Of a DNA stretch of 64,000 nt, positions 1 through 64,000 are shown one piece after another (within the stretch, counting starts at the first letter, position 1; each line of letters starts with the position of its first letter). Both the position numbers and the translations under genes were made by a program. A model generated the notes under the pieces. The model made no database searches. It was not told the DNA's origin and saw only the letters and a list, made by a program, of their open reading frames with translations. Source of the stretch: Bradyrhizobium sp. Ash2021 (GTDB lineage: Bacteria > Pseudomonadota > Alphaproteobacteria > Rhizobiales > Xanthobacteraceae); NCBI RefSeq assembly GCF_031202265.1, contig NZ_CP100604.1, positions 1,178,001-1,242,000 of the forward strand, written 5' to 3'.

Positions 1-372
1 TTTCCCGACATGGCGACGCTCGACGCCCAGTTCGACGAAGCCAAGATCGCGATGGGCGAAATCCGCTCGATCAAGGAACTCACCAAGTCGGACTGGAGCG
101 ACTATTGGGGCGCGGTCCAGCTCGTTCCGGATCGCAGCGGCGGCGAATACATATTGCCGGGCCGCCCCTGGCGCTTTTCCAGCGATGAACTGACGCCGAT
201 CGGCACACCGGCTTTCCAGGGCGAGCACAACAGGGAGGTGTTTCGCGAACTGGGCGTGAGCGAGGCGGAACTGCAGCGGCTCTCCGAGACCGGGGTGCTC
301 GTTACGCACCGTCGCGCGCTTGAACCCGAAGCTGCGGTCAAACCACGGGAGCCTGCCGGGCAGGCGGCTTGA
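1..372 (+). CDS. CaiB/BaiF family CoA-transferase, C-terminal part
   Basis: The frame is open from the first base of the window, so the gene starts upstream and only about the last 123 codons are visible. The segment with GEHNREVFRELG followed by a short helix and a hydrophobic end is the usual C-terminus of family III CoA-transferases, which move CoA between carboxylic acids in the cytoplasm. The tail after about residue 108 is Pro/Ala-rich and probably unstructured. The substrate cannot be told from this fragment. The gene runs in the same direction as the following HxlR regulator but is separated from it by about 117 bases. Confidence 0.75.
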   Translation, partial: FPDMATLDAQFDEAKIAMGEIRSIKELTKSDWSDYWGAVQLVPDRSGGEYILPGRPWRFSSDELTPIGTPAFQGEHNREVFRELGVSEAELQRLSETGVLVTHRRALEPEAAVKPREPAGQAA

Positions 373-489
373 CCGCGCTGCCGCCCTCGGCGAAGCGATT
401 TCAAGATCGAAAAGGGGCAGGCGGACAGCACGGCTCTCCTGCTATAAGCGATCGGGAATCACCGAGGGTAAGAGACTGCGAGACACACC

Positions 490-1044
490 GTGAAGCGCTC
501 CGGTTCCTCCAACAAGGAATGCTCCATCGCCCGTGCCATGGAGGTGGTCGGCGACCGCTGGTCGATCCTGCTGCTGCGGGAAGCCTATTATGGGACCAGG
601 CGGTTCGACGAGTTTCAATACTATCTTGGCGTTGCGCCGAACATTCTCAGCGCGCGGCTGAAGAAGTTCGTTGATCTCGGCATGATGACGCGCGTGCCGT
701 TGCCGGAGCATGGCGGGCGTTACGAATATGTCTTGACCAAAAAGGGCCGCGATTTTTTTCCGACCTACCTGGCACTTAAAAAGTGGGGCGATGACTGGCT
801 TGCCGAGCCGGCAGGGCCGCAGGTGGTTTTCAAGGATCGCAGCAGCGGACGGCAAATCGAATATCCCACCTTGCTGTCAGCGCGCGGCAAGCCGTTGCAG
901 CTCGAAGACGTCGAAATTGTCGCGGGCTCTGGCGCCGTGCCTTTCAACCGGAAGCGATTCGGCGGTCAACTCCCGCGCGCAAAGGTCAATCCGGAACGTG
1001 CCAGTCTAGTTCTGCGCAAATCCGTAGCCGATAAGGACAAATAA
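490..1044 (+). CDS. HxlR-family transcriptional regulator
   Basis: A 184-residue protein starting at GTG. The N-terminal 110 residues are a MarR/HxlR-type winged helix: the cysteine near the start (KECSIARAMEV), GDRWSILLLREA, the recognition-helix region NILSARLKKFVDLG and the wing with YEYVLTKKG are all hallmarks of HxlR. HxlR proteins bind DNA as dimers and often answer to redox or aldehyde stress. The 70-residue C-terminal extension is of unknown role. The convergent SDR gene downstream could be a target, but no operator was recognised. Confidence 0.88.
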   Translation: MKRSGSSNKECSIARAMEVVGDRWSILLLREAYYGTRRFDEFQYYLGVAPNILSARLKKFVDLGMMTRVPLPEHGGRYEYVLTKKGRDFFPTYLALKKWGDDWLAEPAGPQVVFKDRSSGRQIEYPTLLSARGKPLQLEDVEIVAGSGAVPFNRKRFGGQLPRAKVNPERASLVLRKSVADKDK

Positions 1045-1353
1045 TGCTGTGGTTTGCCTGATGCGGGCGCAAACCCTCCGCCACCACCGGCCGCTGGACC
1101 TGGAGCGACCGCTCAGGAAGCGCGCGATGGTCGGGCTATTGGACGGTGCAACGTATTTGAAGAACGCTTAGGGATGCCCGGCGCCCGGCAAATCGAAAAA
1201 GGAGTTCTGAAGTGGCAAACAACTAGCTGATCACGGGAACGAGCTGCGGCTCTGGCCGTACTTTGACAGAAATCAGAACCGCAACATCAGCTCCAGATTG
1301 TTCGTCGAAAGTCCGAGGTAAATGACGTGCTTTGCGATTGCATCTGCCTGCCG
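1045..1353. other. Intergenic region, nothing recognised
   Basis: About 310 bases between the HxlR gene and the convergent SDR gene. I see no credible reading frame, RNA gene or strong terminator hairpin here. Confidence 0.5.
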
Positions 1354-2265
1354 TCAATTGAAAGACGTCTCTGCGAGTTTCTCGGAAACTTCCCAAAGTC
1401 TCGCTGCCCTTGCCGCGTCGCGGGCCTGGGGCATGATCAGGGCCGGCGCCGGGGCGCCTCGCAATTCGCCGAGTCCGCCGGGTCCATAATAGGCGCCCGG
1501 CGTTGCTTTTGGGCTCGTCGCCGCGAACAGGATCGGTCGGGCTCCGTCGGTTGCCGATTGACCAAAAAACGGAGCGGCGAAATCGCTCGCAAGAGAAAGC
1601 AAACCGCCCGGACCGCTCGCGAAGAGGCCCGTGCGGGCAAATCCCGGATGGGCCGCATTGCTGGTCAAGTTCCAGCCGGTCGCGTCACTCCGCCGTTGCA
1701 GTTCAAGCGCAAACATCAGCATCGCGAGCTTGGATTGCCCATACGCCTTCCATGGCGAGTATACCCGCGCTCCCTGCAAATCATCGAAATCGATGAACGC
1801 GGTTCGGTGCGCCAGGCTGCTGACATTTACGACGCGTGGCCCGCTCGCCCGGCGCAACAATGGCATCAGCCGAGCCGTGAGAGCAAAGTGACCCAGATAG
1901 TTTGTTCCAAACTGCATTTCAAAGCCGTCTGTCGTGGTTTGCCGGCGCGGCAGTGCCATCACTCCTGCATTGTTTATCAGGAGATCCAGCGACTGCCGGG
2001 AATGCATCCGCTGCGAAAAATCTGCGATGGACGCAAGGTTGGCCAGATCGAGCGGCTCGTAGCTTAACCGAGCGCCGGACACTTCACGATTGATCTTCTC
2101 GATCGCAGACTGCCCCTTCCGATTGTCGCGGCCGGTCACAATGACCTCTGCCCCGGCCTTGGCCAACGCCAGGGCGGTCTCGTAACCGAGACCGCCCGTC
2201 GCCCCCGTCACGATCGCCGATCTGCCGAGTTGCGAGGGGATTTCAGCCTGCGCCGAAACGGCCAT
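1354..2265 (-). CDS. Short-chain dehydrogenase/reductase (SDR)
   Basis: A 303-residue NAD(P)-dependent oxidoreductase. The Rossmann motif TGATGGLG lies near residue 20, NNAG near residue 97 and the catalytic YGQSK (YxxxK) near residue 170. The length and the N-terminal extension resemble the retinol-dehydrogenase/WW-oxidoreductase-like subgroup, which acts on alcohol or keto groups of hydrophobic compounds. The substrate is not predictable. It starts 44 bases downstream of the end of the secreted-protein gene on the same strand, so the two may be co-transcribed and share control by the TetR regulator at 3068-3649. Confidence 0.88.
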   Translation of the reverse strand: MAVSAQAEIPSQLGRSAIVTGATGGLGYETALALAKAGAEVIVTGRDNRKGQSAIEKINREVSGARLSYEPLDLANLASIADFSQRMHSRQSLDLLINNAGVMALPRRQTTTDGFEMQFGTNYLGHFALTARLMPLLRRASGPRVVNVSSLAHRTAFIDFDDLQGARVYSPWKAYGQSKLAMLMFALELQRRSDATGWNLTSNAAHPGFARTGLFASGPGGLLSLASDFAAPFFGQSATDGARPILFAATSPKATPGAYYGPGGLGELRGAPAPALIMPQARDAARAARLWEVSEKLAETSFN

Positions 2266-2309
2266 GAAGGAGATCCTTGCTCAGGAGATTAAGTCACTTC
2301 GCAACAGGC

Positions 2310-2978
2310 TCACTTCCGGATCAACGGGATCTGGAGGTTGGTGGGGCGGTTCTGCTCCGTATCAAACCCGCGGCCGTCAATGTTGCGCGCGCCCCAGAAC
2401 AGCAGGTCGCCTTTAAGGTAGACGAGGTCGTACTCCATGAAGTTCGTCCCTTCTTTCAGAGCGAAGGGAGCGAAGCTCTTTCCGAATACGCTCTGAGGCG
2501 TGTTGACCGCCCAAGGAGCGTATCCAGCCGACGCGACCTTATTGAGCACATCGGCAAATCCCTGCGCGAGCGGAGTTACCTCGTAGCTCTCGTCGGCAAC
2601 GAAGTCGAGCTTCTGCGCTCCCGGCGCGATCGGGTGTGAGCCTTGCCACAGCATGTGGCCGCCAATCCTGGTGCGTGCGAGCGGCACCGCCCCGTACGGG
2701 TCGGCCGAGTTGACGATCTCGAGTTCGAATCGATCCGACGGCAGATATTTGAATGCGCGCTTGAGGTAGAATGGTTTGAGCGAGCCGTCCGGGTTCTTGC
2801 TCGGCCGCACCTCCGGAGCGATGCTTTCCCAGTTTCCGAGCATTGCTTGCTTGATTTTCGCTGTGTCTGTTTCCATGCCGCTTGCCCTTGGTTGATTAGA
2901 GGGGGACTGCGCCGCGGCCTCGCCGATTCCGCCGATCACCAGAAAGAATAGTAGCGATGACCTGATGGCTTTGCGCAT
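2310..2978 (-). CDS. Conserved secreted protein, possibly APCDD1-like
   Basis: I chose the start at 2978 (MRKAIRSS...) because CGGAG lies 7 bases upstream; an in-frame ATG at 3002 would add eight residues but has no such site and abuts the operators. The first 25 residues form a signal peptide ending near EAAAQ. The mature part of about 195 residues has a GNWES segment and a predicted beta-rich body. I do not recognise the family with certainty; the lipocalin-like APCDD1 group is a guess. It is divergent from a TetR gene, with two palindromic operators in the shared region, so it is very likely a target of that repressor. Confidence 0.65.
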   Translation of the reverse strand: MRKAIRSSLLFFLVIGGIGEAAAQSPSNQPRASGMETDTAKIKQAMLGNWESIAPEVRPSKNPDGSLKPFYLKRAFKYLPSDRFELEIVNSADPYGAVPLARTRIGGHMLWQGSHPIAPGAQKLDFVADESYEVTPLAQGFADVLNKVASAGYAPWAVNTPQSVFGKSFAPFALKEGTNFMEYDLVYLKGDLLFWGARNIDGRGFDTEQNRPTNLQIPLIRK

Positions 2979-3007
2979 GCGCGTACTCCGGTGTGTATTC
3001 ATGTAAG

Positions 3008-3040
3008 TATGTCGACCGACATAGTATGTAGGTCGACATA
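3008..3040. promoter_or_regulatory. Two tandem TetR-type operators
   Basis: Two near-perfect 16-bp palindromes lie side by side in the divergent promoter region: 3008-3023 (half-sites TATGTCG and CGACATA) and 3025-3040 (TATGTAG and CGACATA). Centre-to-centre spacing is 17 bp. Together they also form an outer inverted repeat. Position and shape fit autoregulatory binding sites for the TetR-family protein at 3068-3649 that also control the leftward secreted-protein gene. Confidence 0.75.
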
Positions 3041-3067
3041 CCGATCGTCAAGTGCTATTTGGGGGAC

Positions 3068-3649
3068 ATGAGCGACAAGCCTGATTCCAAAGAGAAAACC
3101 ATCATCGCGGCGGCCAAACTCCTGCGTCGTCAGGGCTATAACGGCACCGCGCTGAGCGACATTCTGGCCGCAGCCGGCTCGCCCCGCGGTTCGCTCTATT
3201 TCCATTTCCCGAACGGCAAAGAAGAGATAGCGGTTGCTGCCCTGACATACGCCGGAGATTCTGTCCGCCAAGCCATCGCAGGGGCCGCAAAGACATCGAA
3301 GTCCGCCGATGAGTTCTTGATCCGGATCGTCCGTGGCATGGCGGCAGATCTGGAGCGATCCGATTTCAAGGAGGGATGCCCGATTGCGCCAACGGCGCTC
3401 GATATGTCAGGGGCATCGGAAGCGTTGACCGCAGCAGCGGGTGCCGCGTTTCAGAGCTGGGAGCAAGAGATCGCGACCAGTCTGCAGTCGTTCCACTTCA
3501 ACGCCGAGCGCGCCAAGCTGCTGGCGACTGCAGCGCTGAGTCAGTTCGAGGGAGCGCTGCTGCTCGCGCGCACCTATCGCCGCCTGGAGCCCTTGCAGCG
3601 CGCCGAGGAGCCGATCCGAGCGCTGGTCCAGGCATTTGCCAGGACTTAG
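3068..3649 (+). CDS. TetR/AcrR-family regulator (LmrA/YxaF type)
   Basis: A 193-residue repressor. The N-terminal helix-turn-helix covers about residues 8-52 and ends with GSLYFHFPNGKEE, the usual TetR recognition helix and following helix. The C-terminal region with DFKEGCPIAPTALD matches the ligand domain of the LmrA/YxaF branch. I prefer ATG 3068 over an in-frame TTG at 3059. It probably represses itself and the divergent secreted-protein gene through the palindromes at 3008-3040; the ligand is unknown. Confidence 0.88.
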   Translation: MSDKPDSKEKTIIAAAKLLRRQGYNGTALSDILAAAGSPRGSLYFHFPNGKEEIAVAALTYAGDSVRQAIAGAAKTSKSADEFLIRIVRGMAADLERSDFKEGCPIAPTALDMSGASEALTAAAGAAFQSWEQEIATSLQSFHFNAERAKLLATAALSQFEGALLLARTYRRLEPLQRAEEPIRALVQAFART

Positions 3650-4061
3650 TTGCGATCGCAGGACGCGGCCTCAGGAGCGCATTCGGGGCGGGCGTCTTGC
3701 GAAAGTTCAATGGAGTGAGTTTACGCGCTTTCAGTGGCATCGAGTTGCGTCGACCTTTGCGAGTTCCGAAGTCCTCGCGACCCATGACCTATTTGGCGTC
3801 TTCGATGCCAGCACGGAGCATTGAAGGAATCTGCCTCGCTATCGTGGCGGGCGTGTCGCGTTCCTTCTTGAACCAGAATAACGACCAGGAAAGCGCGTGG
3901 GACTATTACACCATCAAGGAAACCGTGCCAGGCGACGAGGCTTTCCAGCCGCTGTCCGAGTCCAGGTGTCGTCTAGTGACACGATGACAACTGAGCGGCC
4001 TGGGGTACACGCTCTCAGGCACTTTCCGATCGTGACGCAAATCACCTCCATCGAAGGCACG
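3650..4061. other. Intergenic region, no supported gene
   Basis: About 410 bases between the TetR gene and the convergent MATE gene. An open frame on the + strand covers part of it but has no recognisable protein character and no convincing start, so it is left unannotated. Confidence 0.45.
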
Positions 4062-5384
4062 CTACTCATAGCCGGAGCGGCTAACCAGAGGTGGCAATGC
4101 GAACAGGCCGAAAGCGACCATTCCCAACGCCACGGCAACGAAATTCCATGTGACGTCGGCCTTTAACCAGACAACCACAAAGCCCCCGAGCACCGCGATG
4201 GCGGCCCTGAGCAGAGCGGCGAGGACAGAGGCTCCCATCTGTCTGGTCGCTTGTCCGACGCAATAAAGAACATAGCCGAGCCCAAAGAATCCAAAAAACG
4301 GCCCGACGCGGTGCAGATATTCTGCGCCAACCTGCAGCACGGACGGATCCTGGCTGAAAATTCCGATCCACAGCTTCGGAAAAGCAGCCGCGGCCAGTCC
4401 GATCGATTCGGTCAGGGCGCAGGCCATCAGAACACCAGCCCATGACGCCCTTACGGCCCGTTCGATCTTGCCGGCACCGAGGTTCGCGCTCACCACGATT
4501 CCGACCGGACCGCCGACGCCGTAGGCAAGGGGCACCAAAAGAAACTCCAGCCGCGAGCCGGCACTATAACCTGCCAAAGCCTCGATCCCGCCCATTCCCA
4601 CATAGGCCGTGACGATCGCGAGTGTCAGGTTCGTGGTGGCCGAGACGATGGCCGACATTCCGCCGACACGGAGAATCGCAAGCGCCGGGGCGAGGGAGAG
4701 TTTTGGCACGCGAAATGACGGCTTGAGGACGCCGAACTTGCCCCAGAGGTAGGCTGCGTAGGCAAGGGTTCCGAAAGCGTAATACACGAGCATCGCCACG
4801 GCGCCGCCCGACGGACCAAGCCCTGGATAACCAAAGGCGCCAAAGATCAATGCCGGCGAAAGCGGGACAAGGATCAAGGCTCCGCCACCGACCACGATCA
4901 CTGGGACCTGCAAGTTGCCGGTGCCACGAACCACGGCCATCAGCAGGTTGAACAACCAGATCAGCGTGGCGCCCGCAAAAATGGTGGACGAATACGAGAG
5001 AGCAATTGCGAGAGCATTTCCGGAGATGCCCATGTGGCCGTAGAGGCCTGGACCCAACACAACCATGACGGCTGTTGTCGCGAGGCCAAGCGGAACACTT
5101 AAGGTGACGGCGTACCACGCATATTCACTTGCGGCGTCCATCCGGCCGGTCCCAAGGGCGCGTGCGACGGTCGTGACAAACCCGCCGCCGATCGCGCCCT
5201 GGGCGACGGAGAGCACCAGCGAAACCAGCGGAAATACCGGCGCGACGCCGGCCAGAGCATCCACACCCAGTCGCGAAACGAAATAGACTTCGAGCAATCC
5301 GATCAGGACCTGGACGGTCATGACGGCGGCATTGGGTATTGCCAGCCGCATGATTGTGGGCACGATTGGCTGCTCCAGCAGCAT
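4062..5384 (-). CDS. MATE-family multidrug/cation efflux transporter
   Basis: A polytopic membrane protein of about 440 residues with roughly twelve hydrophobic helices. It begins LLEQPIVPTIMRLAIPN, as MATE proteins typically do, and has the internal pseudo-repeat of two six-helix bundles. MATE proteins export drugs or other cationic compounds in exchange for H+ or Na+. The frame stays open upstream to 5663, but that part is not membrane-like and would run into the LysR promoter. I therefore favour ATG 5384, though a start slightly upstream is possible because related proteins carry a few residues before this point. It is divergent from the LysR gene, its likely regulator. Confidence 0.85.
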   Translation of the reverse strand: MLLEQPIVPTIMRLAIPNAAVMTVQVLIGLLEVYFVSRLGVDALAGVAPVFPLVSLVLSVAQGAIGGGFVTTVARALGTGRMDAASEYAWYAVTLSVPLGLATTAVMVVLGPGLYGHMGISGNALAIALSYSSTIFAGATLIWLFNLLMAVVRGTGNLQVPVIVVGGGALILVPLSPALIFGAFGYPGLGPSGGAVAMLVYYAFGTLAYAAYLWGKFGVLKPSFRVPKLSLAPALAILRVGGMSAIVSATTNLTLAIVTAYVGMGGIEALAGYSAGSRLEFLLVPLAYGVGGPVGIVVSANLGAGKIERAVRASWAGVLMACALTESIGLAAAAFPKLWIGIFSQDPSVLQVGAEYLHRVGPFFGFFGLGYVLYCVGQATRQMGASVLAALLRAAIAVLGGFVVVWLKADVTWNFVAVALGMVAFGLFALPPLVSRSGYE

Positions 5385-5644
5385 GTGGGTACGGGAGTCA
5401 AAATCTGCGGCTTGACCGCGAGGCTGCCGGCTCGCTTCCGGGTGCCGGCGGCTTATGGCCGGCGCATCGATTCCGGAAAATCCGGCGCGAGCTTCGCGCG
5501 ATTGTCGGCTGCACTTTTCGGATCGTGAAAGTTTGCCGGTTTGGCATGACATGACGTGGGAGGCTTGCATGGCGGGTGCTCCATCTCGGACCTGTCGATT
5601 ACTTCCGACAAGGCCGCGGATCGAACGATAAGATTTGACAACAC

Positions 5645-5663
5645 TTGTTAGCGCTTCTAACAA
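5645..5663. promoter_or_regulatory. Inverted repeat upstream of LysR gene
   Basis: TTGTTAG (5645-5651) and CTAACAA (5657-5663) form a perfect 7-bp inverted repeat with a 5-base spacer, 8 bases before the LysR ATG. It contains the T-N11-A pattern of LysR boxes and probably serves autoregulation. Confidence 0.5.
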
Positions 5664-5670
5664 CTCGCGA

Positions 5671-6549
5671 ATGGCACGATTACCGTCGCTGGAGACCTTG
5701 CGGGTGTTCGAGGTGGCCTGCCGCCACGGCAGCTACTCCGAGGCGGCGCGCGAATTGCACGTGACGCACAGCGCCGTCAGCCAGCGAATAAGACAGCTGG
5801 AAGAAGAACTGGGGCTCACCCTTTTCGAGCGGCAGGGCAACCGAATGGTGCCCACGTCCAGCGGAGTTAGACTGCAGGCCGGCGTCAAAAACGCTTTCTC
5901 GGAATTGAGCGCATCGCTCGGCAGCATCAAGACGTATCGGACCGACGCAGAAATTACCGTAAGCCTGCTGCCGGTCATGGCGGCCCGGTGGCTGGTTCCG
6001 CGCCTTCCTCGTTTCAAGGCGCGGTTTCCGCACATCAATCTGCACGTCAAGACGGCTCAGTCTCTGGCCAACTTCAAATCAGACGGTGTCGACGTCGCAA
6101 TCCGGTTCGGGATGGGCGATTGGAAAGGACTCCGGGCCATCAAGCTTCTCGAGGAAGAGTTTTTCCCGGTATGCAGTCCGAGCCTCAACGGCGGGCGTCT
6201 GCCGAAAGATCCCGCATCGATTTTATCGGAGCCGCTGCTGATCGACCGCAACTTGTCGTGGCGCGCCTGGTTCAGGTCTGCCGGTTTGAAGCTTGATCGC
6301 GATATCGCAGGCACTTCCTTTACCGACACAAACGCGCTCATGGAGGCCGCGGTGACAGGACAGGGGATTGCGCTCGGGCGCCTGTCGTTCACAGGATCGG
6401 ATATCCTGGCCGGAAAGCTGGTTCGCTTGTCCGAACACAGCCTGCGCGTTTCCTACTGCCATTATGCGGTTTACCCGATGTCGTCGGAGTCCAACCCGGC
6501 CTTGGTGGCCTTCCGGGATTGGCTGATTGAAGAAGCGCGTCGCACTTAG
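5671..6549 (+). CDS. LysR-family regulator, GcvA-like
   Basis: A 292-residue regulator. The winged helix near residues 5-65 carries AARELHVTHSAVSQRIRQLE, which is very close to the GcvA branch. The rest is the periplasmic-binding-like effector domain. I chose ATG 5671 because the protein then begins MARLPSLETLRVFE as relatives do. It is divergent from the MATE gene. The stop codon TAG at 6547-6549 is part of the TTAG target duplicated by the adjacent insertion sequence, so the protein was not altered by that insertion. Confidence 0.9.
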   Translation: MARLPSLETLRVFEVACRHGSYSEAARELHVTHSAVSQRIRQLEEELGLTLFERQGNRMVPTSSGVRLQAGVKNAFSELSASLGSIKTYRTDAEITVSLLPVMAARWLVPRLPRFKARFPHINLHVKTAQSLANFKSDGVDVAIRFGMGDWKGLRAIKLLEEEFFPVCSPSLNGGRLPKDPASILSEPLLIDRNLSWRAWFRSAGLKLDRDIAGTSFTDTNALMEAAVTGQGIALGRLSFTGSDILAGKLVRLSEHSLRVSYCHYAVYPMSSESNPALVAFRDWLIEEARRT

Positions 6550-7980
6550 CAATACAGTTGCCTTTTGTGAGGTTTTCTGAATCCATGGGCAACCATGATT
6601 CGAACATCGTGGACGCGGACAGCGTCGATTGAAGAGACGCTTGCGTTGTGGGCGGCGTCGCTTCGGGAGATCAAGAAGCGGATACGTCCATTGTTCGGGC
6701 AAGAGCGTGTTGCGAAGAATGCTGGCTTGTTTCTGGAAGGTCTGCTTGGAGATGAGCAACGCAAGACTGGTTGGATGCGCGCTGAGGCCGCAGGCGATCC
6801 TGGTCCATGGCGGCAACAGGCGATCCTGGGTCGCAGGGATTGGGATGCGGATGCCTTGCGCGATATCGTCCGCGATTATGTCATCGAGCATTTGGCGGAC
6901 GATGACGCGGTCCTCGTGATCGATGAGACCGGCTTTCTCAAACAGGGCAAAGCGTCGTGCGGCGTGGCGCGTCAGTACACTGGTTCGGCGGGCAAGATCA
7001 CGAACTGCCAGATCGGCGTCTTCGCGGCCTACGTTTCGTGCCACGGTCATGCTTTCATCGACCGCGCGCTGTATCTTCCGAAGGAATGGACCGACGATCC
7101 AGATCGACTGAAAGCCGCATACGTGCCCCCCGATACCGGCTTTGCGACCAAACCAAAGCTTGCGACGAGAATGATCGCACGCGCCATAGCCGCGCCTGTC
7201 CCGTTCAAGTGGGTTGCAGGCGATACGGTCTACGGTGTCGGTGACATTGAACAGCAACTGCGTCGCGCAGGCAAAGGCTATGTCCTGGGGGTCAGCAGCG
7301 CGCATGTATTTCGATCCTGGGGCAAGCGTCGATCGGTCGCCGGCACGGCTGCCGACATCGCCCTGACGCGGCGTGCGTCCGACTGGAAACGCCTGTCAGC
7401 AGGGGCCGGAACCAAAGGACCGCGGCTGCATGATTGGTGCTATCTCGAATTGGCCGACCTGGCCGGAGAACCAAACGACGAAAATCCGGGCCTTTGGACA
7501 CGCGGTCTGCTGATCCGTCGTCGTATCGCCGATGGCGATCTCGCCTTCTTCACCACCTGGTGCCCAGCGGCAACATCGATCGAAACACTGGTGGGGGTCG
7601 AAGGCCATCGGTGGGCAATCGAGGACAGTTTCGAGACCGCCAAGAACGAGTTCGGGCTCGACCACAACGAGAGCAGATCCTGGCACGGCTGGCATCGCCA
7701 CGTTTCCATGGCGATGCTCGCCTTCGCCATGATGGCGGTGATCCGCCATCGCGCCAATCCGCCGGCGCCAAAAAAACCAAACGCCGAACCACGGCAAGGG
7801 TCAAACCACAGCCACGCCGTCGTTGATCCGATGGTCGATCCAGGAAGTCCGACGCATTGCCGTCAGGCTCGCGCGAAAGCGGATACAACCCGCACACATC
7901 ATCGCATGGTCACTCTGGCGTAGAGCTCATCAGGCGGTCGCTCAGCGAGCCCACTTCAAAGCAAAACGGCAACTGTAATG
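6550..7980 (+). mobile_element. IS701-family insertion sequence, 1431 bp
   Basis: The ends are terminal inverted repeats: left 6550-6567 (CAATACAGTTGCCTTTTG) and right 7962-7980, matching at about 16 of 18 positions. The element is flanked by the 4-bp direct repeat TTAG (6546-6549 and 7981-7984), which fits the YTAR target of IS701 elements. It sits exactly after the stop codon of the LysR gene. Confidence 0.9.
6595..7923 (+). CDS. IS701-family transposase, frameshifted near the C-terminus
   Basis: A 442-codon frame with the DDE transposase core: VLVIDETGFLKQGK holds the first catalytic aspartate, VAGDTVYG the second, and the glutamate is in RWAIEDSFETAKNE. The conserved family C-terminus (LIRWSIQEVRRIAVRLA... 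ending KAKRQL) is present but in another frame, ending at TAA 7976-7978. The switch maps to a run of seven A at 7770-7776. Reading with one A fewer joins the two parts. Either the gene is inactivated by a one-base insertion or it uses slippage on the A run. Confidence 0.85.
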   Translation: MIRTSWTRTASIEETLALWAASLREIKKRIRPLFGQERVAKNAGLFLEGLLGDEQRKTGWMRAEAAGDPGPWRQQAILGRRDWDADALRDIVRDYVIEHLADDDAVLVIDETGFLKQGKASCGVARQYTGSAGKITNCQIGVFAAYVSCHGHAFIDRALYLPKEWTDDPDRLKAAYVPPDTGFATKPKLATRMIARAIAAPVPFKWVAGDTVYGVGDIEQQLRRAGKGYVLGVSSAHVFRSWGKRRSVAGTAADIALTRRASDWKRLSAGAGTKGPRLHDWCYLELADLAGEPNDENPGLWTRGLLIRRRIADGDLAFFTTWCPAATSIETLVGVEGHRWAIEDSFETAKNEFGLDHNESRSWHGWHRHVSMAMLAFAMMAVIRHRANPPAPKKPNAEPRQGSNHSHAVVDPMVDPGSPTHCRQARAKADTTRTHHRMVTLA

Positions 7981-8053
7981 TTAGGCGGTTGAAGGGCCGC
8001 TCCTGGCGCAAAGCGGCCATTCCAAAGTTCGGCTGCGCCCGGTGCGGGACGTG

Positions 8054-8536
8054 CTACGAGATCGAAATGATCTCAAGCTTTTGGCCTGATGCGCCGACTT
8101 CATCCCCGACAGCTTTGCCCATCAGAAACCTTGCCACTGGGGATACGAAGGAAATCGAACCGGCCTTAGGGTCCGCTTCGTCCTCTCCCACGATGTGATA
8201 TTTCTGCACGCGCCCATCGTCGCGCCTGAAGGTCACGGTGCTCCCAAAGGCGACAGTGTCAGTCGACGTAGGATTGTTGACGACCTGAGCCGTCCGAACT
8301 CTCGCCACAAAGTAGCGCACATCACGCAACGGGATTGCCGCTTGCCGCCGTCGTTCATTCACGTCTTCGATCTTCTGCGCCGTCTCGTATGCCTCGCGAG
8401 CCAGATGGAGCTGAAATTCCAGAGCCTCTAATCCCGCTTCCGTAACGAGGTTCGGATGAGGTGAAACCGGGCGGTCGGGCAGCAGAGTCTCCGACGCAGT
8501 TTCGGCACTGTCTTCCTTGGTGAAGGCAACACTCAA
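8054..8536 (-). CDS. GreA/GreB-family transcription elongation factor
   Basis: A 160-residue protein with the Gre layout: an N-terminal helical coiled coil (about residues 30-85) and a C-terminal FKBP-like beta domain with VAFGSTVTFRRDDGR and SPVARFLMGKAVGDEV. Gre factors enter the RNA polymerase secondary channel and stimulate transcript cleavage in arrested complexes. The start is TTG at 8536, supported by a strong GGAGG five bases upstream. The coiled-coil tip has no obvious paired acidic residues, so cleavage activity is uncertain; it may be a paralogue such as the Rnk/GreB-like group. It stands alone. Confidence 0.85.
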   Translation of the reverse strand: MSVAFTKEDSAETASETLLPDRPVSPHPNLVTEAGLEALEFQLHLAREAYETAQKIEDVNERRRQAAIPLRDVRYFVARVRTAQVVNNPTSTDTVAFGSTVTFRRDDGRVQKYHIVGEDEADPKAGSISFVSPVARFLMGKAVGDEVGASGQKLEIISIS

Positions 8537-8575
8537 GTCAGCCTCCTTTTTCGTGAGATATGGTAGGGCGCTTCA

Positions 8576-9598
8576 TTAACGCCACCCCAGGGCGGGAGCG
8601 ACGTGGGTCAGGATCGCTTCGATCACATGCGCGTTGTAGGCAACGCCCAATTGGTTGGGAACGGTCAGCAGCAGCGTATCGGCCTCGGTGATAGCTTCGT
8701 CTTTCCTGAGCTGCTCGATTAGGACATGCGGCTCGGCGGCATAGCTACGGCCGAAGATCGCCCGGGTCCTCTCGTCGATGAATCCGATCTGGTCATCATC
8801 TTCGCGCCCGCGCCCAAAATAGGTGCGGTCACGATCGTCCATCAGTGCGAAGATGCTGCGGCTGACTGAGACCCGCGGCTCGCGCGTCTGACCGGCCTCT
8901 TTCCAGGCGGCACGGTAGGCCCGGATCTGAGCGGCCTGCTGCACATGGAAGGCCTCGCCTGTTTCGTCGTTTTTGAGCGTCGAGCTCTGCAGGTTCATCC
9001 CAAGCTTTGCTGCCCAGATCGCCGTGGCGTTCGAGCCGGCGCCCCACCAAATCCGGTCGCGCAGGCCTTCAGAATAGGGTTCCAGGCGCAACAGCCCGGG
9101 CGGATTTGGAAACATGGGTCGTGGATTCGGCTGGGCGAAGCCCTCGCCGCGCAGCAGATCGAAGAACACCTCGGCATGACGCCGCCCCATGTCGGCGTCA
9201 TTCTGGCCCTCGGCCGGTTGATAACCGAAATACCGCCAGCCATCGATCACCTGCTCGGGCGAGCCTCGGCTGATGCCGAGCTGCAGCCGCCCGCCGGCGA
9301 TGAGATCGGCTGCGCCCGCGTCCTCGGCCATGTAGAGCGGGTTCTCGTAGCGCATGTCGATCACCGCCGTCCCGATCTCGATGCGGCTTGTCTTCGCGCC
9401 GACGGCCGCTAGGAGCGGGAAAGGCGAGGCAAGCTGGCGGGCGAAGTGATGGACTCGAAAATAGGCCCCGTCCGCGCCCAACTCCTCGGCCGCGACGGCG
9501 AGCTCGATGGATTGCAGGAGCGTGTCTGCGGCCGAGCGGGTCTGTGATTGCGACGAGGGCGTCCAGTGCCCGAACGAGAGAAAGCCGATCTTCTTCAT
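8576..9598 (-). CDS. LLM-class flavin-dependent oxidoreductase
   Basis: A 340-residue TIM-barrel flavoenzyme of the bacterial luciferase family. It shows the LLM order: an N-terminal GFLSFGHW strand, HHFARQLASPFPLLAAVGAKT (split here across the helix) and the substrate-side region with LGISRGSPEQVIDG. These enzymes use FMNH2 or F420 to oxidise diverse substrates. The substrate is unknown. It is convergent with nothing close and lies 40 bases upstream of the Gre-like gene on the same strand. Confidence 0.88.
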   Translation of the reverse strand: MKKIGFLSFGHWTPSSQSQTRSAADTLLQSIELAVAAEELGADGAYFRVHHFARQLASPFPLLAAVGAKTSRIEIGTAVIDMRYENPLYMAEDAGAADLIAGGRLQLGISRGSPEQVIDGWRYFGYQPAEGQNDADMGRRHAEVFFDLLRGEGFAQPNPRPMFPNPPGLLRLEPYSEGLRDRIWWGAGSNATAIWAAKLGMNLQSSTLKNDETGEAFHVQQAAQIRAYRAAWKEAGQTREPRVSVSRSIFALMDDRDRTYFGRGREDDDQIGFIDERTRAIFGRSYAAEPHVLIEQLRKDEAITEADTLLLTVPNQLGVAYNAHVIEAILTHVAPALGWR

Positions 9599-10023
9599 GC
9601 GGGCAATCTATTGATATCCAGGTTGGTTTGCGACCGTCCGCGCTCGTGCGCGGACGGCTTTGGCTACTTCATGAACGGGGGTCCCGCCAGCGAGCGGCAG
9701 CATAACGGAGCCGCAGGCGCGTGGCGGTGGTCAGATTCGAAATGGCTTCCCGCACACCACCTGGCAGTCAGCGCCTGTCCCAGGAGCCGCGTCATGGCCT
9801 GGGAGGGGCCGCCCTGCCGAGGGCCGGGCGCGGCCGGCTCGAAGCGCGAAGGCCCGGTCCTGGAAGGTCGGAGACAAAAGTAGAACCGCTGTGCCAGTTT
9901 TGTGTCAGTTGGCACATGCTTTCTTGGTCTGTTCCGGCCGAAATAGCTGAAATGGCTGAAACCGACGACAAAGCCAAAACGTCGAATTATGCTGATTTTA
10001 CAGGGCTTTTGCGATGGAATGAA
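9599..10023. other. Intergenic region upstream of tRNA-Thr
   Basis: About 425 bases with no credible gene. Open frames here cross the tRNA or lack protein character. GC-rich stretches with short palindromes are present but none is convincing as a terminator. Confidence 0.5.
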
Positions 10024-10098
10024 TGGTGCTGCCAGACAGGATTGAACTGTCGACCTCTCCATTACCAATGGAGTGCTCTACCACTGAGCTACGGCAGC
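10024..10098 (-). tRNA. tRNA-Thr (anticodon GGT)
   Basis: Read on the minus strand, the sequence folds as a complete cloverleaf: the acceptor stem GCTGCCG pairs with the 3' end, the D arm is normal (GTAGCTCAGTGGTAGAGC), the anticodon stem CTCCA/TGGAG encloses loop TTGGTAA with anticodon GGT, and the T arm holds GTTCAATCC. CCA is encoded at the 3' end (10024-10026). Confidence 0.96.
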
Positions 10099-10496
10099 AT
10101 GCCCGGATCAGGAGAATCGGCCCAAACACGGGCCCTACAGGCGGCCGGTTCTTGCCACAACGACCCCTCTGGCGCAAGCACGCGGCAGGGTCAGAAGCGT
10201 AGAAGAAGGCCCAAAAAATCGGCTGAGTCACCCGCTTTCTGCTTCAACCCTTGCAACTCCGGGCCGATCCGGTTCCCGGTTTCCTCAGTCCGCTCCGCCA
10301 GCGCTTTAAGCGGGCCGGACATGGCCTCGAATTCGATCATTTTGCGGGATTCGTCGCATTTGAAGCGCCGTTACTCCCCAAATGGCCAGTTGCCGATATT
10401 GGCGGAAAATCCCAGCGTGGCATCATGAGCGGGGCTGGCCGTGCGGCGTTGGTTGCGCCCGTGCATGTGGTTCGGTCGCGGGTGTATTCTCCCGGA
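10099..10496. other. Intergenic region, nothing recognised
   Basis: About 400 bases between tRNA-Thr and the small basic-protein gene. An open frame spans it but it covers the tRNA region and has no recognisable domain. Confidence 0.45.
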
Positions 10497-10523
10497 ATGA
10501 CTTTGTATTCGAGCGGGCCTGCG

Positions 10524-10727
10524 ATGAAAGACGATCAAGCCAAGCGCGAGCGACAACCGGGGTCGCCTGTGAAGGATTCGCGACAGGACCGGTTGAAGCT
10601 GGCGCTGCGCGAAAATCTCAAGCGCCGAAAATCGCAAGCGCGCGGGCGTAGCGATGCGGTGGGCGCATCTTCCGAAGACGCTGAAGCGCCACTAGATGAC
10701 GGCAGCGGAAAAGAGCCGGGCCGTTAG
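10524..10727 (+). CDS. Small basic conserved protein
   Basis: A 67-residue, highly charged protein. The core DRLKLALRENLKRRKSQARGR is one basic helix. I recall similar small proteins with this helix in Bradyrhizobiaceae, often annotated as hypothetical. Start ATG 10524 is preferred; ATG 10497 in frame would add nine residues. Function is unknown; the basic helix could bind nucleic acid or ribosomes, which is a guess. Confidence 0.6.
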   Translation: MKDDQAKRERQPGSPVKDSRQDRLKLALRENLKRRKSQARGRSDAVGASSEDAEAPLDDGSGKEPGR

Positions 10728-10823
10728 CCGTCGGGAAAATCCCGGCCGTTCGCCGGAAGGCCCCAAAAATGCTTTCCGCACAAGTGACGATTCAATTTTC
10801 TTTCCAGGCAAGCGAGCGGCGAG

Positions 10824-12527
10824 ATGAGCGCAGACAACACCACGGCCGATCCGGCGACAGCGACTAATTCCTTTGCGTTCCCGCGTCATGAGCAGACCTT
10901 CCCGACGCTGATGCCGCACGAAATCGACCGCATGCGCCGGTTCGGCGAGGTGGTCTTCTTCAAGCACGGCGAAGCGCTGTTCGAGACCGGCAAGCCGGGG
11001 CCAGGCATGTTCGTGATACTGTCGGGCGAAGTCGTGATCACCCAGCGCGACGGCCTTGGCCATGTCTCCCCGGTGATCGATCAGGGCCCGGGTCAATTCC
11101 TGGCCGAGATCGGCCAGCTCTCCGGCCGCGTCGCGCTGGTCGACGGCCACGCCGAGGGCGATGTCGAAACGCTGCTGATTCCCCCCGACAAACTGCGCGC
11201 GCTGCTGGTCGCGGAAGCCGATCTCGGCGAGCGCATCATGCGCGCGCTGATCCTGCGCCGGGTCAGCCTGATCCAGGGCGGCGTCGGCGGCCCGGTGCTG
11301 ATCGGCCCTGTTTCGCTCGGCGACATGGCGCGGCTGCAGAGTTTCCTGGCGCGCAACGGCCAGCCGCATAATCTGCTCGATCCCGCCACCGACAAGGACG
11401 CCGCCGACCTCGTCGCGCGCTATTCGGCCTCGCGCGCCGATCTGCCGCTGGTGGTGTGCCCGGACGGCACGGTGCTGCGCAATCCCACCGAGACGGCGCT
11501 TGCGATGGCGATGGGTATGATCGGTCACCACGGGCCCGACAAGGTTTACGATGTCGCGGTGGTCGGCAGCGGTCCGGCCGGGCTCGCCACCGCGGTCTAT
11601 GCGGCCTCGGAAGGGTTGTCGGTCGCGGTGTTCGACTCGCGGGCCTATGGCGGTCAGGCCGGCGCCAGCGCGCGAATCGAAAACTATCTGGGATTTCCGA
11701 CCGGGATATCCGGGCAGGCGCTGGCGGGGCGCGCCTTCAGCCAGGCGCAGAAGTTCGGCGCCGAAATGCTGATCCCGGTGTCGATCAAGTCGCTCGACTG
11801 CTCGAAGAGCAGCGGCGCCTTCGAACTCGCGACCCAATGCGGACGCTTCCTGCGTGCAAGATCAATCGTGGTGGCCAGCGGGGCGCGCTATCGGCGGCCC
11901 GAGATCGAAAATCTCGACCGGTTTGAAGGCCGCGGCGTCTGGTACTGGGCTTCGCCGATCGAAGCCAGGCTGTGCGCCAACCAGGACGTCGTGCTGGTCG
12001 GTGGCGGCAATTCCGCCGGACAAGCTGCGGTGTTCCTCTCGGGACACGCGCGAAAAGTTTACATGATGATCCGTGGCGGCGGCCTCGGCTCCAGCATGTC
12101 GCGCTATCTGATCGAGCGCATCGAGGCGACGCCGAACATCGAATTGATTTTCAACGCCGAAGTGGTCGGGCTGGAAGGCAGCGAAACGCTCGCGCGCGTG
12201 CGCTGGCGCAGCCGCCTGGGTCCGGATGTTTACATGCTCGACGTCCGCAACCTGTTCCTGTTCGTCGGCGCTGATCCGGCGACCGGCTGGCTCGAGGGCT
12301 GCGGCGTCAAGGTCGACCGCGCCGGATTCGTGCTGACCGGCGTGCAGGACGGCCAGAACGGCGAACGCCCGGTGCCGCCCCTGGAGACCACCGTGCCTGG
12401 CGTGTTCGCGGTCGGCGACGTGCGCTCGGGCTCGGTCAAGCGCGTCGGCGGCGCCATCGGCGAGGGCGCGCAGGTCGTGGCGGCGCTGCACGGCTTTCTC
12501 GGCGACAGCGCCAAGCCGGCGCTGTAG
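10824..12527 (+). CDS. Cyclic-nucleotide-domain FAD-dependent oxidoreductase (TrxR-like, no CxxC)
   Basis: A 567-residue two-part protein. Residues about 35-140 form a cNMP-binding/CAP-effector beta barrel (FKHGEALFETG, MFVILSGEV). Residues about 240-560 are a thioredoxin-reductase-type fold with the FAD motif VVGSGPAGLA near residue 245, NADPH motif VVLVGGGNSAGQAA near 390, and the terminal FAVGDVRSGSVKRV. In true thioredoxin reductases a CxxC follows the GVxY strand; here that place (about 372-380) reads VWYWASPIEA, so disulfide chemistry of the classical type is not possible. The next gene encodes a UBP zinc finger protein in the same direction, suggesting a functional pair. A sensory flavoprotein or a novel reductase is likely. 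Confidence 0.88.
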   Translation: MSADNTTADPATATNSFAFPRHEQTFPTLMPHEIDRMRRFGEVVFFKHGEALFETGKPGPGMFVILSGEVVITQRDGLGHVSPVIDQGPGQFLAEIGQLSGRVALVDGHAEGDVETLLIPPDKLRALLVAEADLGERIMRALILRRVSLIQGGVGGPVLIGPVSLGDMARLQSFLARNGQPHNLLDPATDKDAADLVARYSASRADLPLVVCPDGTVLRNPTETALAMAMGMIGHHGPDKVYDVAVVGSGPAGLATAVYAASEGLSVAVFDSRAYGGQAGASARIENYLGFPTGISGQALAGRAFSQAQKFGAEMLIPVSIKSLDCSKSSGAFELATQCGRFLRARSIVVASGARYRRPEIENLDRFEGRGVWYWASPIEARLCANQDVVLVGGGNSAGQAAVFLSGHARKVYMMIRGGGLGSSMSRYLIERIEATPNIELIFNAEVVGLEGSETLARVRWRSRLGPDVYMLDVRNLFLFVGADPATGWLEGCGVKVDRAGFVLTGVQDGQNGERPVPPLETTVPGVFAVGDVRSGSVKRVGGAIGEGAQVVAALHGFLGDSAKPAL

Positions 12528-12657
12528 AACAAAGCGTTTTCAAGCGGGGCCTGTCCCGCACTTGATGCGGGATGGATGCCGGTTCGCATAGCAATCAAGC
12601 TTGCGCAGATTGCGTCGACTTATCTGCGTAGAAAACGCGTCAAAACAAAGAAAGCGC

Positions 12658-12966
12658 ATGTCAAAAGGCTGCACCCACATCGCCGGCATCCATACCGTCA
12701 CGCCGAGCGCGCTCGGCTGCGAGGAATGCCTCAAGAGCGGCAGCCGGTGGCTGCATCTGCGGATCTGCCGCAGCTGCGGCCATGTCGGCTGCTGCGACGA
12801 TTCCCCGAACAAGCACGCCACCGCGCATTTCCACGCCACCGGCCATCCGATCATCGAAGGCTATGATCCGCCGGAAGGCTGGGGCTGGTGCTATGTCGAT
12901 GAAGTGCTGTTCGACCTCTCGAACCGCAAGACACCGCATAACGGGAAAATCCCGCGTTATTACTAG
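12658..12966 (+). CDS. UBP-type zinc finger protein
   Basis: A 102-residue protein almost entirely made of a UBP zinc finger: CEEC, then RICRSCGHVGCCDDSPNKH, then HFHATGHP give the Cys/His ligand series that in eukaryotes binds ubiquitin tails. Start ATG 12658. It lies 130 bases downstream of the cNMP-binding flavoprotein. Bacteria lack ubiquitin, so the finger probably binds another peptide C-terminus. Its partner may be the flavoprotein. Confidence 0.85.
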   Translation: MSKGCTHIAGIHTVTPSALGCEECLKSGSRWLHLRICRSCGHVGCCDDSPNKHATAHFHATGHPIIEGYDPPEGWGWCYVDEVLFDLSNRKTPHNGKIPRYY

Positions 12967-13136
12967 CTCCAGTTTTTTGAGCTGCCTTTATTTGTGACAG
13001 ACATGCAAACTGTTCAAGCAAATCCATACTTTAGTTGATGCACATGATATGCTGACCATCCTGCCACGGATGCATGTGGTAATTTTCTCCGCTGCGTCGT
13101 AACCTGCTGACCGGTTCTCAACGGGGAGTGCACCAC

Positions 13137-13628
13137 ATGGTCTTGGGGATGAGCTTGGCGACGTTCACGTTGGTTCACGTGATCATCAGCCTGATCGGAA
13201 TTGTCGCAGGCCTGGTCGTGATGTTCGGGATGCTCGCCTCCGACCGGAAGCCGGGACTGACTGCGATCTTCCTGCTGTTCACGATCCTGACCAGCGCCAC
13301 CGGCTTCCTGTTTCCGTTCACGCAGCTGCTGCCGTCGCACATGATCGGCATCCTCTCGCTGGTGCTGCTGGCGATCGCCTGCATCGCGCTCTACGCCATG
13401 AAGCTTTCCGGCTCGTGGCGCTGGATCTATGTGGTGACGGCCCTGCTCTCGCTCTACTTCAATGTGTTCGTGCTGGTGATCCAGAGCTTCCTCAAGATAC
13501 CGGCGCTGACCGCGGTGGCGCCGGGCAATCCGCCGTCCGGACCGGTGTTCGCGGTGGTCCAGGGCATCGTGCTGGTGTTCTTCGTCCTGATGATCATCGG
13601 CGCGTGGCGGCGATTCAAGCCGGCGTGA
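13137..13628 (+). CDS. Small integral membrane protein, unknown function
   Basis: A 163-residue hydrophobic protein with about five transmembrane helices (residues about 5-30, 38-60, 65-88, 95-118 and 135-158). Start ATG 13137 follows GGGGAG by 8 bases; GTG at 13128 is in frame. I do not recognise a named family. It is separated from the following hydrolase by a palindromic repeat. Confidence 0.7.
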   Translation: MVLGMSLATFTLVHVIISLIGIVAGLVVMFGMLASDRKPGLTAIFLLFTILTSATGFLFPFTQLLPSHMIGILSLVLLAIACIALYAMKLSGSWRWIYVVTALLSLYFNVFVLVIQSFLKIPALTAVAPGNPPSGPVFAVVQGIVLVFFVLMIIGAWRRFKPA

Positions 13629-13648
13629 AATTCGGCTGAACCAGTCTC

Positions 13649-13739
13649 GTCATTCCGGGGCGCGCGAAGCGCGAACCCGGAATCTCGATCAACATATCTC
13701 TGGATTCCGGGTCCACGCTTACGCGTGTCCCGGAATGAC
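13649..13739. repeat. Intergenic palindromic repeat, family A copy 1
   Basis: A long imperfect palindrome opening GTCATTCCGGGGCGCGCG and closing CCCGGAATGAC. The same outer arms and inner CCCGGAATC/GATTCCGGG occur at 15265-15342 and 17285-17364. It lies between the membrane protein and the hydrolase, where the transcript could fold as a terminator-like or stabilising hairpin. Confidence 0.85.
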
Positions 13740-13757
13740 GACAAAGAGGAGCGCATC

Positions 13758-14582
13758 ATGCCCACGATCACGACCAAGGACGGCATCGAGATTTTCTACA
13801 AGGACTGGGGCTCGGGGCAGCCCATCGTGTTCAGCCACGGCTGGCCGTTGTCATCAGATGACTGGGACGCGCAGATGCTGTTCTTTCTCAACCACGGCTA
13901 TCGCGTCATCGCCCATGACCGCCGCGGCCACGGCCGGTCCAGCCAGACCGGCGACGGCCATGACATGGATCATTATGCCGATGATTTGGCGGCGGTGACG
14001 GCGCATCTCGACCTTAAGAATGCGGTTCACGTCGGCCATTCCACCGGCGGCGGCGAGGTGGTGCACTACATTGCCCGCCATGGCGAGAGCCGGGTGGCAA
14101 AGGCGGCCATCATCAGCGCGGTGCCGCCGCTGATGGTGCAGACACCCGCCAATCCCGGCGGCCTGCCCAAGGAAGTGTTTGACGGATTGCAGGCGCAACT
14201 CGCGGCCAATCGCTCGGAATTCTATCGCGCCCTCCCGGCGGGGCCGTTCTACGGCTACAACCGGCCGGGCGCCAAACCTTCCGAGGCCGTAATCCAGAAC
14301 TGGTGGCGCCAGGGCATGATGGGCGGCGCCAAGGCGCATTACGACGGCATCGTCGCGTTCTCGCAGACCGATTTCACCGACGACCTCAAGAAGATCAATG
14401 TGCCCGTGCTGGTGATGCATGGCGATGACGACCAGATCGTCCCCTATGCCGATTCCGGGCCGTTGTCGGCCAAGCTGTTGAAGAACGGCAGCTTGAAGAC
14501 CTACAAGGGCTTTCCGCACGGCATGCCGACCACGGAAGCGGCCACGATCAACACCGATCTTCTGGCGTTCATCAAGCGATGA
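13758..14582 (+). CDS. Alpha/beta hydrolase, non-heme chloroperoxidase type
   Basis: A 274-residue alpha/beta hydrolase. [10 protein letters not shown] forms the oxyanion region, GHSTGGGE holds the nucleophile serine, HGDDDQIVP the acid and FPHGMPTT the histidine, so the triad is complete. The length and the motifs match the cofactor-free haloperoxidase/esterase group. The biological substrate is unknown. Start ATG 13758 has GAGGAG eight bases upstream. The stop overlaps the next start by four bases (ATGA), so the two are translationally coupled. Confidence 0.9.
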
Positions 14583-15259
14583 ACGGAGTTCACCCGGCCA
14601 TGAAAGTCATCCTGTTCGGCGCCACCGGCATGGTCGGGCAGGGCGTCTTGCGCGAATGCCTGATCGATCCGGGGATTGAGCGCGTGCTGGTGGTCGGGCG
14701 CAGCCCGACCGGGCGGACGCACGCCAAGCTCAGCGAAATCCTGCACGATGATTTTACGGATTTCTCGGCGATCGAATCCCAGCTCGCAGGATACGACGCC
14801 TGCTTCTTCTGCCTCGGGGTCTCCTCGGTCGGCATGGACGAGGTGCGCTACCGGCATCTGACCTACGATATCACGCTTGCGGCTGCGAAGACGCTGTCGC
14901 GGCTCAATCCCGGCATGGTGTTCACCTATGTCACCGGCCGCAGTACAGACTCGACCGAGCAGGGCCCGCAGATGTGGGCGCGGGTCAAAGGCAAGACCGA
15001 AAACGACCTGCTCAAGCTGCCGTTCAAGGCGGCGTATATGTTCCGGCCTGCCGGCATTCAGCCGCTGCACGGGGTGCGATCGAAGACATCATGGGTCCAG
15101 GCAATCTACGTCGTCACCGCGCCGCTGTTGTCATACCTCAATCGCGTCGCGCCGAAATACATGACGACCTCCGAGCAACTCGGCCGCGCCATGATCAAGG
15201 TGGCCAGGGACGGCTATCCGAAGCCGGTGCTGGAGAGCGAGGATATCAATCGCATTTAG
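14579..15259 (+). CDS. NAD(P)-binding epimerase-like protein
   Basis: A 226-residue Rossmann-fold protein starting with [19 protein letters not shown] from the internal methionine at 14600; the coupled start at 14579 adds seven residues. The glycine motif GATGMVG binds NAD(P). The catalytic YxxxK of true epimerases is not clear, so it resembles the HTATIP2/oxidoreductase-like or atypical SDR group. It overlaps the hydrolase by 4 bp. Confidence 0.8.
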
Positions 15260-15264
15260 TTGCT

Positions 15265-15342
15265 GTCATTCCGGGGCGCGCGTAGCGCGAACCCGGAATC
15301 CCGAGATTCCGGGTTCGGTGCTATGCACCGCCCCGGAATGAC
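15265..15342. repeat. Intergenic palindromic repeat, family A copy 2
   Basis: A palindrome with outer arms GTCATTCCGGGGC / GCCCCGGAATGAC and inner CCCGGAATC/GATTCCGGG, related to the copies at 13649 and 17285. It sits between the epimerase-like gene and murA. Confidence 0.88.
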
Positions 15343-15446
15343 ACTGCGGTTGGATCTCCAACCCATCAAATAGCCGCAAATTTCAAGGCCTTTTGCGCTG
15401 GGCGCGTACCCCCTATAGTCAAGAAATAATCAGGGCAGGAAATAAT

Positions 15447-16736
15447 ATGGACCGCATTCGTATTGTCGGCGGCAGCAAGCTCAACGGCACCATCGCGATC
15501 TCGGGTGCGAAGAATGCGGCGCTGCCTCTGATGATCGCAGGCTTGCTGACCGAGGAAACGCTGATCCTCGACAACGTGCCGCGGCTCGCCGACGTCGCGC
15601 AATTGCAGCGCATCCTCGGCAATCATGGCGTCGACATCATGTCCGCGGGCAAGCGGCCCGGCGACCGCGAATATCAGGGCCAGACCCTGCATATTTCGGC
15701 GGCCGATATCATCGACACCACCGCGCCCTATGAGCTGGTGTCGCGGATGCGCGCCAGCTTCTGGGTGATCGCGCCGCTCTTGGCCCGGATGCACGTGGCA
15801 AAGGTCTCGCTGCCGGGCGGCTGCGCGATCGGCACGCGGCCGGTCGATCTCTTGATCATGGCGATGCAGAAGCTCGGCGCCGATATCGCCATCGACGGCG
15901 GCTATGTGATCGCGAAAGCGCCGGGCGGCCTGCGCGGCGCGCCGATCGATTTCCCCAAGGTGACCGTGAGCGGCACCCATGTCGCGCTGATGGCGGCAAG
16001 CCTCGCCAGCGGCACGACTGAAATCACCAACGCGGCCTGCGAGCTGGAAATTAAGGACGTCGCCGACTGCCTCAACAAGATGGGCGCGCGCATCACCGGC
16101 GCCGGCACGCCGCGCATCGTCATCGAGGGCGTGGCAAAACTTCATGGCGCGCGGCATACCGTGCTGCCCGATCGCATCGAGGCCGGCACCTATGCGATGG
16201 CGGTGGCCATGACCGGCGGCGACGTGCAGCTCTCGGGCGCACGGCCGGAGCTGTTGCAGTCGGCGCTCGACATCTTGACCGAAGCCGGTGCCGTCGTCAC
16301 CGTCAACAATGACGGCATTCGCGTCGCGCGCAACGGCGCGGGCATCAAACCGGTAAAGGTCTCGACCGCGCCGTTTCCGGGTTTCCCGACGGATCTGCAG
16401 GCGCAATTGATGGCGCTGATGGCCTGCGCCGGCGGCTCCTCGGAGATTACCGAGACGATCTTCGAAAACCGCTTCATGCACGTTCAGGAGCTGGCGCGGT
16501 TCGGCGCGAAGATTTCGCTCGACGGCGAGACCGCGACCATCGAGGGGTCCGCAATACTGCGCGGCGCGCCGGTCATGGCCACCGATCTGCGCGCGTCGGT
16601 GTCGCTGGTGATCGCGGGGCTTGCCGCCGAAGGCGAGACCATGGTCAACCGGGTCTATCACCTCGACCGCGGCTTTGAGCGGCTGGAGGAAAAACTGTCG
16701 GCCTGCGGCGCGTCGATCCAGCGCATCAGCGACTAA
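15447..16736 (+). CDS. murA: UDP-N-acetylglucosamine 1-carboxyvinyltransferase
   Basis: A 429-residue enzyme, the normal MurA length. It transfers enolpyruvate from PEP to UDP-GlcNAc, the first committed step of peptidoglycan synthesis in the cytoplasm. It has the N-terminal [20 protein letters not shown] (substrate-binding Lys-Asn) and the active-site loop [13 protein letters not shown] with the catalytic cysteine that fosfomycin attacks; the inverted alpha/beta-prism repeats run throughout. Start ATG 15447 has AGGA upstream. It opens the conserved block with DUF2948 and hisD. Confidence 0.97.
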
Positions 16737-16800
16737 CGCGTATCCCGCAAAAGCATCTCCCCGGTCATGATCCGTACCGGTTTTGCGATTAGGATACGCG
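16737..16800. repeat. Intergenic palindrome downstream of murA
   Basis: Outer arms CGCGTATC (16737-16744) and GATACGCG (16793-16800) are perfectly complementary, with inner CGCAAAA/TTTTGCG pairing. It could act as a transcript end or stabiliser after murA. It differs in sequence from family A. Confidence 0.7.
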
Positions 16801-16824
16801 CAAATTAAAGGTAAGGTTTTGCCG

Positions 16825-17280
16825 ATGACGTTGCCCGACCAGCTCAAACTGATTGCGCTCGATGCGGACGATCTCGCGGTGATATCGGCGCATGTGCAGG
16901 ACGCCCGTGTGCAGACATCCGACATCGTCTGGCGGCAGGACCAAATGCGGCTGGTGGTCGGCATGAACCGGCTGGACTGGGAACAGACGTTAACCGGCGG
17001 AACGCGCCCCCGCCGCCTGATTGCGGCGCTGCGCTTCGACCGGGTGCTGGCCTGCAAGTCACGCAACATCGACCTCGGGCAGCCCCAGGCGACGCTGGAA
17101 CTGGTCGGGATCGAATTCCACCCCGGCGAGGCCCCCGGCGGCAGCGCGCTGCTGCTGTTTGGCCATGGCGGGGCGCTGCGGCTGGACGTCGAATGCCTGG
17201 AATGCGAACTGACCGACCTTGGGACCGACGATCTCGGGACCAGCGATATCGGCACCGCGCCGTCAGGGTTCGAGGTGTAG
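16825..17280 (+). CDS. DUF2948 family protein
   Basis: A 151-residue protein of a conserved alphaproteobacterial family without known function. The pattern QLKLIALDADDLAVISAH, VRTSDI-like VQTSDIVW, and a short ERRRAALRFDRV-like segment (LIAALRFDRVLAC) place it there. It usually lies between murA and hisD, as here, so a link to envelope or histidine metabolism is only positional. Start ATG 16825. Confidence 0.85.
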   Translation: MTLPDQLKLIALDADDLAVISAHVQDARVQTSDIVWRQDQMRLVVGMNRLDWEQTLTGGTRPRRLIAALRFDRVLACKSRNIDLGQPQATLELVGIEFHPGEAPGGSALLLFGHGGALRLDVECLECELTDLGTDDLGTSDIGTAPSGFEV

Positions 17281-17284
17281 CACT

Positions 17285-17364
17285 GTCATTCCGGGGCGAT
17301 GCGAAGCATCGAACCCGGAATCTCGAGATTCCGGGTCTGGTCCTTCGGACCATCCCGGAATGAC
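17285..17364. repeat. Intergenic palindromic repeat, family A copy 3
   Basis: Outer arms GTCATTCCGGG / CCCGGAATGAC with inner CCCGGAATC/GATTCCGGG; third copy of the family seen at 13649 and 15265. It lies 5 bases after the DUF2948 stop. Confidence 0.88.
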
Positions 17365-17441
17365 CGGCCCCAAAGGGTTGACGGCCCTTGGCCGCCGCGC
17401 CATTGAGCATGGGCCCTTAGATTAAGTCCCAGAAAGCCGTC

Positions 17442-18737
17442 ATGCCCGTTCGCCTCGACCGAAGCAGCGCCGATTTCGACGCGCAATTCGCGAAATTTCT
17501 CGCCGCCAAGCGCGAAGTCTCTGATGATGTCGAGCGGGCGACCCGCGCCATCGTCGACGACGTGGCCGCGCGCGGCGACGCCGCGCTGATCGAGGCGACG
17601 CGCAAGTTCGACCGGCTCGACATTGCAGCCTCCGGCCTGCGCGTGACCGCGGCCGAGGTCGACGCCGCGGTCGGGGCCTGCGATGCCCCGACCCTGGATG
17701 CGCTGAAATTCGCGCGCGACCGGATCGAGGTTTTTCACCGCCGCCAGTTGCCGAAGGACGAGCGCTTCACCGACGCGCTCGGCGTCGAGCTCGGCTGGCG
17801 CTGGAGTGCTGTCGATGCAGTCGGGCTCTACGTTCCCGGCGGCACCGCGGCCTATCCGTCCTCGGTGCTGATGAACGCGGTGCCGGCGAAAGTCGCCGGC
17901 GTGCCGCGCCTGGTGATGGTGGTGCCGTCGCCGGACGGCAAGCTCAATCCGCTGGTATTGGCGGCAGCCCATCTCGGCGGCGTCTCCGAGATCTATCGCG
18001 TCGGTGGCGCGCAGGCGGTGGCGGCGTTGGCCTACGGCACCGCCACCATCGCGCCGGTCGCCAAAATCGTCGGCCCCGGCAACGCCTATGTAGCCGCCGC
18101 CAAGCGCCAGGTGTTCGGCAAGGTCGGCATCGACATGATCGCGGGCCCGTCCGAAGTGCTGGTGATCGCCGACGACACCGGCAATGCCGGCTGGATCGCC
18201 GCCGATCTGTTGGCGCAGGCCGAGCACGATGCCAGCGCGCAGTCGATCCTGATCACCGACAGCGCGGCACTGGCCGCCGAGGTCGAGCGCGCGCTGGAAG
18301 CCCAGCTTGTGACGCTGCCCCGCGCGCAAATCGCGCGGGCCTCGTGGAACGAGTTTGGCGCCATCATCATGGTAAAACAGCTCGACGAGGCGGTGGTGCT
18401 CGCTAACGCCATCGCCGCCGAGCATCTCGAAATCATGACCGCGGATGCCGAGGCGCTGTCGGCAAAGGTCCGCAACGCCGGCGCGATCTTCCTCGGCCCC
18501 CATACGCCGGAGGCGATCGGCGATTATGTCGGCGGCTCCAACCACGTGCTGCCGACCGCGCGCTCGGCGCGGTTCTCGTCGGGCCTCGGCGTACTTGACT
18601 TCATGAAGCGAACCTCGATCCTCAAATGCGGGCCGGACCAGTTGCGCGCGCTGGGACCGGCTGCGATGACGCTTGGTAAAGCTGAAGGTCTCGATGCCCA
18701 TTCACGTTCCGTAGGACTTCGTCTCAACCTCACATGA
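17442..18737 (+). CDS. hisD: Histidinol dehydrogenase
   Basis: A 431-residue zinc enzyme that oxidises L-histidinol to L-histidine in two NAD+-dependent steps, the last of the pathway. Typical segments are [63 protein letters not shown] (zinc ligands Gln, His) and the C-terminal AEHLEIMT, each given here in the family order. Length is normal. It overlaps the UPF0262 gene by 4 bp. Confidence 0.97.
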
Positions 18738-19237
18738 CCAAGCAGCCACCAGACGAGGACCAGCACAAACGCATCGTCGCGGTGACGCTCGATGAGGAAT
18801 CGATCGGGCGTTCCGGCCCCGATATCGAGCATGAACGTGCGATCGCGATCTACGATCTGATCGAGCAGAATCTGTTCGCGCCGGAAGGCGCGGGGACCGG
18901 GCCGTTCACGCTGCATCTGGCCATCACCGGCAACCGGCTGGCGTTCGACATCCGCCGCGAGGACGGCACGCCGGTGGTGGCGCATCTGCTGTCGCTGACG
19001 CCGTTCCGGCGCATCGTGAAGGACTATTTCATGATCTGCGACAGCTATTATCAGGCGATCCGGACCGCGACGCCGGACAAGATCGAGGCCATCGACATGG
19101 GCCGCCGCGGCATCCATGACGAAGGTTCGCGCACGCTGCAGGAACGGCTGAAAGGCAAGGTAAGGATCGATTTCGAGACCGCCCGGCGGCTGTTCACGCT
19201 GATCTGCGTCCTGCACTGGAAGGGGCAGGACGCATGA
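18734..19237 (+). CDS. UPF0262 family protein
   Basis: A 167-residue cytoplasmic protein of a conserved alphaproteobacterial family of unknown function. The segments [27 protein letters not shown] and [18 protein letters not shown] are family hallmarks. It starts inside the end of hisD (ATGA overlap), so it is translated with it. Its stop codon lies in a palindromic repeat at 19231-19334. Confidence 0.92.
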
Positions 19238-19334
19238 TCCCGAAAAGTGGGGACCGGTTTTCGGATCAGATCATGCGTAAAACAGAACGCATGACCCCGA
19301 AAAGTGCGAAGCGGTTTTCGGATCAGGTCATGCG
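19231..19334. repeat. Tandem pair of 47-bp palindromic repeats
   Basis: Two similar copies (19231-19277 and 19288-19334), each opening CGCATGA, containing CCCGAAAAGTG and GGTTTTCGGATCA, and closing TCATGCG. Outer arms CGCATGA and TCATGCG are complementary. The first copy supplies the stop codon of the UPF0262 gene. A partial third arm follows near 19345 (CGCATGATCCCGATGCC). Confidence 0.85.
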
Positions 19335-19399
19335 TCACATGAAGCGCATGATCCCGATGCCGGAGAAGGTCTCGCCTCAAACGAGAAAAGCCTGAGCGC

Positions 19400-19867
19400 A
19401 TGATGGCGCCGCTTCGCGCCCGTAATCCGCAAGCCGTGCTGTTCGCATGCGGCTTCAACAGCGTGCGTTCGCCGATGGCCGAAAGCCTGCTGCAACAGAT
19501 GTTTCCGCAGGCGCTTTATGTCAGGTCGGCCGGCGTCAAGAAGGGCGAACTGGATCCGTTCGCGGTCGCCGTGATGGCGGAACTCGGCCAGGACATTTCG
19601 GGTCACAAGCCGATGACGTTCGAGGAACTCGACGATTGGGAAGGGCTGAATTTCGACCTGATCATCACGCTGTCGCCGGAAGCGCACCACAGGGCGCTGG
19701 AGCTGACGCGCACCATGGCAGCCGACGTCGAATACTGGCCGACGCATGACCCGACCGGCACCGAGGGCAGCCGCGAGCAGAAGCTCGGGGCTTATCGCGA
19801 GGTCTGCGACACGCTGCTGCTGCGCATCCGCAAGCGGTTTTCCAAGGTGGGCGCGGCAAGCGGGTGA
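19400..19867 (+). CDS. Low-molecular-weight protein tyrosine phosphatase family protein
   Basis: A 155-residue protein with the phosphatase P-loop C-x5-R: ACGFNSVRSPMAE near residues 16-28. Related proteins include LMW tyrosine phosphatases and ArsC-type arsenate reductases; the general-acid aspartate would be in THDPTGTEG. It occupies the place usual in rhizobial genomes after UPF0262. The substrate is unknown. Start at 19400 follows the sequence GAGCGC. Confidence 0.88.
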   Translation: MMAPLRARNPQAVLFACGFNSVRSPMAESLLQQMFPQALYVRSAGVKKGELDPFAVAVMAELGQDISGHKPMTFEELDDWEGLNFDLIITLSPEAHHRALELTRTMAADVEYWPTHDPTGTEGSREQKLGAYREVCDTLLLRIRKRFSKVGAASG

Positions 19868-19879
19868 CACATCCACGCT

Positions 19880-20003
19880 GTCGTCCCTGCGAAAGCAGGG
19901 ACCCATACGACGCGGCGGAGCAATTTGAGGTAGTGGCTGTCGCACATTTCTTTTCCACTACGACGGCCGGTGGTTATGGGCCCCTGCTTTCGCAGGGGCG
20001 ACG
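19880..20003. repeat. Intergenic palindromic repeat, family B
   Basis: Contains CGTCCCTGCGAAAGCAGGGAC near the left end and CCCCTGCTTTCGCAGGGGCGACG at the right end, each a hairpin and complementary to one another. The middle holds TAGTGG/CCACTA arms. It separates the phosphatase from the amidase. Confidence 0.8.
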
Positions 20004-20074
20004 CAAGGCAGGCGCAGTGTTAGTCTGACCGGCGGGCGGGTGGCGCGGCTTCATTGCACATGTGGGAGTAGATA

Positions 20075-21487
20075 ATGAGCGAGATCTTGCAACTCTCGGC
20101 CACCGAACTGGCGCAGCGCATTGCGCGCCGGCAGCTCAGTTCGGCGGAGGTGGTCGATGCCCATTTGGCGCGTATCGATGCCGTGAACCCGGCGCTCAAT
20201 GCCGTGGTGAAAATCCTGGCCGACGAGGCCCGCGCGGCGGCCGCCGTGGCCGACCGGCGGCTGGGGGCCGGCGAGGCGGTCGGCCCGCTGCATGGCGTGC
20301 CGTTTACGGTGAAGGAAAATATCGACATGGCCGGCCTGCCGACCACCTGGGGCGTGCCGGCGCTGGCCAAGGCGGTGGTGCCGGCGGATGCGCCGGTGGT
20401 CGAGCGCATGCGCGCCGCCGGCGCGATCCCGATCGGCCGCACCAACCTGCCTGACATGGCGCTGCGCGTGCACACCGACAGTTCGCTGCACGGTCTGACC
20501 CGAAATCCCTGGCATCCCGGTCGCACCGCCGGCGGCTCCAGCGGCGGCGAGGCCGCGGCGCTGGCCAGCGGCATGAGCCCGATCGGCCTTGGCAACGACA
20601 TCGGCGGCTCGCTGCGCAATCCGGCCAACGCCTGCGGCATCGCCTCTATCCGTCCATCCGCCGGCCGCGTGCCGGATGCCGGTTATGTGCCGGCCGAAGA
20701 CCGCATGCTGGCGGTGCAACTGATGAACGTGCAGGGTCCGATGGCCCGCCGCGTCGCGGATGTGCGGCTCGGCCTGCGCGTCCTGATGGGGGCGCATCCG
20801 CGCGACCCCTGGTCGATCGATGCGCCGTTCGATGGCCCGGCATTGCCGCGGCCGATTCGCGTCGCTGTATTGCCCGAGCCGCCCGGCGGCAACACCGATC
20901 CAAAGGTGGCGGCGACCGTGCGGCGCGCCGCAGAGGCGCTGGCCGACGCCGGTTATGTCGTCGAAGAAGCCAGCCCGCCGCGCTACGCCGACGCGGTCAA
21001 CTGCTGGGCCCGCTTCATCATGGGCGATTTCGGCTCGGTGCTGGCGCTGTTGTCGCCGATGATGGGCGCCGAGGCGATGGCCTTCCTGGACGGCTTCAAT
21101 GCGGCCGTAACGCCTCTGGCCGACGTCGCGGCATGGTCGCAATTGATGGTCGAGCGCGACGGCATCGCGCGCGCCTGGTCGACGTTCATGGCGGACCGGC
21201 CGCTGCTGCTGTCGCCGACCTGGACGCAATTGCCGTTCGAGCATGGCTTTGATTCGGCGACGCCGGCGGGTGCGGCTGCGACCAAGGAGCTGATGCGCCC
21301 GGTGGTCCCGGCCAATCTGCTCGGGCTGCCGTCGGCCTGCGTGCCGGCCGGGCGTGACGCCGACACTGGACTACCCATCGGCGTACTGATCACCGGGCGG
21401 CGGTTGCGCGAAGACCTCTGCCTCGAAGCGGCCGAGGCCATCGAGGCCCGCCTCGGCGTGGCGACGCCGATCGATCCGGTGCGCTGA
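20075..21487 (+). CDS. Amidase (amidase-signature family)
   Basis: A 470-residue Ser-cisSer-Lys amidase. The catalytic lysine is in VPFTVKENIDMAG (about residue 85), and the Gly/Ser-rich signature GRTAGGSSGGEAAAL plus GLGNDIGGSLRNPA near 150-185 holds the two serines. It hydrolyses a carboxamide; the substrate is not deducible, though the form is like indoleacetamide hydrolase and GatA paralogues. Start ATG 20075 has GGGAG upstream. It lies between the phosphatase and maf, where other rhizobia, as I recall, carry infA. Confidence 0.9.
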   Translation: MSEILQLSATELAQRIARRQLSSAEVVDAHLARIDAVNPALNAVVKILADEARAAAAVADRRLGAGEAVGPLHGVPFTVKENIDMAGLPTTWGVPALAKAVVPADAPVVERMRAAGAIPIGRTNLPDMALRVHTDSSLHGLTRNPWHPGRTAGGSSGGEAAALASGMSPIGLGNDIGGSLRNPANACGIASIRPSAGRVPDAGYVPAEDRMLAVQLMNVQGPMARRVADVRLGLRVLMGAHPRDPWSIDAPFDGPALPRPIRVAVLPEPPGGNTDPKVAATVRRAAEALADAGYVVEEASPPRYADAVNCWARFIMGDFGSVLALLSPMMGAEAMAFLDGFNAAVTPLADVAAWSQLMVERDGIARAWSTFMADRPLLLSPTWTQLPFEHGFDSATPAGAAATKELMRPVVPANLLGLPSACVPAGRDADTGLPIGVLITGRRLREDLCLEAAEAIEARLGVATPIDPVR

Positions 21488-21681
21488 ATCCGCCGCGGCT
21501 CGATCCGACAAGGCCGGTGTCACGGAATCGCAATGTTGGCAGTGCCGATCCACCGTCACGGCGCCGGAGCTCCCGCTTGCCCGGGGGCCGCGATGGTCGG
21601 GTTCCCCGGTTGTGAAAAGCGGTGCCTTCCGATAGGTTCCGCGCGCATTCAGCCCCCGAATCCTTCCCGAAAAAAATCCGC

Positions 21682-22305
21682 ATGCTTGGCCGTCCCAAAT
21701 TCGTTCTTGCCTCCGGTTCGCCGCGACGGCTCAGCCTGCTCAACCAGTCCGGTATCGAGCCCGACGCGCTGCGTCCCGCCGACGTCGACGAGACCCCGAA
21801 GCGGGGCGAACTGCCGCGCGCCTGCGCCAATCGCCTCGCCCGCGCCAAGGCCGATGCGGCGCTGAAATCCGTCCAGCTCGACGACGAGCTGCGCGGCTCC
21901 TTCATCCTTGCCGCCGACACCGTGGTCGCGGTCGGCCGCCGCATCCTGCCGAAGGCCAATCTGGTCGACGAGGCCGCGCAATGCCTGCGGCTGTTGTCGG
22001 GCCGCAATCACCGCGTCTACACCGCGATCTGTTTGGTGACGCCGAAAGAAGCCTTTCGCCAGCGCCTGATCGAGACCCGGGTGCGCTTCAAGCGGCTCAG
22101 CGAGGACGACATCCAGGCCTATATCGGCTCCGGCGAATGGCGCGGCAAAGCCGGCGGCTATGCGGTGCAGGGCATCGCCGGATCCTTCGTGGTCAAGATG
22201 GTCGGCTCCTACAGCAACATCGTCGGCCTGCCGCTCTACGAGACGGTGACGCTGCTCGGCGGCGAGGGCTTTCCGATCCGCTTCGGCTGGTTGAATGCCA
22301 GCTAA
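21682..22305 (+). CDS. maf: Maf-family nucleoside triphosphate pyrophosphatase
   Basis: A 207-residue Maf protein. It begins [19 protein letters not shown] and contains [26 protein letters not shown] and [17 protein letters not shown], all typical. Maf proteins hydrolyse non-canonical or excess NTPs (dTTP/UTP or m7GTP) and have been linked to septum control. I chose ATG 21682; an upstream frame to 21622 is not family-like. It overlaps yacG by 11 bp. Confidence 0.95.
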
Positions 22306-22486
22306 GCCAGCCAACGATACCGGCTCCGGCAAGGCGGCCGCAAAGAAGTGCCCGACCTGCGGCAAGCCGGCCTCCGGCCCGACGCTGCCATTCTGTTCGC
22401 CGCGCTGCCGCGATGTCGATCTCAACCGCTGGCTGTCCGGCTCCTACGTCATTCCCGGCAAGGACGACGAGGAAGACGCGGAATAG
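22295..22486 (+). CDS. yacG: DNA gyrase inhibitor YacG
   Basis: A 63-residue zinc protein with CPTCGKPA and [17 protein letters not shown], the four-cysteine site and signature of YacG, which in E. coli binds GyrB and inhibits gyrase. It starts inside the end of maf, the usual order in alphaproteobacteria. The acidic tail GKDDEEDAE is normal. Confidence 0.95.
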
Positions 22487-22819
22487 GCCTCTAGGTTGAA
22501 TCGGTGCCGGCGTTCGGGTCACCTCGCCCCGCTTGCGGGGAGAGGTCGAATTGCGAAGCAATTCGGGTGAGGGGGACTCTCCGCGCACAGAACTTGTGGA
22601 GAGTCCCCCTCACCATAGCCGATGCTTCGCATCGGCGTTCTTCTACCAAGAACGGCGGCCAAAAGGCCGCCTACGCCCTCTCCCCGCAAGCGGGGCGAGG
22701 GAGATCAAGCCAGACCCATCCCGCTTTAGGCGCATTGATTTAATCGGAGCCTGTCTCCACACTCCGGACAACAGCACGACCTGAGGCAATCAGGCGGTTC
22801 CTGCCGGAGGGATCGTCCC
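22487..22819. other. Intergenic region holding a large palindromic repeat
   Basis: No gene is visible; most of the space is the repeat at 22519-22703. The remaining bases up to the solute-binding protein carry no recognised element. Confidence 0.6.
22519..22703. repeat. Large intergenic palindromic repeat, family C
   Basis: Outer arms CCTCGCCCCGCTTGCGGGGAG and its complement CTCCCCGCAAGCGGGGCGAGG bracket about 140 bases. These contain a second hairpin (GGGGGACTCTCCGC / GTGGAGAGTCCCCC) and a small GATGCTTCGCATC stem. Similar repeats are frequent between Bradyrhizobium genes. Confidence 0.85.
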
Positions 22820-23803
22820 ATGCTGAATCGCCGCAATTTTGCTGGCCTCACGGCTGCTGCCGTGGCCGCGCCTACGATTCTCGCCTCGCGCGCCCTGGCC
22901 GCAGACTGGCCGGCCAAGCCGGTGCGCATCGTGGTGCCGTTCACGCCGGGCGGCTCGACCGACATCACCGCGCGCCTGGTCGGCAACCGCCTGCAGGAGG
23001 TCTGGGGCCAGTCGGTGGTGATCGAGAACAAGCCGGGCGCCGGCGGCAACATCGCCGCCGACATGGTCGCCCATTCCGACGCCGACGGTTACACCATCTT
23101 CATCGCCGGGCCGGGGATGGCGACCAACCAGTTTCTCTATCCGTCATTGACCTACGATTCCGTCGCCGACTTTGCGCCGGTGACGATGCTGATCACCCAG
23201 CCCAATCTGATGTGCGTGCCGAATTCCTCGCCCGCGAAATCGGTCCAGGAATTCATCGCCTATTGCAACGCCAACCGCGGCAAGGTCACCTACGCCTCGT
23301 CCGGCAACGGCACCACGCTGCATCTGAGCGGCGAGCTGTTCAAGCGGCTCGCCAAGGTCGAGATGACGCACATCCCCTATCGCGGCGGTGCGCCGGCGAT
23401 CAACGACCTCATTCCCGGCCGCGTCGACGTCATCTTCGACAACATGCCCTCGATCCTGCAGCACGCGAAGGGCGGCCAGGTGCGCGCGCTCGCGGTGACC
23501 ACGAAGGAACGCGTGTCCGTCGTGCCTGACATCCCGACCATCGCCGAATCCGGCGTGCCCGGCTTCGACGTGTTTTCGTGGTTCGGCTTCTTCGTGCCGA
23601 TCAAGACGCCGCCGGACGTCGTCGCCAAAATCAACTCCGACACCAACGCGGCGCTGGTCCATCCCGCGGTCAAGACCCGGTTCGAGGAACTCGGCGCCAA
23701 CCCGAAAGGCTCGACCCGGGCCGAGCTGGCGGCCTTCCTGAAATCGGAAATCGACAAATGGGGCCCGGTGATCCAGGAGGCCAAGATCAGGGTGGAGAAT
23801 TAA
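22820..23803 (+). CDS. Bug/TctC-family tripartite tricarboxylate transporter substrate-binding protein
   Basis: A 327-residue periplasmic binding protein. A signal peptide with an Arg pair (MLNRRNFAGLTAAAVAAP) ends near ALAADWP; twin-arginine export is possible. The mature part has the Bug hallmarks PVRIVVPFTPGGSTDITAR, VVIENKPGAGGNIAAD and THIPYRGGAPAINDLI. Such proteins bind carboxylates or other small acids for the TctAB transporter. No tctA or tctB lies nearby, as is common for orphan Bug proteins. Ligand unknown. Confidence 0.93.
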   Translation: MLNRRNFAGLTAAAVAAPTILASRALAADWPAKPVRIVVPFTPGGSTDITARLVGNRLQEVWGQSVVIENKPGAGGNIAADMVAHSDADGYTIFIAGPGMATNQFLYPSLTYDSVADFAPVTMLITQPNLMCVPNSSPAKSVQEFIAYCNANRGKVTYASSGNGTTLHLSGELFKRLAKVEMTHIPYRGGAPAINDLIPGRVDVIFDNMPSILQHAKGGQVRALAVTTKERVSVVPDIPTIAESGVPGFDVFSWFGFFVPIKTPPDVVAKINSDTNAALVHPAVKTRFEELGANPKGSTRAELAAFLKSEIDKWGPVIQEAKIRVEN

Positions 23804-24022
23804 GGGGGGAGAGGTGAAGCGCCGATGCCGCACCGGCTCAATTTGATCTCGTGAGCGTTCGGCACACGGCGCGGCGGACGCCGAAAAGCTGTTGTTTGCC
23901 AATCGTTTGTGGGCGAAATCGAAGCGGGGCCTGCCGCGCCGAAGCCGACGGCGAAGGCGGGTGGACACAGCCGCCCAGCCTGACTATAAACCGGCGCTCC
24001 CGGGCCATGGCCGCAGGGAAAT

Positions 24023-24098
24023 GCCCAGGTAGCTCAGTTGGTAGAGCATGCGACTGAAAATCGCAGTGTCGGTGGTTCGATCCCGCCCCTGGGCACCA
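24023..24098 (+). tRNA. tRNA-Phe (anticodon GAA)
   Basis: A complete cloverleaf: acceptor GCCCAGG/CCTGGGC, D arm AGCTCAGTTGGTAGAGC, anticodon stem TGCGA/TCGCA around loop CTGAAAA with GAA, T arm GGTTCGATCCC and encoded CCA. Everything to the right up to about 59 kb is accessory in character, so the 3' end may be the attachment site of an island. No repeat of the 3' end was found within the window and no integrase gene lies next to it. Confidence 0.97.
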
Positions 24099-24258
24099 TC
24101 ATTTCAATAGCTTAGCTACTGTTGGGCGTATCGCGAATTTACTGTGTCCGCGCTATGTCCGCATTAACTCTGTGGGCTGAGTTTAACCGGAAAAGTTGAT
24201 CGCTCGATCGCCCTTTTTCAGTGCCATCTGCAATCGGCAACACGGTTCCTAAGCGGCC

Positions 24259-24543
24259 TCAGTGGCGCCCGCTTCGCCGGCCGAACGACACCGCCGGCTC
24301 GCCACTATTCACAGCGTCCCGATATGCTGAGTAGCTTGTGGCGAACGGGCCGGTAGCCGACCCATCGGGCGAAGACCCGCGTCGGCGGTACCACCAAAAC
24401 CAGCCAGCGCCGCCCCTGCCAAAAGTTTCCAGCGCCCGGTCGGCGTAGAACACCTCGATGGTAGCACCGGTTCGCGGGTGGATGTCGTAGAGCGGTTCAT
24501 ACGACGCGCGCCGCTTGGGGTCGCTATTTCCTGATGGTGCCAC
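24259..24543 (-). CDS. Small hypothetical protein of rhizobial islands
   Basis: A 94-residue protein. GTG at 24543 is the start because AAAGGAGG lies five bases upstream. YEPLYDIHPRTGATIEVFYAD and GWFWWYRRRG are its recognisable parts; I recall similar small proteins next to ArdC-type genes in Bradyrhizobium. No function is known. The next gene on this strand is the ArdC homologue. Confidence 0.65.
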   Translation of the reverse strand: MAPSGNSDPKRRASYEPLYDIHPRTGATIEVFYADRALETFGRGGAGWFWWYRRRGSSPDGSATGPFATSYSAYRDAVNSGEPAVSFGRRSGRH

Positions 24544-24686
24544 AGAAGCCTCCTTTGAAGGTTGGAAGGTTGCTCGCGAAGTCGACAGCAGGGCAGGCGC
24601 ACGCCAGTCGTTGCAGCCACTCCGCTCGGGATGCCTAGCCACGTCGCGGAGCGCGCTGAGCCCGGCTCGGTCGTGTTGGCGACGCC

Positions 24687-25568
24687 CTAAGCGGCGTCGC
24701 TTTGCTGGTCAGACAGCGCCAACCCACGCAGATAGTCAGCGGCTGCTTGCGCCTTGCTGCACGCCGTAAAGAATGCGCGGCTATCGGCCTTCAACAGCCC
24801 AATCCAATTTTGAATATAGCCGGCGTGGCGCAGATCGCCGTCAATCGAAAACTCAGCGCAAAGAAAGGCTGAACAGAGTTCGGCGACCAGCTCCTCGGCA
24901 GCGTAAGCCCTCTCGCCGAAGCGGTGGCGCAGATCACGTGCGAGCCGCGATTTGTGACCTGACCAGTGGCCAAGCTCGTGAAACGCGGTCGAATAGAACT
25001 GAGCAGCGTTCTTGAACGCCTCGAACCGTGGCAGGCTGATCACGTCGTCGCTGGGCCGGAAGTAGGCTTCGCCGAACCCTTCGCGGATGGTGGCGCCGCT
25101 GCTGGCCAAGAATTCGTCAATCGTGGCGTCACGTTCGTCCGAATTACGTGGCTTCACATCCCCTAGCGTCACGACCCGCTCAGGAAGATTTTCGCATTGA
25201 TCGACGTTAAACACCGTGTACTCGCGCATCATCGGCACAAGCCGCGTTGCGGTGTCATCCTCCGCGCCCTTGTCGCGAACCTGAAGCTGCTTGACGAAAT
25301 AGACTCTTGTACCGTGCTCGCCCTTGCGCACGTTGCCGCCCAACTCCAAGGCCTGCTTGAACGTCAGAAACCGCGGCGTGCGATAGCCGGCCGTTTGAGC
25401 CATCCACAGAAGGATAACGTTGCATCCTGAGTACGGCCGATTGGTCGCGGCATTGCATGGCGTGTTGGCGCCTGGGCTTGCCGACCATGGCTTAATCCAT
25501 GGCGCGGCGCCGGCTTCTAGCTCCGCAATAATCCGGGCCGACACCGTTTCATAGAGATCACGCTTCAT
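24687..25568 (-). CDS. ArdC-family antirestriction protein
   Basis: A 293-residue protein with two domains. The N-terminal part (about 1-130, DUF1738) resembles single-strand-DNA-binding ArdC domains: ETVSARIIAELEAGAAPW, NRPYSGCNVILLW, YTVFNVDQC. The C-terminal zincin-like MPTase domain has FHELGHWSGH at 196-205, the metal site. ArdC proteins protect incoming plasmid or island DNA from restriction in the recipient. I chose ATG 25568; the open frame extends further upstream without family character. It marks this as mobile DNA. Confidence 0.9.
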   Translation of the reverse strand: MKRDLYETVSARIIAELEAGAAPWIKPWSASPGANTPCNAATNRPYSGCNVILLWMAQTAGYRTPRFLTFKQALELGGNVRKGEHGTRVYFVKQLQVRDKGAEDDTATRLVPMMREYTVFNVDQCENLPERVVTLGDVKPRNSDERDATIDEFLASSGATIREGFGEAYFRPSDDVISLPRFEAFKNAAQFYSTAFHELGHWSGHKSRLARDLRHRFGERAYAAEELVAELCSAFLCAEFSIDGDLRHAGYIQNWIGLLKADSRAFFTACSKAQAAADYLRGLALSDQQSDAA

Positions 25569-25844
25569 GATACTTGCCTCGCTACTGCGGTTAGCGCGGC
25601 CGTGTTGCGGGCCGCATGCTATTGCCGCGTCGGGCAAGGCTTCCGAGTTCGCCGTGGGGAGAGAGGCTAATGGGGCAATTTCACCCCCCGGGGGGCATGG
25701 ACAGGCGGGCCCCCTCGCGCGCGCGAAGAGGTGTGCCGCGCAGATAGAAGGTCCCAAAAGTAAATCGTTAAAAAAGTACTAACGCAGGGACTGTGTGCCG
25801 CTTCCGGCGCGTTGTATCCCAGCAGCGGTTGGAGATAATAGCCT

Positions 25845-26069
25845 ATGAAAAAACCAAGTAAGACCGCGGCCGAACTCGAGGCCTCCATCAAGGTGGAAAT
25901 GGAGGACATCTGCGATGAGCCGACCGATATGTCGTTTTCGGTTCAGCCCGACGGCGACAGTTGGAAGGTCCAAGTTCTACAAGAGGGAAACGTCGACGAT
26001 GCCGAGCGTCGCGAGATGCTAGAGCGGATCGCTGCCCGACTGAAAGCTGAATTTGATTTGAAGCGCTGA
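25845..26069 (+). CDS. Small hypothetical protein
   Basis: A 74-residue acidic, probably cytoplasmic protein starting at ATG 25845 with GGAG upstream. A short beta region (SFSVQPDGDSWKVQVL) is followed by an amphipathic helix. I do not recognise a named family. Confidence 0.6.
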   Translation: MKKPSKTAAELEASIKVEMEDICDEPTDMSFSVQPDGDSWKVQVLQEGNVDDAERREMLERIAARLKAEFDLKR

Positions 26070-26240
26070 GCTAGTCGCGTGCGGCACTCTTAAGCAGCGT
26101 TGGATAAGCGAGCTTTGAGGGGTAATTTCGTGTGGATAAGCCTCTGAAGCGCCGCATTTGCACGATCAACACCCGCTTAGTCCTTGTTCGCATCGCTAAT
26201 ACAGCCGGAACCGTAAGGGACTGAACATGCTCCAACTGCG

Positions 26241-26711
26241 ATGAGAACGGTTTGGCTTGCGTTCTTTTGTCTGATCGGCCTCGCAATCGCGGCTGTAATC
26301 AAATTTGGCTTGTCGCCTTACACGAGCGCAGACTATCCGCGGCTTGGTAGGTCTTTTCCTAAAGCAGACGTTTTGCAGAAAATCGCCCGGCCCGCTGAGA
26401 TTGCCTCGTCACCGGACAACAAGGCGATCTCAACTAACATTCAAAATACTTCGGCAAAGGGTGACAAGCTTGAGGCGTCATACACCGTTGAAGGTTCTGC
26501 CGACCCTATCTCGGTAAAACCTGATCTGGTTGCGCCGGCTGAAACGGAGCCGAAGCGTCCTGACAAGACGAAGATCGTGAGCAGGCATTGGCACGATCCG
26601 TTGGACAAGCGGGATGCGCAGGCTGCTCAAGCTTCCGTAAAACGCAAGCTTGCCAATAATGCGAGTACAGCCCGTCGCCACGTCGTCAGTGCAGGGGCGC
26701 CAAAGCCCTGA
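26241..26711 (+). CDS. Hypothetical protein with N-terminal membrane anchor
   Basis: A 156-residue protein with a hydrophobic segment at residues 4-24 and a polar, Lys/Ala-rich remainder that looks disordered. It is probably anchored in the inner membrane or secreted. No family recognised. Confidence 0.55.
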   Translation: MRTVWLAFFCLIGLAIAAVIKFGLSPYTSADYPRLGRSFPKADVLQKIARPAEIASSPDNKAISTNIQNTSAKGDKLEASYTVEGSADPISVKPDLVAPAETEPKRPDKTKIVSRHWHDPLDKRDAQAAQASVKRKLANNASTARRHVVSAGAPKP

Positions 26712-26784
26712 TCGGGCGGCACTCTGTTAAAACCCAAGCAGCGCCAAGCTCGGATTGGTTCTCGCCGCTGACTGCTAACGCATC

Positions 26785-26976
26785 TCAGCGTTGATGTCCG
26801 AGACCGATGCCCATTTGCGAAGCCTTGACGCGCAACGCGCCTATTGTGCGCTTGGTCGCCTTAGAAATTTTGTCTACAGGCGTCCGTGCCTTCGAGTGCT
26901 TCCTGAGGTCTCGGATATCCGCAGGCGTCCATTCACGACGCGACGACTTCTTCTTTTTGGTGCTGGCAGTTCTCAA
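26785..26976 (-). CDS. Small basic DNA-binding-like protein
   Basis: A 63-residue basic protein. REWTPADIRDLRKHSKARTP followed by a second helix with TKRTIGALRVKASQMGIGLG resembles a Myb/SANT-like helix-turn-helix. I recall this small family as common in Bradyrhizobium. A DNA-binding role is inferred from the pattern only. Confidence 0.7.
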   Translation of the reverse strand: MRTASTKKKKSSRREWTPADIRDLRKHSKARTPVDKISKATKRTIGALRVKASQMGIGLGHQR

Positions 26977-27253
26977 CTTTACGACTCCTTAGTTTTGTAA
27001 GGACCGTGCTGTTAGCAGCCCGTGTGCCGACACCACAACTAACAAATCGCACATCTAACAGATTGCTGAACCTCCAGCTTGGCCGCATGCGCGGCCCTGG
27101 CAGCCCCTTGAGAGAAGCGCAGTCGGGGCGGCGCAGGAAGGGCGAAATTCGCAAGAACGGCGAACGCAGCTTTTCGAGTCTGGGAGGAGAAGCGCGCCCC
27201 GGGCATCGTCCGCCGAACCGTCAACGCGGCCGTTGCCGCGGGCAGAGAGCAGC

Positions 27254-27508
27254 CTAGTTCAGCATGAGCCACACGATGTTACATGAGGTGTTGCAATTGT
27301 TGCATCGAGCAGGCTGCCCGAATGTGCCGGTAAGCTGCCATTCTTGGGCCTCGTTACTCCACTGGATCGTGGCATGACAGACTACATCGTCTGAACTACA
27401 ATTCGAGCACACAGGCGTCGACCGCGGTGCTCGCCCCGTCCGGCCATCGATGGTTCGGGGTGTCTCGGGAATTAGATTGAACGGATTGATGAGCGCGGCG
27501 CGACGCAT
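27254..27508 (-). CDS. Small zinc-ribbon-like protein
   Basis: An 84-residue protein (start taken at MRRAALINPF, 27508; an upstream start at 27556 is possible). Two cysteine pairs, CSNC and CNNC, separated by about 30 residues and flanked by beta-forming stretches, suggest a zinc ribbon. Two further cysteines (VVCHA, SCNI) may contribute. No family recognised. Confidence 0.55.
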   Translation of the reverse strand: MRRAALINPFNLIPETPRTIDGRTGRAPRSTPVCSNCSSDDVVCHATIQWSNEAQEWQLTGTFGQPARCNNCNTSCNIVWLMLN

Positions 27509-27619
27509 TTTTTCGTTTCCCCCTGTAGCTTCTTGGGCCGAGCCTACACTAGCCATGGGTTCCGAAGTGCTGCGAGATCATCGTTACCCACCCGTCCTGT
27601 GAATTGCCGCGGTGCGACA

Positions 27620-27955
27620 AAGAGCGGAGCCTCCGTAGAGGACGCGTTCCAGTTTGAAGCCCTTATCCAGCGACGTCCCTGGTGACACGGTCCAGGCCGG
27701 GACCTAGCGCCTTGGCGCGGGTTGCGTCGCGGCGAACAGCGCGTGTCGATTTTCCGCTTTTGGCTGCCGTGTCTCTTTCGGAAGAGGCCAAGTTGGCCGC
27801 TTTCCTCTTGCCGCCACCGGCTCTGCCCGAGGCGCCGCCGTGCTGCGTCTCCGGATGCACCGCTTCATAGGCCGGCTTTCCGCTTCGCTATCTGCTTTGC
27901 CCGGTGCGCCGGCGTCAGATCGCGCCGGATCAGGTTCTTGTCGATCCTCGAAGCC
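27620..27955 (-). pseudogene. ParB/plasmid-partition-like protein, degraded
   Basis: Three adjacent pieces of one protein lie in three frames. IDKNLIRRDLTPAHRAKQIA is followed, after a one-base insertion near 27870, by AYEAVHPETQHGG... through STRAVRRDATRAKALG. After another shift near 27680 comes GTSLDKGF. This order matches the C-terminal half of island-type ParB-like proteins (nuclease/helix-turn-helix region). The gene lacks its N-terminal nuclease domain. It is a remnant of a mobile element. Confidence 0.65.
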
Positions 27956-28081
27956 CAAGCCCTAGCGGTTCATTATGCGCTGTACGAATGCTTGTCCGGT
28001 TGGACTGGTCGCGCAAGTATATGAGTATTGTTCAACGACGCCGGCAGCGACCGTATCGATGTCAACGATGATTGGCTTCGA

Positions 28082-28273
28082 TTAGCCTTTCCAGTTTGCA
28101 AGCTGTTCCGGCGGCATAGGTCTCGTGTGCGATTTTTTAACCTCTAACGCTGCAATCTTTGGCAGCGCCTCGGTGGCCTTTAGGACGCAAGGTCGTGTTA
28201 CATCACCGGCGGCAAAGCAGGATGACCCGATCGACAAGAGCGAGATGGCCGCAGCGAAAATGGTCTTCATCAT
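28082..28273 (-). CDS. Small secreted protein
   Basis: A 63-residue protein with a clear signal peptide (MKTIFAAAISLLSIGSSCFA, cleavage after AFAA-like CFAA) and a short mature part with one cysteine. I recall similar small periplasmic proteins in rhizobia. Function unknown. Confidence 0.6.
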   Translation of the reverse strand: MMKTIFAAAISLLSIGSSCFAAGDVTRPCVLKATEALPKIAALEVKKSHTRPMPPEQLANWKG

Positions 28274-28684
28274 TTCTGCCCTTTGAAAGCCAAGCTTTTG
28301 GGTCGTCGAGGCGCTGCCCGTGTTTGACCCTTCTCGCCACGCACCTACAGCTCAAACATCAACAGCCGTGCAGCCAAGTTCACCGATCGCAATAGCTGTG
28401 TGTCGGGCAAGATCAGTCCAGTTCATAGGTCCTCCCGCACCCCCCGGCCATTGACGTCGCCAGCGCCGGCTCGATGAATCCAGGGAAGGGCGCCTTGGCG
28501 CCAATCGCGGCCGGTTTTTTACGCTGGAACGCCACTCCAAAACTCCACGCAAGAGAACCGGGATTCAAGCGGAGGGGCTGAGATTTCGTTCCAAGCACCG
28601 CGCGACGCCAGCCAAAAATCATAGTCGACCGAAGCGCTAGCGGGTATATAGGAGGTTAGCCGATTGATTAGAAAGAGCGTCTAG
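28274..28684. other. Intergenic region with gene debris
   Basis: About 410 bases without an intact gene. It contains the short DNA-ligase-like remnant at 28425-28520 on the minus strand. Confidence 0.5.
28425..28520 (-). pseudogene. Remnant of an ATP-dependent DNA ligase (LigD-like) N-terminus
   Basis: The minus-strand stretch reads KPAAIGAKAPFPGFIEPAL followed by ATSM. APFPxFxEPxLAT is the usual start of the ligase domain of rhizobial LigD-type non-homologous end-joining ligases. It then runs into unrelated sequence and a stop. Only about 25 residues remain. With the YedK/SRAP remnant at 30228, it suggests debris of a DNA-repair cluster. Confidence 0.4.
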
Positions 28685-28903
28685 GTGATCAACAGCAAGA
28701 CGGCACTTGAGCTACAAGGCGTCGCAGCTCTGGGCGGTAGTCTAGAGGTCGACGGGAGCCGCTACACGGCTTTAGAATTGCAGGGAATCGCAGCGACGCT
28801 GAAGCCGAACGCTTATTTGAAGGTTCACAATTCTGCGTCAAAAACAACGATGGAAATGCAGGGTATAGCGGCGATGAAACCAGGCCAGGTGGTCTTCGCT
28901 TAG
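28685..28903 (+). CDS. Small protein with three ELQGIAA repeats
   Basis: A 72-residue protein from GTG 28685. ALELQGVAA (residue 7), ALELQGIAA (29) and MEMQGIAAM (56) are three copies of one short motif spaced 22 and 27 residues apart, separated by beta-turn-like stretches. A small solenoid is plausible. It is convergent with and touches the ClpP-fold protease gene (stops abut at 28903/28904). No family is known to me. Confidence 0.5.
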   Translation: MINSKTALELQGVAALGGSLEVDGSRYTALELQGIAATLKPNAYLKVHNSASKTTMEMQGIAAMKPGQVVFA

Positions 28904-29806
28904 CTAGGCTCCTACAGTCCAGTTTGCACCTTTGGCATTCTGAATTACTTTGATGGCGGTCGTCCGCGCGAACGTGGCAACGAATGCGTGATGCACGCTC
29001 AAAATGTCTTCCTGAAGCGGTTGATCGTCTTCGATGGCCGTGACGTTCAAACCAATCTCGCGGCATTTATCGATCAGAAAGTGATGAGAGTGCTCAGTAG
29101 TGCCTTCGTAGTCCATCAACAATTCAGTGACGCACTTCGCTTTGTCGCCCGGATCGGGGGCTGTCGCGAACATATTCTGTTCAAGCCACGCAGCCACCAT
29201 GCGCCGTGTGCCCTCAACTGACCGCTCACAATCAGCGATGAACGCTGGTGGATACTTGCTGAAGACTTGCTGCCATAAGATTTGCTTGAGCGGCTCAGCT
29301 TTCATTTCATTTATCGCTCGATCGACTTCAGCTAGAACACCCATTGCAGGGTGGCCTCTCACCTGAGGATCGGTCGGACCAAGACAGGAATGCTTGCCGA
29401 GTAGTATGTCGCGACTAGCGCAAGCGATCATGGTGCCCGCCGACATCGCCATATGCGGCACGATCACCCGGATATTTTTGCCAAACATCTTGTACAGATA
29501 TTCGACAAGCGCTCTGGCCGCTTCGATGCCTCCGCCCGGCGTATGAAGAACGAGGTCAAGCCCACGGTCTCGATCGACACCGTGAACGACGGCCATCAGG
29601 CCGTTCATATCCAAGTCGGTAATCGCAGTCTCTGGGTGTGGCAGCCCATTGGGCGACTTCGACTGAAGAAAACCCGAATAATAAGCTATAACAGCGCGAT
29701 CGACGCGCTGTTCAAGTGCTTGGATGTATTTCTGCCTGACTTGGTCCGCGGCGTTCGGCTGACCGATACCATCAATCTCGACGTTTATTTCGTTCCAAGT
29801 GGGCAT
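28904..29806 (-). CDS. SDH-family ClpP-fold serine protease (SppA-like)
   Basis: A 300-residue cytosolic-looking member of the serine dehydrogenase proteinase/Clp-crotonase group. LVLHTPGGGIEAARAL (about 86-101) forms the oxyanion strand and MAMSAGTMIA holds the likely nucleophile Ser122; LGPTDPQV is the following family segment. There is no signal peptide or membrane helix, unlike classic SppA. Such proteases occur in mobile and defence-rich regions, but the substrate is unknown. Confidence 0.85.
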   Translation of the reverse strand: MPTWNEINVEIDGIGQPNAADQVRQKYIQALEQRVDRAVIAYYSGFLQSKSPNGLPHPETAITDLDMNGLMAVVHGVDRDRGLDLVLHTPGGGIEAARALVEYLYKMFGKNIRVIVPHMAMSAGTMIACASRDILLGKHSCLGPTDPQVRGHPAMGVLAEVDRAINEMKAEPLKQILWQQVFSKYPPAFIADCERSVEGTRRMVAAWLEQNMFATAPDPGDKAKCVTELLMDYEGTTEHSHHFLIDKCREIGLNVTAIEDDQPLQEDILSVHHAFVATFARTTAIKVIQNAKGANWTVGA

Positions 29807-30227
29807 CGTCCTGCACAGTATATGAGCGAACGGTTATCGGGGTAAATTCGCCGTAGCCCGAAAATCCGCCAGAAAACTCTGCGGTTTCAATGGATAAAGA
29901 TGAATCGTAAGCGACTGACGACACGCCCATGGCTACACCAGCTTCTCGCAGTGCTCCCTCGCGGCCATTCATGGCTTGCTCCAATAGTAGGCTCAATCAC
30001 CTTCGCGTAGCACGAGCTGATTCGCCGGTCAAATTACCGGCCCGGCCAGGACAATCGCCCTGTGGACCGATTCGTTTCCGATTAGGCGACAAAACTGGTT
30101 AACGGGCGTTCACCGTAGCGAGCCTCGAAGCGCATTTTTGTAGGAGGCGGGGTCGGCCGCCCTGTAGCGTGCCCTCGTCTCCCAAGGCTCGGTCAGACAG
30201 TGCCTGGCAGCTCGGCCAATGTGGCGC
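29807..30227. other. Intergenic region, nothing recognised
   Basis: About 420 bases between the protease and the YedK remnant. I see no supported gene or RNA. Confidence 0.45.
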
Positions 30228-30425
30228 TAAGGTATCTTCTTTGTTTGCGCCGCGCGCGACGATATTCAGGCCATCGTCGGGCAACGGCTGTAACGCCTTC
30301 GCCTCATCCCACGGCGCGCGCATCCAGACGTCGCGTTCTTCGTCCGTGGTCAGGATCACCGGCATCGCTTTGGGATGGATCGGCGCGACCACAGCATTTG
30401 GCGCCGTCGTCAGGAAGCCGTAGAC
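30228..30425 (-). pseudogene. YedK/HMCES (SRAP) protein, C-terminal remnant
   Basis: The minus strand encodes [20 protein letters not shown] followed by a block with [20 protein letters not shown] and ARGANKED. This is the C-terminal quarter of SOS response-associated peptidases, including the active-site His of IHPKAMP. The N-terminal three quarters, with the catalytic Cys2, is missing; the sequence before FLTT is unrelated. SRAP proteins cross-link to abasic sites in single-stranded DNA. Confidence 0.75.
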
Positions 30426-30635
30426 GAGACCCGCGCAAAGCATCCCGCTCGATGATCCGGCGGCCGCGCGATACACCGATATGGAAACTAGAAGCCGCAT
30501 TGAAATGCCGGTCGTGCAGGAGGGGCCGTGAGGGGCGCCGGTGCTCATGATGCCTATAGGGCTAGCGACGGCTCCGGCCGGGCGCCTGACTGGACGCAAC
30601 CTGACCCCGTGGAGCATGGACACGGCCGACCGCGC

Positions 30636-30664
30636 ATTCGTGTATAAGGGAGATATACACGAAT
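30636..30664. promoter_or_regulatory. Perfect 11-bp inverted repeat upstream of the restriction operon
   Basis: ATTCGTGTATA (30636-30646) and TATACACGAAT (30654-30664) are exact reverse complements with a 7-base spacer. It lies 83 bases before the Phd-type gene. It is a good candidate operator for that antitoxin-like protein or another repressor of the operon. Confidence 0.6.
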
Positions 30665-30711
30665 ATGCATAGAGGGGCAGCTAATCCGTGATTGAAGTGC
30701 TTGGCTAATTT

Positions 30712-30724
30712 GGACATTATGTCC
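30712..30724. promoter_or_regulatory. Short palindrome next to the Phd-type start
   Basis: GGACAT (30712-30717) and ATGTCC (30719-30724) form a 6-bp palindrome around one base, 22 bases before the start codon. A second possible binding site for the autoregulating antitoxin. Confidence 0.4.
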
Positions 30725-30746
30725 CAAACGGGGGCTCCAGAGCCAG

Positions 30747-30938
30747 ATGAAATCCATGTCAGCGGCTGAAGCCAAAAACGGCTTTGGCCAATTGATTGAC
30801 ATCGCGCGTCAGGAACCGGTGAAGATCGAGAAACACGGCCGCGCTGTGGTCGTCGTGATCAGCATCGAGGACTACGAGCGTCTGACGGCGGCCAAGGCCA
30901 GCCCCCAAGAGTCGATTGAAGAACACCAAGGGGAATAA
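30747..30938 (+). CDS. Phd/YefM-family antitoxin-like protein
   Basis: A 63-residue protein with the Phd/YefM core: SAAEAKNGFGQLIDIARQEPV (shown in part) and VVVVISIEDYERL, the N-terminal DNA-binding dimer. The C-terminal 15 residues would be the toxin-neutralising tail. No ParE, Doc or YoeB-type toxin follows; the next start, hsdM GTG 30940, is one base after its stop. It therefore seems to be the first gene of the restriction operon and may act as its repressor, probably at the inverted repeats at 30636 and 30712. Confidence 0.88.
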   Translation: MKSMSAAEAKNGFGQLIDIARQEPVKIEKHGRAVVVVISIEDYERLTAAKASPQESIEEHQGE

Positions 30939-30939
30939 A

Positions 30940-30995
30940 GTGGCCAAGCAGAGTGCGAAAGTTCAGAGCCTCAGTGCGTTTGCATGGTCAATCGC
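30940..30995 (+). pseudogene. hsdM: hsdM 5' fragment, cut by IS256-type element
   Basis: GTG at 30940, with AAGGGG upstream, opens MAKQSAKVQSLSAFAWSIA, the classic start of HsdM. The frame ends at the insertion sequence. Joining base 30995 to 32422 (one copy of the 9-bp duplication) continues exactly in frame as DILRGDLKQSEYGKVILPF, giving a 674-residue protein. Confidence 0.9.
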
Positions 30996-32412
30996 GAGCT
31001 ATCGCCAATTTTTGGTGACGGCCGGGCCGGTCAGGCGGCGGCGGTTATGGGCTGACGGTCAGCGGGTTTAGCGATGACCTCGATCCCGTTGTTGAATGTC
31101 ACACCGAGAACGAGTTTTGGCAACTGGTTGTGGCCATCGAGACGACGCCAGCTTTTCTGCGCGGCCTCGAGCAGCTTGAAGACCATCGCGAGCGCCGTCC
31201 TGTTGGACAGGCATCCCTTCGATCGGATCGTGCGGTGGCGCACGGTAGCGAAGGTGCTTTCAATGGGATTGGTCGTTCGCAGGTGTTTCCAGTGCTCGGC
31301 CGGGAAGTCGTAGAACGCCAGTAGCGTGTCCCGATCCTTGCCCAGGCAGTCGGCCGCCTTCTCGTATTTGGGCGTGTAGCTCGCGATGAAGGCGTCGAAC
31401 GCCAGCTCGGCGGCGGCCTTGGTTTCGGCCATCCAGATCTCCTGCAACGCGCGTTTGGCCTTCGGCTGCTGGCTCTTCGGCAACTTGGCGAGTACGTTCG
31501 CGGTCTTGTGCACCCAGCAGCGCTGCTCGCGCGTTTTCGGCCAGACCTCACCGGCGGCCTTCCAGAACCCGAGCGCGCCATCGGCGATGGTAAGCCGCGG
31601 CGGCACGTCGAGCCCGCGCCGCTTCAGATCGAGCAGCAGATCGCGCCAGTCCTGCGCGCTCTCGCGGGCGCCATCGGTGAAGCCGACCAGTTCCTTGCGG
31701 CCTTCCGGCGTCGCGCCGATCAGCACCAGGATGCACTGCTTTTCGTCTTCGAGGCGTGCCTGGAGATGGATGCCATCGGCCCAGATGTAGACGTAACGTT
31801 TCGCCGACAGATCGCGCCTCTGCCACGCGGTGTGTTCGTCAAGCCAGCCGTCCTTCAGGCGGCCGATGGCGGATGCCGACAATCCGGCAGCATCCTTGCC
31901 GAGCAGTGCTGCCAGCGCCTCGGAGAAGTCGCCGGTCGAGATACCCTTCAGGTAAAGGATCGGCAGCAGCGTCTCGATCGATTTAGAGCGGCGCATATAG
32001 GGCGGCAGGATCGAGGGCGAGAACCGGATGCGGTCGGGGTCGGTAGCGTCCGCCTCGCGATCGCGCACACGCGGCTGGCGGACGGCGACCGGACCGATAC
32101 CGGTCATCACCTCGCGCTCCGGCAGGTGACCGTGGCGCACGACCCGCTGGTGGCCGTCTGCGGTCTTCAAATCGGCATGCTTGCCGAGAAAGTCCGCGAC
32201 CTCGGCCTCGACCGCCTGGGCCAACAGAACACGTGCCCCAGTACGCAAGATTTCCGTGAGTTGATCGTCGACGTTTGCTGGCTGAATCAGCTTGATGATG
32301 TTATCTTTGGACACGGCATATCGCTCCTTCGGTGGAGAAGTGGAGGCGTCAAGCACCCCCACGATATGCCGCCTTTCCGATTCCCGCCGTCACCAACTTT
32401 CAGCGATAGCTC
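30996..32412 (-). mobile_element. IS256-family insertion sequence, 1417 bp, inside hsdM
   Basis: Both ends carry inverted repeats beginning GAGCTATCGC and continuing to a shared TTGGTGACGGC (left 30996-31022, right 32386-32412). They are flanked by the 9-bp direct repeat GTCAATCGC (30987-30995 and 32413-32421). The element carries one intact transposase in the direction opposite to hsdM. Confidence 0.95.
31031..32362 (-). CDS. IS256-family transposase (intact)
   Basis: A 443-residue DDE transposase. YIWADGIHLQ holds the first Asp, LTIADGALGFWKA the second and TNPIESTFATVRHRT the Glu. The C-x2-H-like RCWVHKTANVLAKLP is the family signature. A start at GTG 32314 is also possible. No frame damage, so the element may still be active. 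Confidence 0.95.
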   Translation of the reverse strand: MGVLDASTSPPKERYAVSKDNIIKLIQPANVDDQLTEILRTGARVLLAQAVEAEVADFLGKHADLKTADGHQRVVRHGHLPEREVMTGIGPVAVRQPRVRDREADATDPDRIRFSPSILPPYMRRSKSIETLLPILYLKGISTGDFSEALAALLGKDAAGLSASAIGRLKDGWLDEHTAWQRRDLSAKRYVYIWADGIHLQARLEDEKQCILVLIGATPEGRKELVGFTDGARESAQDWRDLLLDLKRRGLDVPPRLTIADGALGFWKAAGEVWPKTREQRCWVHKTANVLAKLPKSQQPKAKRALQEIWMAETKAAAELAFDAFIASYTPKYEKAADCLGKDRDTLLAFYDFPAEHWKHLRTTNPIESTFATVRHRTIRSKGCLSNRTALAMVFKLLEAAQKSWRRLDGHNQLPKLVLGVTFNNGIEVIAKPADRQPITAAA

Positions 32413-34390
32413 GTCAATCGCCGACATCCTGAGAGGCGACTTAAAGCAATCCGAATATGGCAAGGTGATTCTACCATTCGTCGTTCTTCGCCGGCTTGAC
32501 TGCCTTCTCAGAGAATCAAAAAAGGCCGTTCTGGAAGCCTCGGCTACTCTGCCGGCTGGCGTCGACGAAGCCACACGCGACATGATCCTATTCGGAGCCG
32601 TCGGCGGCAACGTCAAGGTCTACAATCTTTCCCGGTTCACATTCGAGAGTCTCCGGGGGCAAGAACCAGCCCAATTGCATGCGAACCTGGTGGACTACAT
32701 CACCAGCTTCTCCGCCAATGTACGCGACATATTCCTCGACAAGTTCCTCTTCACTGACCAGCTCAAACGTCTCAAGGAAGGTGGCATTCTCTGGAATGTG
32801 TTCGAGCGGTTCTGCGAGATCGACCTGCATCCCGACACCGTTTCCAATATCGAGATGGGCTATCTGTTCGAGGAGTTGATCAGGCGCTTCTCGGAAATCT
32901 CGAACGAGACCGCTGGTGAGCACTTCACCCCACGCGAGGTCATTCGCCTAATTGTCGATCTTCTCATCGCCAACGATGACGCCAAGCTCACCGGGCGCGG
33001 GATCATACGTCAGGTTTACGACCCGGCATGCGGCACGGGCGGCATGCTCGCGCTGACGGAAGAGGCGCTTAAAGATTTTAATCCGTCGATCCGCGTCGAG
33101 CTGTTCGGGCAGGAGCTGAATGGTGAGTCGTTCGGTATTTGCAAATCCGATATGCTGGTCACGGGTCATGATCCGGAACAGATCACATTCGGCAATACGC
33201 TGACGCAGGACGCCCACAAGGGAAAGCGCTTCCACTACATGCTTTCCAATCCTCCTTACGGCGTCGACTGGAAAAAGTATCAGGACCCGATCAAAGCGGA
33301 AGCGGACACGCAAGGTTTCGATGGCCGATTCGGCGCAGGTACGCCGCGGATTTCGGACGGCCAGTTGCTCTTTCTGCAGCATATGATCTCGAAGATGCGC
33401 GATGACGAGGTGGGCTCTCGAATTGGCATTGTCATGAACGGCTCTCCGCTTTTCACTGGCGGAGTCGGTTCGGGTGAAAGTGAAATTCGCCGATGGATGC
33501 TGGAGAATGACTGGGTTGAAGCGGTTGTCGCCTTGCCCACTGACCTTTTCTACAACACTGGTATCCAAACCTATGTTTGGCTGCTCACTAACCGCAAACC
33601 CGTAAATCGCCGTGGCAAGGTGCAGCTAATTGATGCTTCCGGTGAGCGGTTTTGGCGATCCCTGCGCAAATCGCTCGGCTCCAAGCGCCGCGAAATTTCT
33701 GGTGAGGGGCGTGCAGAGATTGTCCGCATCTACGCCGGATTTCTGAACGGCGAGAGCGGTGAGAACGACGTCTCGAAGATTTTCGACGTAACGGATTTCG
33801 GCCATCGCGAGATTCGCATTGAACGTCCGCTCAGGCTAAACTATCAGGCAAGTGAAAACCGTATCGAGAGGGTAAAAGCCGAGAAGGCGTTTCTCAAACT
33901 TAACATCGCCCAACAGGAGCAGATCATCGATGCTTTAGGGCGTCTGCCGAACACCCTATTCACCGACCGCGACAAATTTGAGAAGGCCCTAACTAAGGCG
34001 CTTAAGTCCACCGACCTAACGGTCGGTACGGCAGTCCGCAAATTGATCATCACTGGTTTGTCTGAGCGTGATGAAAGCGCAGCTATTTGCACTGATACGC
34101 ATGGACAATCAGAATGTGATGCCGAACTTCGCGATCACGAGTTGGTGCCGCTCAAAGAGGATTGGCGGGAATACGTCACCCGCGAGGTCACGCCGTTCGC
34201 AGCGGACGCGTGGGTCGACGAAAGCTATCGTGACGCTCGTGATGGGGAAATCGGTCGAGTAGGCTACGAGATAAATTTCAACCGCTATTTCTACCGGTTT
34301 GTGGCTCCGCGCCCGCTTGAGGAAATCGACACTGAGCTCAAGGTGCTGGAGGCTGAGATTGCTGGGTTGCTGAAAGAGGTGGCAGCGTGA
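32366..34390 (+). CDS. hsdM: Type I restriction-modification methyltransferase subunit HsdM, possible hybrid start in IS
   Basis: The body of HsdM, which with HsdS methylates adenine in the recognition site. Motif I reads YDPACGTGGMLAL (about residues 216-228) and motif IV SNPPYGVDW (about 292-300), both intact. An N-terminal helical HsdM_N domain precedes. The native start at 30940 is separated by the IS256-type element. An ATG at 32366 inside the IS end reads in frame (MPPFRFPPSPTFSD) straight into the gene and would yield again 674 residues, with the first 18 native residues replaced. Whether it is translated is unknown. Its stop overlaps the hsdS start. Confidence 0.85.
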   Translation: MPPFRFPPSPTFSDSSSIADILRGDLKQSEYGKVILPFVVLRRLDCLLRESKKAVLEASATLPAGVDEATRDMILFGAVGGNVKVYNLSRFTFESLRGQEPAQLHANLVDYITSFSANVRDIFLDKFLFTDQLKRLKEGGILWNVFERFCEIDLHPDTVSNIEMGYLFEELIRRFSEISNETAGEHFTPREVIRLIVDLLIANDDAKLTGRGIIRQVYDPACGTGGMLALTEEALKDFNPSIRVELFGQELNGESFGICKSDMLVTGHDPEQITFGNTLTQDAHKGKRFHYMLSNPPYGVDWKKYQDPIKAEADTQGFDGRFGAGTPRISDGQLLFLQHMISKMRDDEVGSRIGIVMNGSPLFTGGVGSGESEIRRWMLENDWVEAVVALPTDLFYNTGIQTYVWLLTNRKPVNRRGKVQLIDASGERFWRSLRKSLGSKRREISGEGRAEIVRIYAGFLNGESGENDVSKIFDVTDFGHREIRIERPLRLNYQASENRIERVKAEKAFLKLNIAQQEQIIDALGRLPNTLFTDRDKFEKALTKALKSTDLTVGTAVRKLIITGLSERDESAAICTDTHGQSECDAELRDHELVPLKEDWREYVTREVTPFAADAWVDESYRDARDGEIGRVGYEINFNRYFYRFVAPRPLEEIDTELKVLEAEIAGLLKEVAA

Positions 34391-35727
34391 CCACTTTGCA
34401 GGAACGTGTTCACGGCGCGTGTCCGCCAAAGACCTGGCAGCTGAATAAGCTTCATCGAGTTTTGCGGGTGCGCAAAGGGCACAAGAATACCGGGATGCGC
34501 GAAAGCAATCTGCTTTCACTTAGCTATGGCAAGATCGTCAACAAGGACATTGATAGCTCAGAGGGGCTTTTACCAGAAAGCTTTGAGACCTATCAGCTCG
34601 TTGAGCCTGGCAATATTGTTATGCGATTAACTGATCTGCAGAACGATAAACGTAGTTTGCGCCAAGCACTGGTTCATGAGCGCGGAATAATCACCTCGGC
34701 ATATGACGCTTTGGAAGTGGGGGCGGATCAAGACCCCCGCTTCTGGGCTTACGCGCTACTGGCATTGGATATTGCCAAATATTACTACTCACTTGGTGGC
34801 GGCGTCCGTCAATCGATCAAGTTCTCTGATTTCCCAAACGACTGGATCGCGACGCCCTCTTTGGAAGTTCAACGAGCGACTTCTGATTTTCTAGATCGCG
34901 AGATAGCCAAAATTGAACAGTTGATCGACAAGAAGCAACAGTTGATCAATCTACTGACCGTAAAGCGCGCATCGCACATTTATGAAACTGTCACCGGAAG
35001 AGCGTCTAAGGATGTTCTTTCAAAAAAGACCGGCAATGCATGGTTTCCTATTCTTCCAGACGGCTGGAAACTGGCACGCATAAAAAATGTTGTGACCAGC
35101 ATCTCTGACGGCCCGCACATCTCACCAGAATATGTAGATGAAGGAATTCCCTTCATCTCCGCTAGAAATGTCAAAGTCGATCGCTGGTCCCTCGATGACG
35201 CTAAGTACATCTCTCACGAACTTTATCGAGAGATCACAAAGAAGTCGAAGCCCGTAAGGGATGACGTGCTCTACACCAAGGGCGGCACTACCGGAATTGC
35301 ACGTTTAGTTGATTTGGAATTCGAATTCCACATATGGGTTCATGTGGCACTTTTAAAGATTCGACGGTCAGTTGCGTGCCCCGCATACGTCGCGCATACC
35401 CTAAACAGTTCTGGATGCTATGCGCAGTCGCAATTGTTCACACGTGGGGCGACCAATAACGACCTCGGTCTCAATCGCATGGCAAACATCTGTCTGCCGC
35501 TACCAACTTTACGAGAGCAGTGTACTATCGTAGATCGACTGAATAGCTCTTTGATACCTATCGATAAAGTCAGAAAAAGCATTGAAGCCTCAGTTGAGCG
35601 CCTGCGCGAGTACCGGTCCTCATTGATTACGGCCGCTGTCACCGGGCAGATCGACGTGGCTACTTGGACGACGCAAGTCGCAAAAAATAACTATCCGGAG
35701 CAGATCGAAGAGGCAATGAGGGCATGA
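34387..35727 (+). CDS. hsdS: Type I restriction specificity subunit HsdS
   Basis: A 446-residue subunit with two target-recognition domains, each followed by a conserved coiled coil. The first TRD covers about residues 15-170 and ends with the helix IAKIEQLIDKKQQLINLLTV; the second covers 220-385 and ends with a helix through ERLREYRSSLITAAVTGQID. The GTG start overlaps the hsdM stop by four bases. HsdS sets the DNA sequence recognised by the whole complex. Confidence 0.93.
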   Translation: MTTLQERVHGACPPKTWQLNKLHRVLRVRKGHKNTGMRESNLLSLSYGKIVNKDIDSSEGLLPESFETYQLVEPGNIVMRLTDLQNDKRSLRQALVHERGIITSAYDALEVGADQDPRFWAYALLALDIAKYYYSLGGGVRQSIKFSDFPNDWIATPSLEVQRATSDFLDREIAKIEQLIDKKQQLINLLTVKRASHIYETVTGRASKDVLSKKTGNAWFPILPDGWKLARIKNVVTSISDGPHISPEYVDEGIPFISARNVKVDRWSLDDAKYISHELYREITKKSKPVRDDVLYTKGGTTGIARLVDLEFEFHIWVHVALLKIRRSVACPAYVAHTLNSSGCYAQSQLFTRGATNNDLGLNRMANICLPLPTLREQCTIVDRLNSSLIPIDKVRKSIEASVERLREYRSSLITAAVTGQIDVATWTTQVAKNNYPEQIEEAMRA

Positions 35728-37550
35728 GGGAGATTCTTGGAAAGGCGAAAACCGTCCGGGAACTCCTCAAGGGAGTGAAGTACTCGATTGACTATTATCA
35801 ACGGGAATACAAATGGGGAGAGAAGCAGGCGGCCGAGCTGATCGACGACCTCACTGGGAAATTCTTGGAGGATTATCAGCCAAGTCATGCGCGCAAGCAG
35901 GTCTCGGAATACCCGCACTATTTTCTCGGCTCGATCATCATCAGCAAGAAAGACAGCGCGAGCTACATTGTTGACGGCCAGCAACGGCTTACGAGTCTGA
36001 CGCTGCTCCTGATCCTGCTTCGCAACCTGCAGGGCGGACGGCCAGACCAGGTCAATATTGATGAGCTCATCGTCTCGGAGAAGTTCGGCGAAAAATCATT
36101 CAACCTCGATGTCGATGAGCGCAATCCCTGCATGGAAGCGCTTTTCGAGGATACGGCATTCGATCCTTCCGACCGGTCAGAGTCGGTGCAGAACCTGTTT
36201 GCGCGGTATCGCGACATGGAAGCAGCTTGGCCGGAAGAGTTACGGGCGGATGCGCTTCCCTACTTTATCGATTGGATGTTGGAAAATGTGCATCTCGTAG
36301 AAATCACAGCCTATTCGGACGATGACGCATACACGATCTTCGAGACCATGAATGACCGCGGGCTCTCGCTGAGCCCAACGGACATGCTCAAAGGTTACCT
36401 GCTCGCTAACATCGATGAGCGTAAGCGGCTGTCCGCGAACCATCGGTGGCGAGAACGCATCATGGAGCTCAACGAAGCAGGGAAAGAGGTCGAAGCCGAT
36501 TGTTTCAAAGCTTGGCTGCGAAGCCAATATGCTACAAAAATTCGCGAACGCAAGAAGGGAGCGAAGCCCGAAGATTTCGACCGAATCGGCACCGAGTTCC
36601 ATCGCTGGCTGCGCGATGCCAGTGCGTCGGTAGGCCTCACAGGTTCGGATGATTTCTTCCGGTTCATCGACCGCGATTTTGATTTTTACGCTAAGCAGTA
36701 TCTGCGCCTTATGGAGGCCTCTCGCCGTCGAGTGGAGGGGCTTGAACTCGTCCAGTACAATGCGCAGCACGGCTTCACGCTGCAGTACATGCTGATTCTC
36801 GCGCCGCTGAAGCCGGATGACGATCCGCATGTAGTGGATGCGAAGATCAGGATTGTTGCGCGTTTCGTTGAGGTGCTCCTTGCCTGGCGTCTTTGGAATT
36901 TCCGCAGCATCGCATACTCCACGATGCAATACGCAATGTTCTTGGTCATGCGCGATATTCGAGGCCTTGATGCGGGGCCCCTTGCGGCGCGATTGCATGA
37001 GCAGCTGCTCAAGGAAACCGAGACTTTCGCGAGCAACGACCGGCTTCGCGTACACCAGCAGAACCGCTATGCCATCCACCGGCTTCTCGCGCGGCTTACC
37101 GACTACGTTGAGACGCAGTCAGGTCAAAGCTCTCGATATGCAGAATACATCGGCGAAGGCGGGGCTCGTTACGAGGTGGAGCATATTTGGGCCGACCATC
37201 CGGAACGCCATGCTGACGAATTTAACCACCCGTCGGACTTTGCGGAGCACCGTAACCGTATCGGAGGCCTTCTACTCTTGCCCAAGTCTTTTAATGCGAG
37301 CTATGGCGACCTGCCGTATGACGAGAAGCTGAAGCACTACCGCACCCAAAACCTGCTGGCCCACTCGCTGCATGCAGACTGCTACTCACATAATCCCGGC
37401 TTTCTACGATTCGTAAACGATTCCAAGCTGCCGTTCAAAGCGCGCGAAACCTTCAAGACGGCCGATATTGAAGAACGCGGGCAGCTTTACCGAATGCTGG
37501 CAGAGCAAGTCTGGGACCCTGAAGCGTTGCTGCGTGAGGTGCCGCAATGA
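35724..37550 (+). CDS. DUF262-DUF1524 (GmrSD-like) HNH protein
   Basis: A 608-residue protein. Residues about 10-230 are DUF262, a ParB/Srx-like nucleotide-hydrolysing domain with YQREYKW (25-31) and DGQQRLTSL (84-92). The C-terminal DUF1524 has the HNH-type nuclease pattern YEVEHIWADHP (His487) and HRNRIGGLLLLPKSFNAS about 25 residues later. This is the architecture of GmrSD/BrxU type IV enzymes that cut modified phage DNA. It is translationally coupled to both hsdS and hsdR (ATGA overlaps), so it belongs to the restriction operon. Confidence 0.9.
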   Translation: MREILGKAKTVRELLKGVKYSIDYYQREYKWGEKQAAELIDDLTGKFLEDYQPSHARKQVSEYPHYFLGSIIISKKDSASYIVDGQQRLTSLTLLLILLRNLQGGRPDQVNIDELIVSEKFGEKSFNLDVDERNPCMEALFEDTAFDPSDRSESVQNLFARYRDMEAAWPEELRADALPYFIDWMLENVHLVEITAYSDDDAYTIFETMNDRGLSLSPTDMLKGYLLANIDERKRLSANHRWRERIMELNEAGKEVEADCFKAWLRSQYATKIRERKKGAKPEDFDRIGTEFHRWLRDASASVGLTGSDDFFRFIDRDFDFYAKQYLRLMEASRRRVEGLELVQYNAQHGFTLQYMLILAPLKPDDDPHVVDAKIRIVARFVEVLLAWRLWNFRSIAYSTMQYAMFLVMRDIRGLDAGPLAARLHEQLLKETETFASNDRLRVHQQNRYAIHRLLARLTDYVETQSGQSSRYAEYIGEGGARYEVEHIWADHPERHADEFNHPSDFAEHRNRIGGLLLLPKSFNASYGDLPYDEKLKHYRTQNLLAHSLHADCYSHNPGFLRFVNDSKLPFKARETFKTADIEERGQLYRMLAEQVWDPEALLREVPQ

Positions 37551-40500
37551 ACGATCAAACTGTTCCACGAAGCGCCTCATCGATACACAAGGAAATCGTA
37601 CTCGAAGAGCACCTAGTCGGGCAGCTGATATCAAAGCACGGCTACGTTTTGCGCGGGCCGGACAATTACGATCGCGCCAGTGCTCTCGACCGAGAATTGC
37701 TGATCCGCTTCTTGAAGGGAACGCAACCCGAAGAATGGGCGAAGCTGGAGGCGCATTACTCGGGCTCAGCGGAGGCTGAGCTTTTCAAAAATCTTGAGAA
37801 AGCGCTGAAATCGCGATCGACGCTCGATGTGCTGCGGGCCGGGATCAAAATGATCCCCGGGATCAGGTTTATTCTTTGCTACTTCAAGCCGGCCAGCGCG
37901 CTTGAGCCGAAACGCGTGCAGGAATACGAAGCGAACATACTGTCAGTTATCCGGCAGGTCGGGTACAGCCTCAAGTCCGAGAACGCGATAGACACGGTGC
38001 TGTTTGTGAACGGTATCCCCGTCGTTACGCTGGAAATCAAGAATCTCTTGACGGGCTCGACGTTCAGGCATGCCGAGCGGCAGTACCGCGCGGACCGCTC
38101 GCCTGCAGGCGAGCCGCTCCTTACCTTCAAACGCGGGGCGCTCGTCCACTTCGCGCTGGACGAAGACAACGTCTCGATGACCACCCGGCTTTCAAACGGC
38201 AAGACGCGCTTCCTGCCATTCAACCGCGGGCGCGCAGGCGGTGCCGGCAACGAGGATATCGAGGACGAGTTCCGGGTTGCCTATCTTTACCAAGATGGCG
38301 GTTGGGGAAAAGCGGTTTTCTCGCGGGACGTGCTGCTCGACGTAATCGGACGCTTTATGCACCTGGAGAGCAGCGAGCGGGAAGAGACAATGATCTTTCC
38401 GCGGTTTCAGCAGTTAGACGCCGTGCGCAGAATAATAGCGCATGCGCGCTCCCGTGGTGCGGGTCAGAACTATCTCATTCAGCATTCGGCAGGATCGGGC
38501 AAATCGAACACGATAGGTTGGGTTGCCCATCAAGCGATCAATCTGCACGACGAAGCTGATCAGCCGATATTCAATACGGCGATCATTGTCACCGACCGCA
38601 TTGTGCTTGACCGTCAGCTGCAAAGTACGGTCTCGCAGTTCGAGCAGACACAGGGCGTGGTCAAAAAGATCGACGGTACGTCGCGCCAACTGAAGGACGC
38701 TATTGCCAAAGGCGCGCGCATCATAGTCACGACGATTCAGAAGTTCTCGACCGAGCACCTCAAGGAGATTTCGGGGCAGGGAAAGCGAAAATTCGCGGTA
38801 ATCGTTGATGAAGCTCATGGAAGCCAGTCCGGTAAGTCTGCCCAGGCGATGACCGAGGCCCTTACCCGCGAGGCTTCATCAAGTGACGACATCGAAGATT
38901 TGATCGCAGAATATCAGAAGCAGCGCGGGCCTCAGCCCAACATCAGTTTTCTCGCTTTCACAGCAACGCCACGGAACGTGACGCTGGAGCGGTTCGGGAT
39001 AAAGGGAGCCGATGGACTCCCACACCCATTTCACCTCTATTCCATGCGCCAAGCCATCGAGGAAGGCTTCATCCTCGACGTGCTGCAGAACTACATGACC
39101 TACAAAGCCTACTACCAGCTAGAGAAGGCCATTGAGGACGATCCCGAACTCAGTGGGCGGAGGGGGCAGCGCAGCGTCGCGCGCTTCGCATCGCTGCATC
39201 CAACCGCCATCGGCCAGAAGGTCGAGATTATCATCGAACATTTCCGCCGCCATGTGATGAGTGAAATAGGCGGGCAAGCGAAGGCGATGATAGTCACGCA
39301 GAGCCGCGAACATGCTCTCCGCTATTTCTTCGGCGTTCGCGACTACTTCAAAGCCAAAGGATACGCGGATCTTAAAGCTCTCGTGGCATTTTCGGGCGAG
39401 CTTAATCTGGACGGACAAACATATACCGAAGCTGAGCTGAATGGCTTCTCTGAAACCGAGTTACCTAGCCGCCTTGACGGGTTCAGGCCTGACGGCACGC
39501 CGTATCCGGATCAGTACCAGATTCTTATCGTCGCCGAGAAATACCAGACAGGTTTTGACCAACCGAAGCTCTGTGCGATGTATGTCGATCGGAAGCTCGC
39601 GGGTTTGCAGGCTGTACAGACCCTCTCCCGGCTGAACCGCACAAAAGCAGGGAAGGAGCAAACCTACATTCTTGACTTCCAGAATACGGTTGAAGACGTG
39701 CAAGCCGCTTTCCGGCCCTACTATGAGGTAACGAGCCTGGAGGCGATGTCCGATCCCAACCAAATCTACGAGTTGGAAGGCCGCCTCTTCAAGTTCGGAT
39801 TTCTCAACCGTGCCGAGATCGAGAGATTCTCGCAGACCTTTTACAAAGGGCCACTCGATGGAGCAGACCGCGCTCGCCTCGAAGGCCTGGTAAGGCATGC
39901 CGTCGCCCGATTTGAAGCCGAGGATGATGAAGGCAGACAGGAAGAATTTCGTCAGCTCCTTCGAAGCTACATGCGCTTCTACAGCTTTGTCGCGCAAGTG
40001 ATACGCCTTGAGGACACGGGCCTTGAGAAGCTGTATTCCTACGCCTCTTGGCTTGCCCGATTGCTTCCGAACCGCCAGCTGCCGCCAGAGATTGAGATAA
40101 CCGAGGATATGCTTCGTCTTCAGGCCTTCAAAGTTGTTCAGAAGGAGGAAGGCAGCGCGTCTCTTTCCGCCGGCGAGGCCGATCCGCTTCAGGCCATCAA
40201 AGAGTTCGGTGCGAAACCGTATACTGAGGATGAGAAGAAAGAACTTTCCGAGATCGTAAAGACCTTCAACGATCGTCACGGAACAGAGTTCACGGAAGCC
40301 GACATGGTTCGCTTTGAGCAGGTAAACCGTGAGGTGCTCAACGACGACATGACTGAAATGCTCCGAAACAATCCTCCCGACGTTGTCTATGCCGTCTTCC
40401 GGGATGCGTTTTTCCAAGGCGCAATCCGCATGTTTCAGCGTGACAACGAAATGCGCAATATCGTGCTGACGGATGCGAAAGCCCGCGAACAGGCGACACG

Positions 40501-40561
40501 GCACTTCTTCAACCGAGCGCTTCGCGAATCCCATGGTTCCAGACCGCAGGATAGGGCTTAA
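37547..40561 (+). CDS. hsdR: Type I restriction endonuclease subunit HsdR
   Basis: A 1004-residue motor/nuclease subunit that translocates unmodified DNA and cuts it. The N-terminal nuclease has D149 and the E163-x-K165 pair within VVTLEIKN (PD-(D/E)xK). Helicase motif I is HSAGSGKSNTIGW (Lys319) and motif II VDEAHGSQ (421-424); FTATPRN and QTLSRLNRT are motifs III and VI. The length is normal, nothing is missing. It starts in a 4-bp overlap with the DUF262 gene; its TAA shares one base with the next ATG. Confidence 0.95.
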   Translation: MNDQTVPRSASSIHKEIVLEEHLVGQLISKHGYVLRGPDNYDRASALDRELLIRFLKGTQPEEWAKLEAHYSGSAEAELFKNLEKALKSRSTLDVLRAGIKMIPGIRFILCYFKPASALEPKRVQEYEANILSVIRQVGYSLKSENAIDTVLFVNGIPVVTLEIKNLLTGSTFRHAERQYRADRSPAGEPLLTFKRGALVHFALDEDNVSMTTRLSNGKTRFLPFNRGRAGGAGNEDIEDEFRVAYLYQDGGWGKAVFSRDVLLDVIGRFMHLESSEREETMIFPRFQQLDAVRRIIAHARSRGAGQNYLIQHSAGSGKSNTIGWVAHQAINLHDEADQPIFNTAIIVTDRIVLDRQLQSTVSQFEQTQGVVKKIDGTSRQLKDAIAKGARIIVTTIQKFSTEHLKEISGQGKRKFAVIVDEAHGSQSGKSAQAMTEALTREASSSDDIEDLIAEYQKQRGPQPNISFLAFTATPRNVTLERFGIKGADGLPHPFHLYSMRQAIEEGFILDVLQNYMTYKAYYQLEKAIEDDPELSGRRGQRSVARFASLHPTAIGQKVEIIIEHFRRHVMSEIGGQAKAMIVTQSREHALRYFFGVRDYFKAKGYADLKALVAFSGELNLDGQTYTEAELNGFSETELPSRLDGFRPDGTPYPDQYQILIVAEKYQTGFDQPKLCAMYVDRKLAGLQAVQTLSRLNRTKAGKEQTYILDFQNTVEDVQAAFRPYYEVTSLEAMSDPNQIYELEGRLFKFGFLNRAEIERFSQTFYKGPLDGADRARLEGLVRHAVARFEAEDDEGRQEEFRQLLRSYMRFYSFVAQVIRLEDTGLEKLYSYASWLARLLPNRQLPPEIEITEDMLRLQAFKVVQKEEGSASLSAGEADPLQAIKEFGAKPYTEDEKKELSEIVKTFNDRHGTEFTEADMVRFEQVNREVLNDDMTEMLRNNPPDVVYAVFRDAFFQGAIRMFQRDNEMRNIVLTDAKAREQATRHFFNRALRESHGSRPQDRA

Positions 40562-42834
40562 TGACGCAAGGAGTTGATAAAGAAAGACTACAGCGGGAAC
40601 TCGACGTTTTGCGTCGGGATGCCCGCCATCTTTCATCCCAGGAAATTGCCGGGCACGCATGCAAGGCAAATCTGGAAATCAGCGACGCCCTCCGGCTTAT
40701 CAGCGAATATTCGCGAATTCGGTCTAAGGCGCCTTCTGGCTCGTTGCCTGACGCTATTGCCGATTTCGTATCCTCACTTTGCATTCAGTCACGCTGCGAG
40801 CGCGTGCTGGAATACACCGCCGGCGACACGCTGCTCACAGTGCGGTTTCTTCATAGCCATCCCGAGGCCCATCTCACGTATGTCGCGCGCAACGCGGATT
40901 TCGCGGCAGCTCTGCGACTCCTTCTTGCAGGGAAGACCGCTTTCATTTCTGCGGATATCGCAAGCGTTGTCGGGAGTGCTAAATGCGACGCAATCATTTG
41001 CGCGCCGCCGATCGGCTATCGGCCTCCCGGCGAGGACGGTGATGGATTCGGCAGCGATGTTGTCCGCGCGCTGGCGCCTCTGTTGGCGACGAACGGCATT
41101 CTTTGCTGGGTGACAGGCCGGGGCGTTCTCTTCAATCGCGCCTCCGCCAAGACTTTCGCTTCCCTCGCTGAGGTCGGATTACACGTATCGGCAATCATTG
41201 ATCTGGCGCCCGGAGCATTGGCAGGCACTGCCATCGAAGGTGCGCTCGTCGCGTTTCAGCGCAAGGACGACCTGCCGAAATTCGTCGGCATCCTCCGGGA
41301 CACCGAAAGCGCTGAGCTCCTGGCTTCGGCGCTTGTGGCCGGCCCATCCAAGAAGAGCGGCCCCGGATGGATGTGGCTTGACGCGAAGGACGAGCGAACT
41401 TTCGCTGACATTGAGCACGGCGAGCTGATCAAGAAGCTCACACCCAAGGGACGGCATAAGAAAGAGTCGCTGCGCTCACTTCTAGCGCATGACCGGATTG
41501 AGCGCGCAGACAAGCCTCTCCCGGAGAACGACCAGACAACGGCTTTTCTTTTTGTTCCAGAATACGCCGGCAGCCGCGTCACCGCCGACCTGCAGGAGCA
41601 GACGGTGAAGCCGACCGCGGTGTATCGCCTTGCAATCGATACCGCGCGGGCTAATCCACGTTTCTTGGCGCAGTTGCTCAATAGTCCGTTTGGCAGAGAG
41701 TTGCGCGATGCGGCGGCAAGTGGTTCTACCATACAACGCGTTCAGGTACCCGGTTTGCTTTCACTGGAACTACCGATCCCGGCAATTGCGACACAGGAAC
41801 GAATTGCGCGCATCAACAGCGATATCGCGCTGCTGCAGGCAGAGTTCCGCGATATGCAGACGGCTCTCGAACACGACTGGACGGCACTTGCGGACGCTGC
41901 AGATAAGATCGATGCCCTGAAAGGAGTACTCAATATCGAGCGGCAGATTGCGGATTGGTGGCGCGAATTGCCATACCCAATCGCAACCATTTATCGCCGC
42001 TACCAGGTTTCCATCGAGCCGAAAGAGCGCCTGGAAACTCTGCTGCACTTCTTCGAGATGTGCGCGGTTTACCTCGCGGCGGTTGGCGCAAGCCACGTGA
42101 AAGCCATGCGACAGGATTGGCAGGAAGTAATGGCGGGGTGGCTTCATCCCACTGGCTCTGCCGGGATTGAGCGTGCCGATTTCGGCTTCTGGATTGGTCT
42201 CGCTGGAGCAAGCCTAAAGGATGTAAGCCGCATCACCAGCGACAAGGATTTGCGTGCGGTTGCGACTGACGTGGCAGGTGCCGAGCTTGTCGAGTCGGCA
42301 AGCTCCATCGGAGCACTTGGTAAGTCGACCACCATTCTGGACGTCGCTAGACGCTACCGCAACTCCTGGAAAGGCCATGGCGGTCATATGAAGGCCAGCG
42401 ATGCGGCCCGCCTGGATAATGAACTGCAGCAGCAGATTCGCGATTTTTACGAGGCGACGGCCTCCACGCTTCGCCGGCTTCAGCTCGTGCGACCGGGGAT
42501 GGCCGAGGTGCTTGACTCCGGCATGAGGTACAAGATTGAAAAACTATCTGGCAGTGATCCCACCTTCGTGACGGAGATCGTCGAGTTGGTCAGGCCCACA
42601 AAGTCCAACACTCTGGCTTTCTGGATGGACGGGGCACGCACGATGTGCCGCGCGATGCCTTTCTTTCGTCTCGGGGCACCACAGCAGCCTCAGGAGACTA
42701 GCTTCTACGTGTTCAATCGCGTGGAAAAAGACGGCTTCCGTTGGATTTCCTTCCAAGAGGCACGCGAACAGGAGTTCGTCGCTCCCGACGATGAGCTGCT
42801 GAGCATCATTGCGCTCAGACGAGGCCCAGTCTGA
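40561..42834 (+). CDS. Degenerate N6-methyltransferase / S-like / HEPN-motif fusion protein
   Basis: A 757-residue protein coupled to hsdR (TAATG). Residues about 1-240 are an HsdM-type methyltransferase fold with ruined motifs: motif I reads VLEYTAGDTLLTV and motif IV CDAIICAPPIGY (148-150 APP instead of NPP), so methylation is unlikely. A middle part ends with PIPAIATQERIARINSDIAL (about 405-424), the form seen at the end of specificity domains. From about 465 the protein is helical and contains RRYRNSWKGHGG, R600-N601-x4-H606. An Arg followed by a polar residue and His five or six later is the catalytic signature of HEPN RNases (PrrC, RloC, Cas13). I infer a methylation- or DNA-sensing abortive-infection RNase. 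I do not know a named family of this architecture. Confidence 0.75.
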   Translation: MTQGVDKERLQRELDVLRRDARHLSSQEIAGHACKANLEISDALRLISEYSRIRSKAPSGSLPDAIADFVSSLCIQSRCERVLEYTAGDTLLTVRFLHSHPEAHLTYVARNADFAAALRLLLAGKTAFISADIASVVGSAKCDAIICAPPIGYRPPGEDGDGFGSDVVRALAPLLATNGILCWVTGRGVLFNRASAKTFASLAEVGLHVSAIIDLAPGALAGTAIEGALVAFQRKDDLPKFVGILRDTESAELLASALVAGPSKKSGPGWMWLDAKDERTFADIEHGELIKKLTPKGRHKKESLRSLLAHDRIERADKPLPENDQTTAFLFVPEYAGSRVTADLQEQTVKPTAVYRLAIDTARANPRFLAQLLNSPFGRELRDAAASGSTIQRVQVPGLLSLELPIPAIATQERIARINSDIALLQAEFRDMQTALEHDWTALADAADKIDALKGVLNIERQIADWWRELPYPIATIYRRYQVSIEPKERLETLLHFFEMCAVYLAAVGASHVKAMRQDWQEVMAGWLHPTGSAGIERADFGFWIGLAGASLKDVSRITSDKDLRAVATDVAGAELVESASSIGALGKSTTILDVARRYRNSWKGHGGHMKASDAARLDNELQQQIRDFYEATASTLRRLQLVRPGMAEVLDSGMRYKIEKLSGSDPTFVTEIVELVRPTKSNTLAFWMDGARTMCRAMPFFRLGAPQQPQETSFYVFNRVEKDGFRWISFQEAREQEFVAPDDELLSIIALRRGPV

Positions 42835-42864
42835 TCACACCGAAGGTATTGCAAAGGTTTTCTT

Positions 42865-43293
42865 TTGGCCGCCACGAAAATCGCTTCTGACAAAATCGCC
42901 GCCTACCGTAACACCAAATACCGCGTCGGCACTGGGTCAGACGCCTTTACCCTCGGCATCGATGTCAAGTCCGACCCCCTCCGGCGGCTTTATAAGATGA
43001 GCGGACAAACCTGCGGCCTCTTCATCACCGCGTTCAATCCGTTTGGGCAGGTTCAAAGCGCTGAGGTTAACAAGGCCGCGCATTCGCGATTGCGAGATTG
43101 TCTCCGAGCCTTGGGTCCCTATGTCATTGAGGGGGCCGGCGCTGATCCGAGCGGGGCGTGGCCTGAAGAGATAAGCTTCTTCGCACTAGGGATCGACAAC
43201 GCTGCAGCTCGCCAGTTGGGCAGTCGCTTTCATCAGGATGCCGTGGTCTGGGCGGGCCCAGATGCCGTTCCGCGGTTACTATTACTTCGATGA
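42865..43293 (+). CDS. DUF3293 domain-containing protein
   Basis: A 142-residue protein from TTG 42865 (AAAGG upstream). FITAFNPFGQ, LRALGPYVIEGAGADP, SFFALGIDNAAARQLG and AVVWAGPDAVPRLLLLR follow the DUF3293 pattern. The function is unknown. It lies 30 bases after the restriction operon and could be its last gene, or independent. Confidence 0.8.
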   Translation: MAATKIASDKIAAYRNTKYRVGTGSDAFTLGIDVKSDPLRRLYKMSGQTCGLFITAFNPFGQVQSAEVNKAAHSRLRDCLRALGPYVIEGAGADPSGAWPEEISFFALGIDNAAARQLGSRFHQDAVVWAGPDAVPRLLLLR

Positions 43294-43584
43294 TGGCGAA
43301 GCCGCCTTCGAGCAAGACAGGTTGTCGCGCGACAGTCATCTCGACAAGGTGCCGGGCTTAGTAGAGTTGCACCTTCTCAAGGGCTCCGGAACTGAGGATT
43401 ACACGCTCTATGCTTTACGCACGGTGTGGAAGAACCGTGCCACCTTTGAAGCATGGACCAATCAGAGGCGTTCCGCGCCGCGCACCATAAGGCCGGCGAT
43501 AACAAGCCGCTCTATCTTGGGCACCGGCAATTCGAGGGGTTCGAGACTATTCAGACGGTGGGAAGCAAAGCTGCGGTGACGTGA
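43280..43584 (+). pseudogene. Antibiotic-biosynthesis-monooxygenase-like protein, truncated and frameshifted
   Basis: The remnant reads DSHLDKVPGLVELHLLKG, then LYALRTVWKNRATFEAWT, then, after a one-base shift near 43463, SEAFRAAHHKAGDNKPLYLG and EGFETIQTV to TGA 43582-43584. This is the heme-degrading/ABM ferredoxin-like fold. The first about 25 residues are missing, replaced by the end of the DUF3293 gene, so a deletion joined the two. Confidence 0.7.
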
Positions 43585-43690
43585 CGTTCGAGTTGCGACA
43601 TAGTTCAGTTTATTTGGCAATGATGTCTGCTTTTCTCGCAGAAGCAGACATGAGACGCCGCGGTGGCCATGTCCGCTTTGTGCCTGCCGG

Positions 43691-44904
43691 CTCAACCGGT
43701 CGACGCAACACAGGCGTTAAATCTCTCTGCTGGTGTTTCAAATTGCAAGGTCTCACGTGGTCGTTCATTTAGCTGACGAGCTACTTTGTTCAGATGGGCT
43801 TGCGAATGCATCGACAAGTCGGTGCCCTTAGGAAAGTACTGTCTCAGCAGGCCATTGGTATTCTCATTCGACCCGCGTTGCCACGGGCTTTGCGGATCGC
43901 AAAAATAGACGTCGATTTTGGTCGCCAACGTAAAGCGACGATGATCCGTAAGTTCCTTGCCCCGGTCCCAGGTCAGGGATTTATATAGCTCCTTTGGTAG
44001 CTTCTTCGCCTGCTTGATGAGCGCGGTGACAACCGTCCGGGTGTCCTTGCCTGCCACCTTGGCCAACATCACGTAACGGGTATGACGCTCGACCAAGGTC
44101 GCGATGTAGGTGTTGTTCGGCCCGGACAGGAGATCGCCCTCCCAATGACCAGGCACCGCCCGATCTTCAACCGCCGCCGGTCGCTGACGGATTGAGACGA
44201 TATCCTTGATATGCCCCCGTTTATCGCCATTCGGGTCAACCGGCCTGGAGCGACGCATCGAGCGCTTCGATCGAAGATGGCTAAGCAGCTCTTTCTTCAG
44301 CACGCCGCGCGCTTGGACAAACAGGCTGCGATAGATGGTCTCGTGTGACACCTGATTACACTCGTCTTCAGGGTGCGTTCTCTTCAGCCAACCGGCTATC
44401 TGCTCGGGGGACCAATCCAATCTGAGCTTCCCTGCCACCGCCTGCCGCAGCCGCGGATTGGTCGCTAACTTACAACATTTTGGACGACGAGATCGCGCCC
44501 AGGCATTCTCGTCCGCAAGTGTCGCTCGGTAGCGATCATAGCCGCCATTGCGACTCATTTCCCGGCTCACCGTCGAGGGTGAGCGGCCAAGCCGTTTGGC
44601 GATCGACCGTGCCGATTGATGTGCCGTAACGCCTCTGGAAATCTCCTCGCGTTCCGCGAGCGTCAACGCCAGCCTGGAGCGACGCCGCTCCGCAGGACGA
44701 ATCCCACCATGCGGAGCTACCAAAAAATAGATCGACGATGACTGCTTACCAAAAGCTCGTCCAATCGCCTTCAGCGACTCCCCACGCTTCCAGCGATCCC
44801 ATAACTCCGTCTTCTCTGCCGCAGTAAAACCTCTATGAAATCTCCGTTCCATCCCACACTCCATCTTTTCCCTCTAAGATAAAGTGTTGCGGCGACCGGT
44901 TGAG
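43691..44904 (-). mobile_element. IS30-family insertion sequence, about 1.2 kb
   Basis: Terminal inverted repeats of 21 bp with one mismatch: left 43691-43711 (CTCAACCGGTCGACGCAACAC) and right 44884-44904. The transposase stop codon lies inside the left repeat. No target duplication could be read from the flanks (CGG on the left, ACC on the right). Confidence 0.85.
43692..44864 (-). CDS. IS30-family transposase
   Basis: A 390-residue transposase. An N-terminal helix-turn-helix (residues about 10-50) and a second one with RSIAKRLGRSPSTVSREMSR precede the DDE core: GHWEGDLLSG (Asp), LTWDRGKEL (Asp) and PWQRGSNENTNGLLRQYFP (Glu). Complete by eye. Confidence 0.95.
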   Translation of the reverse strand: MECGMERRFHRGFTAAEKTELWDRWKRGESLKAIGRAFGKQSSSIYFLVAPHGGIRPAERRRSRLALTLAEREEISRGVTAHQSARSIAKRLGRSPSTVSREMSRNGGYDRYRATLADENAWARSRRPKCCKLATNPRLRQAVAGKLRLDWSPEQIAGWLKRTHPEDECNQVSHETIYRSLFVQARGVLKKELLSHLRSKRSMRRSRPVDPNGDKRGHIKDIVSIRQRPAAVEDRAVPGHWEGDLLSGPNNTYIATLVERHTRYVMLAKVAGKDTRTVVTALIKQAKKLPKELYKSLTWDRGKELTDHRRFTLATKIDVYFCDPQSPWQRGSNENTNGLLRQYFPKGTDLSMHSQAHLNKVARQLNERPRETLQFETPAERFNACVASTG

Positions 44905-45216
44905 ACCACCGCCCAATAAGCGACATCGCAGTCTCCAACTCAATAATCTCGCTAGGGTGCCTTGCCCCTCACTAAACTGCAGCATGAGGTGCGTGGCAAA
45001 ATTGTAAGCGGCATCCGCATGACCAAACATTGGCACAGCTTAGCGCGATTACCGCAAGTGTCCTGCTGATCCTCGAAGCCGCTCCGGACGCAGCACCTCC
45101 ACGACCGGCGGCGCCTCATCAGGCCGAGTGTCGGCTGCCATCGTGCTCCATTTGAGCACCATTGTTCGTGCTGTCTGTCCTTCGGTTTCAGCAACTTCCT
45201 TTCGGGGACAGTGCTC
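44905..45216. other. Intergenic region, nothing recognised
   Basis: About 310 bases between the IS30 element and the CoA-transferase end. Overlapping open frames exist on the minus strand but none has recognisable protein character. Confidence 0.4.
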
Positions 45217-46761
45217 TCAATGCGCGAGCCATTCGGGTTTGCTGGCGCCTCTCGGCACAAGGACCGTCTGGAAGGAGCCGGGTGTGCGCGACATTACGAT
45301 CTGATCTGTCATTCCCTGATAGGTTCCAAGCGGCGTTTCCGCGGTAAACAGATCCGGAGCGACGTAGGTGTGCTCGTCGGTCGAGCCCGCAGTCGATTTT
45401 GCGTACGCCTTGTCGAAGATGCCTAACGAGAGGAACCAAAGCACAATCCTTGTGAGGGAAACCACAACGCGATAGCTGCCTCCCTCGATCGCGCGCCGGC
45501 GCAGGGCTGCAAGGATTCCCGTCGTGCCTAACCAGGCGACCACGTTGTCGCAAATCGGTATAATCGGCGGTTGCTTCGGCCGAGTCGGGGAACCTTCAAT
45601 CGTGAAGAGGCCAGACACCGTGGCACCGATTTCATCGAACCCCGGCCGGTTCGACCACGGTCCCTTCTCACCGTGGAGAACGACGGTCGCGTGAATCAAT
45701 CCGGGCTTCTGCGCGCAAAGCGCCTCGGCATCGAGGTCGTGCCTTTTCAAGAACCCTGGCCGCTTGTTGGCAAAGAATACATCGGCATCCCGAAGAAGCT
45801 GATTGAACCGTGCGCGATCTTCCTTCGAGTCGTCGAGGATGGTGGAACGCATTCCCACCTGGACATCCCACGCGAAGGCTTCGATCTCCGAATCGCGGGG
45901 CCTCCAGATGTTGAGCACGTCCGCGCCGTACAGAGCCATGTCTCTTCCCATCGCGGCCCCCGCGATGACATGACCCATTCCCAATGCGCGGATGCCAGAG
46001 AGAGGAAGATTGCCCCTCGCCTTGAGCGGCACGGGCTCGCTCTCCCCAATTTTCTCCACCGTGATCAGCGGCATTTTGGAGAGGACTTGTGTATATTGGG
46101 GTTCGCGACGAATTTCCTCGTTCGTCCGCACCATCGCTAGAACGAGCCCTTCGGCCGCCGCAGCCTGCTCTAGTTCCACGGGGTCCCATTGGAGTATGGC
46201 GTTGTTAATTGACTCGGTACTCGGGCTGCAGCGGAGAAAATCGAGGGTTCGCACGAAGAGCTGAGGATAAAAGTCGAGCGCCACCACGTATCGTCCGTCG
46301 CGTGTCTCGCGAAAAAACGCATCCCCCGTCTTTAGGAATGGGCTAACCGCATAGCCACCGGGCGTGGGCGGTCGGCCGTTGACGGTTTCCCATTTGCCTT
46401 CGAAAAATCCGCAGAACCGCCGCAGCGCCTTGCGCACGTCTACGGAGATGTTCTGTCCTTCGTCGGTGGCTTGTCTCCAAAGAGCGGCCGCCGCTACGCT
46501 TCTCGCTGCCAGACCGACTGCAGCCATTGTCCCGAACCGCAGCGGACTTGGAAGAATTGGATCTTGTCCGTAGAAACTGAGTTCTCCGCCACAGTCGTCG
46601 CTCGTCATGCCGACATCCGCGAGGACTTCATTCACGCCCTTCTTCAGATCGAAGTCTGGCGATGTTGCCGGATGACTCAAACTGTCTTCCAGCGCCTCAG
46701 TTAACCGATTGCTCTCACCGTTCGTTTCAACCGTTCGGTTAGTTATTGTCGCGGTGCTCAT
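45217..46761 (-). CDS. CaiB/BaiF-type CoA-transferase, enlarged (514 aa)
   Basis: Family III CoA-transferase. The normal core appears in the second half: LSGIRALGMGHVIAGAAMGR, ADVLNIWRP, ADVFFANKRPGFLKRHDLD, GPWSNRPGFDEIGATVSGL. The first 250 residues look like the C-terminal half of such an enzyme (ISVDVRKALRRF, DGRYVVALDFYPQL, EEIRREPQY), so the protein reads as a permuted or one-and-a-half-copy form. It is the last gene of a three-gene operon with a carnitine-dehydrogenase-like gene, suggesting activation of a betaine-type acid as CoA ester. Confidence 0.85.
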   Translation of the reverse strand: MSTATITNRTVETNGESNRLTEALEDSLSHPATSPDFDLKKGVNEVLADVGMTSDDCGGELSFYGQDPILPSPLRFGTMAAVGLAARSVAAAALWRQATDEGQNISVDVRKALRRFCGFFEGKWETVNGRPPTPGGYAVSPFLKTGDAFFRETRDGRYVVALDFYPQLFVRTLDFLRCSPSTESINNAILQWDPVELEQAAAAEGLVLAMVRTNEEIRREPQYTQVLSKMPLITVEKIGESEPVPLKARGNLPLSGIRALGMGHVIAGAAMGRDMALYGADVLNIWRPRDSEIEAFAWDVQVGMRSTILDDSKEDRARFNQLLRDADVFFANKRPGFLKRHDLDAEALCAQKPGLIHATVVLHGEKGPWSNRPGFDEIGATVSGLFTIEGSPTRPKQPPIIPICDNVVAWLGTTGILAALRRRAIEGGSYRVVVSLTRIVLWFLSLGIFDKAYAKSTAGSTDEHTYVAPDLFTAETPLGTYQGMTDQIVMSRTPGSFQTVLVPRGASKPEWLAH

Positions 46762-46828
46762 TGCCGGTTTCCCTTCTATTTCAAGCCTTGCAAGATTGAT
46801 TTATTCCACCTTTCTTTCGTTGAGCGAC

Positions 46829-47809
46829 TTAGGCCGCAGCCATTGGTTCGGCACTCGCTTTGTTGAGGCCGATTTCTTCTCGTAGCTTGAGAAGCCCGAT
46901 TAAAACTCGGTTTTCCTCTTGAGCGAGCTGATCGACCGGGCGCCCGGCAGCTTCCCGCATGACTCCGTTAATGACGTTTTGCTTTAGCTCAGGCGTAATG
47001 TTTGGAGTTCCAAGGGCCTTCATCATGCCCTCCAGTGGAGGCATGAGATGATCCATGAAATGTTGGATCCCACCTGCGCCACCGCCCAAGTGCCATTGCA
47101 AGCTTTGGCCCATCACGCCCCAGCGAAGGCCGGGCCCAAAACAGACGGCAGCATCAGTGTCTTCCACGCTCAGAACGCCTTGCTCGATCATGTAAAGCAT
47201 CTCGCGGTAGAGCGCCGCCTGGAACCGGTTCGCCACGTGTCCGGGAAGCTCTTTCTTTAAATGGATAGGCTTCTTGCCGATCGAAGCATAGAAGCTGATC
47301 GCTTGCTGAATCGCGTCCGGCGACGTCTTACTACCACCGACGACTTCGACTAACGGGATGATATGCGGTGGATTGAATGGGTGTCCGATGACGACACGCT
47401 CCGGGTGTTTGCATTGCGATTGAATCACACTTGGCGTTATCCCCGACGAACTCGAAGCGAAAAGAGAATCAACCGGCGCAACCTCCTCCATCTCCGCGTA
47501 CAGCTTGATCTTGAAATCCGGACGTTCAGGCCCGTTTTCCTGGACGAGATCGGCCTCTGAGAGTGCTTCCTTCATGTTAGTCGTGAAGCGCAAACGGTCC
47601 CGCGACGCGCCCTTCGAAAGGCCAATGCTTGTTAGGTCCCGCCATGCCTCGTCAATGTATTCGCGCAGATTAGCTTCCGCCTTTGGCGCAGGATCGGTGG
47701 CGACGACATCCAATCCGCGGGCCAGAAATTCAGCGGCCCAACTAGCGCCGATGACTCCGGTGCCAACAATCGCTATTCGCCGAATTGGCTTGTCGTAGGA
47801 CATGGTCAT
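46829..47809 (-). CDS. 3-hydroxyacyl-CoA dehydrogenase family protein, L-carnitine dehydrogenase-like
   Basis: A 326-residue NAD+-dependent dehydrogenase. RIAIVGTGVIGASWAAEFLA binds NAD; SSSSGITPS, GHPFNPPHIIPLVEVVGG and LPGHVANRFQAALYREML are the catalytic-region signatures shared with carnitine 3-dehydrogenase. Carnitine would be oxidised to 3-dehydrocarnitine. The thioesterase domain often fused to it is absent. The assignment to carnitine rather than another 3-hydroxy acid is likely but not certain. Confidence 0.88.
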   Translation of the reverse strand: MTMSYDKPIRRIAIVGTGVIGASWAAEFLARGLDVVATDPAPKAEANLREYIDEAWRDLTSIGLSKGASRDRLRFTTNMKEALSEADLVQENGPERPDFKIKLYAEMEEVAPVDSLFASSSSGITPSVIQSQCKHPERVVIGHPFNPPHIIPLVEVVGGSKTSPDAIQQAISFYASIGKKPIHLKKELPGHVANRFQAALYREMLYMIEQGVLSVEDTDAAVCFGPGLRWGVMGQSLQWHLGGGAGGIQHFMDHLMPPLEGMMKALGTPNITPELKQNVINGVMREAAGRPVDQLAQEENRVLIGLLKLREEIGLNKASAEPMAAA

Positions 47810-47826
47810 CTCTCCGATGCGTTTGG

Positions 47827-48741
47827 TTAGACTTCGGCATAGGCGATGCCGGTGAGATTGCCCTGGGCGTAAAGGAAGTTGTGCTCGTTCTTTCCATCGA
47901 GATCGGCGGAATAGACCGAACCGGCGAAGTCGGTGACGAACATCCGGTTGCCGGGAACGTCAAGGGCGATGCCGATCCCTTCCATCAGGTGCGTGATCAG
48001 GATCTCCGGCGCTGACTTTTTGTCGATCGGCGCACGATTGACGGTGTTGCCGCGCGGAGGATCGCCGCGATCGGTCCAATACAGCACGCGATTTTTGAGA
48101 TCGAGCTCGAGATCGATCGGCTCCGGCAGCTGATCGAACAGCACCTCGATGTCAGAGCGGTTCGCTGGGTCCTGGCCGTTGGGAATATCTATGTTTGCGC
48201 GGCACAGACGGCCCAGCCCGCCCTTCGTCGGGCCTTTTTGCGTCCAATAGATTTTCCCAAACTTTGAATCGATGGTTATTCCGACGCACCACAGGGTCTG
48301 ATCGCGACTGTTTTTGTCGCCGCGGCCGGTCTCGACCAGCGTTTCGACCTGCGAGCCGTCGAGGCTCGCACGCATTACCCGCATGCCCTCGCGGTCGCAC
48401 CAATAGAGTTTGCTGCTGTCCTTATCGAGGTGGATTTGTTTCGGCGTGTGCGTGATGCCTTGCGGGACAATGACTCTGCGATTCCCGCCATCGAGGTCGG
48501 CTCGCTCGATTGAGCCATCGTCCAGGTTGGGGACGCCCATGTTGGTCCAATAAATATGACCCGCCTGCGCATCCACGACGATGCCGTCCGGGAAATGGCA
48601 GTCGGTAACAATGGTTTTGCGGTCTGATCCGTCGATATTCATCGAGTGAATTCGGTCGCCGCTCAGTTCGAGAACGAATAATCGGCCATGGCGGGTGGCG
48701 CCCGATGAGGCATTTGTTCTCGTGCCGTGGACTACGCTCAT
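47827..48741 (-). CDS. YWTD (LDL-receptor class B) beta-propeller protein
   Basis: A 304-residue protein from ATG 48741. Repeats of the YWTD type recur about every 45 residues: IYWTNMG, LYWCDREG, IYWTQKG, LYWTDRGDP, each following an ID/LD-G segment. They predict a six-bladed propeller. There is no signal peptide, so it acts in the cytoplasm. It is first in the operon with the dehydrogenase and CoA-transferase; a lactonase-like or hydrolase role is possible but not shown. Confidence 0.85.
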   Translation of the reverse strand: MSVVHGTRTNASSGATRHGRLFVLELSGDRIHSMNIDGSDRKTIVTDCHFPDGIVVDAQAGHIYWTNMGVPNLDDGSIERADLDGGNRRVIVPQGITHTPKQIHLDKDSSKLYWCDREGMRVMRASLDGSQVETLVETGRGDKNSRDQTLWCVGITIDSKFGKIYWTQKGPTKGGLGRLCRANIDIPNGQDPANRSDIEVLFDQLPEPIDLELDLKNRVLYWTDRGDPPRGNTVNRAPIDKKSAPEILITHLMEGIGIALDVPGNRMFVTDFAGSVYSADLDGKNEHNFLYAQGNLTGIAYAEV

Positions 48742-49261
48742 GGTTTGTCCTTTTGGGTGGCCGACGAGCCTGCAGAACCAAAAACTTCGCTGGCGACGAG
48801 CAGCGGTGAACGTCCGCTCGCGGAAGACCCCGCTCGCCAGACAAGCCTCCAAGGTCGCATTGCCTGGCTTGCCGCGTCTCAGCGCCGAGCGCCGTGAGGC
48901 CGTCTGAGGTCAGTCGGCGGTCTCAATAGTCCTAGTTGAGCGCTGACAGCCGGGGAAAAAAAAGCCAGCGCGGCTTACCCATGCGTCATTTTCCGGGCCC
49001 ACGATGTGTGACTTACCCAGCAACGGTAGGGGCGCTCCTCGCTTCGAACCGAAGGGATATCGCACCTCCGCACGCGGGAAACCGTTTCGCTGCGGAAACG
49101 ACTGTGCCGAGGTCTCCTTTGGGGTCAAAACCAGAAGTCGCGGAGGTGCCCGGCACTGGAGTGGACCAACGAGATTTGGGCGTAGGCTTGCGGTCCCAGG
49201 TCTTCGGTCGCCGCGAAATCATCTTAACGGAGGGATGAAAATGACCGTTCAAGTCTTTCGT
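48742..49261. other. Intergenic region, nothing recognised
   Basis: About 520 bases between the carnitine-type operon and the exporter operon; both are on the minus strand, so it should hold the promoter of the former and the end of the latter. I could not identify promoter elements or a hairpin with confidence. Confidence 0.45.
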
Positions 49262-50497
49262 CTATTCGAACCGTAATGCCACAATCGGATCAAGCCGCGC
49301 GGCCCGATGGGCCGGATAGAGGCCAAACGAAATTCCGACGAACCCTGCAAATCCACAAGCCAGGATGACTGCCCAGGGGCTGATCAGGATAGGCCAGCCA
49401 GCTTTCCATGCGATTGCGACCGCTGCGGCGGCTCCCAACGCCGCACCCACCAGCCCCCCGATCAGCGCCAGGATCAAGGCTTCGATCAGGAATTGCCATC
49501 GGATATCGCGGCGGCTGGCTCCGACGGCCATGCGCAAACCGATTTCGCGGGTGCGTTCGGACACCGAAACCAGCATGATGTTCATGATGCTGATGCCGCC
49601 AACGACCAGCGAAACCGCGGCCACCGCGATTAACAGAATTCCGAGGGTCCGCACGGCGGCCCCGCGTGCAATCAGGACATCCGCCGGATTCTCGATCCTG
49701 AAATCGCTGGGGGCATCCCCGCGAATGCGATGCCGCTGCCGAAGCAACGCCTCGATCTCGCGTTCCATCTCCGACATCGCGGTCGCATCCGACACCTTGA
49801 TCGAGATGAAATCCAGTGCTTGGCGGGTCGTGCCGCGCACGGCGCCGAGCACGCGGCTCTGCGCAGTCGACAGCGGAATGAACACGACATCGTCCTGGCT
49901 GCGGCCAGCTGCGCCCAACCCCTTGTTGTCCAGCACACCAATCACGGTGAATGGGACGTTGCCAATCCGAAATGTCTCTCCTATTCCCGCACGCCCATCG
50001 AAGAGCTCCTCGATGATCACCGACCCCACGATGGCAACTTTGGCTCCGGATGCGATCTCCTCGCCCGTGAAGGATCGGCCGTTGGTAACTTGCCATTCGC
50101 GCGCCACCAGATAGTCGGCATTAATTCCAGCCACCAGCGTCACCCAGTTCCTGTTTGCGGCCACGAGGGGCATGGAACGAGACAGCAGCGGGGCCGCGAC
50201 CTGCGCATCCACCAGTTCGCGGCGGATGGCCGCGGCGTCCTCTTCGGTCAGCGTCGGCTGTGTTCCGGATTCGAGCCTCGCTCCCCCGGCGTTTCGGGCT
50301 CCGGGCATGACCAGCAGGAGGTTGGCTCCAAGTGTGCGGATCTTCTCCGAAACTTCCGCTTGTGCGCCGGCTCCCACCGATACCATGCAGACCACGGCTG
50401 CGACGCCAACGACGATCCCAAGCATGGTCAAGGCGCTCCGCAGTTTGTTGACGCGAAGCGCTCGGGTGGCGATTCGTAAACTCTCCAGGGGACTCAT
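49262..50497 (-). CDS. MacB/FtsX-type ABC transporter permease
   Basis: A 411-residue inner-membrane protein with the MacB layout: a first membrane helix near residues 18-45 (RSALTMLGIVVGVAAVVCM), a large periplasmic domain (about 45-285) and three C-terminal helices, with the signature GGISIMNIMLVSVSERTREIG. It works with the ATPase and the HlyD-type protein upstream on this strand to export a peptide, lipid or drug. The start overlaps the ATPase stop by 4 bp. Confidence 0.92.
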   Translation of the reverse strand: MSPLESLRIATRALRVNKLRSALTMLGIVVGVAAVVCMVSVGAGAQAEVSEKIRTLGANLLLVMPGARNAGGARLESGTQPTLTEEDAAAIRRELVDAQVAAPLLSRSMPLVAANRNWVTLVAGINADYLVAREWQVTNGRSFTGEEIASGAKVAIVGSVIIEELFDGRAGIGETFRIGNVPFTVIGVLDNKGLGAAGRSQDDVVFIPLSTAQSRVLGAVRGTTRQALDFISIKVSDATAMSEMEREIEALLRQRHRIRGDAPSDFRIENPADVLIARGAAVRTLGILLIAVAAVSLVVGGISIMNIMLVSVSERTREIGLRMAVGASRRDIRWQFLIEALILALIGGLVGAALGAAAAVAIAWKAGWPILISPWAVILACGFAGFVGISFGLYPAHRAARLDPIVALRFE

Positions 50498-51225
50498 TGG
50501 GAAGAATCCAACGGGATGGCGTTCAGGAGCGAACGCTTGCCGGATGTCACGGCGTCCTCGATGATTCGCCCATCGTGCAGGGTGATCTGTCGCCGCGCGC
50601 GATCGGCGACTTCGGCGGCATGCGTAACCATGATGATCGTATGACCATCGCGATGAAGGCCCTCGAACACCGACAGAATCTCGTCGCTGGTGCTGCTATC
50701 CAGTGAGCCGGTCGGTTCGTCGGCCAGGATGAGGGCAGGATCGTTCACCATCGCACGGGCAATAACAACCCGCTGCTGCTCTCCTCCCGAAAGTTGATTC
50801 GGCCAATGATGACTGCGGCCAGCCAGGCCTACGCGGTCAAGCGCATCTTTGGCTGTGCGACGTCGTTTGGCGCGAGGAACGCTGGCGTAAACAAGAGGAA
50901 GTTCGACGTTTTCCAGCGCGGTTGCCCGCGGCAGGAGGGCTGGCAGTTGGAATATGAAGCCGATGTCTTTTCTCCTGATGGCTGCGCGCGTGTCCTCGCT
51001 CAGCCTTGCAGCTTCCCGGCCCCTTAGCGCATATTCGCCGGAATCCGGCCGCTCCAGGAGACCCAAAAGGCTCATCAAGGTCGACTTCCCCGAACCCGAG
51101 CGGCCGCGGATTGCAACGAACTCGCCGTGCTCGATCGAGAGCGACACGTTTGATACCGCATGGATGATCGTCCCCCCGGAGGGATAATGTTTTGAAATTC
51201 CAATGGTCCGGACCAGCGGCGGCAT
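50494..51225 (-). CDS. MacB/LolD-type ABC transporter ATPase
   Basis: A 243-residue ATPase from ATG 51225 (open upstream to 51318 without family character). Walker [14 protein letters not shown]-loop [11 protein letters not shown], signature LSGGEQQRV, Walker [10 protein letters not shown] and the switch His in MVTHAAE are all intact. It energises the permease at 49262-50497. Confidence 0.95.
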
Positions 51226-51265
51226 CCTAAAATCCAGTTTCAAAATCCGACCTTGGAATCCAACC

Positions 51266-52618
51266 TTAGAATCCAAGACGAACGCCGAAATAGCCCCTCT
51301 GCTTCTGCGAGTTCGCAATCCCGACGATCACTTGCTGGCCCTCGTTGAGCGCGCCCTCCAGCAGCGCTGCGCTGCTGTCGTCGCTCGCGCCGAGCCTCAC
51401 GACAACCGGGTCCGGTCGCCCGTCCTCGCCCACCAGCCACACCGTCGCGGACGCCTTGGAGGAGGCAGCCTGGTTCGCACTCTGGTGAGCCGACGCAGGA
51501 CCGGCGCCGTTTGGCCGGAAGCGCAGGGCCTGGCTCGGAATTTTGAGAATCTCGCCGGTATTGCTCACCACGATCCGCAGCTGCGCAGTCATTCCCGGCA
51601 ACAGCAAGAGGTCCGGATTCGGCGCGGACACGACGGTCGTATAGGTGACGACGTTTTGCACGACCTCGGGAGCCTTGCGGATCTGTAGAACCCGTCCGCT
51701 GAAGGTTCGATCCGGATAAGCGTCCACTGTGAACCGGGTCGCCTGGCCCGGCTTCAACTGCCCGACATCGGCCTCGTCGATTTTGCCGTGGACCTCCATC
51801 TCACGCAGATCGTTCGCGATCTTGAACAATGTTTTGGCTTCGAGGCTGACGGCGACGGTTTGTCCCGGATTGACATCCCGCTTGATGACGATCCCGTCAA
51901 TCGGCGCGCGGAGGACGGTACGTTCGAGATCAAGCCCCGCCTGATCGAGCGCCGCCTGCCTCTGCTCGACGACAGCCTCGGCATTCTCGAGATTGGCCTC
52001 GGCCATGTGCTTTTCTGCCGCCGCAATCGCAATGGCCTCCTCCTTCATCCGGATCTGCTCGAGGGAACCGCGCAGGTCGGCAGCCCCGGCATCGCGCTGA
52101 GCTTGCGCCTGACTCAAGTCTCGCTCTGTTCCGCTTCCGGTGCGCGCCAGCTCGCGCTTTCGCAGGAGGTCTCTCTCCACTTCATCTTGCCTGGCCTTGC
52201 TTGCCGCCGACTGTGCCTCCGCCAGTTTCCTGGCGGTCTGCGCATTCGTCACCGCGACTGTCGCTCGTTCCAGCGCAGCCTTTTCCACTTCGGCAGTCGC
52301 CCTCGCCACCCTCAGTGCGGCTTTGGCTTCACTGACGCGGGCGGCAAAGATCTCCGGATCGATCTGCGCGATCGGCTGCCCGGCCTTTACGGTATCGTTG
52401 AAATTGACGAACACTTGCGCAATTCGCCCCGACAGTTGCGAACTGACATCGACGCTGACAACCGCCTCGATCGTGCCGCTGGCCTTCACCAAAGTAGAGA
52501 TGCTGCCGCGTTCGACCGGTGCGGTGAGGAAGGTGGGGACCGAGCTTTCCTGGCCATAGGTGTAGCCCAGCCCGACTATCAGCGTGCAAAACAGACCTGC
52601 CACAACTACGAAACGCAT
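51266..52618 (-). CDS. HlyD/MacA-type periplasmic adaptor protein
   Basis: A 450-residue membrane-fusion protein. A signal anchor (MRFVVVAGLFCTLIVGLGYT) is followed by a lipoyl half (ASGTIEAVVSVDVSSQLSGR), a long alpha-helical hairpin (about 100-220), the second lipoyl half (LRAPIDGIVIKRDVNPGQTV) and beta-barrel domains. It connects the ABC permease to an outer-membrane channel. First gene of the exporter operon; ATG 52618 preferred over 52639. Confidence 0.93.
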   Translation of the reverse strand: MRFVVVAGLFCTLIVGLGYTYGQESSVPTFLTAPVERGSISTLVKASGTIEAVVSVDVSSQLSGRIAQVFVNFNDTVKAGQPIAQIDPEIFAARVSEAKAALRVARATAEVEKAALERATVAVTNAQTARKLAEAQSAASKARQDEVERDLLRKRELARTGSGTERDLSQAQAQRDAGAADLRGSLEQIRMKEEAIAIAAAEKHMAEANLENAEAVVEQRQAALDQAGLDLERTVLRAPIDGIVIKRDVNPGQTVAVSLEAKTLFKIANDLREMEVHGKIDEADVGQLKPGQATRFTVDAYPDRTFSGRVLQIRKAPEVVQNVVTYTTVVSAPNPDLLLLPGMTAQLRIVVSNTGEILKIPSQALRFRPNGAGPASAHQSANQAASSKASATVWLVGEDGRPDPVVVRLGASDDSSAALLEGALNEGQQVIVGIANSQKQRGYFGVRLGF

Positions 52619-52846
52619 GTGGCTATCACCCTGTCTCAACCTTTTGCCGTTCTCCTCGAGGCGTCAACGCACGCCTCGACGCCAGAACGGGTTGGTCAAT
52701 TCAAGCCGAACGTGTCCGACGAGCGCGCGTAAAACGCTGCCGCCGCCATTCGCAAACAGCAGCAGCTACTGCTCGCAGTTGGACGGCAAACCGCGACGGC
52801 CGCTGGAAGCGAACGAGACCCGACGCTCAATGCCGGACACCCCGGG

Positions 52847-53167
52847 CTATGGCACCTGTGACAAGCAAGCGACGTCGTATTGGGAAACGGCGGCCGTGGA
52901 ATTTGCGTGCGCTACCGATTCTGTGCCTGGATTTCCCGCATAGACGGTGCCTGCCTGCCCACTTGGGTTGAACGGCGACCCTGGCGCTGCAACAGCAGCC
53001 CCCGGAGTGTTAGTACCTGCGGTACAGCTAAAACCGTGATTGGAGCCGTGCTGACCTGTCGTGGGATTTTGGGCAGGTTTGGTGGGCGGACCGGCGCCCA
53101 ACACTACGCCCGCCGACGGAAGCACCAGACAAACGCCGATAGTGAGAGAGGCTAACACGTGTTTCAT
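52847..53167 (-). CDS. Small secreted Bradyrhizobium-type protein
   Basis: A 106-residue protein from ATG 53167 with GGGAG upstream. A signal peptide (KHVLASLTIGVCLVLPSAG) is followed by a Gly/Pro/Asn-rich mature part ending SQYDVACLSQVP. I recall this ending in small secreted proteins of Bradyrhizobium. Function unknown. Confidence 0.65.
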   Translation of the reverse strand: MKHVLASLTIGVCLVLPSAGVVLGAGPPTKPAQNPTTGQHGSNHGFSCTAGTNTPGAAVAAPGSPFNPSGQAGTVYAGNPGTESVAHANSTAAVSQYDVACLSQVP

Positions 53168-53504
53168 CTCTGCACTCCCTTTCAAGACTATGTTGCGCAT
53201 TGGAGACAGTTGTTTGGAGACATAACGTAGAGCGCATTGGCCAACGCTCTTACTTGCGCATTGACCATCGCCGTCCAGGCGGTGGGGCTCGATCGCTGCC
53301 AACAAAAACACCGGAAGGGCGCAAAAATTCCCAGCTGTCCCGATTTTTTTTGGAGCCACCCTCCGTCGTGCCCGAACATTTTTTCCGACTGCGGGAGTCC
53401 AAATCTGCCAGAGGTATCGAGGTACAGCGCTGCGCTCTTCGTAAATCCCCTGCGGAGCGAGACAACAGGCGCGAACAAGACCTGCTGAGGCGGCGCGCCT
53501 TCAT
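53168..53504. other. Intergenic region, nothing recognised
   Basis: About 335 bases upstream of the small secreted protein. No supported gene. Confidence 0.4.
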
Positions 53505-53705
53505 GCTGCGACTTCAGCCCTTCTTGCCGGCGTGCCGTTCCTGCGGACGATGATGTAATCGGGCACGAAGATGCCGAGCGGGCCGGCGATGTCGATAATC
53601 GCCTTCGTCATCTGGGCCGCCAGCCTGCGACAGCGTCGGATCGCCCAATGGGTGATTGTAACGGCAAGAATGTGATGTCGCCTGGTGTGCAGGTTTTCGG
53701 ATGCC
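53505..53705 (-). pseudogene. RadC/JAMM-domain protein, C-terminal remnant
   Basis: The minus strand reads YNHPLGDPTLSQA, the JAMM metal motif HNHPxGDPxPS of RadC with its first His lost. After a frameshift near 53620 it continues AQMTKAIIDIAGPLGIFVPD and YIIVRRNG, the RadC C-terminus. The rest of the gene is missing. Confidence 0.65.
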
Positions 53706-54411
53706 GGCTTGACGAGGCTATCGACGCGCTCCGACGACCGGCGTCCGAAAAGCGCCAAGGCACGAAATCGCGGGAAGTGGGGCACCGGCGGTGCCGCGGG
53801 CGCTATGGAGATTTAACCGCGGTACGTGATTTGAGTGCCGGGTAATTTTTCGAAGGGTGTACTGGCCTCGAAGGGATGCACAACTTTGGCGTTATGGCAC
53901 GAGTGTTGCACAAGTGGGGAAAGCTCCTTTTGCCTCTTATGTGATTTCAAAGAGTTAGGCGTTGTAAAAAGGTCACGTTCGACAACTTCTGCGCGATCAG
54001 CCTTGCGACAGCCATGGAGCATCATAGGGCGAACCAATTTTTGAAGACTGCAACAAACCTCAATTTTGTCCAACCGAAACTGTTTCAACCTACTCGTCAA
54101 GATGATCACTGCTTCTCCGATTGCACGGTGTTCGTCATTCAAATTCTTGACGATGCAGATGTGGTCTTCCGCATCTCGGACGCGGAATTTGCGGACGTTC
54201 TACGTTTCTACCCGCGGCCACCATGCTCGCAGGCAAGCCGCACCGCCTCAACGGGCGAACTATCGCGCAGCGATTTAGTGCGTTGGGGGCAAAGCGGAAA
54301 ACATATGCTCGCCTTGAGCTTTTCCGATTTTGACCCCAAGCGGTCATATCGAGCTTTTCGGCGACCGCCATGCCGGGAGCCGCGACAGCTCCCGGTCGAG
54401 GATCATTAAGT
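53706..54411. other. Long region without a supported gene
   Basis: About 700 bases. Open frames are present on both strands but none shows a domain, a good start or a signal peptide. It probably consists of decayed sequence between the RadC and monooxygenase remnants. Confidence 0.45.
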
Positions 54412-55611
54412 TTATTCGGCCGCAATCGGGTGCACGGTCCCGCCCTGACCTCGGCTCGCGAACACGAAGCCCTCGTAGCCGTTCTCAGCGACATCGTTGC
54501 ACTTCCTGCGGTATCCGCCGACGCCTTCCGGGCCGAGGTAGGGCAAGAAGCGGCGCGGCTTGCCGTCGATGTTGGCTCCCATGTACCAGGAATTGGCGCT
54601 AGGCATCAGGGTCGAGTTCACGACCTCGGCGACATGGGCACCCCACGCGTCTTGCGCCTGCGGGGTCGCCTCGATCGTTGCAAGCTTGCTTCTTCGCATG
54701 TGGGCGATGCATTCGGAGATCCACTCGACGTGCTGCTCGATCGACACCGTTACGTTCGACAGCACCGAGGGGCTCTGCGGGCCGGTGATCGTGAACAGGT
54801 TCGGGTAGCCGGCTATAGCCAGGCCGAGGTAGGTCTGCGGGCCGTCCTCCCACTCCTGCGCTAGCGCCCTGCCGCCGCGCCCCTTGATGCCGAGTTTCTT
54901 CAGCGAGCCGGTCAGCGCGTCGAAGCCGGTGGCGATAACGATAATGTCGAGCGGGTATTCCCTGCCGCCTGCGCGAATGCCGTTCGGCGTGATCTCCTCG
55001 ATTGGGCCGTCGGCGGTCGCATCCACCAGCACCACGTTCTTCTTGTTGAAGGTCTCGAAGTAGTTGGTGTCCAGTGGCTGGCGCTTGGTGCCGTAGGGGT
55101 AAGTCTTGGGGGTCAACTTCTCGGCGATCGCCGGGTCGTTAACGACCGAGCGGATCTTGCGCCTGAGGTAGTCGGCAATGACATCGTTCGCCTCCTTGGA
55201 GAAAAACATGTCCTGGTAGTTGGCCAGCCAGAAGGCGAAGCCGCCGGTGTCCCACATCTTGTCGAACTCCTGCTCGCGCTCCTCGGGCGTTGTCTCGAGC
55301 ACCGACTTCGGTATGAAGTTCAGATCGAAGCCGAAAAACGAATCCTTGATGCGCTGGCGGATTCCGTCGTAATCGGCCTTGCGCGCCTTGGTCACCTCGG
55401 GATCGACACAGCCGTTGCGCGCAGGCACGCAGAAGGTCGGCGTGCGCTGGAACACCGTCAGGTGCTTGGCCTGCTGCGCGATCTCCGGGATCGTCTGAAC
55501 CGCGGTGGCACCTGTGCCGATGACGCCGACGCGCTTGGCGGTGAAGTCGACGCCATCGTGCGGCCACGACGATTGAGCATCCGCGCATACCGTCTGGGTT
55601 ATCTTCATCAC
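54412..55611 (-). pseudogene. Baeyer-Villiger/flavin monooxygenase, 5'-truncated
   Basis: About 390 residues corresponding to the C-terminal two thirds of cyclohexanone-monooxygenase-type enzymes. The NADPH-binding motif GVIGTGATAVQTIPEIA is near the start, and IVIATGFDALTG and GPQSPSVLSNVTVSIEQHVEW follow. The N-terminal FAD-binding Rossmann domain (GxGxxG, normally about 150 residues) and the FxGxxxHxxxWP fingerprint are absent, apart from SWP. The sequence before DGVDFTAKR is unrelated. The product cannot be a working enzyme. Confidence 0.75.
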
Positions 55612-56052
55612 ACAATGTTGTTGGATTAAGACGGCGACAAATCGATCTCGAAAGAAGAAGAGCGAGCCTGTCGGAGTCCACTCCGTCGTTCGCCGTAGCC
55701 TTCGCCACGGAGAATCGCCATGATAGCTGATAAATCACGACGTACTATTCTCGTCTACGCACTGTTGGCGGTGAGGACCATTGCGCTTGGTACTCCCACT
55801 GCGCTCGCAGCTAACGCAGTACATTTCCTTGACAAGCATATGGTTCTCTCGGGCGCTCAAGTTCGCCAGGTAGATTGCAGGTCTGTGCAGCAACCCGCGC
55901 AACCTCATAAACATGTGCATGATCCTTTCGCATCCATGTTCCTGGGGTGACAAGCCCCCAAGCAATGTGGCGAGCAAGCTGATTCATTTGTTCTCTAGGT
56001 GGTTTCCCATTTGAGCTTACGTCTGAGCTCAATAGCTGATTGAGAGCGAACT
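55612..56052. other. Region without a supported gene
   Basis: About 440 bases upstream of the truncated monooxygenase. A short frame on the + strand (55720-55950) has a hydrophobic N-terminus but no other support. Confidence 0.4.
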
Positions 56053-56322
56053 ATGTCAAGCAAGTTTGTCCTGGGGGTCGCATTGGCTCTGGCGTCGCTT
56101 TTGTTCGCAAACACTGGATCTGCAGACGACGCCCCGCCACTTCACAAGGGACCATGGCCGATTCGCGATGGTCGCAATTACCAGCCAACCGAGCACGAGC
56201 TGAGAACCTTGCATCTAGAGGATGTCACGCCCGATCAGGCACGCGAGATCGATCGATGGTACGATCAGCTCCTGGCAAGCAGTGAACAAGTTCGCCATGG
56301 GCATCCCGCACCCAAACATTGA
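56053..56322 (+). CDS. Small periplasmic protein
   Basis: An 89-residue protein with a signal peptide (SSKFVLGVALALASLLFA, cleavage near GSADD) and a polar mature part with HKGPWPIRDGRNYQPTEHEL. No family recognised. It is the first of several small secreted proteins in this stretch. Confidence 0.6.
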   Translation: MSSKFVLGVALALASLLFANTGSADDAPPLHKGPWPIRDGRNYQPTEHELRTLHLEDVTPDQAREIDRWYDQLLASSEQVRHGHPAPKH

Positions 56323-56605
56323 TCGCGCTGTTGCTGAAACCGAATTCTTCCAACTCGCGTGGGGCTTTGCTTCGTGCGCCTCTTCGGCAAGCCTAGAGGA
56401 AGCCGAACGGACCTTCATCGCCAAGATTGAATCCACAAATCGAAATTCGATCTCAAAACTCCTGATCGCGCAACGGTGGCTCACAGCCGCCGACGCACGA
56501 GAGCGGCGTACACCGCCGCGCTGCGGCCGACAAAATTTGAGCGTCGACAGGCGTGGAGTCCCGCGCAGTCGGGCTGGCGAGGTCTGCCAGCCCGACCCGT
56601 TGTCG

Positions 56606-56821
56606 CTATTGGAACGTATCAGTAGCGGTATTGGGCATGCAGGGGGGTACAGTATAGGGATCCGAGGCAAACGCACCCACGTCCGGAGCCCGCACACAGT
56701 CCGTAACGCTCGTATGGGCCTTGGCGTGCCGTGCCGCGACATCGTTGCGGGTAGCCATGGCCTGAGTTGTGAATACGGCTGCTGCGATCAGCGCGGTCGA
56801 CACGAGAGTCACTTTGGTCAT
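56606..56821 (-). CDS. Small secreted protein
   Basis: A 71-residue protein taken from MTKVTLVSTALIAAAVFTT (56821); a start at 56833 adds four residues. The signal peptide ends at AMA; the mature part has two cysteines (TDCVRAP, PPCMPN) that could form a disulfide. Similar small proteins are common in Bradyrhizobium as I recall. Function unknown. Confidence 0.6.
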   Translation of the reverse strand: MTKVTLVSTALIAAAVFTTQAMATRNDVAARHAKAHTSVTDCVRAPDVGAFASDPYTVPPCMPNTATDTFQ

Positions 56822-56833
56822 TTGTTTCTCCAT

Positions 56834-57215
56834 ATGGTGATAGAAGCCATGGAAGCGCTCGGCCTCTTATCGTAAAGAGCAGCCAGCCTTGGGAAATATT
56901 TCATCACGCACTTTCAACGAAGCGCGAGCTTCTGCGCACGCTGCGCGGCGCGCCGATCACACCTCACGTGCTGCATCGAGGCTGAGCAACGGCGCTGGCA
57001 GGCGGCGATGGCATCGCTGCTATCCGCCGCCGTCTCGCCGATACAGAAGTGGCCCGGCCTCGTCATGAACCCACGCGATGTCTGCCTCATCGAGACAGAT
57101 TGCAACACTGCCAAACATTTGCGTGATCGGGAAATATCCAGACTCCAATCTCGGTCTTCCTTTCAGAAACGCACATGCCTCCGTTCGCGCGAGGCTCAAT
57201 CAAGGAAGCTGAACG
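56834..57215. other. Region without a supported gene
   Basis: About 380 bases. A cysteine-containing 66-codon frame on the minus strand (56914-57114) is not convincing. Confidence 0.4.
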
Positions 57216-57503
57216 ATGAAGACTACATATCTTCTGGCGACGCTACTGCTTGTGCCATTTTTCGCGACTCAAGCCACGGCTCATGTGCGAACCAACAAAA
57301 GCAGCAATCGAGCGCATGTCGGCGCTCGACCGACAGTTGGCAGTCGACTGCAGGGATACAGGATCGAAGGCCGTGAGATCGCAGCTCCGCCCTGGAGCTT
57401 TGCCTGCATGAACGACCAAGGCCCACAACAACGCGACGAGCCCATGTGGGTCTATGGGAGCCTCGACTATCTCGCGCAATTTAAGAATGCATTCTCACAG
57501 TGA
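57216..57503 (+). CDS. Small secreted protein
   Basis: A 95-residue protein with a signal peptide (MKTTYLLATLLLVPFFATQA, cut near TAHV). The mature part carries GREIAAPPWSFACMNDQGP and MWVYGSLDYLAQFKNAF. I recall similar sequences in rhizobial genomes. Function unknown. Confidence 0.6.
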   Translation: MKTTYLLATLLLVPFFATQATAHVRTNKSSNRAHVGARPTVGSRLQGYRIEGREIAAPPWSFACMNDQGPQQRDEPMWVYGSLDYLAQFKNAFSQ

Positions 57504-57699
57504 CCCGTGCGTGAAGCCACACGAGGAAGAAAACGTAAAACTCACGACAATAGCAATAGCCTATGCGTTCGCGCTCTCCAGCTTCGCGCTCGTCAGTCGA
57601 AATCAATCTCGATCAAGCAAAGAAGTGATCCACATGAAAACATCTTTCAACGTCGCTGAAATGGGACCGTTGGCCTCTTGGCCTATTGGAGCAAATGCG

Positions 57700-57903
57700 A
57701 TGCGTTCTGTTTTGGCTCTAGGACTATTGATCGCCCTAAGTGCTTCCGCCGAAGCTGCAACGATACATCACTTCCGCTCGCGCCATCACGTCTTCATTCG
57801 TCGCGACGTGGCATCAAGCTTCGCCGCCGTTCCCGGTTGGGCATACGAACCGCCGCGGCCGCCGATCCACTACAACGACACCCCTAGAGCGGTTTCCGCC
57901 TGA
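57700..57903 (+). pseudogene. Small secreted protein gene cut by the IS630-type element
   Basis: From ATG 57700 the frame encodes a signal peptide (MRSVLALGLLIALSASAEA) and FAAVPGWAYEPPRPPIHYND, then enters the insertion sequence and stops at 57903. Removing the element with one TA copy continues in frame at 58956 as SYNDPSQFGGGEALPVR to TGA 59006-59008. That tail fits small secreted Bradyrhizobium proteins ending in SYNDPSxFGG. The reconstructed protein has 79 residues. Confidence 0.75.
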
Positions 57904-57987
57904 TGTGAATCTCTTTGTGCACAGGGGGATTCCCTAACTGCAGCAAATCAGATTCGGTCTTCGCTACCATTAGGGGCGAGGACGATC

Positions 57988-58365
57988 ATGGCAAAGGGTT
58001 ATTCGACAGACTTGAGAGATCGTGTGGTGGCTTTGGTCGAGGGCGGCGAGAGCTGCCGGGAAGCCGCGCGCCTGCTTGATCTTGCGGCCTCGACCACCAT
58101 CCGCTGGATGGATCGCTGGCATACAACCGGTAGCGTCGCAGCGAAGCCCGGCACCGGCCACTGTCGCTCGCCGCTCGAGCTGCATGAGCAGTGGCTGCTC
58201 GATCTGGTGGCCGCTGAACCCGATCTGACACTCGATGAGATCGGCACACGGCTCGCATCGGCCAAAAGACTGAAGGTCGGCAGAACCTCGATTTGGCGAT
58301 TTTACGAGCGGCACCGCATCACGTTCAAAAAAAACACTGCACGCCGCCGAACAGGATCGGCCTGA
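57988..58365 (+). CDS. IS630-family transposase, first frame (DNA-binding part)
   Basis: A 125-codon frame with the paired helix-turn-helix of IS630 transposases (CREAARLLDLAASTTIRWMD and a second HTH around LTLDEIGTRLASAKRLKVG). It runs into a stop after an eight-A run at 58327-58334. The catalytic part follows in another frame. Confidence 0.9.
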   Translation: MAKGYSTDLRDRVVALVEGGESCREAARLLDLAASTTIRWMDRWHTTGSVAAKPGTGHCRSPLELHEQWLLDLVAAEPDLTLDEIGTRLASAKRLKVGRTSIWRFYERHRITFKKNTARRRTGSA

Positions 58366-58930
58366 TGTCGCCGCTGCACGCGCCGCGCTGAAAGCCGAGC
58401 AATCGTCTTTACGCGCGCGACGGCTCGTCTTTATTGATGAGACGTCGGTGACAACCAAAATGGTTCGTCATTCTGGTCGTTCGCCGCGTGGCGAGCGACT
58501 CGTCGCGAGTGTACCGCACGGCCACTGGAAAACCCTGACGTTCATCGCGGCGTTGCGCGTCAGCGGCCTGACCGCACCTTATGTCATCGATGGTGCGATG
58601 GATGGAGCCACATTCATGGCCTATGTCGAGCAGGTGCTCGTGCCGACGCTGACAAAAGGCGACATCGTATTCATGGACAATCTGCGGACCCACAAAATCG
58701 ACGGGATGCGCGAAGCAATCGCGGCTGTTGGCGCAACAGTTCGCTATCTGCCCGCCTATTCGCCAGACCTCAACCCAATCGAGATGGCATTCTCGAAACT
58801 CAAAGCCGCGCTGCGCAAAGGCGCCAAGCGCACCGTGAAGGAACTCTGGCGGCTGATCGGCAAACTCGTAAAATCGTTTGTCCCCGACCAGTGCGCCAAC
58901 TATTTTCGCCATGCGGGATATAGACGATGA
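58334..58930 (+). CDS. IS630-family transposase, second frame (DDE part)
   Basis: From the A run the frame reads TLHAAEQDRPDVAAARAALK and continues with VFIDETSV (first Asp), VFMDNLRTHK (second Asp) and LPAYSPDLNPIEMAFSKLK (third acidic residue, Glu). Reading with one A fewer fuses it to the first frame. IS630 elements of this type are often split at A runs and expressed by slippage. Confidence 0.9.
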   Translation, partial: TLHAAEQDRPDVAAARAALKAEQSSLRARRLVFIDETSVTTKMVRHSGRSPRGERLVASVPHGHWKTLTFIAALRVSGLTAPYVIDGAMDGATFMAYVEQVLVPTLTKGDIVFMDNLRTHKIDGMREAIAAVGATVRYLPAYSPDLNPIEMAFSKLKAALRKGAKRTVKELWRLIGKLVKSFVPDQCANYFRHAGYRR

Positions 58931-59008
58931 CCTACATCAGTCGGAATCTGCTCTAGCTACAACGATCCGTCCCAGTTTGGCGGCGGAGAGGCGTTACCCG
59001 TCCGTTGA

Positions 59009-59332
59009 GAACTAGACGTTTCGGCGGTCTTTTTGACGCTGAGGGCGCGCGCCCTTTGGCGGGCATTTACTCATCCGCATGGCCTCAAAAGCAACCGCAG
59101 GCGGGGACGTTGGCCAGTTACCTTTAGTGAAGCCAGAGGTTTTGCAGCCGTGGGCGCAACTGATTTGTTCTCTGGCGCACGGGGCGGGTATTCCCGAAAG
59201 CAAAATCTTCAAAGTCTTCAAACGGTCTCGATGACAGCCGATCGAGCTGTCAGCCACTTCTGTTCAAGCGGGCTGTTGTCGCTATTCAAGGAAAGCTGAA
59301 GTCGCGTCCGCGGGACGAGACGCTTTCTACCG
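59009..59332. other. Region without a supported gene
   Basis: About 320 bases between the interrupted secreted-protein gene and the TPR remnant. No supported feature. Confidence 0.4.
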
Positions 59333-59557
59333 TCAGTTCGGTAGCCCTATACGGCGCAAGAGATCCTTGAATTGGGAATCAGAGCGAATGGGATCAAAGG
59401 CAGGCCGCAGCAGGATCGACGGGTTGAATCGCGCATCGTAGGCCTTGTTGAGCCAAACCATGGCCTGGTCCGGATTGCCGAGTCCTACATAGATTATGGC
59501 GATATTTGCCTCGGCCGAGGGGTTCTGATCTCTCTTCGATTCCAGATCCCTGGCCAT
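59333..59557 (-). pseudogene. TPR-containing protein, C-terminal remnant
   Basis: A 74-codon frame with ANIAIIYVGLGNPDQAMVWL (a TPR) and ILLRPAFDPIRSDSQFKDLL, the usual end of large rhizobial adenylate-cyclase/TPR or winged-helix/TPR regulators. The preceding domains are absent, so it is a fragment. Confidence 0.65.
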
Positions 59558-59759
59558 CTTTTTGCTTCTTCAAACCTAAGCTGACTAGGCTTGGCGCGTG
59601 ACAAGGCTGTCAAATCAAATTCGTTAGGTTACTTCCTTTCTCGAAGGAATCTTCGTCGCGATGCAAGGAGCCAACGCCTTGGTTGTGGCCGACGAACGGG
59701 GTTCGAGAAAATTGCGGTTGGTTCAGGAGAATTTTCTGAACGGTTGTCAGGGTGCGCTC

Positions 59760-61487
59760 TCACGCTGCGGCAACATCCACGTCGTCAACCAGCGCGGTCA
59801 ACGCCTTCGCGTCACCGACGGAGCGGAGGATCATCGGTTCGGCGCGTCCGCGGATCGCAACTTCCTGCCGCGGTAACCCGTCGGGCGGCAAGCCGGCGGT
59901 TATGCGAACTTCCTCCGAAAGGATCACCTCACATGCGAGGGTCTTTGTCATCTCCTGCAGCCTAGCTGCGACATTGACCGCGTCTCCGAGTGCGGTGAAC
60001 ACCATGTGATCGCGGTAGCCGATGTCTCCGATGATCACTTCGCCGCCATGAATGCCGATGCCGAAGCGGATCGGCTCGCGCAGATCATGGCTGAGGAATT
60101 GATTGAGCTCATCGACATTGGCGGCGATCCTCGCCGCCGCCTTGAGCGCCTGGCGGCAGGCGGTTTGCGGGCTGGTAGCGAGCCCAAACAGCGCCAGTTC
60201 TCCGTCACCGATGAATTGGTTGGGCCTGCCGCCGCATTCGATCACAGCCTGCGACACCGCGCCAAGGAAGCGATTGACGATGAAAACGGTATCGAACGGC
60301 AATCGGTTTTCAGCGAGCCTGGTCGAACCTCGCATGTCCACGAACATGCTGACGAGATAACGCTCCTGGCCGATTCGGGTCGGGTTTGAAGCGTGCGCAC
60401 TTGCCGACGTGGTGTGCGGCATAAAGAGCTGGAAGAACGAGAGATCAGCCGTCGGCCGCAACTGGCAAGCCAATCGAATGGACGGATCTTCCGCACCCAC
60501 CCGGCTCAGCACAAAGGCCTCCCGCTTGGACGGCTCCGGCAGCGACGTGCAGTCCCCGATCACGCGAATGCGGCAGGTGGAGCAGCGGGCGCGGCCGCCG
60601 CAGACACTTGCATGTGGGATGTTATAGCGCAGGCTTGCCTCAAGCACGCTCAAGCCCTTCGGCACGCGAATCGTTCTGCCATGGCCATATGACAGGCTGA
60701 TCATGCCGCCACGGCGCTCGTTGAGGGCGCGCGCGCACCTTGCCAGCAAGACAAATCCGAGCAGGCCGAAATAGAAGATCAGGAAATAATCCGCGATGCT
60801 GTCCAATACGTCTTGCTCGGCTGGTATACCGACCTGGCGCTGCGAAAGATTGTCCGCGCGCCATTCGGCGCGGGCGCTATCTGCCACGACGCTTCGTCCG
60901 CCCTGATAGAGACCCAGCATGGCCAGCGTCGGAACCAGCACCGCCACGGAGAGGAGAAATGGCGACGCGCTTTTGTAGAACGCTTTCATCCGGAGCCAAA
61001 AATAAAGACCGATGCAGCCGTGAGTCCAGGCGATGGTCAGGACCCCGAACATCAGCCACATTTTGTACGGCCTTACGATCCAGTAGGCATAAAGCACCTG
61101 CGGATAGAGCTTTTCGTATCCGAAAAGCGTATGGCCGAGCCGCACACCGGTTAGGTGGCTGATAATGAGCGCCGGAACGCTCAAGCCAAGGACGAGCTGG
61201 AGTGGCTCGATGGCCCTCCAGCGAAATTGCCGACGCTCGTAAAGCGCCCAGATTCCGAGACCGGCGTGGACCAGTGCTGCGGTATAAAACACGATCGCGA
61301 CCGGGAAAAATTGCCAGAATGCGGTGTGGTACCAGACACCGGCGGCAAGGGCATCCATCGAAATATTGCCGAGCGCGTGGTTGAGAAAATGGCTGATTAG
61401 ATAGGCGAACAACACCAGCCCGCAGGCGAGGCGGATCTGCCGGACGCCGATGCTGCGGATAAGCTGCTTTTGAGAAATAGAGGCCAT
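59760..61487 (-). CDS. Membrane adenylate/guanylate cyclase with [2Fe-2S] ferredoxin domain
   Basis: A 575-residue three-part protein. Residues about 15-250 hold five to six membrane helices with several histidines, resembling a cytochrome b/succinate-dehydrogenase anchor. Residues 275-355 are a plant-type ferredoxin with CGGRARCSTCRIRV and a distal LACQ cysteine, giving the four ligands. Residues 370-560 are a class III cyclase: VSMFVDMRGSTRLAE (metal Asp), FIGDGELALFG and TALGDAVNVAARLQ. This suggests cyclic-nucleotide synthesis gated by the redox state of an iron-sulfur or heme centre in the inner membrane. Confidence 0.92.
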   Translation of the reverse strand: MASISQKQLIRSIGVRQIRLACGLVLFAYLISHFLNHALGNISMDALAAGVWYHTAFWQFFPVAIVFYTAALVHAGLGIWALYERRQFRWRAIEPLQLVLGLSVPALIISHLTGVRLGHTLFGYEKLYPQVLYAYWIVRPYKMWLMFGVLTIAWTHGCIGLYFWLRMKAFYKSASPFLLSVAVLVPTLAMLGLYQGGRSVVADSARAEWRADNLSQRQVGIPAEQDVLDSIADYFLIFYFGLLGFVLLARCARALNERRGGMISLSYGHGRTIRVPKGLSVLEASLRYNIPHASVCGGRARCSTCRIRVIGDCTSLPEPSKREAFVLSRVGAEDPSIRLACQLRPTADLSFFQLFMPHTTSASAHASNPTRIGQERYLVSMFVDMRGSTRLAENRLPFDTVFIVNRFLGAVSQAVIECGGRPNQFIGDGELALFGLATSPQTACRQALKAAARIAANVDELNQFLSHDLREPIRFGIGIHGGEVIIGDIGYRDHMVFTALGDAVNVAARLQEMTKTLACEVILSEEVRITAGLPPDGLPRQEVAIRGRAEPMILRSVGDAKALTALVDDVDVAAA

Positions 61488-61724
61488 GCAATCCAGTCGA
61501 ATAGGGTGCAGTTCAGCCGATGTTAGTTACAAGAGTTTCTAAGCGGCGAGCCGGCCGCCACTTGGCAATTAGCCGGAGACGATCAGGCCATAGATCCGTT
61601 CGCGCAGAGTTCGTTTGCCTAGCTTTTCAAGATTTTGTTGGCATTAGCGATGCGCCTGCCAGACAGCCGTGTCGTGGCTCACGAGTGATTACGTCCTGGC
61701 GGAGGACTACACGATCTCGCTCGT
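61488..61724. other. Intergenic region, nothing recognised
   Basis: About 240 bases upstream of the cyclase gene; it should carry its promoter, but no element was recognised. Confidence 0.4.
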
Positions 61725-62537
61725 CTATTTTTTGATTTCCGGCGCCGGACTTCCTCCCGAAAATGCGCGCTCGAATGATGCAAGATCTGCGCTGGGCAAG
61801 TCCGAAACTGCAATATACGTGAACTCCCCATCACTCCAGCTTCGGACGTTGTAGCCAGCAATCGCTTGGTCAGAGACAGATTGGCCGGGCGGCAAGGTCG
61901 TCAGGCTGACTGTATGCGCGGCATGCTTGTAGACAATCGTTGCAACCGGATCGTGGCCAACGACATCGACGCGCCCGCCTACCAGCACAAAGCCCTGCGC
62001 CGCGAGGTCCGGGACCTGAGGCGATTCCGGCAGGCGCGACGTGAACCACGGCTTGACCGTATGGCGGTCAGAAGATGCAACGTCAAAAGGCTGCGAGGCC
62101 AGCTGACCCCGGATATGGCCTGCGACGACCTGGCGGGCGACGTCCTCACGCATATCGTAGCGCTCCATCGTCATCATGACAGAGCTCGAGATCACCGCAC
62201 CAAACACCGCGGCCGCGGCCAGCGCCTGCAACGACCAGTTGCGCTGACGCAGACGGTTGACCTGAGCCAGACGTGTCACCGGGCCCAGACCTCCCGCCCG
62301 GCTCAGACGATCCGCATCCACCGTCGATTTGATGCGAACCTGCAGGCCGGGCGGCAGGTCATACTGCGGAAGCGAACGAACGGCGCGACGCAATGACAGC
62401 AGCCGGTCATATCTGGCCTTCAACGTGTCATCGCTAGCCAACCGCCGCTCGAACTCGATCGCAGAAGCCGGATCGAGCTCGCCGTCGCAATAGGCGTTCA
62501 GCTGCAGTTCGTCGTTGTCTTTCATCGATGCAATCAT
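61725..62537 (-). CDS. Anti-sigma factor (ZAS-like, membrane-anchored)
   Basis: A 270-residue protein. The N-terminal part (LQLNAYCDGELDPASAIEFE) is the anti-sigma binding domain in degenerate form, without the full HxxxCxxC zinc site. A membrane helix lies near residues 105-125 (LQALAAAAVFGAVISSSVMM), and the rest is periplasmic. It starts two bases after the sigma stop, so the pair is co-translated; it should hold the ECF sigma at the membrane. Confidence 0.88.
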   Translation of the reverse strand: MIASMKDNDELQLNAYCDGELDPASAIEFERRLASDDTLKARYDRLLSLRRAVRSLPQYDLPPGLQVRIKSTVDADRLSRAGGLGPVTRLAQVNRLRQRNWSLQALAAAAVFGAVISSSVMMTMERYDMREDVARQVVAGHIRGQLASQPFDVASSDRHTVKPWFTSRLPESPQVPDLAAQGFVLVGGRVDVVGHDPVATIVYKHAAHTVSLTTLPPGQSVSDQAIAGYNVRSWSDGEFTYIAVSDLPSADLASFERAFSGGSPAPEIKK

Positions 62538-62539
62538 AA

Positions 62540-63244
62540 TTACTTTCGATCTCCTAAAAGCGCGATCAGAAGTTGCCTGCCACGGGACAGACGGGACATA
62601 ACGGTGCCGATCGGGACATTGGTGATCTCTGCGATATCGCGATAGTTCAGCTGGTTCATTTCCCGCAGAACAATAACTTCGCGAAAGTGCGCCGGCAGCT
62701 GGGCCAGGGCGCGCTGAAGATCTTCTGCATCCGCCTTGAAAAGTGCGATCTCTTCCGGCGTCTCTACCCTCGTTCCCTGGAGACCTTCATGCTCAAGCTC
62801 CTGCTGCTCGGCGACACTTAGATCGTTCGTGAAAACCACCGCCTTTGACCTGTTCTTCATCAGCCAGCTATAGGCGGTGTTGCGCACGATCGTCAGTGAC
62901 CACGCGCGAGCATTGATGGCACCAAAGCTCTTGATGCCGCGAAACGCGCGCAACGCCGCGTCCTGGACAACGTCTTCGGCGTCGTATGAATTGCCGGTAA
63001 GCCATCGCGCGAGACGATAGGCTTCGGCCATATGGGGCAGAAACACTTCATCGAACAGTGCGCGTTCATCCTGGTTCGGCACAATTGGGCCCGACGCCTG
63101 CTGCTGGCCAGACAAACGATCTGAGCCTTCCAACCGCTCTTTTAACACGACTTCGTTAGGCTCGGTACGCCGGAAACCCGAACGACGTACCGATAAGGGT
63201 GTTGCCATGTTTGACACGCTAAGGCTCAAATGGTTCGCGGTCAT
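62540..63244 (-). CDS. ECF-type RNA polymerase sigma factor
   Basis: A 234-residue sigma-70 family protein. Region 2 is LFDEVFLPHMAEAYRLARWL...DAEDVVQDAALRAFRG and region 4 is FREVIVLREMNQLNYRDIAE followed by GTVMSRLSRGRQLL. The first about 60 residues are an unusual extension. It is translated through an ATGA overlap with the cupredoxin gene and followed by its anti-sigma. Confidence 0.93.
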   Translation of the reverse strand: MTANHLSLSVSNMATPLSVRRSGFRRTEPNEVVLKERLEGSDRLSGQQQASGPIVPNQDERALFDEVFLPHMAEAYRLARWLTGNSYDAEDVVQDAALRAFRGIKSFGAINARAWSLTIVRNTAYSWLMKNRSKAVVFTNDLSVAEQQELEHEGLQGTRVETPEEIALFKADAEDLQRALAQLPAHFREVIVLREMNQLNYRDIAEITNVPIGTVMSRLSRGRQLLIALLGDRK

Positions 63245-63618
63245 TTGACGATGACCTGTCCGACCATATGTGGATGCAGGCCACAGAAATAGTCGAAGGT
63301 GCCGGCGCTGGTGAATGTATAGGAATACGAGTCGTCAGTATCGAGCGCCTTCGAGCGGAAGGTCTTGTTGTTCTCCACCACCAGGTGCGGAATGTCGTCG
63401 TGATTGACCCACTTCACGGTCGTTCCTACAGCGACCGTCAATTCCTTGGGGGAGAACGTGAAGTTGTCGATGGTGATCACGTTCGTCGCGTCCTGCGCTA
63501 CCGCAGCAAGCGCCAGCATCGCTCCAAAGGTTGGACCCAAAAGCATTGCAATGACTAACGTCCGGCTGGGACTAAAGCGGGTCGCCGCGCGACGGATATG
63601 GTCGATCAGAATTCGCAT
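63241..63618 (-). CDS. Cupredoxin (plastocyanin/amicyanin-like)
   Basis: A 125-residue exported blue-copper protein. A long signal anchor ends near VAQDA. The copper site is His in NHDDIPHLV and the C-x2-H-x2-M pattern in YFCGLHPHMVG. It would carry electrons in the periplasm. It is the gene before the ECF sigma factor, with a 4-bp overlap. Confidence 0.92.
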   Translation of the reverse strand: MRILIDHIRRAATRFSPSRTLVIAMLLGPTFGAMLALAAVAQDATNVITIDNFTFSPKELTVAVGTTVKWVNHDDIPHLVVENNKTFRSKALDTDDSYSYTFTSAGTFDYFCGLHPHMVGQVIVK

Positions 63619-63631
63619 GTGAAATCCTCGA

Positions 63632-64000
63632 TTAACCGGCCAAGGTCTTGTCGATGATCGCGAGCGGCTTATTGCCGTGCGCGACCGTGACGGTGGACAA
63701 TCCTAGAAAGGTGCGAAGCTTGTCGGCGGGGACCAGCATCGGGCCTGGCGACGGTGCGCTACCGGGGGCCGGCTGCGGAAAAGCCGTCGACAAGGCGGTG
63801 TGGAAGGTGATGTTGCCCTCGACCTTCTGGGCCAACTGGTGGATGTGTCCATTTAGAACGGTGACTGAACCAAAGCGCTTGAGCAGAGCAAGCGCCTGCG
63901 TACCATCCTCGGTACCCCAGCCCCATTCCCTGTAGATCACCTGCAGCGGGATGTGCGCAAACACGACGATCGGCGTGCTGTTGGATTTGTCCTTTAGGTC
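63632..64000 (-). CDS. Calcineurin-like metallophosphoesterase, C-terminal part
   Basis: The frame is open to the right edge of the window. The visible 122 residues include VVFAHIPLQ and VLNGHIHQLAQ, the His motifs of the binuclear metal site of calcineurin-like phosphoesterases. It ends 13 bases before the cupredoxin start and is probably the first visible gene of the operon with cupredoxin, ECF sigma and anti-sigma. Confidence 0.85.
   Translation of the reverse strand, partial: DLKDKSNSTPIVVFAHIPLQVIYREWGWGTEDGTQALALLKRFGSVTVLNGHIHQLAQKVEGNITFHTALSTAFPQPAPGSAPSPGPMLVPADKLRTFLGLSTVTVAHGNKPLAIIDKTLAG

What the first reader, a model, noticed from the sequence alone, without database searches (positions are those of the whole stretch)
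40561..42834. Degenerate methyltransferase fused to a HEPN-motif domain at the end of a type I restriction operon
The protein keeps the shape of HsdM but its catalytic motifs are ruined (VLEYTAGDTLL for motif I, APP instead of NPP for motif IV). It then has a specificity-like segment and a C-terminal helical domain with R600-N601-x4-H606 in RRYRNSWKGHGG, the HEPN RNase signature. HEPN RNases PrrC and RloC are known partners of type I systems and kill the cell when restriction fails; here the sensor would be a dead methyltransferase instead of an ABC/AAA domain. I know no described system with this architecture, though I could not search.
Basis: partly seen in the sequence, partly recalled or inferred. 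Interest (0 to 1): 0.86.

Follow-up and report, generated by a model that had tools for sequence, protein, structure and literature searches.

The report
Dead methyltransferase with likely RNA-cutting domain
At the end of a bacterial DNA-restriction operon sits a protein whose DNA-methylating part looks broken in every close relative that could be read, while an attached, probably RNA-cutting part is kept almost unchanged, which suggests a suicide switch wired to the restriction system, though no activity has been tested.

Summary
The protein at 40561-42834 (757 aa) is real, with 120 homologues: an HsdM-like fold (residues 1-290), one HsdS-like half, a helical domain (465-640) and a beta domain. 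The methylase looks dead: the catalytic N/D of motif IV occurs in 0 of 107 rows. R600, N601 and H606 occur in 111/112, 111/112 and 110/111 rows, and RNx4H recurs in actinobacterial relatives about 24% identical. Fold searches of the isolated C-terminus found nothing significant. Profile comparison did find a relation to Abi2/Swt1-type HEPN RNases (86%, E 4.7e-6, 0 of 200 shuffles as good); the target families were picked after seeing shared motifs, and the actinobacterial subset alone does not match. X lies in an hsd operon in 3 of 5 loci examined. A 2013 survey stated that R-M-linked HEPN domains do not fuse to methylases; this family is an exception. Likely role: a PrrC-like RNase effector whose sensor is a dead methylase-specificity module. 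RNase activity, trigger and killing are untested. An IS256-like element splits hsdM here, so the operon may be impaired.

The parts
40561..42834 (+). the finding gene (X): pseudo-HsdM + half HsdS + HEPN-like + beta domain, 757 aa
   Evidence: ORF; 120 homologues; AF2 model pLDDT 91.4, pTM 0.63
40561..40743 (+). residues 1-61, HsdM-type N-terminal helices; least conserved part
   Evidence: VIA alignments to type I HsdM 3lkd_B and 3khk_B start at residues 2 and 1; mean pairwise identity 0.28 in near full-length rows
40744..41340 (+). residues 62-260, degenerate methyltransferase domain
40804..40836 (+). motif I region VLEYTAGDTLL; E84 kept in 98/102 rows, Gly loop not kept (G in 5 of 102 rows at 87 and 1 of 102 at 89)
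41002..41016 (+). motif IV region APPIG; N/D at residue 148 in 0 of 107 rows
41443..41784 (+). residues 295-408, single target-recognition-like domain
   Evidence: PADLOC Specificity_I; profile hits to S.BsaXI and type I S subunits; mean pairwise identity 0.56
41785..41952 (+). residues 409-464, helical arm as in HsdS conserved regions
41953..42480 (+). residues 465-640, HEPN-like helical domain; most conserved domain
   Evidence: hhalign vs Abi2+Swt1 HEPN 86.4%, E 4.7e-6, 138 columns, 0/200 shuffles; mean pairwise identity 0.67; no fold match
42358..42378 (+). R600-N601-x4-H606 (RNSWKGH), HEPN Rx4-6H motif
   Evidence: 111/112, 111/112, 110/111 rows; invariant in the 15-row alignment A5 that includes four actinobacterial relatives
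42481..42831 (+). residues 641-757, beta domain of unknown family
   Evidence: AF2 strands; mean pairwise identity 0.63
32366..34390 (+). hsdM, part behind the IS; read in frame from an ATG inside the IS end; motifs DPACGTGG and NPPY intact
34387..35727 (+). hsdS
   Evidence: PF01420; PADLOC Specificity_I E 1.5e-74
35724..37550 (+). GmrSD-type gene, DGQQR motif present
   Evidence: PF03235 E 6.3e-33, PF07510 E 1.4e-7
37547..40561 (+). hsdR, Walker A, DEAH and TLEIK present
   Evidence: PF04313, PF18766, PF22679
30747..30938 (+). Phd/YefM-type antitoxin or repressor at the original head of the operon
   Evidence: PF02604 E 1.1e-13; stop 1 base before the original hsdM GTG
30940..30995 (+). original 5' end of hsdM, cut off by the IS
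   Evidence: left flank encodes VAKQSAKVQSLSAFAWSIA, like the HsdM N-terminus of L002
30996..32412 (-). IS256-like element in hsdM; 9-bp duplication at 30987-30995 and 32413-32421 (the name IS256 for a Mutator-type transposase is recalled)
   Evidence: inverted ends, Transposase_mut E 3e-62, flanks

Best explanation
X is a restriction-coupled HEPN ribonuclease. Its N-terminal two thirds is a catalytically dead M-S module (HsdM fold plus one target-recognition domain) that no longer methylates and serves as the recognition part: it binds DNA, the Hsd complex, or something that attacks that complex. In the uninfected cell the HEPN domain is held off; when the module meets its trigger the HEPN domain cuts host RNA (tRNA by analogy with PrrC) and stops growth, as a second line behind restriction. 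Shown: lost methylase motifs, conserved RNx4H, profile homology to Abi2/Swt1 HEPN, membership of an hsd operon in 3 of 5 loci. Inferred: loss of methylase activity, RNase activity, the trigger, the inhibition, cell arrest.
For: Catalytic N/D of motif IV in 0 of 107 rows while R600/N601/H606 are in 111/112, 111/112, 110/111. HEPN is the most conserved domain (0.67 mean pairwise identity against 0.37 for the methylase, 87 near full-length of 120 rows). Profile match to Abi2+Swt1 HEPN: 86.4%, E 4.7e-6, 138 columns with E499, FGFW and RN..H aligned; 0 of 200 shuffles; FCD 0.8% and HsdM N-terminus 0.2% as other controls. Head-to-tail operon. In L002 HsdM is 82%, HsdR 79%, X 55% identical while HsdS is 25%; hsdM-hsdS-hsdR-X in Gordonia plasmid L005. 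The TRD of X is conserved (mean 0.56; window vs L002 0.57) while HsdS of that pair is 25% identical, so X may see something constant. Of 23 Streptomyces-type relatives 22 keep RNxWx[GA]H (the other is a 641-aa protein without it) while 21 have EIPY for NPPY. PrrC is a precedent for a HEPN RNase held off by a type I enzyme (PMC3710099 passages).
Against: No significant fold match of the isolated domain. Single-sequence Pfam matches to a HEPN family: 1 of 15 fragments at E 0.13, 0 of 59 members at E<=1, 0 of 8 actinobacterial proteins at E<=10. The actinobacterial subset alone gives 1.3% against Abi2+Swt1, less than the 2.2% it gives against the FCD control, though 19.5% against Swt1. The HEPN targets were not chosen blind: PF18731 followed a weak hit, and the Abi2 set was collected after I had seen FGFW and RN..H in L016; the shuffles do not correct for that. 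The typical Ex3[KR] is only half met: E499 is invariant, but no K/R follows. Two of five loci lack hsd genes in the DNA held: L003 beside an Mrr nuclease, L006 alone. No activity data. hsdM is split by an IS in this strain.
Confidence: 0.6

Rival explanations
1. X is a non-catalytic accessory or competitor subunit of the type I enzyme: a pseudo M-S protein that assembles with HsdM/HsdR to change specificity or dampen restriction, its HEPN-like domain only binding RNA or making dimers.
For: HsdM-like N-terminus and half-S arm kept; methylase motifs lost; same hsdM/hsdR subfamily in L002.
Against: R600, N601, H606, G607 and G608 are among the 63 of 739 scored positions that are at least 98% conserved; a pure binding domain would not obviously need a fixed RNx4H. 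No hsd genes found in the DNA held around L003 and L006.
Confidence: 0.17
2. X is a self-contained toxin or defence protein that merely travels in defence clusters; its M-S module recognises DNA by itself and no Hsd contact is needed.
For: Solo gene on a Streptomyces plasmid; beside an Mrr nuclease in L003.
Against: Overlapping position in the window, inside the operon between hsdS and hsdR in L002, and directly behind hsdR in Gordonia.
Confidence: 0.15
3. The helical domain is not HEPN; the RNx4H motif and FGFW are convergent and the domain does something else.
For: No fold match; weak or no single-sequence Pfam matches; actinobacterial subset alone 1.3%, below its FCD control of 2.2%.
Against: Profile match over 138 columns with three motifs in order, 0 of 200 shuffles; in the model E499 lies in the first long helix, R600-N601 at the end of a long helix, H606 in the loop behind it, then a last helix.
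Confidence: 0.08

Closest known systems
Abi2/AbiD/AbiF and Swt1-like HEPN proteins (Pfam PF07751, PF18731)
   Same: Aligned E in the first helix, FGFW (FG.W in 100 of 120 Abi2-set rows) and RN..H (RN.{1,3}H in 120 of 120)
   Different: The Abi2 set is small proteins (202-281 aa); the Swt1 hits are small proteins or ORFs of up to 1223 aa that I take for DUF499-type fusions from memory, not scanned for methylases. X has five residues between R and H, L016 has four.
PrrC with the PrrI type Ic R-M system; RloC
   Same: HEPN domain in the C-terminal part of a larger protein; PrrC is encoded with hsdMSR (PMC3710099 passages)
   Different: PrrC/RloC have an ABC ATPase; X has an HsdM fold plus one TRD and no ATPase match.
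DUF499-centred BREX-related (Hma) systems
   Same: HEPN fused into an R-M-like operon with N6-MTase and helicase (PMC12839542 passages)
   Different: There the HEPN is fused to the AAA ATPase and the MTase is a separate component.
Type I HsdM and related proteins (3lkd, 7eew, PacII M1M2S, S.BsaXI)
   Same: Fold and domain order of residues 1-441; that 7eew_A is an M protein with a TRD-like end is my reading of where it matches
   Different: Catalytic motifs lost; HEPN-like and beta domains added.
MADS (MAD2, MAD5)
   Same: Weak profile matches: mad2 2.7e-5, mad5 5.3e-6
   Different: NCBIfam MAD5 scores 16.7 against a cut-off of 400. Only the five operon proteins were scanned.
PARIS
   Same: Abstract starts in a search listing only, rest recalled: a defence system induced by anti-restriction proteins
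   Different: No sequence relation tested or claimed; only a model for the trigger.

Membership tests
HEPN superfamily (Abi2/Swt1 clade) | Rx4-6H with a polar residue (N/D/H) after R (PMC3710099 section 6) | tested here: met
   R600-N601-x4-H606, 111/112, 111/112, 110/111 rows; 22 of 23 Streptomyces-type relatives
HEPN superfamily (Abi2/Swt1 clade) | second conserved acidic residue upstream, typically in Ex3[KR] | tested here: inconclusive
   E499 in 116/116 rows, aligned with the E of the Abi2+Swt1 consensus; no K/R at the fourth place after it
HEPN superfamily (Abi2/Swt1 clade) | profile similarity to known HEPN families (the 2013 survey reports typically 75-98% in HHpred) | tested here: met
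   86.4%, E 4.7e-6 against Abi2+Swt1; 64.7% against Abi2 and 26.8% against Swt1 alone; Apea 0.3%; actinobacterial subset alone 1.3%. Targets not chosen blind
HEPN superfamily (Abi2/Swt1 clade) | HEPN fold in a structure comparison | tested here: inconclusive
   Foldseek and VIA gave nothing significant; absence from these lists excludes nothing
HEPN superfamily (Abi2/Swt1 clade) | metal-independent RNase activity | not testable with these tools
   needs biochemistry
Type I modification subunit HsdM | HsdM fold | tested here: met
Type I modification subunit HsdM | catalytic motifs I (DPACGxG) and IV (NPPY/F) (motifs recalled) | tested here: not met
   motif IV N/D 0 of 107; Gly loop of motif I not kept
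Type I specificity subunit HsdS | two TRDs with two conserved helical regions (recalled) | tested here: not met
   one TRD-like segment 295-408 and one arm 409-464
PrrC/RloC anticodon nucleases | N-terminal ABC ATPase | tested here: not met
   no ATPase match in Pfam at E<=1; N-terminus is HsdM-like
PrrC/RloC anticodon nucleases | tRNA anticodon cleavage | not testable with these tools
   needs biochemistry

The most novel reading that the evidence does not exclude
X is a built-in bait: its dead M-S module copies the surface of the real M2S enzyme so that phage anti-restriction proteins (DNA mimics such as Ocr or ArdA) bind it and thereby release the HEPN RNase, so disarming restriction kills the infected cell. 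Its conserved TRD beside freely changing HsdS, and its loss of catalysis while the fold stays, would then be explained.
Probability: 0.15. Interest if true: 0.88.

Novelty: new variant of a known kind. Interest (0 to 1): 0.64.

Why it matters
HEPN RNases guarded by restriction enzymes are known (PrrC), but the sensor there is an ATPase. The 2013 HEPN survey concluded that R-M-linked HEPN domains fuse to nucleases, helicases and ATPases 'but not to the methylases' (PMC3710099, passages; its Table 1 does list HEPN-M occasionally fused to nucleic acid methylases). This family breaks that statement, and its methylase motifs appear to have decayed in two lineages (inferred, no tree built) while the putative RNase motif stays. 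It offers a compact test of how a cell senses that restriction has failed.

Tried and rejected

Rarity: besides the own genome, no match in 384 genomes of the class and 396 of the order (full profile, E<=1e-20) or 397 of the phylum (C-terminal profile, E<=1e-3); the samples overlap and only the best few first-look candidates per genome were scored. No relative in viral contigs or phage records. Genome contigs gave 2 loci from one scan with two peptide patterns.

Considered and rejected: that X is an active modification enzyme (motifs), a PrrC (no ABC ATPase), or a chance ORF (120 homologues). Apea-type HEPN did not match (0.3%), but Apea against Abi2, both HEPN families, also fails (1.0%), so a miss there says little.

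Full report
What is there. The window is part of a 9.70 Mb, two-contig genome. Five genes overlap or touch head to tail on the + strand: hsdM (ending 34390), hsdS 34387-35727, a GmrSD-type gene 35724-37550, hsdR 37547-40561 and the finding gene X 40561-42834. HsdM keeps DPACGTGG and NPPY, HsdR keeps Walker A, DEAH and TLEIK, GmrSD keeps DGQQR. X is extra to an R-M-S set.

X has a family. A search of 5.8 billion proteins gave 120 homologues, down to 42% local identity and 37% in alignment A2; 87 of 120 are near full length. The candidate list was truncated, so 120 is a lower bound. Of the 120 rows one carries an informative name, 'restriction endonuclease subunit S' (P0014, Acidiphilium).

The HEPN-like part. 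Against it: Foldseek and VIA of the isolated C-terminus (model pLDDT 91.7, pTM 0.90) found no significant match; Pfam scans of single members found PF18731 in 1 of 15 fragments at E 0.13, no HEPN family in 59 members at E<=1 and none in 8 actinobacterial proteins. For it: R600, N601, H606, G607, G608, E499, G542, F543 and W544 are each at least 99% conserved. A profile of the domain (111 close and 23 actinobacterial sequences) matches a combined Abi2+Swt1 HEPN profile with 86.4% probability, E 4.7e-6, over 138 columns; E499, FGFW and RN..H line up in order; 0 of 200 column shuffles reach the score (44.6 against a maximum of 23.4); controls give 0.8% (FCD) and 0.2% (HsdM N-terminus), and the family's own methylase domain 0.1%. 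The 111 close sequences alone give 67.4%. Against Abi2 alone the joint profile gives 64.7% and against Swt1 alone 26.8%, with 0 of 100 shuffles each. As yardstick, Swt1 against Abi2 gives 96.0%, the DUF499-like Swt1 subset against Abi2 26.3%, and Apea against Abi2 only 1.0%, although all are HEPN families. Two cautions: the 23 actinobacterial sequences by themselves give 1.3% against Abi2+Swt1, below their 2.2% against FCD, though 19.5% against Swt1; and the targets were not chosen blind, since I collected the Abi2 set after noticing FGFW and RN..H in L016. Abi2 and Swt1 form one group in the 2013 HEPN survey (PMC3710099, passages; its section 6 read in full).

Distant relatives. tblastn in plasmids found 4 of 72,556 records: three Streptomyces and one Gordonia. 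In Gordonia pJH63-1 the relative follows hsdM-hsdS-hsdR directly; it is annotated as two ORFs in the same frame (8939-10387 and 10403-11458 of L005), so an in-frame stop probably splits it. In Streptomyces sp. NBC_00055 it is a 943-aa 'N-6 DNA methylase' standing alone, with a clear N6_Mtase match (E 9e-30). Of 23 such proteins (query and 22 hits), 21 have EIPY and 2 (Streptosporangium) NIPY for NPPY; 22 keep RNxWx[GA]H, the remaining one being a 641-aa protein without the motif. The Gordonia pieces have DPAVGLG, DAPW and RNRWSGH. So catalysis may have been lost at least twice while the HEPN-like motif stayed; this is inference without a tree.

Gene neighbourhoods. Five loci were examined: window, L002 and L005 in hsd operons; L003 next to an Mrr_cat nuclease (E 3.7e-18) with no HsdM or HsdR match in 14.3 kb, though only about 2 kb upstream is held; L006 alone. 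Between window and L002 HsdM is 82%, HsdR 79%, X 55% and HsdS 25% identical. Within X the window-L002 identities are 0.40 methylase, 0.57 TRD, 0.73 HEPN, 0.73 beta; over 87 near full-length members the means are 0.37, 0.56, 0.67, 0.63. The TRD of X therefore seems less free to change than HsdS; only that one HsdS pair and the Gordonia one (25%) were compared.

Operon head. An IS256-like element (30996-32412, Transposase_mut E 3e-62, inverted ends, 9-bp duplication) lies at about codon 19 of hsdM. The original hsdM start (GTG 30940) follows a Phd/YefM-type gene by one base (PF02604 E 1.1e-13). In L002 a ribbon-helix-helix gene (RHH_9, E 1.7e-7) sits ahead of hsdM. A small antitoxin-like DNA binder at the head of both operons would suit an operon that carries a toxic enzyme, but two loci prove little.

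Mechanism. The most economical reading is a PrrC-like second line: an M-S module that cannot methylate recognises DNA, the Hsd complex or its attacker, and controls an HEPN RNase. PrrC, held off by PrrI and released when T4 Stp disables it, is the precedent (PMC3710099 passages). The bait version, with DNA-mimic inhibitors as trigger, is the boldest reading and untested.

Literature. Seven full-text searches were made (in only 20 of 69 and 8 of 13 papers were listed). From titles and abstract starts, and from the passages read in two papers, I saw no description of a HEPN domain fused to an HsdM/HsdS-like protein; most subscription papers and bioRxiv preprints are not held. PMC3710099 says in its text that R-M-associated HEPN domains fuse 'not to the methylases', though its Table 1 lists HEPN-M occasionally fused to nucleic acid methylases. 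PMC12839542 describes HEPN fused to DUF499 ATPases (passages).

Verdict. It is a new variant of a known kind.

Noticed in passing
window 30996-32412: IS256-like element splits hsdM near its start with a 9-bp duplication; the remaining hsdM reads in frame from an ATG inside the IS end, so the restriction operon may be poorly expressed in this strain.
   Followed up: yes
window 30747-30938; L002 6296-6481: A Phd/YefM-type gene heads the operon here and a ribbon-helix-helix gene lies ahead of hsdM in L002; possible operon repressor or antitoxin.
   Followed up: partly
window 35724-37550: GmrSD-type gene between hsdS and hsdR; no tblastn match to it in L002, L003, L005 or L006.
   Followed up: partly
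window 42481-42831 (X residues 641-757): Well-predicted beta domain, conserved into Actinobacteria (Y716, R720, R727 invariant in the 15 rows of A5), without any family match.
   Followed up: partly
L005 10385-10402: The Gordonia relative is split by what looks like a single in-frame stop, just at the end of its specificity-like part.
   Followed up: no
L002 15268-19127: Directly behind hsdR in L002 lie what look by eye like an OLD-type ATPase and a UvrD-type helicase, an arrangement resembling Gabija (recalled, not tested).
   Followed up: no
window 43692-44864: A second transposase gene (HTH_38 and rve; IS30-like by recall) downstream of X, so mobile elements flank the operon on both sides.
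   Followed up: no
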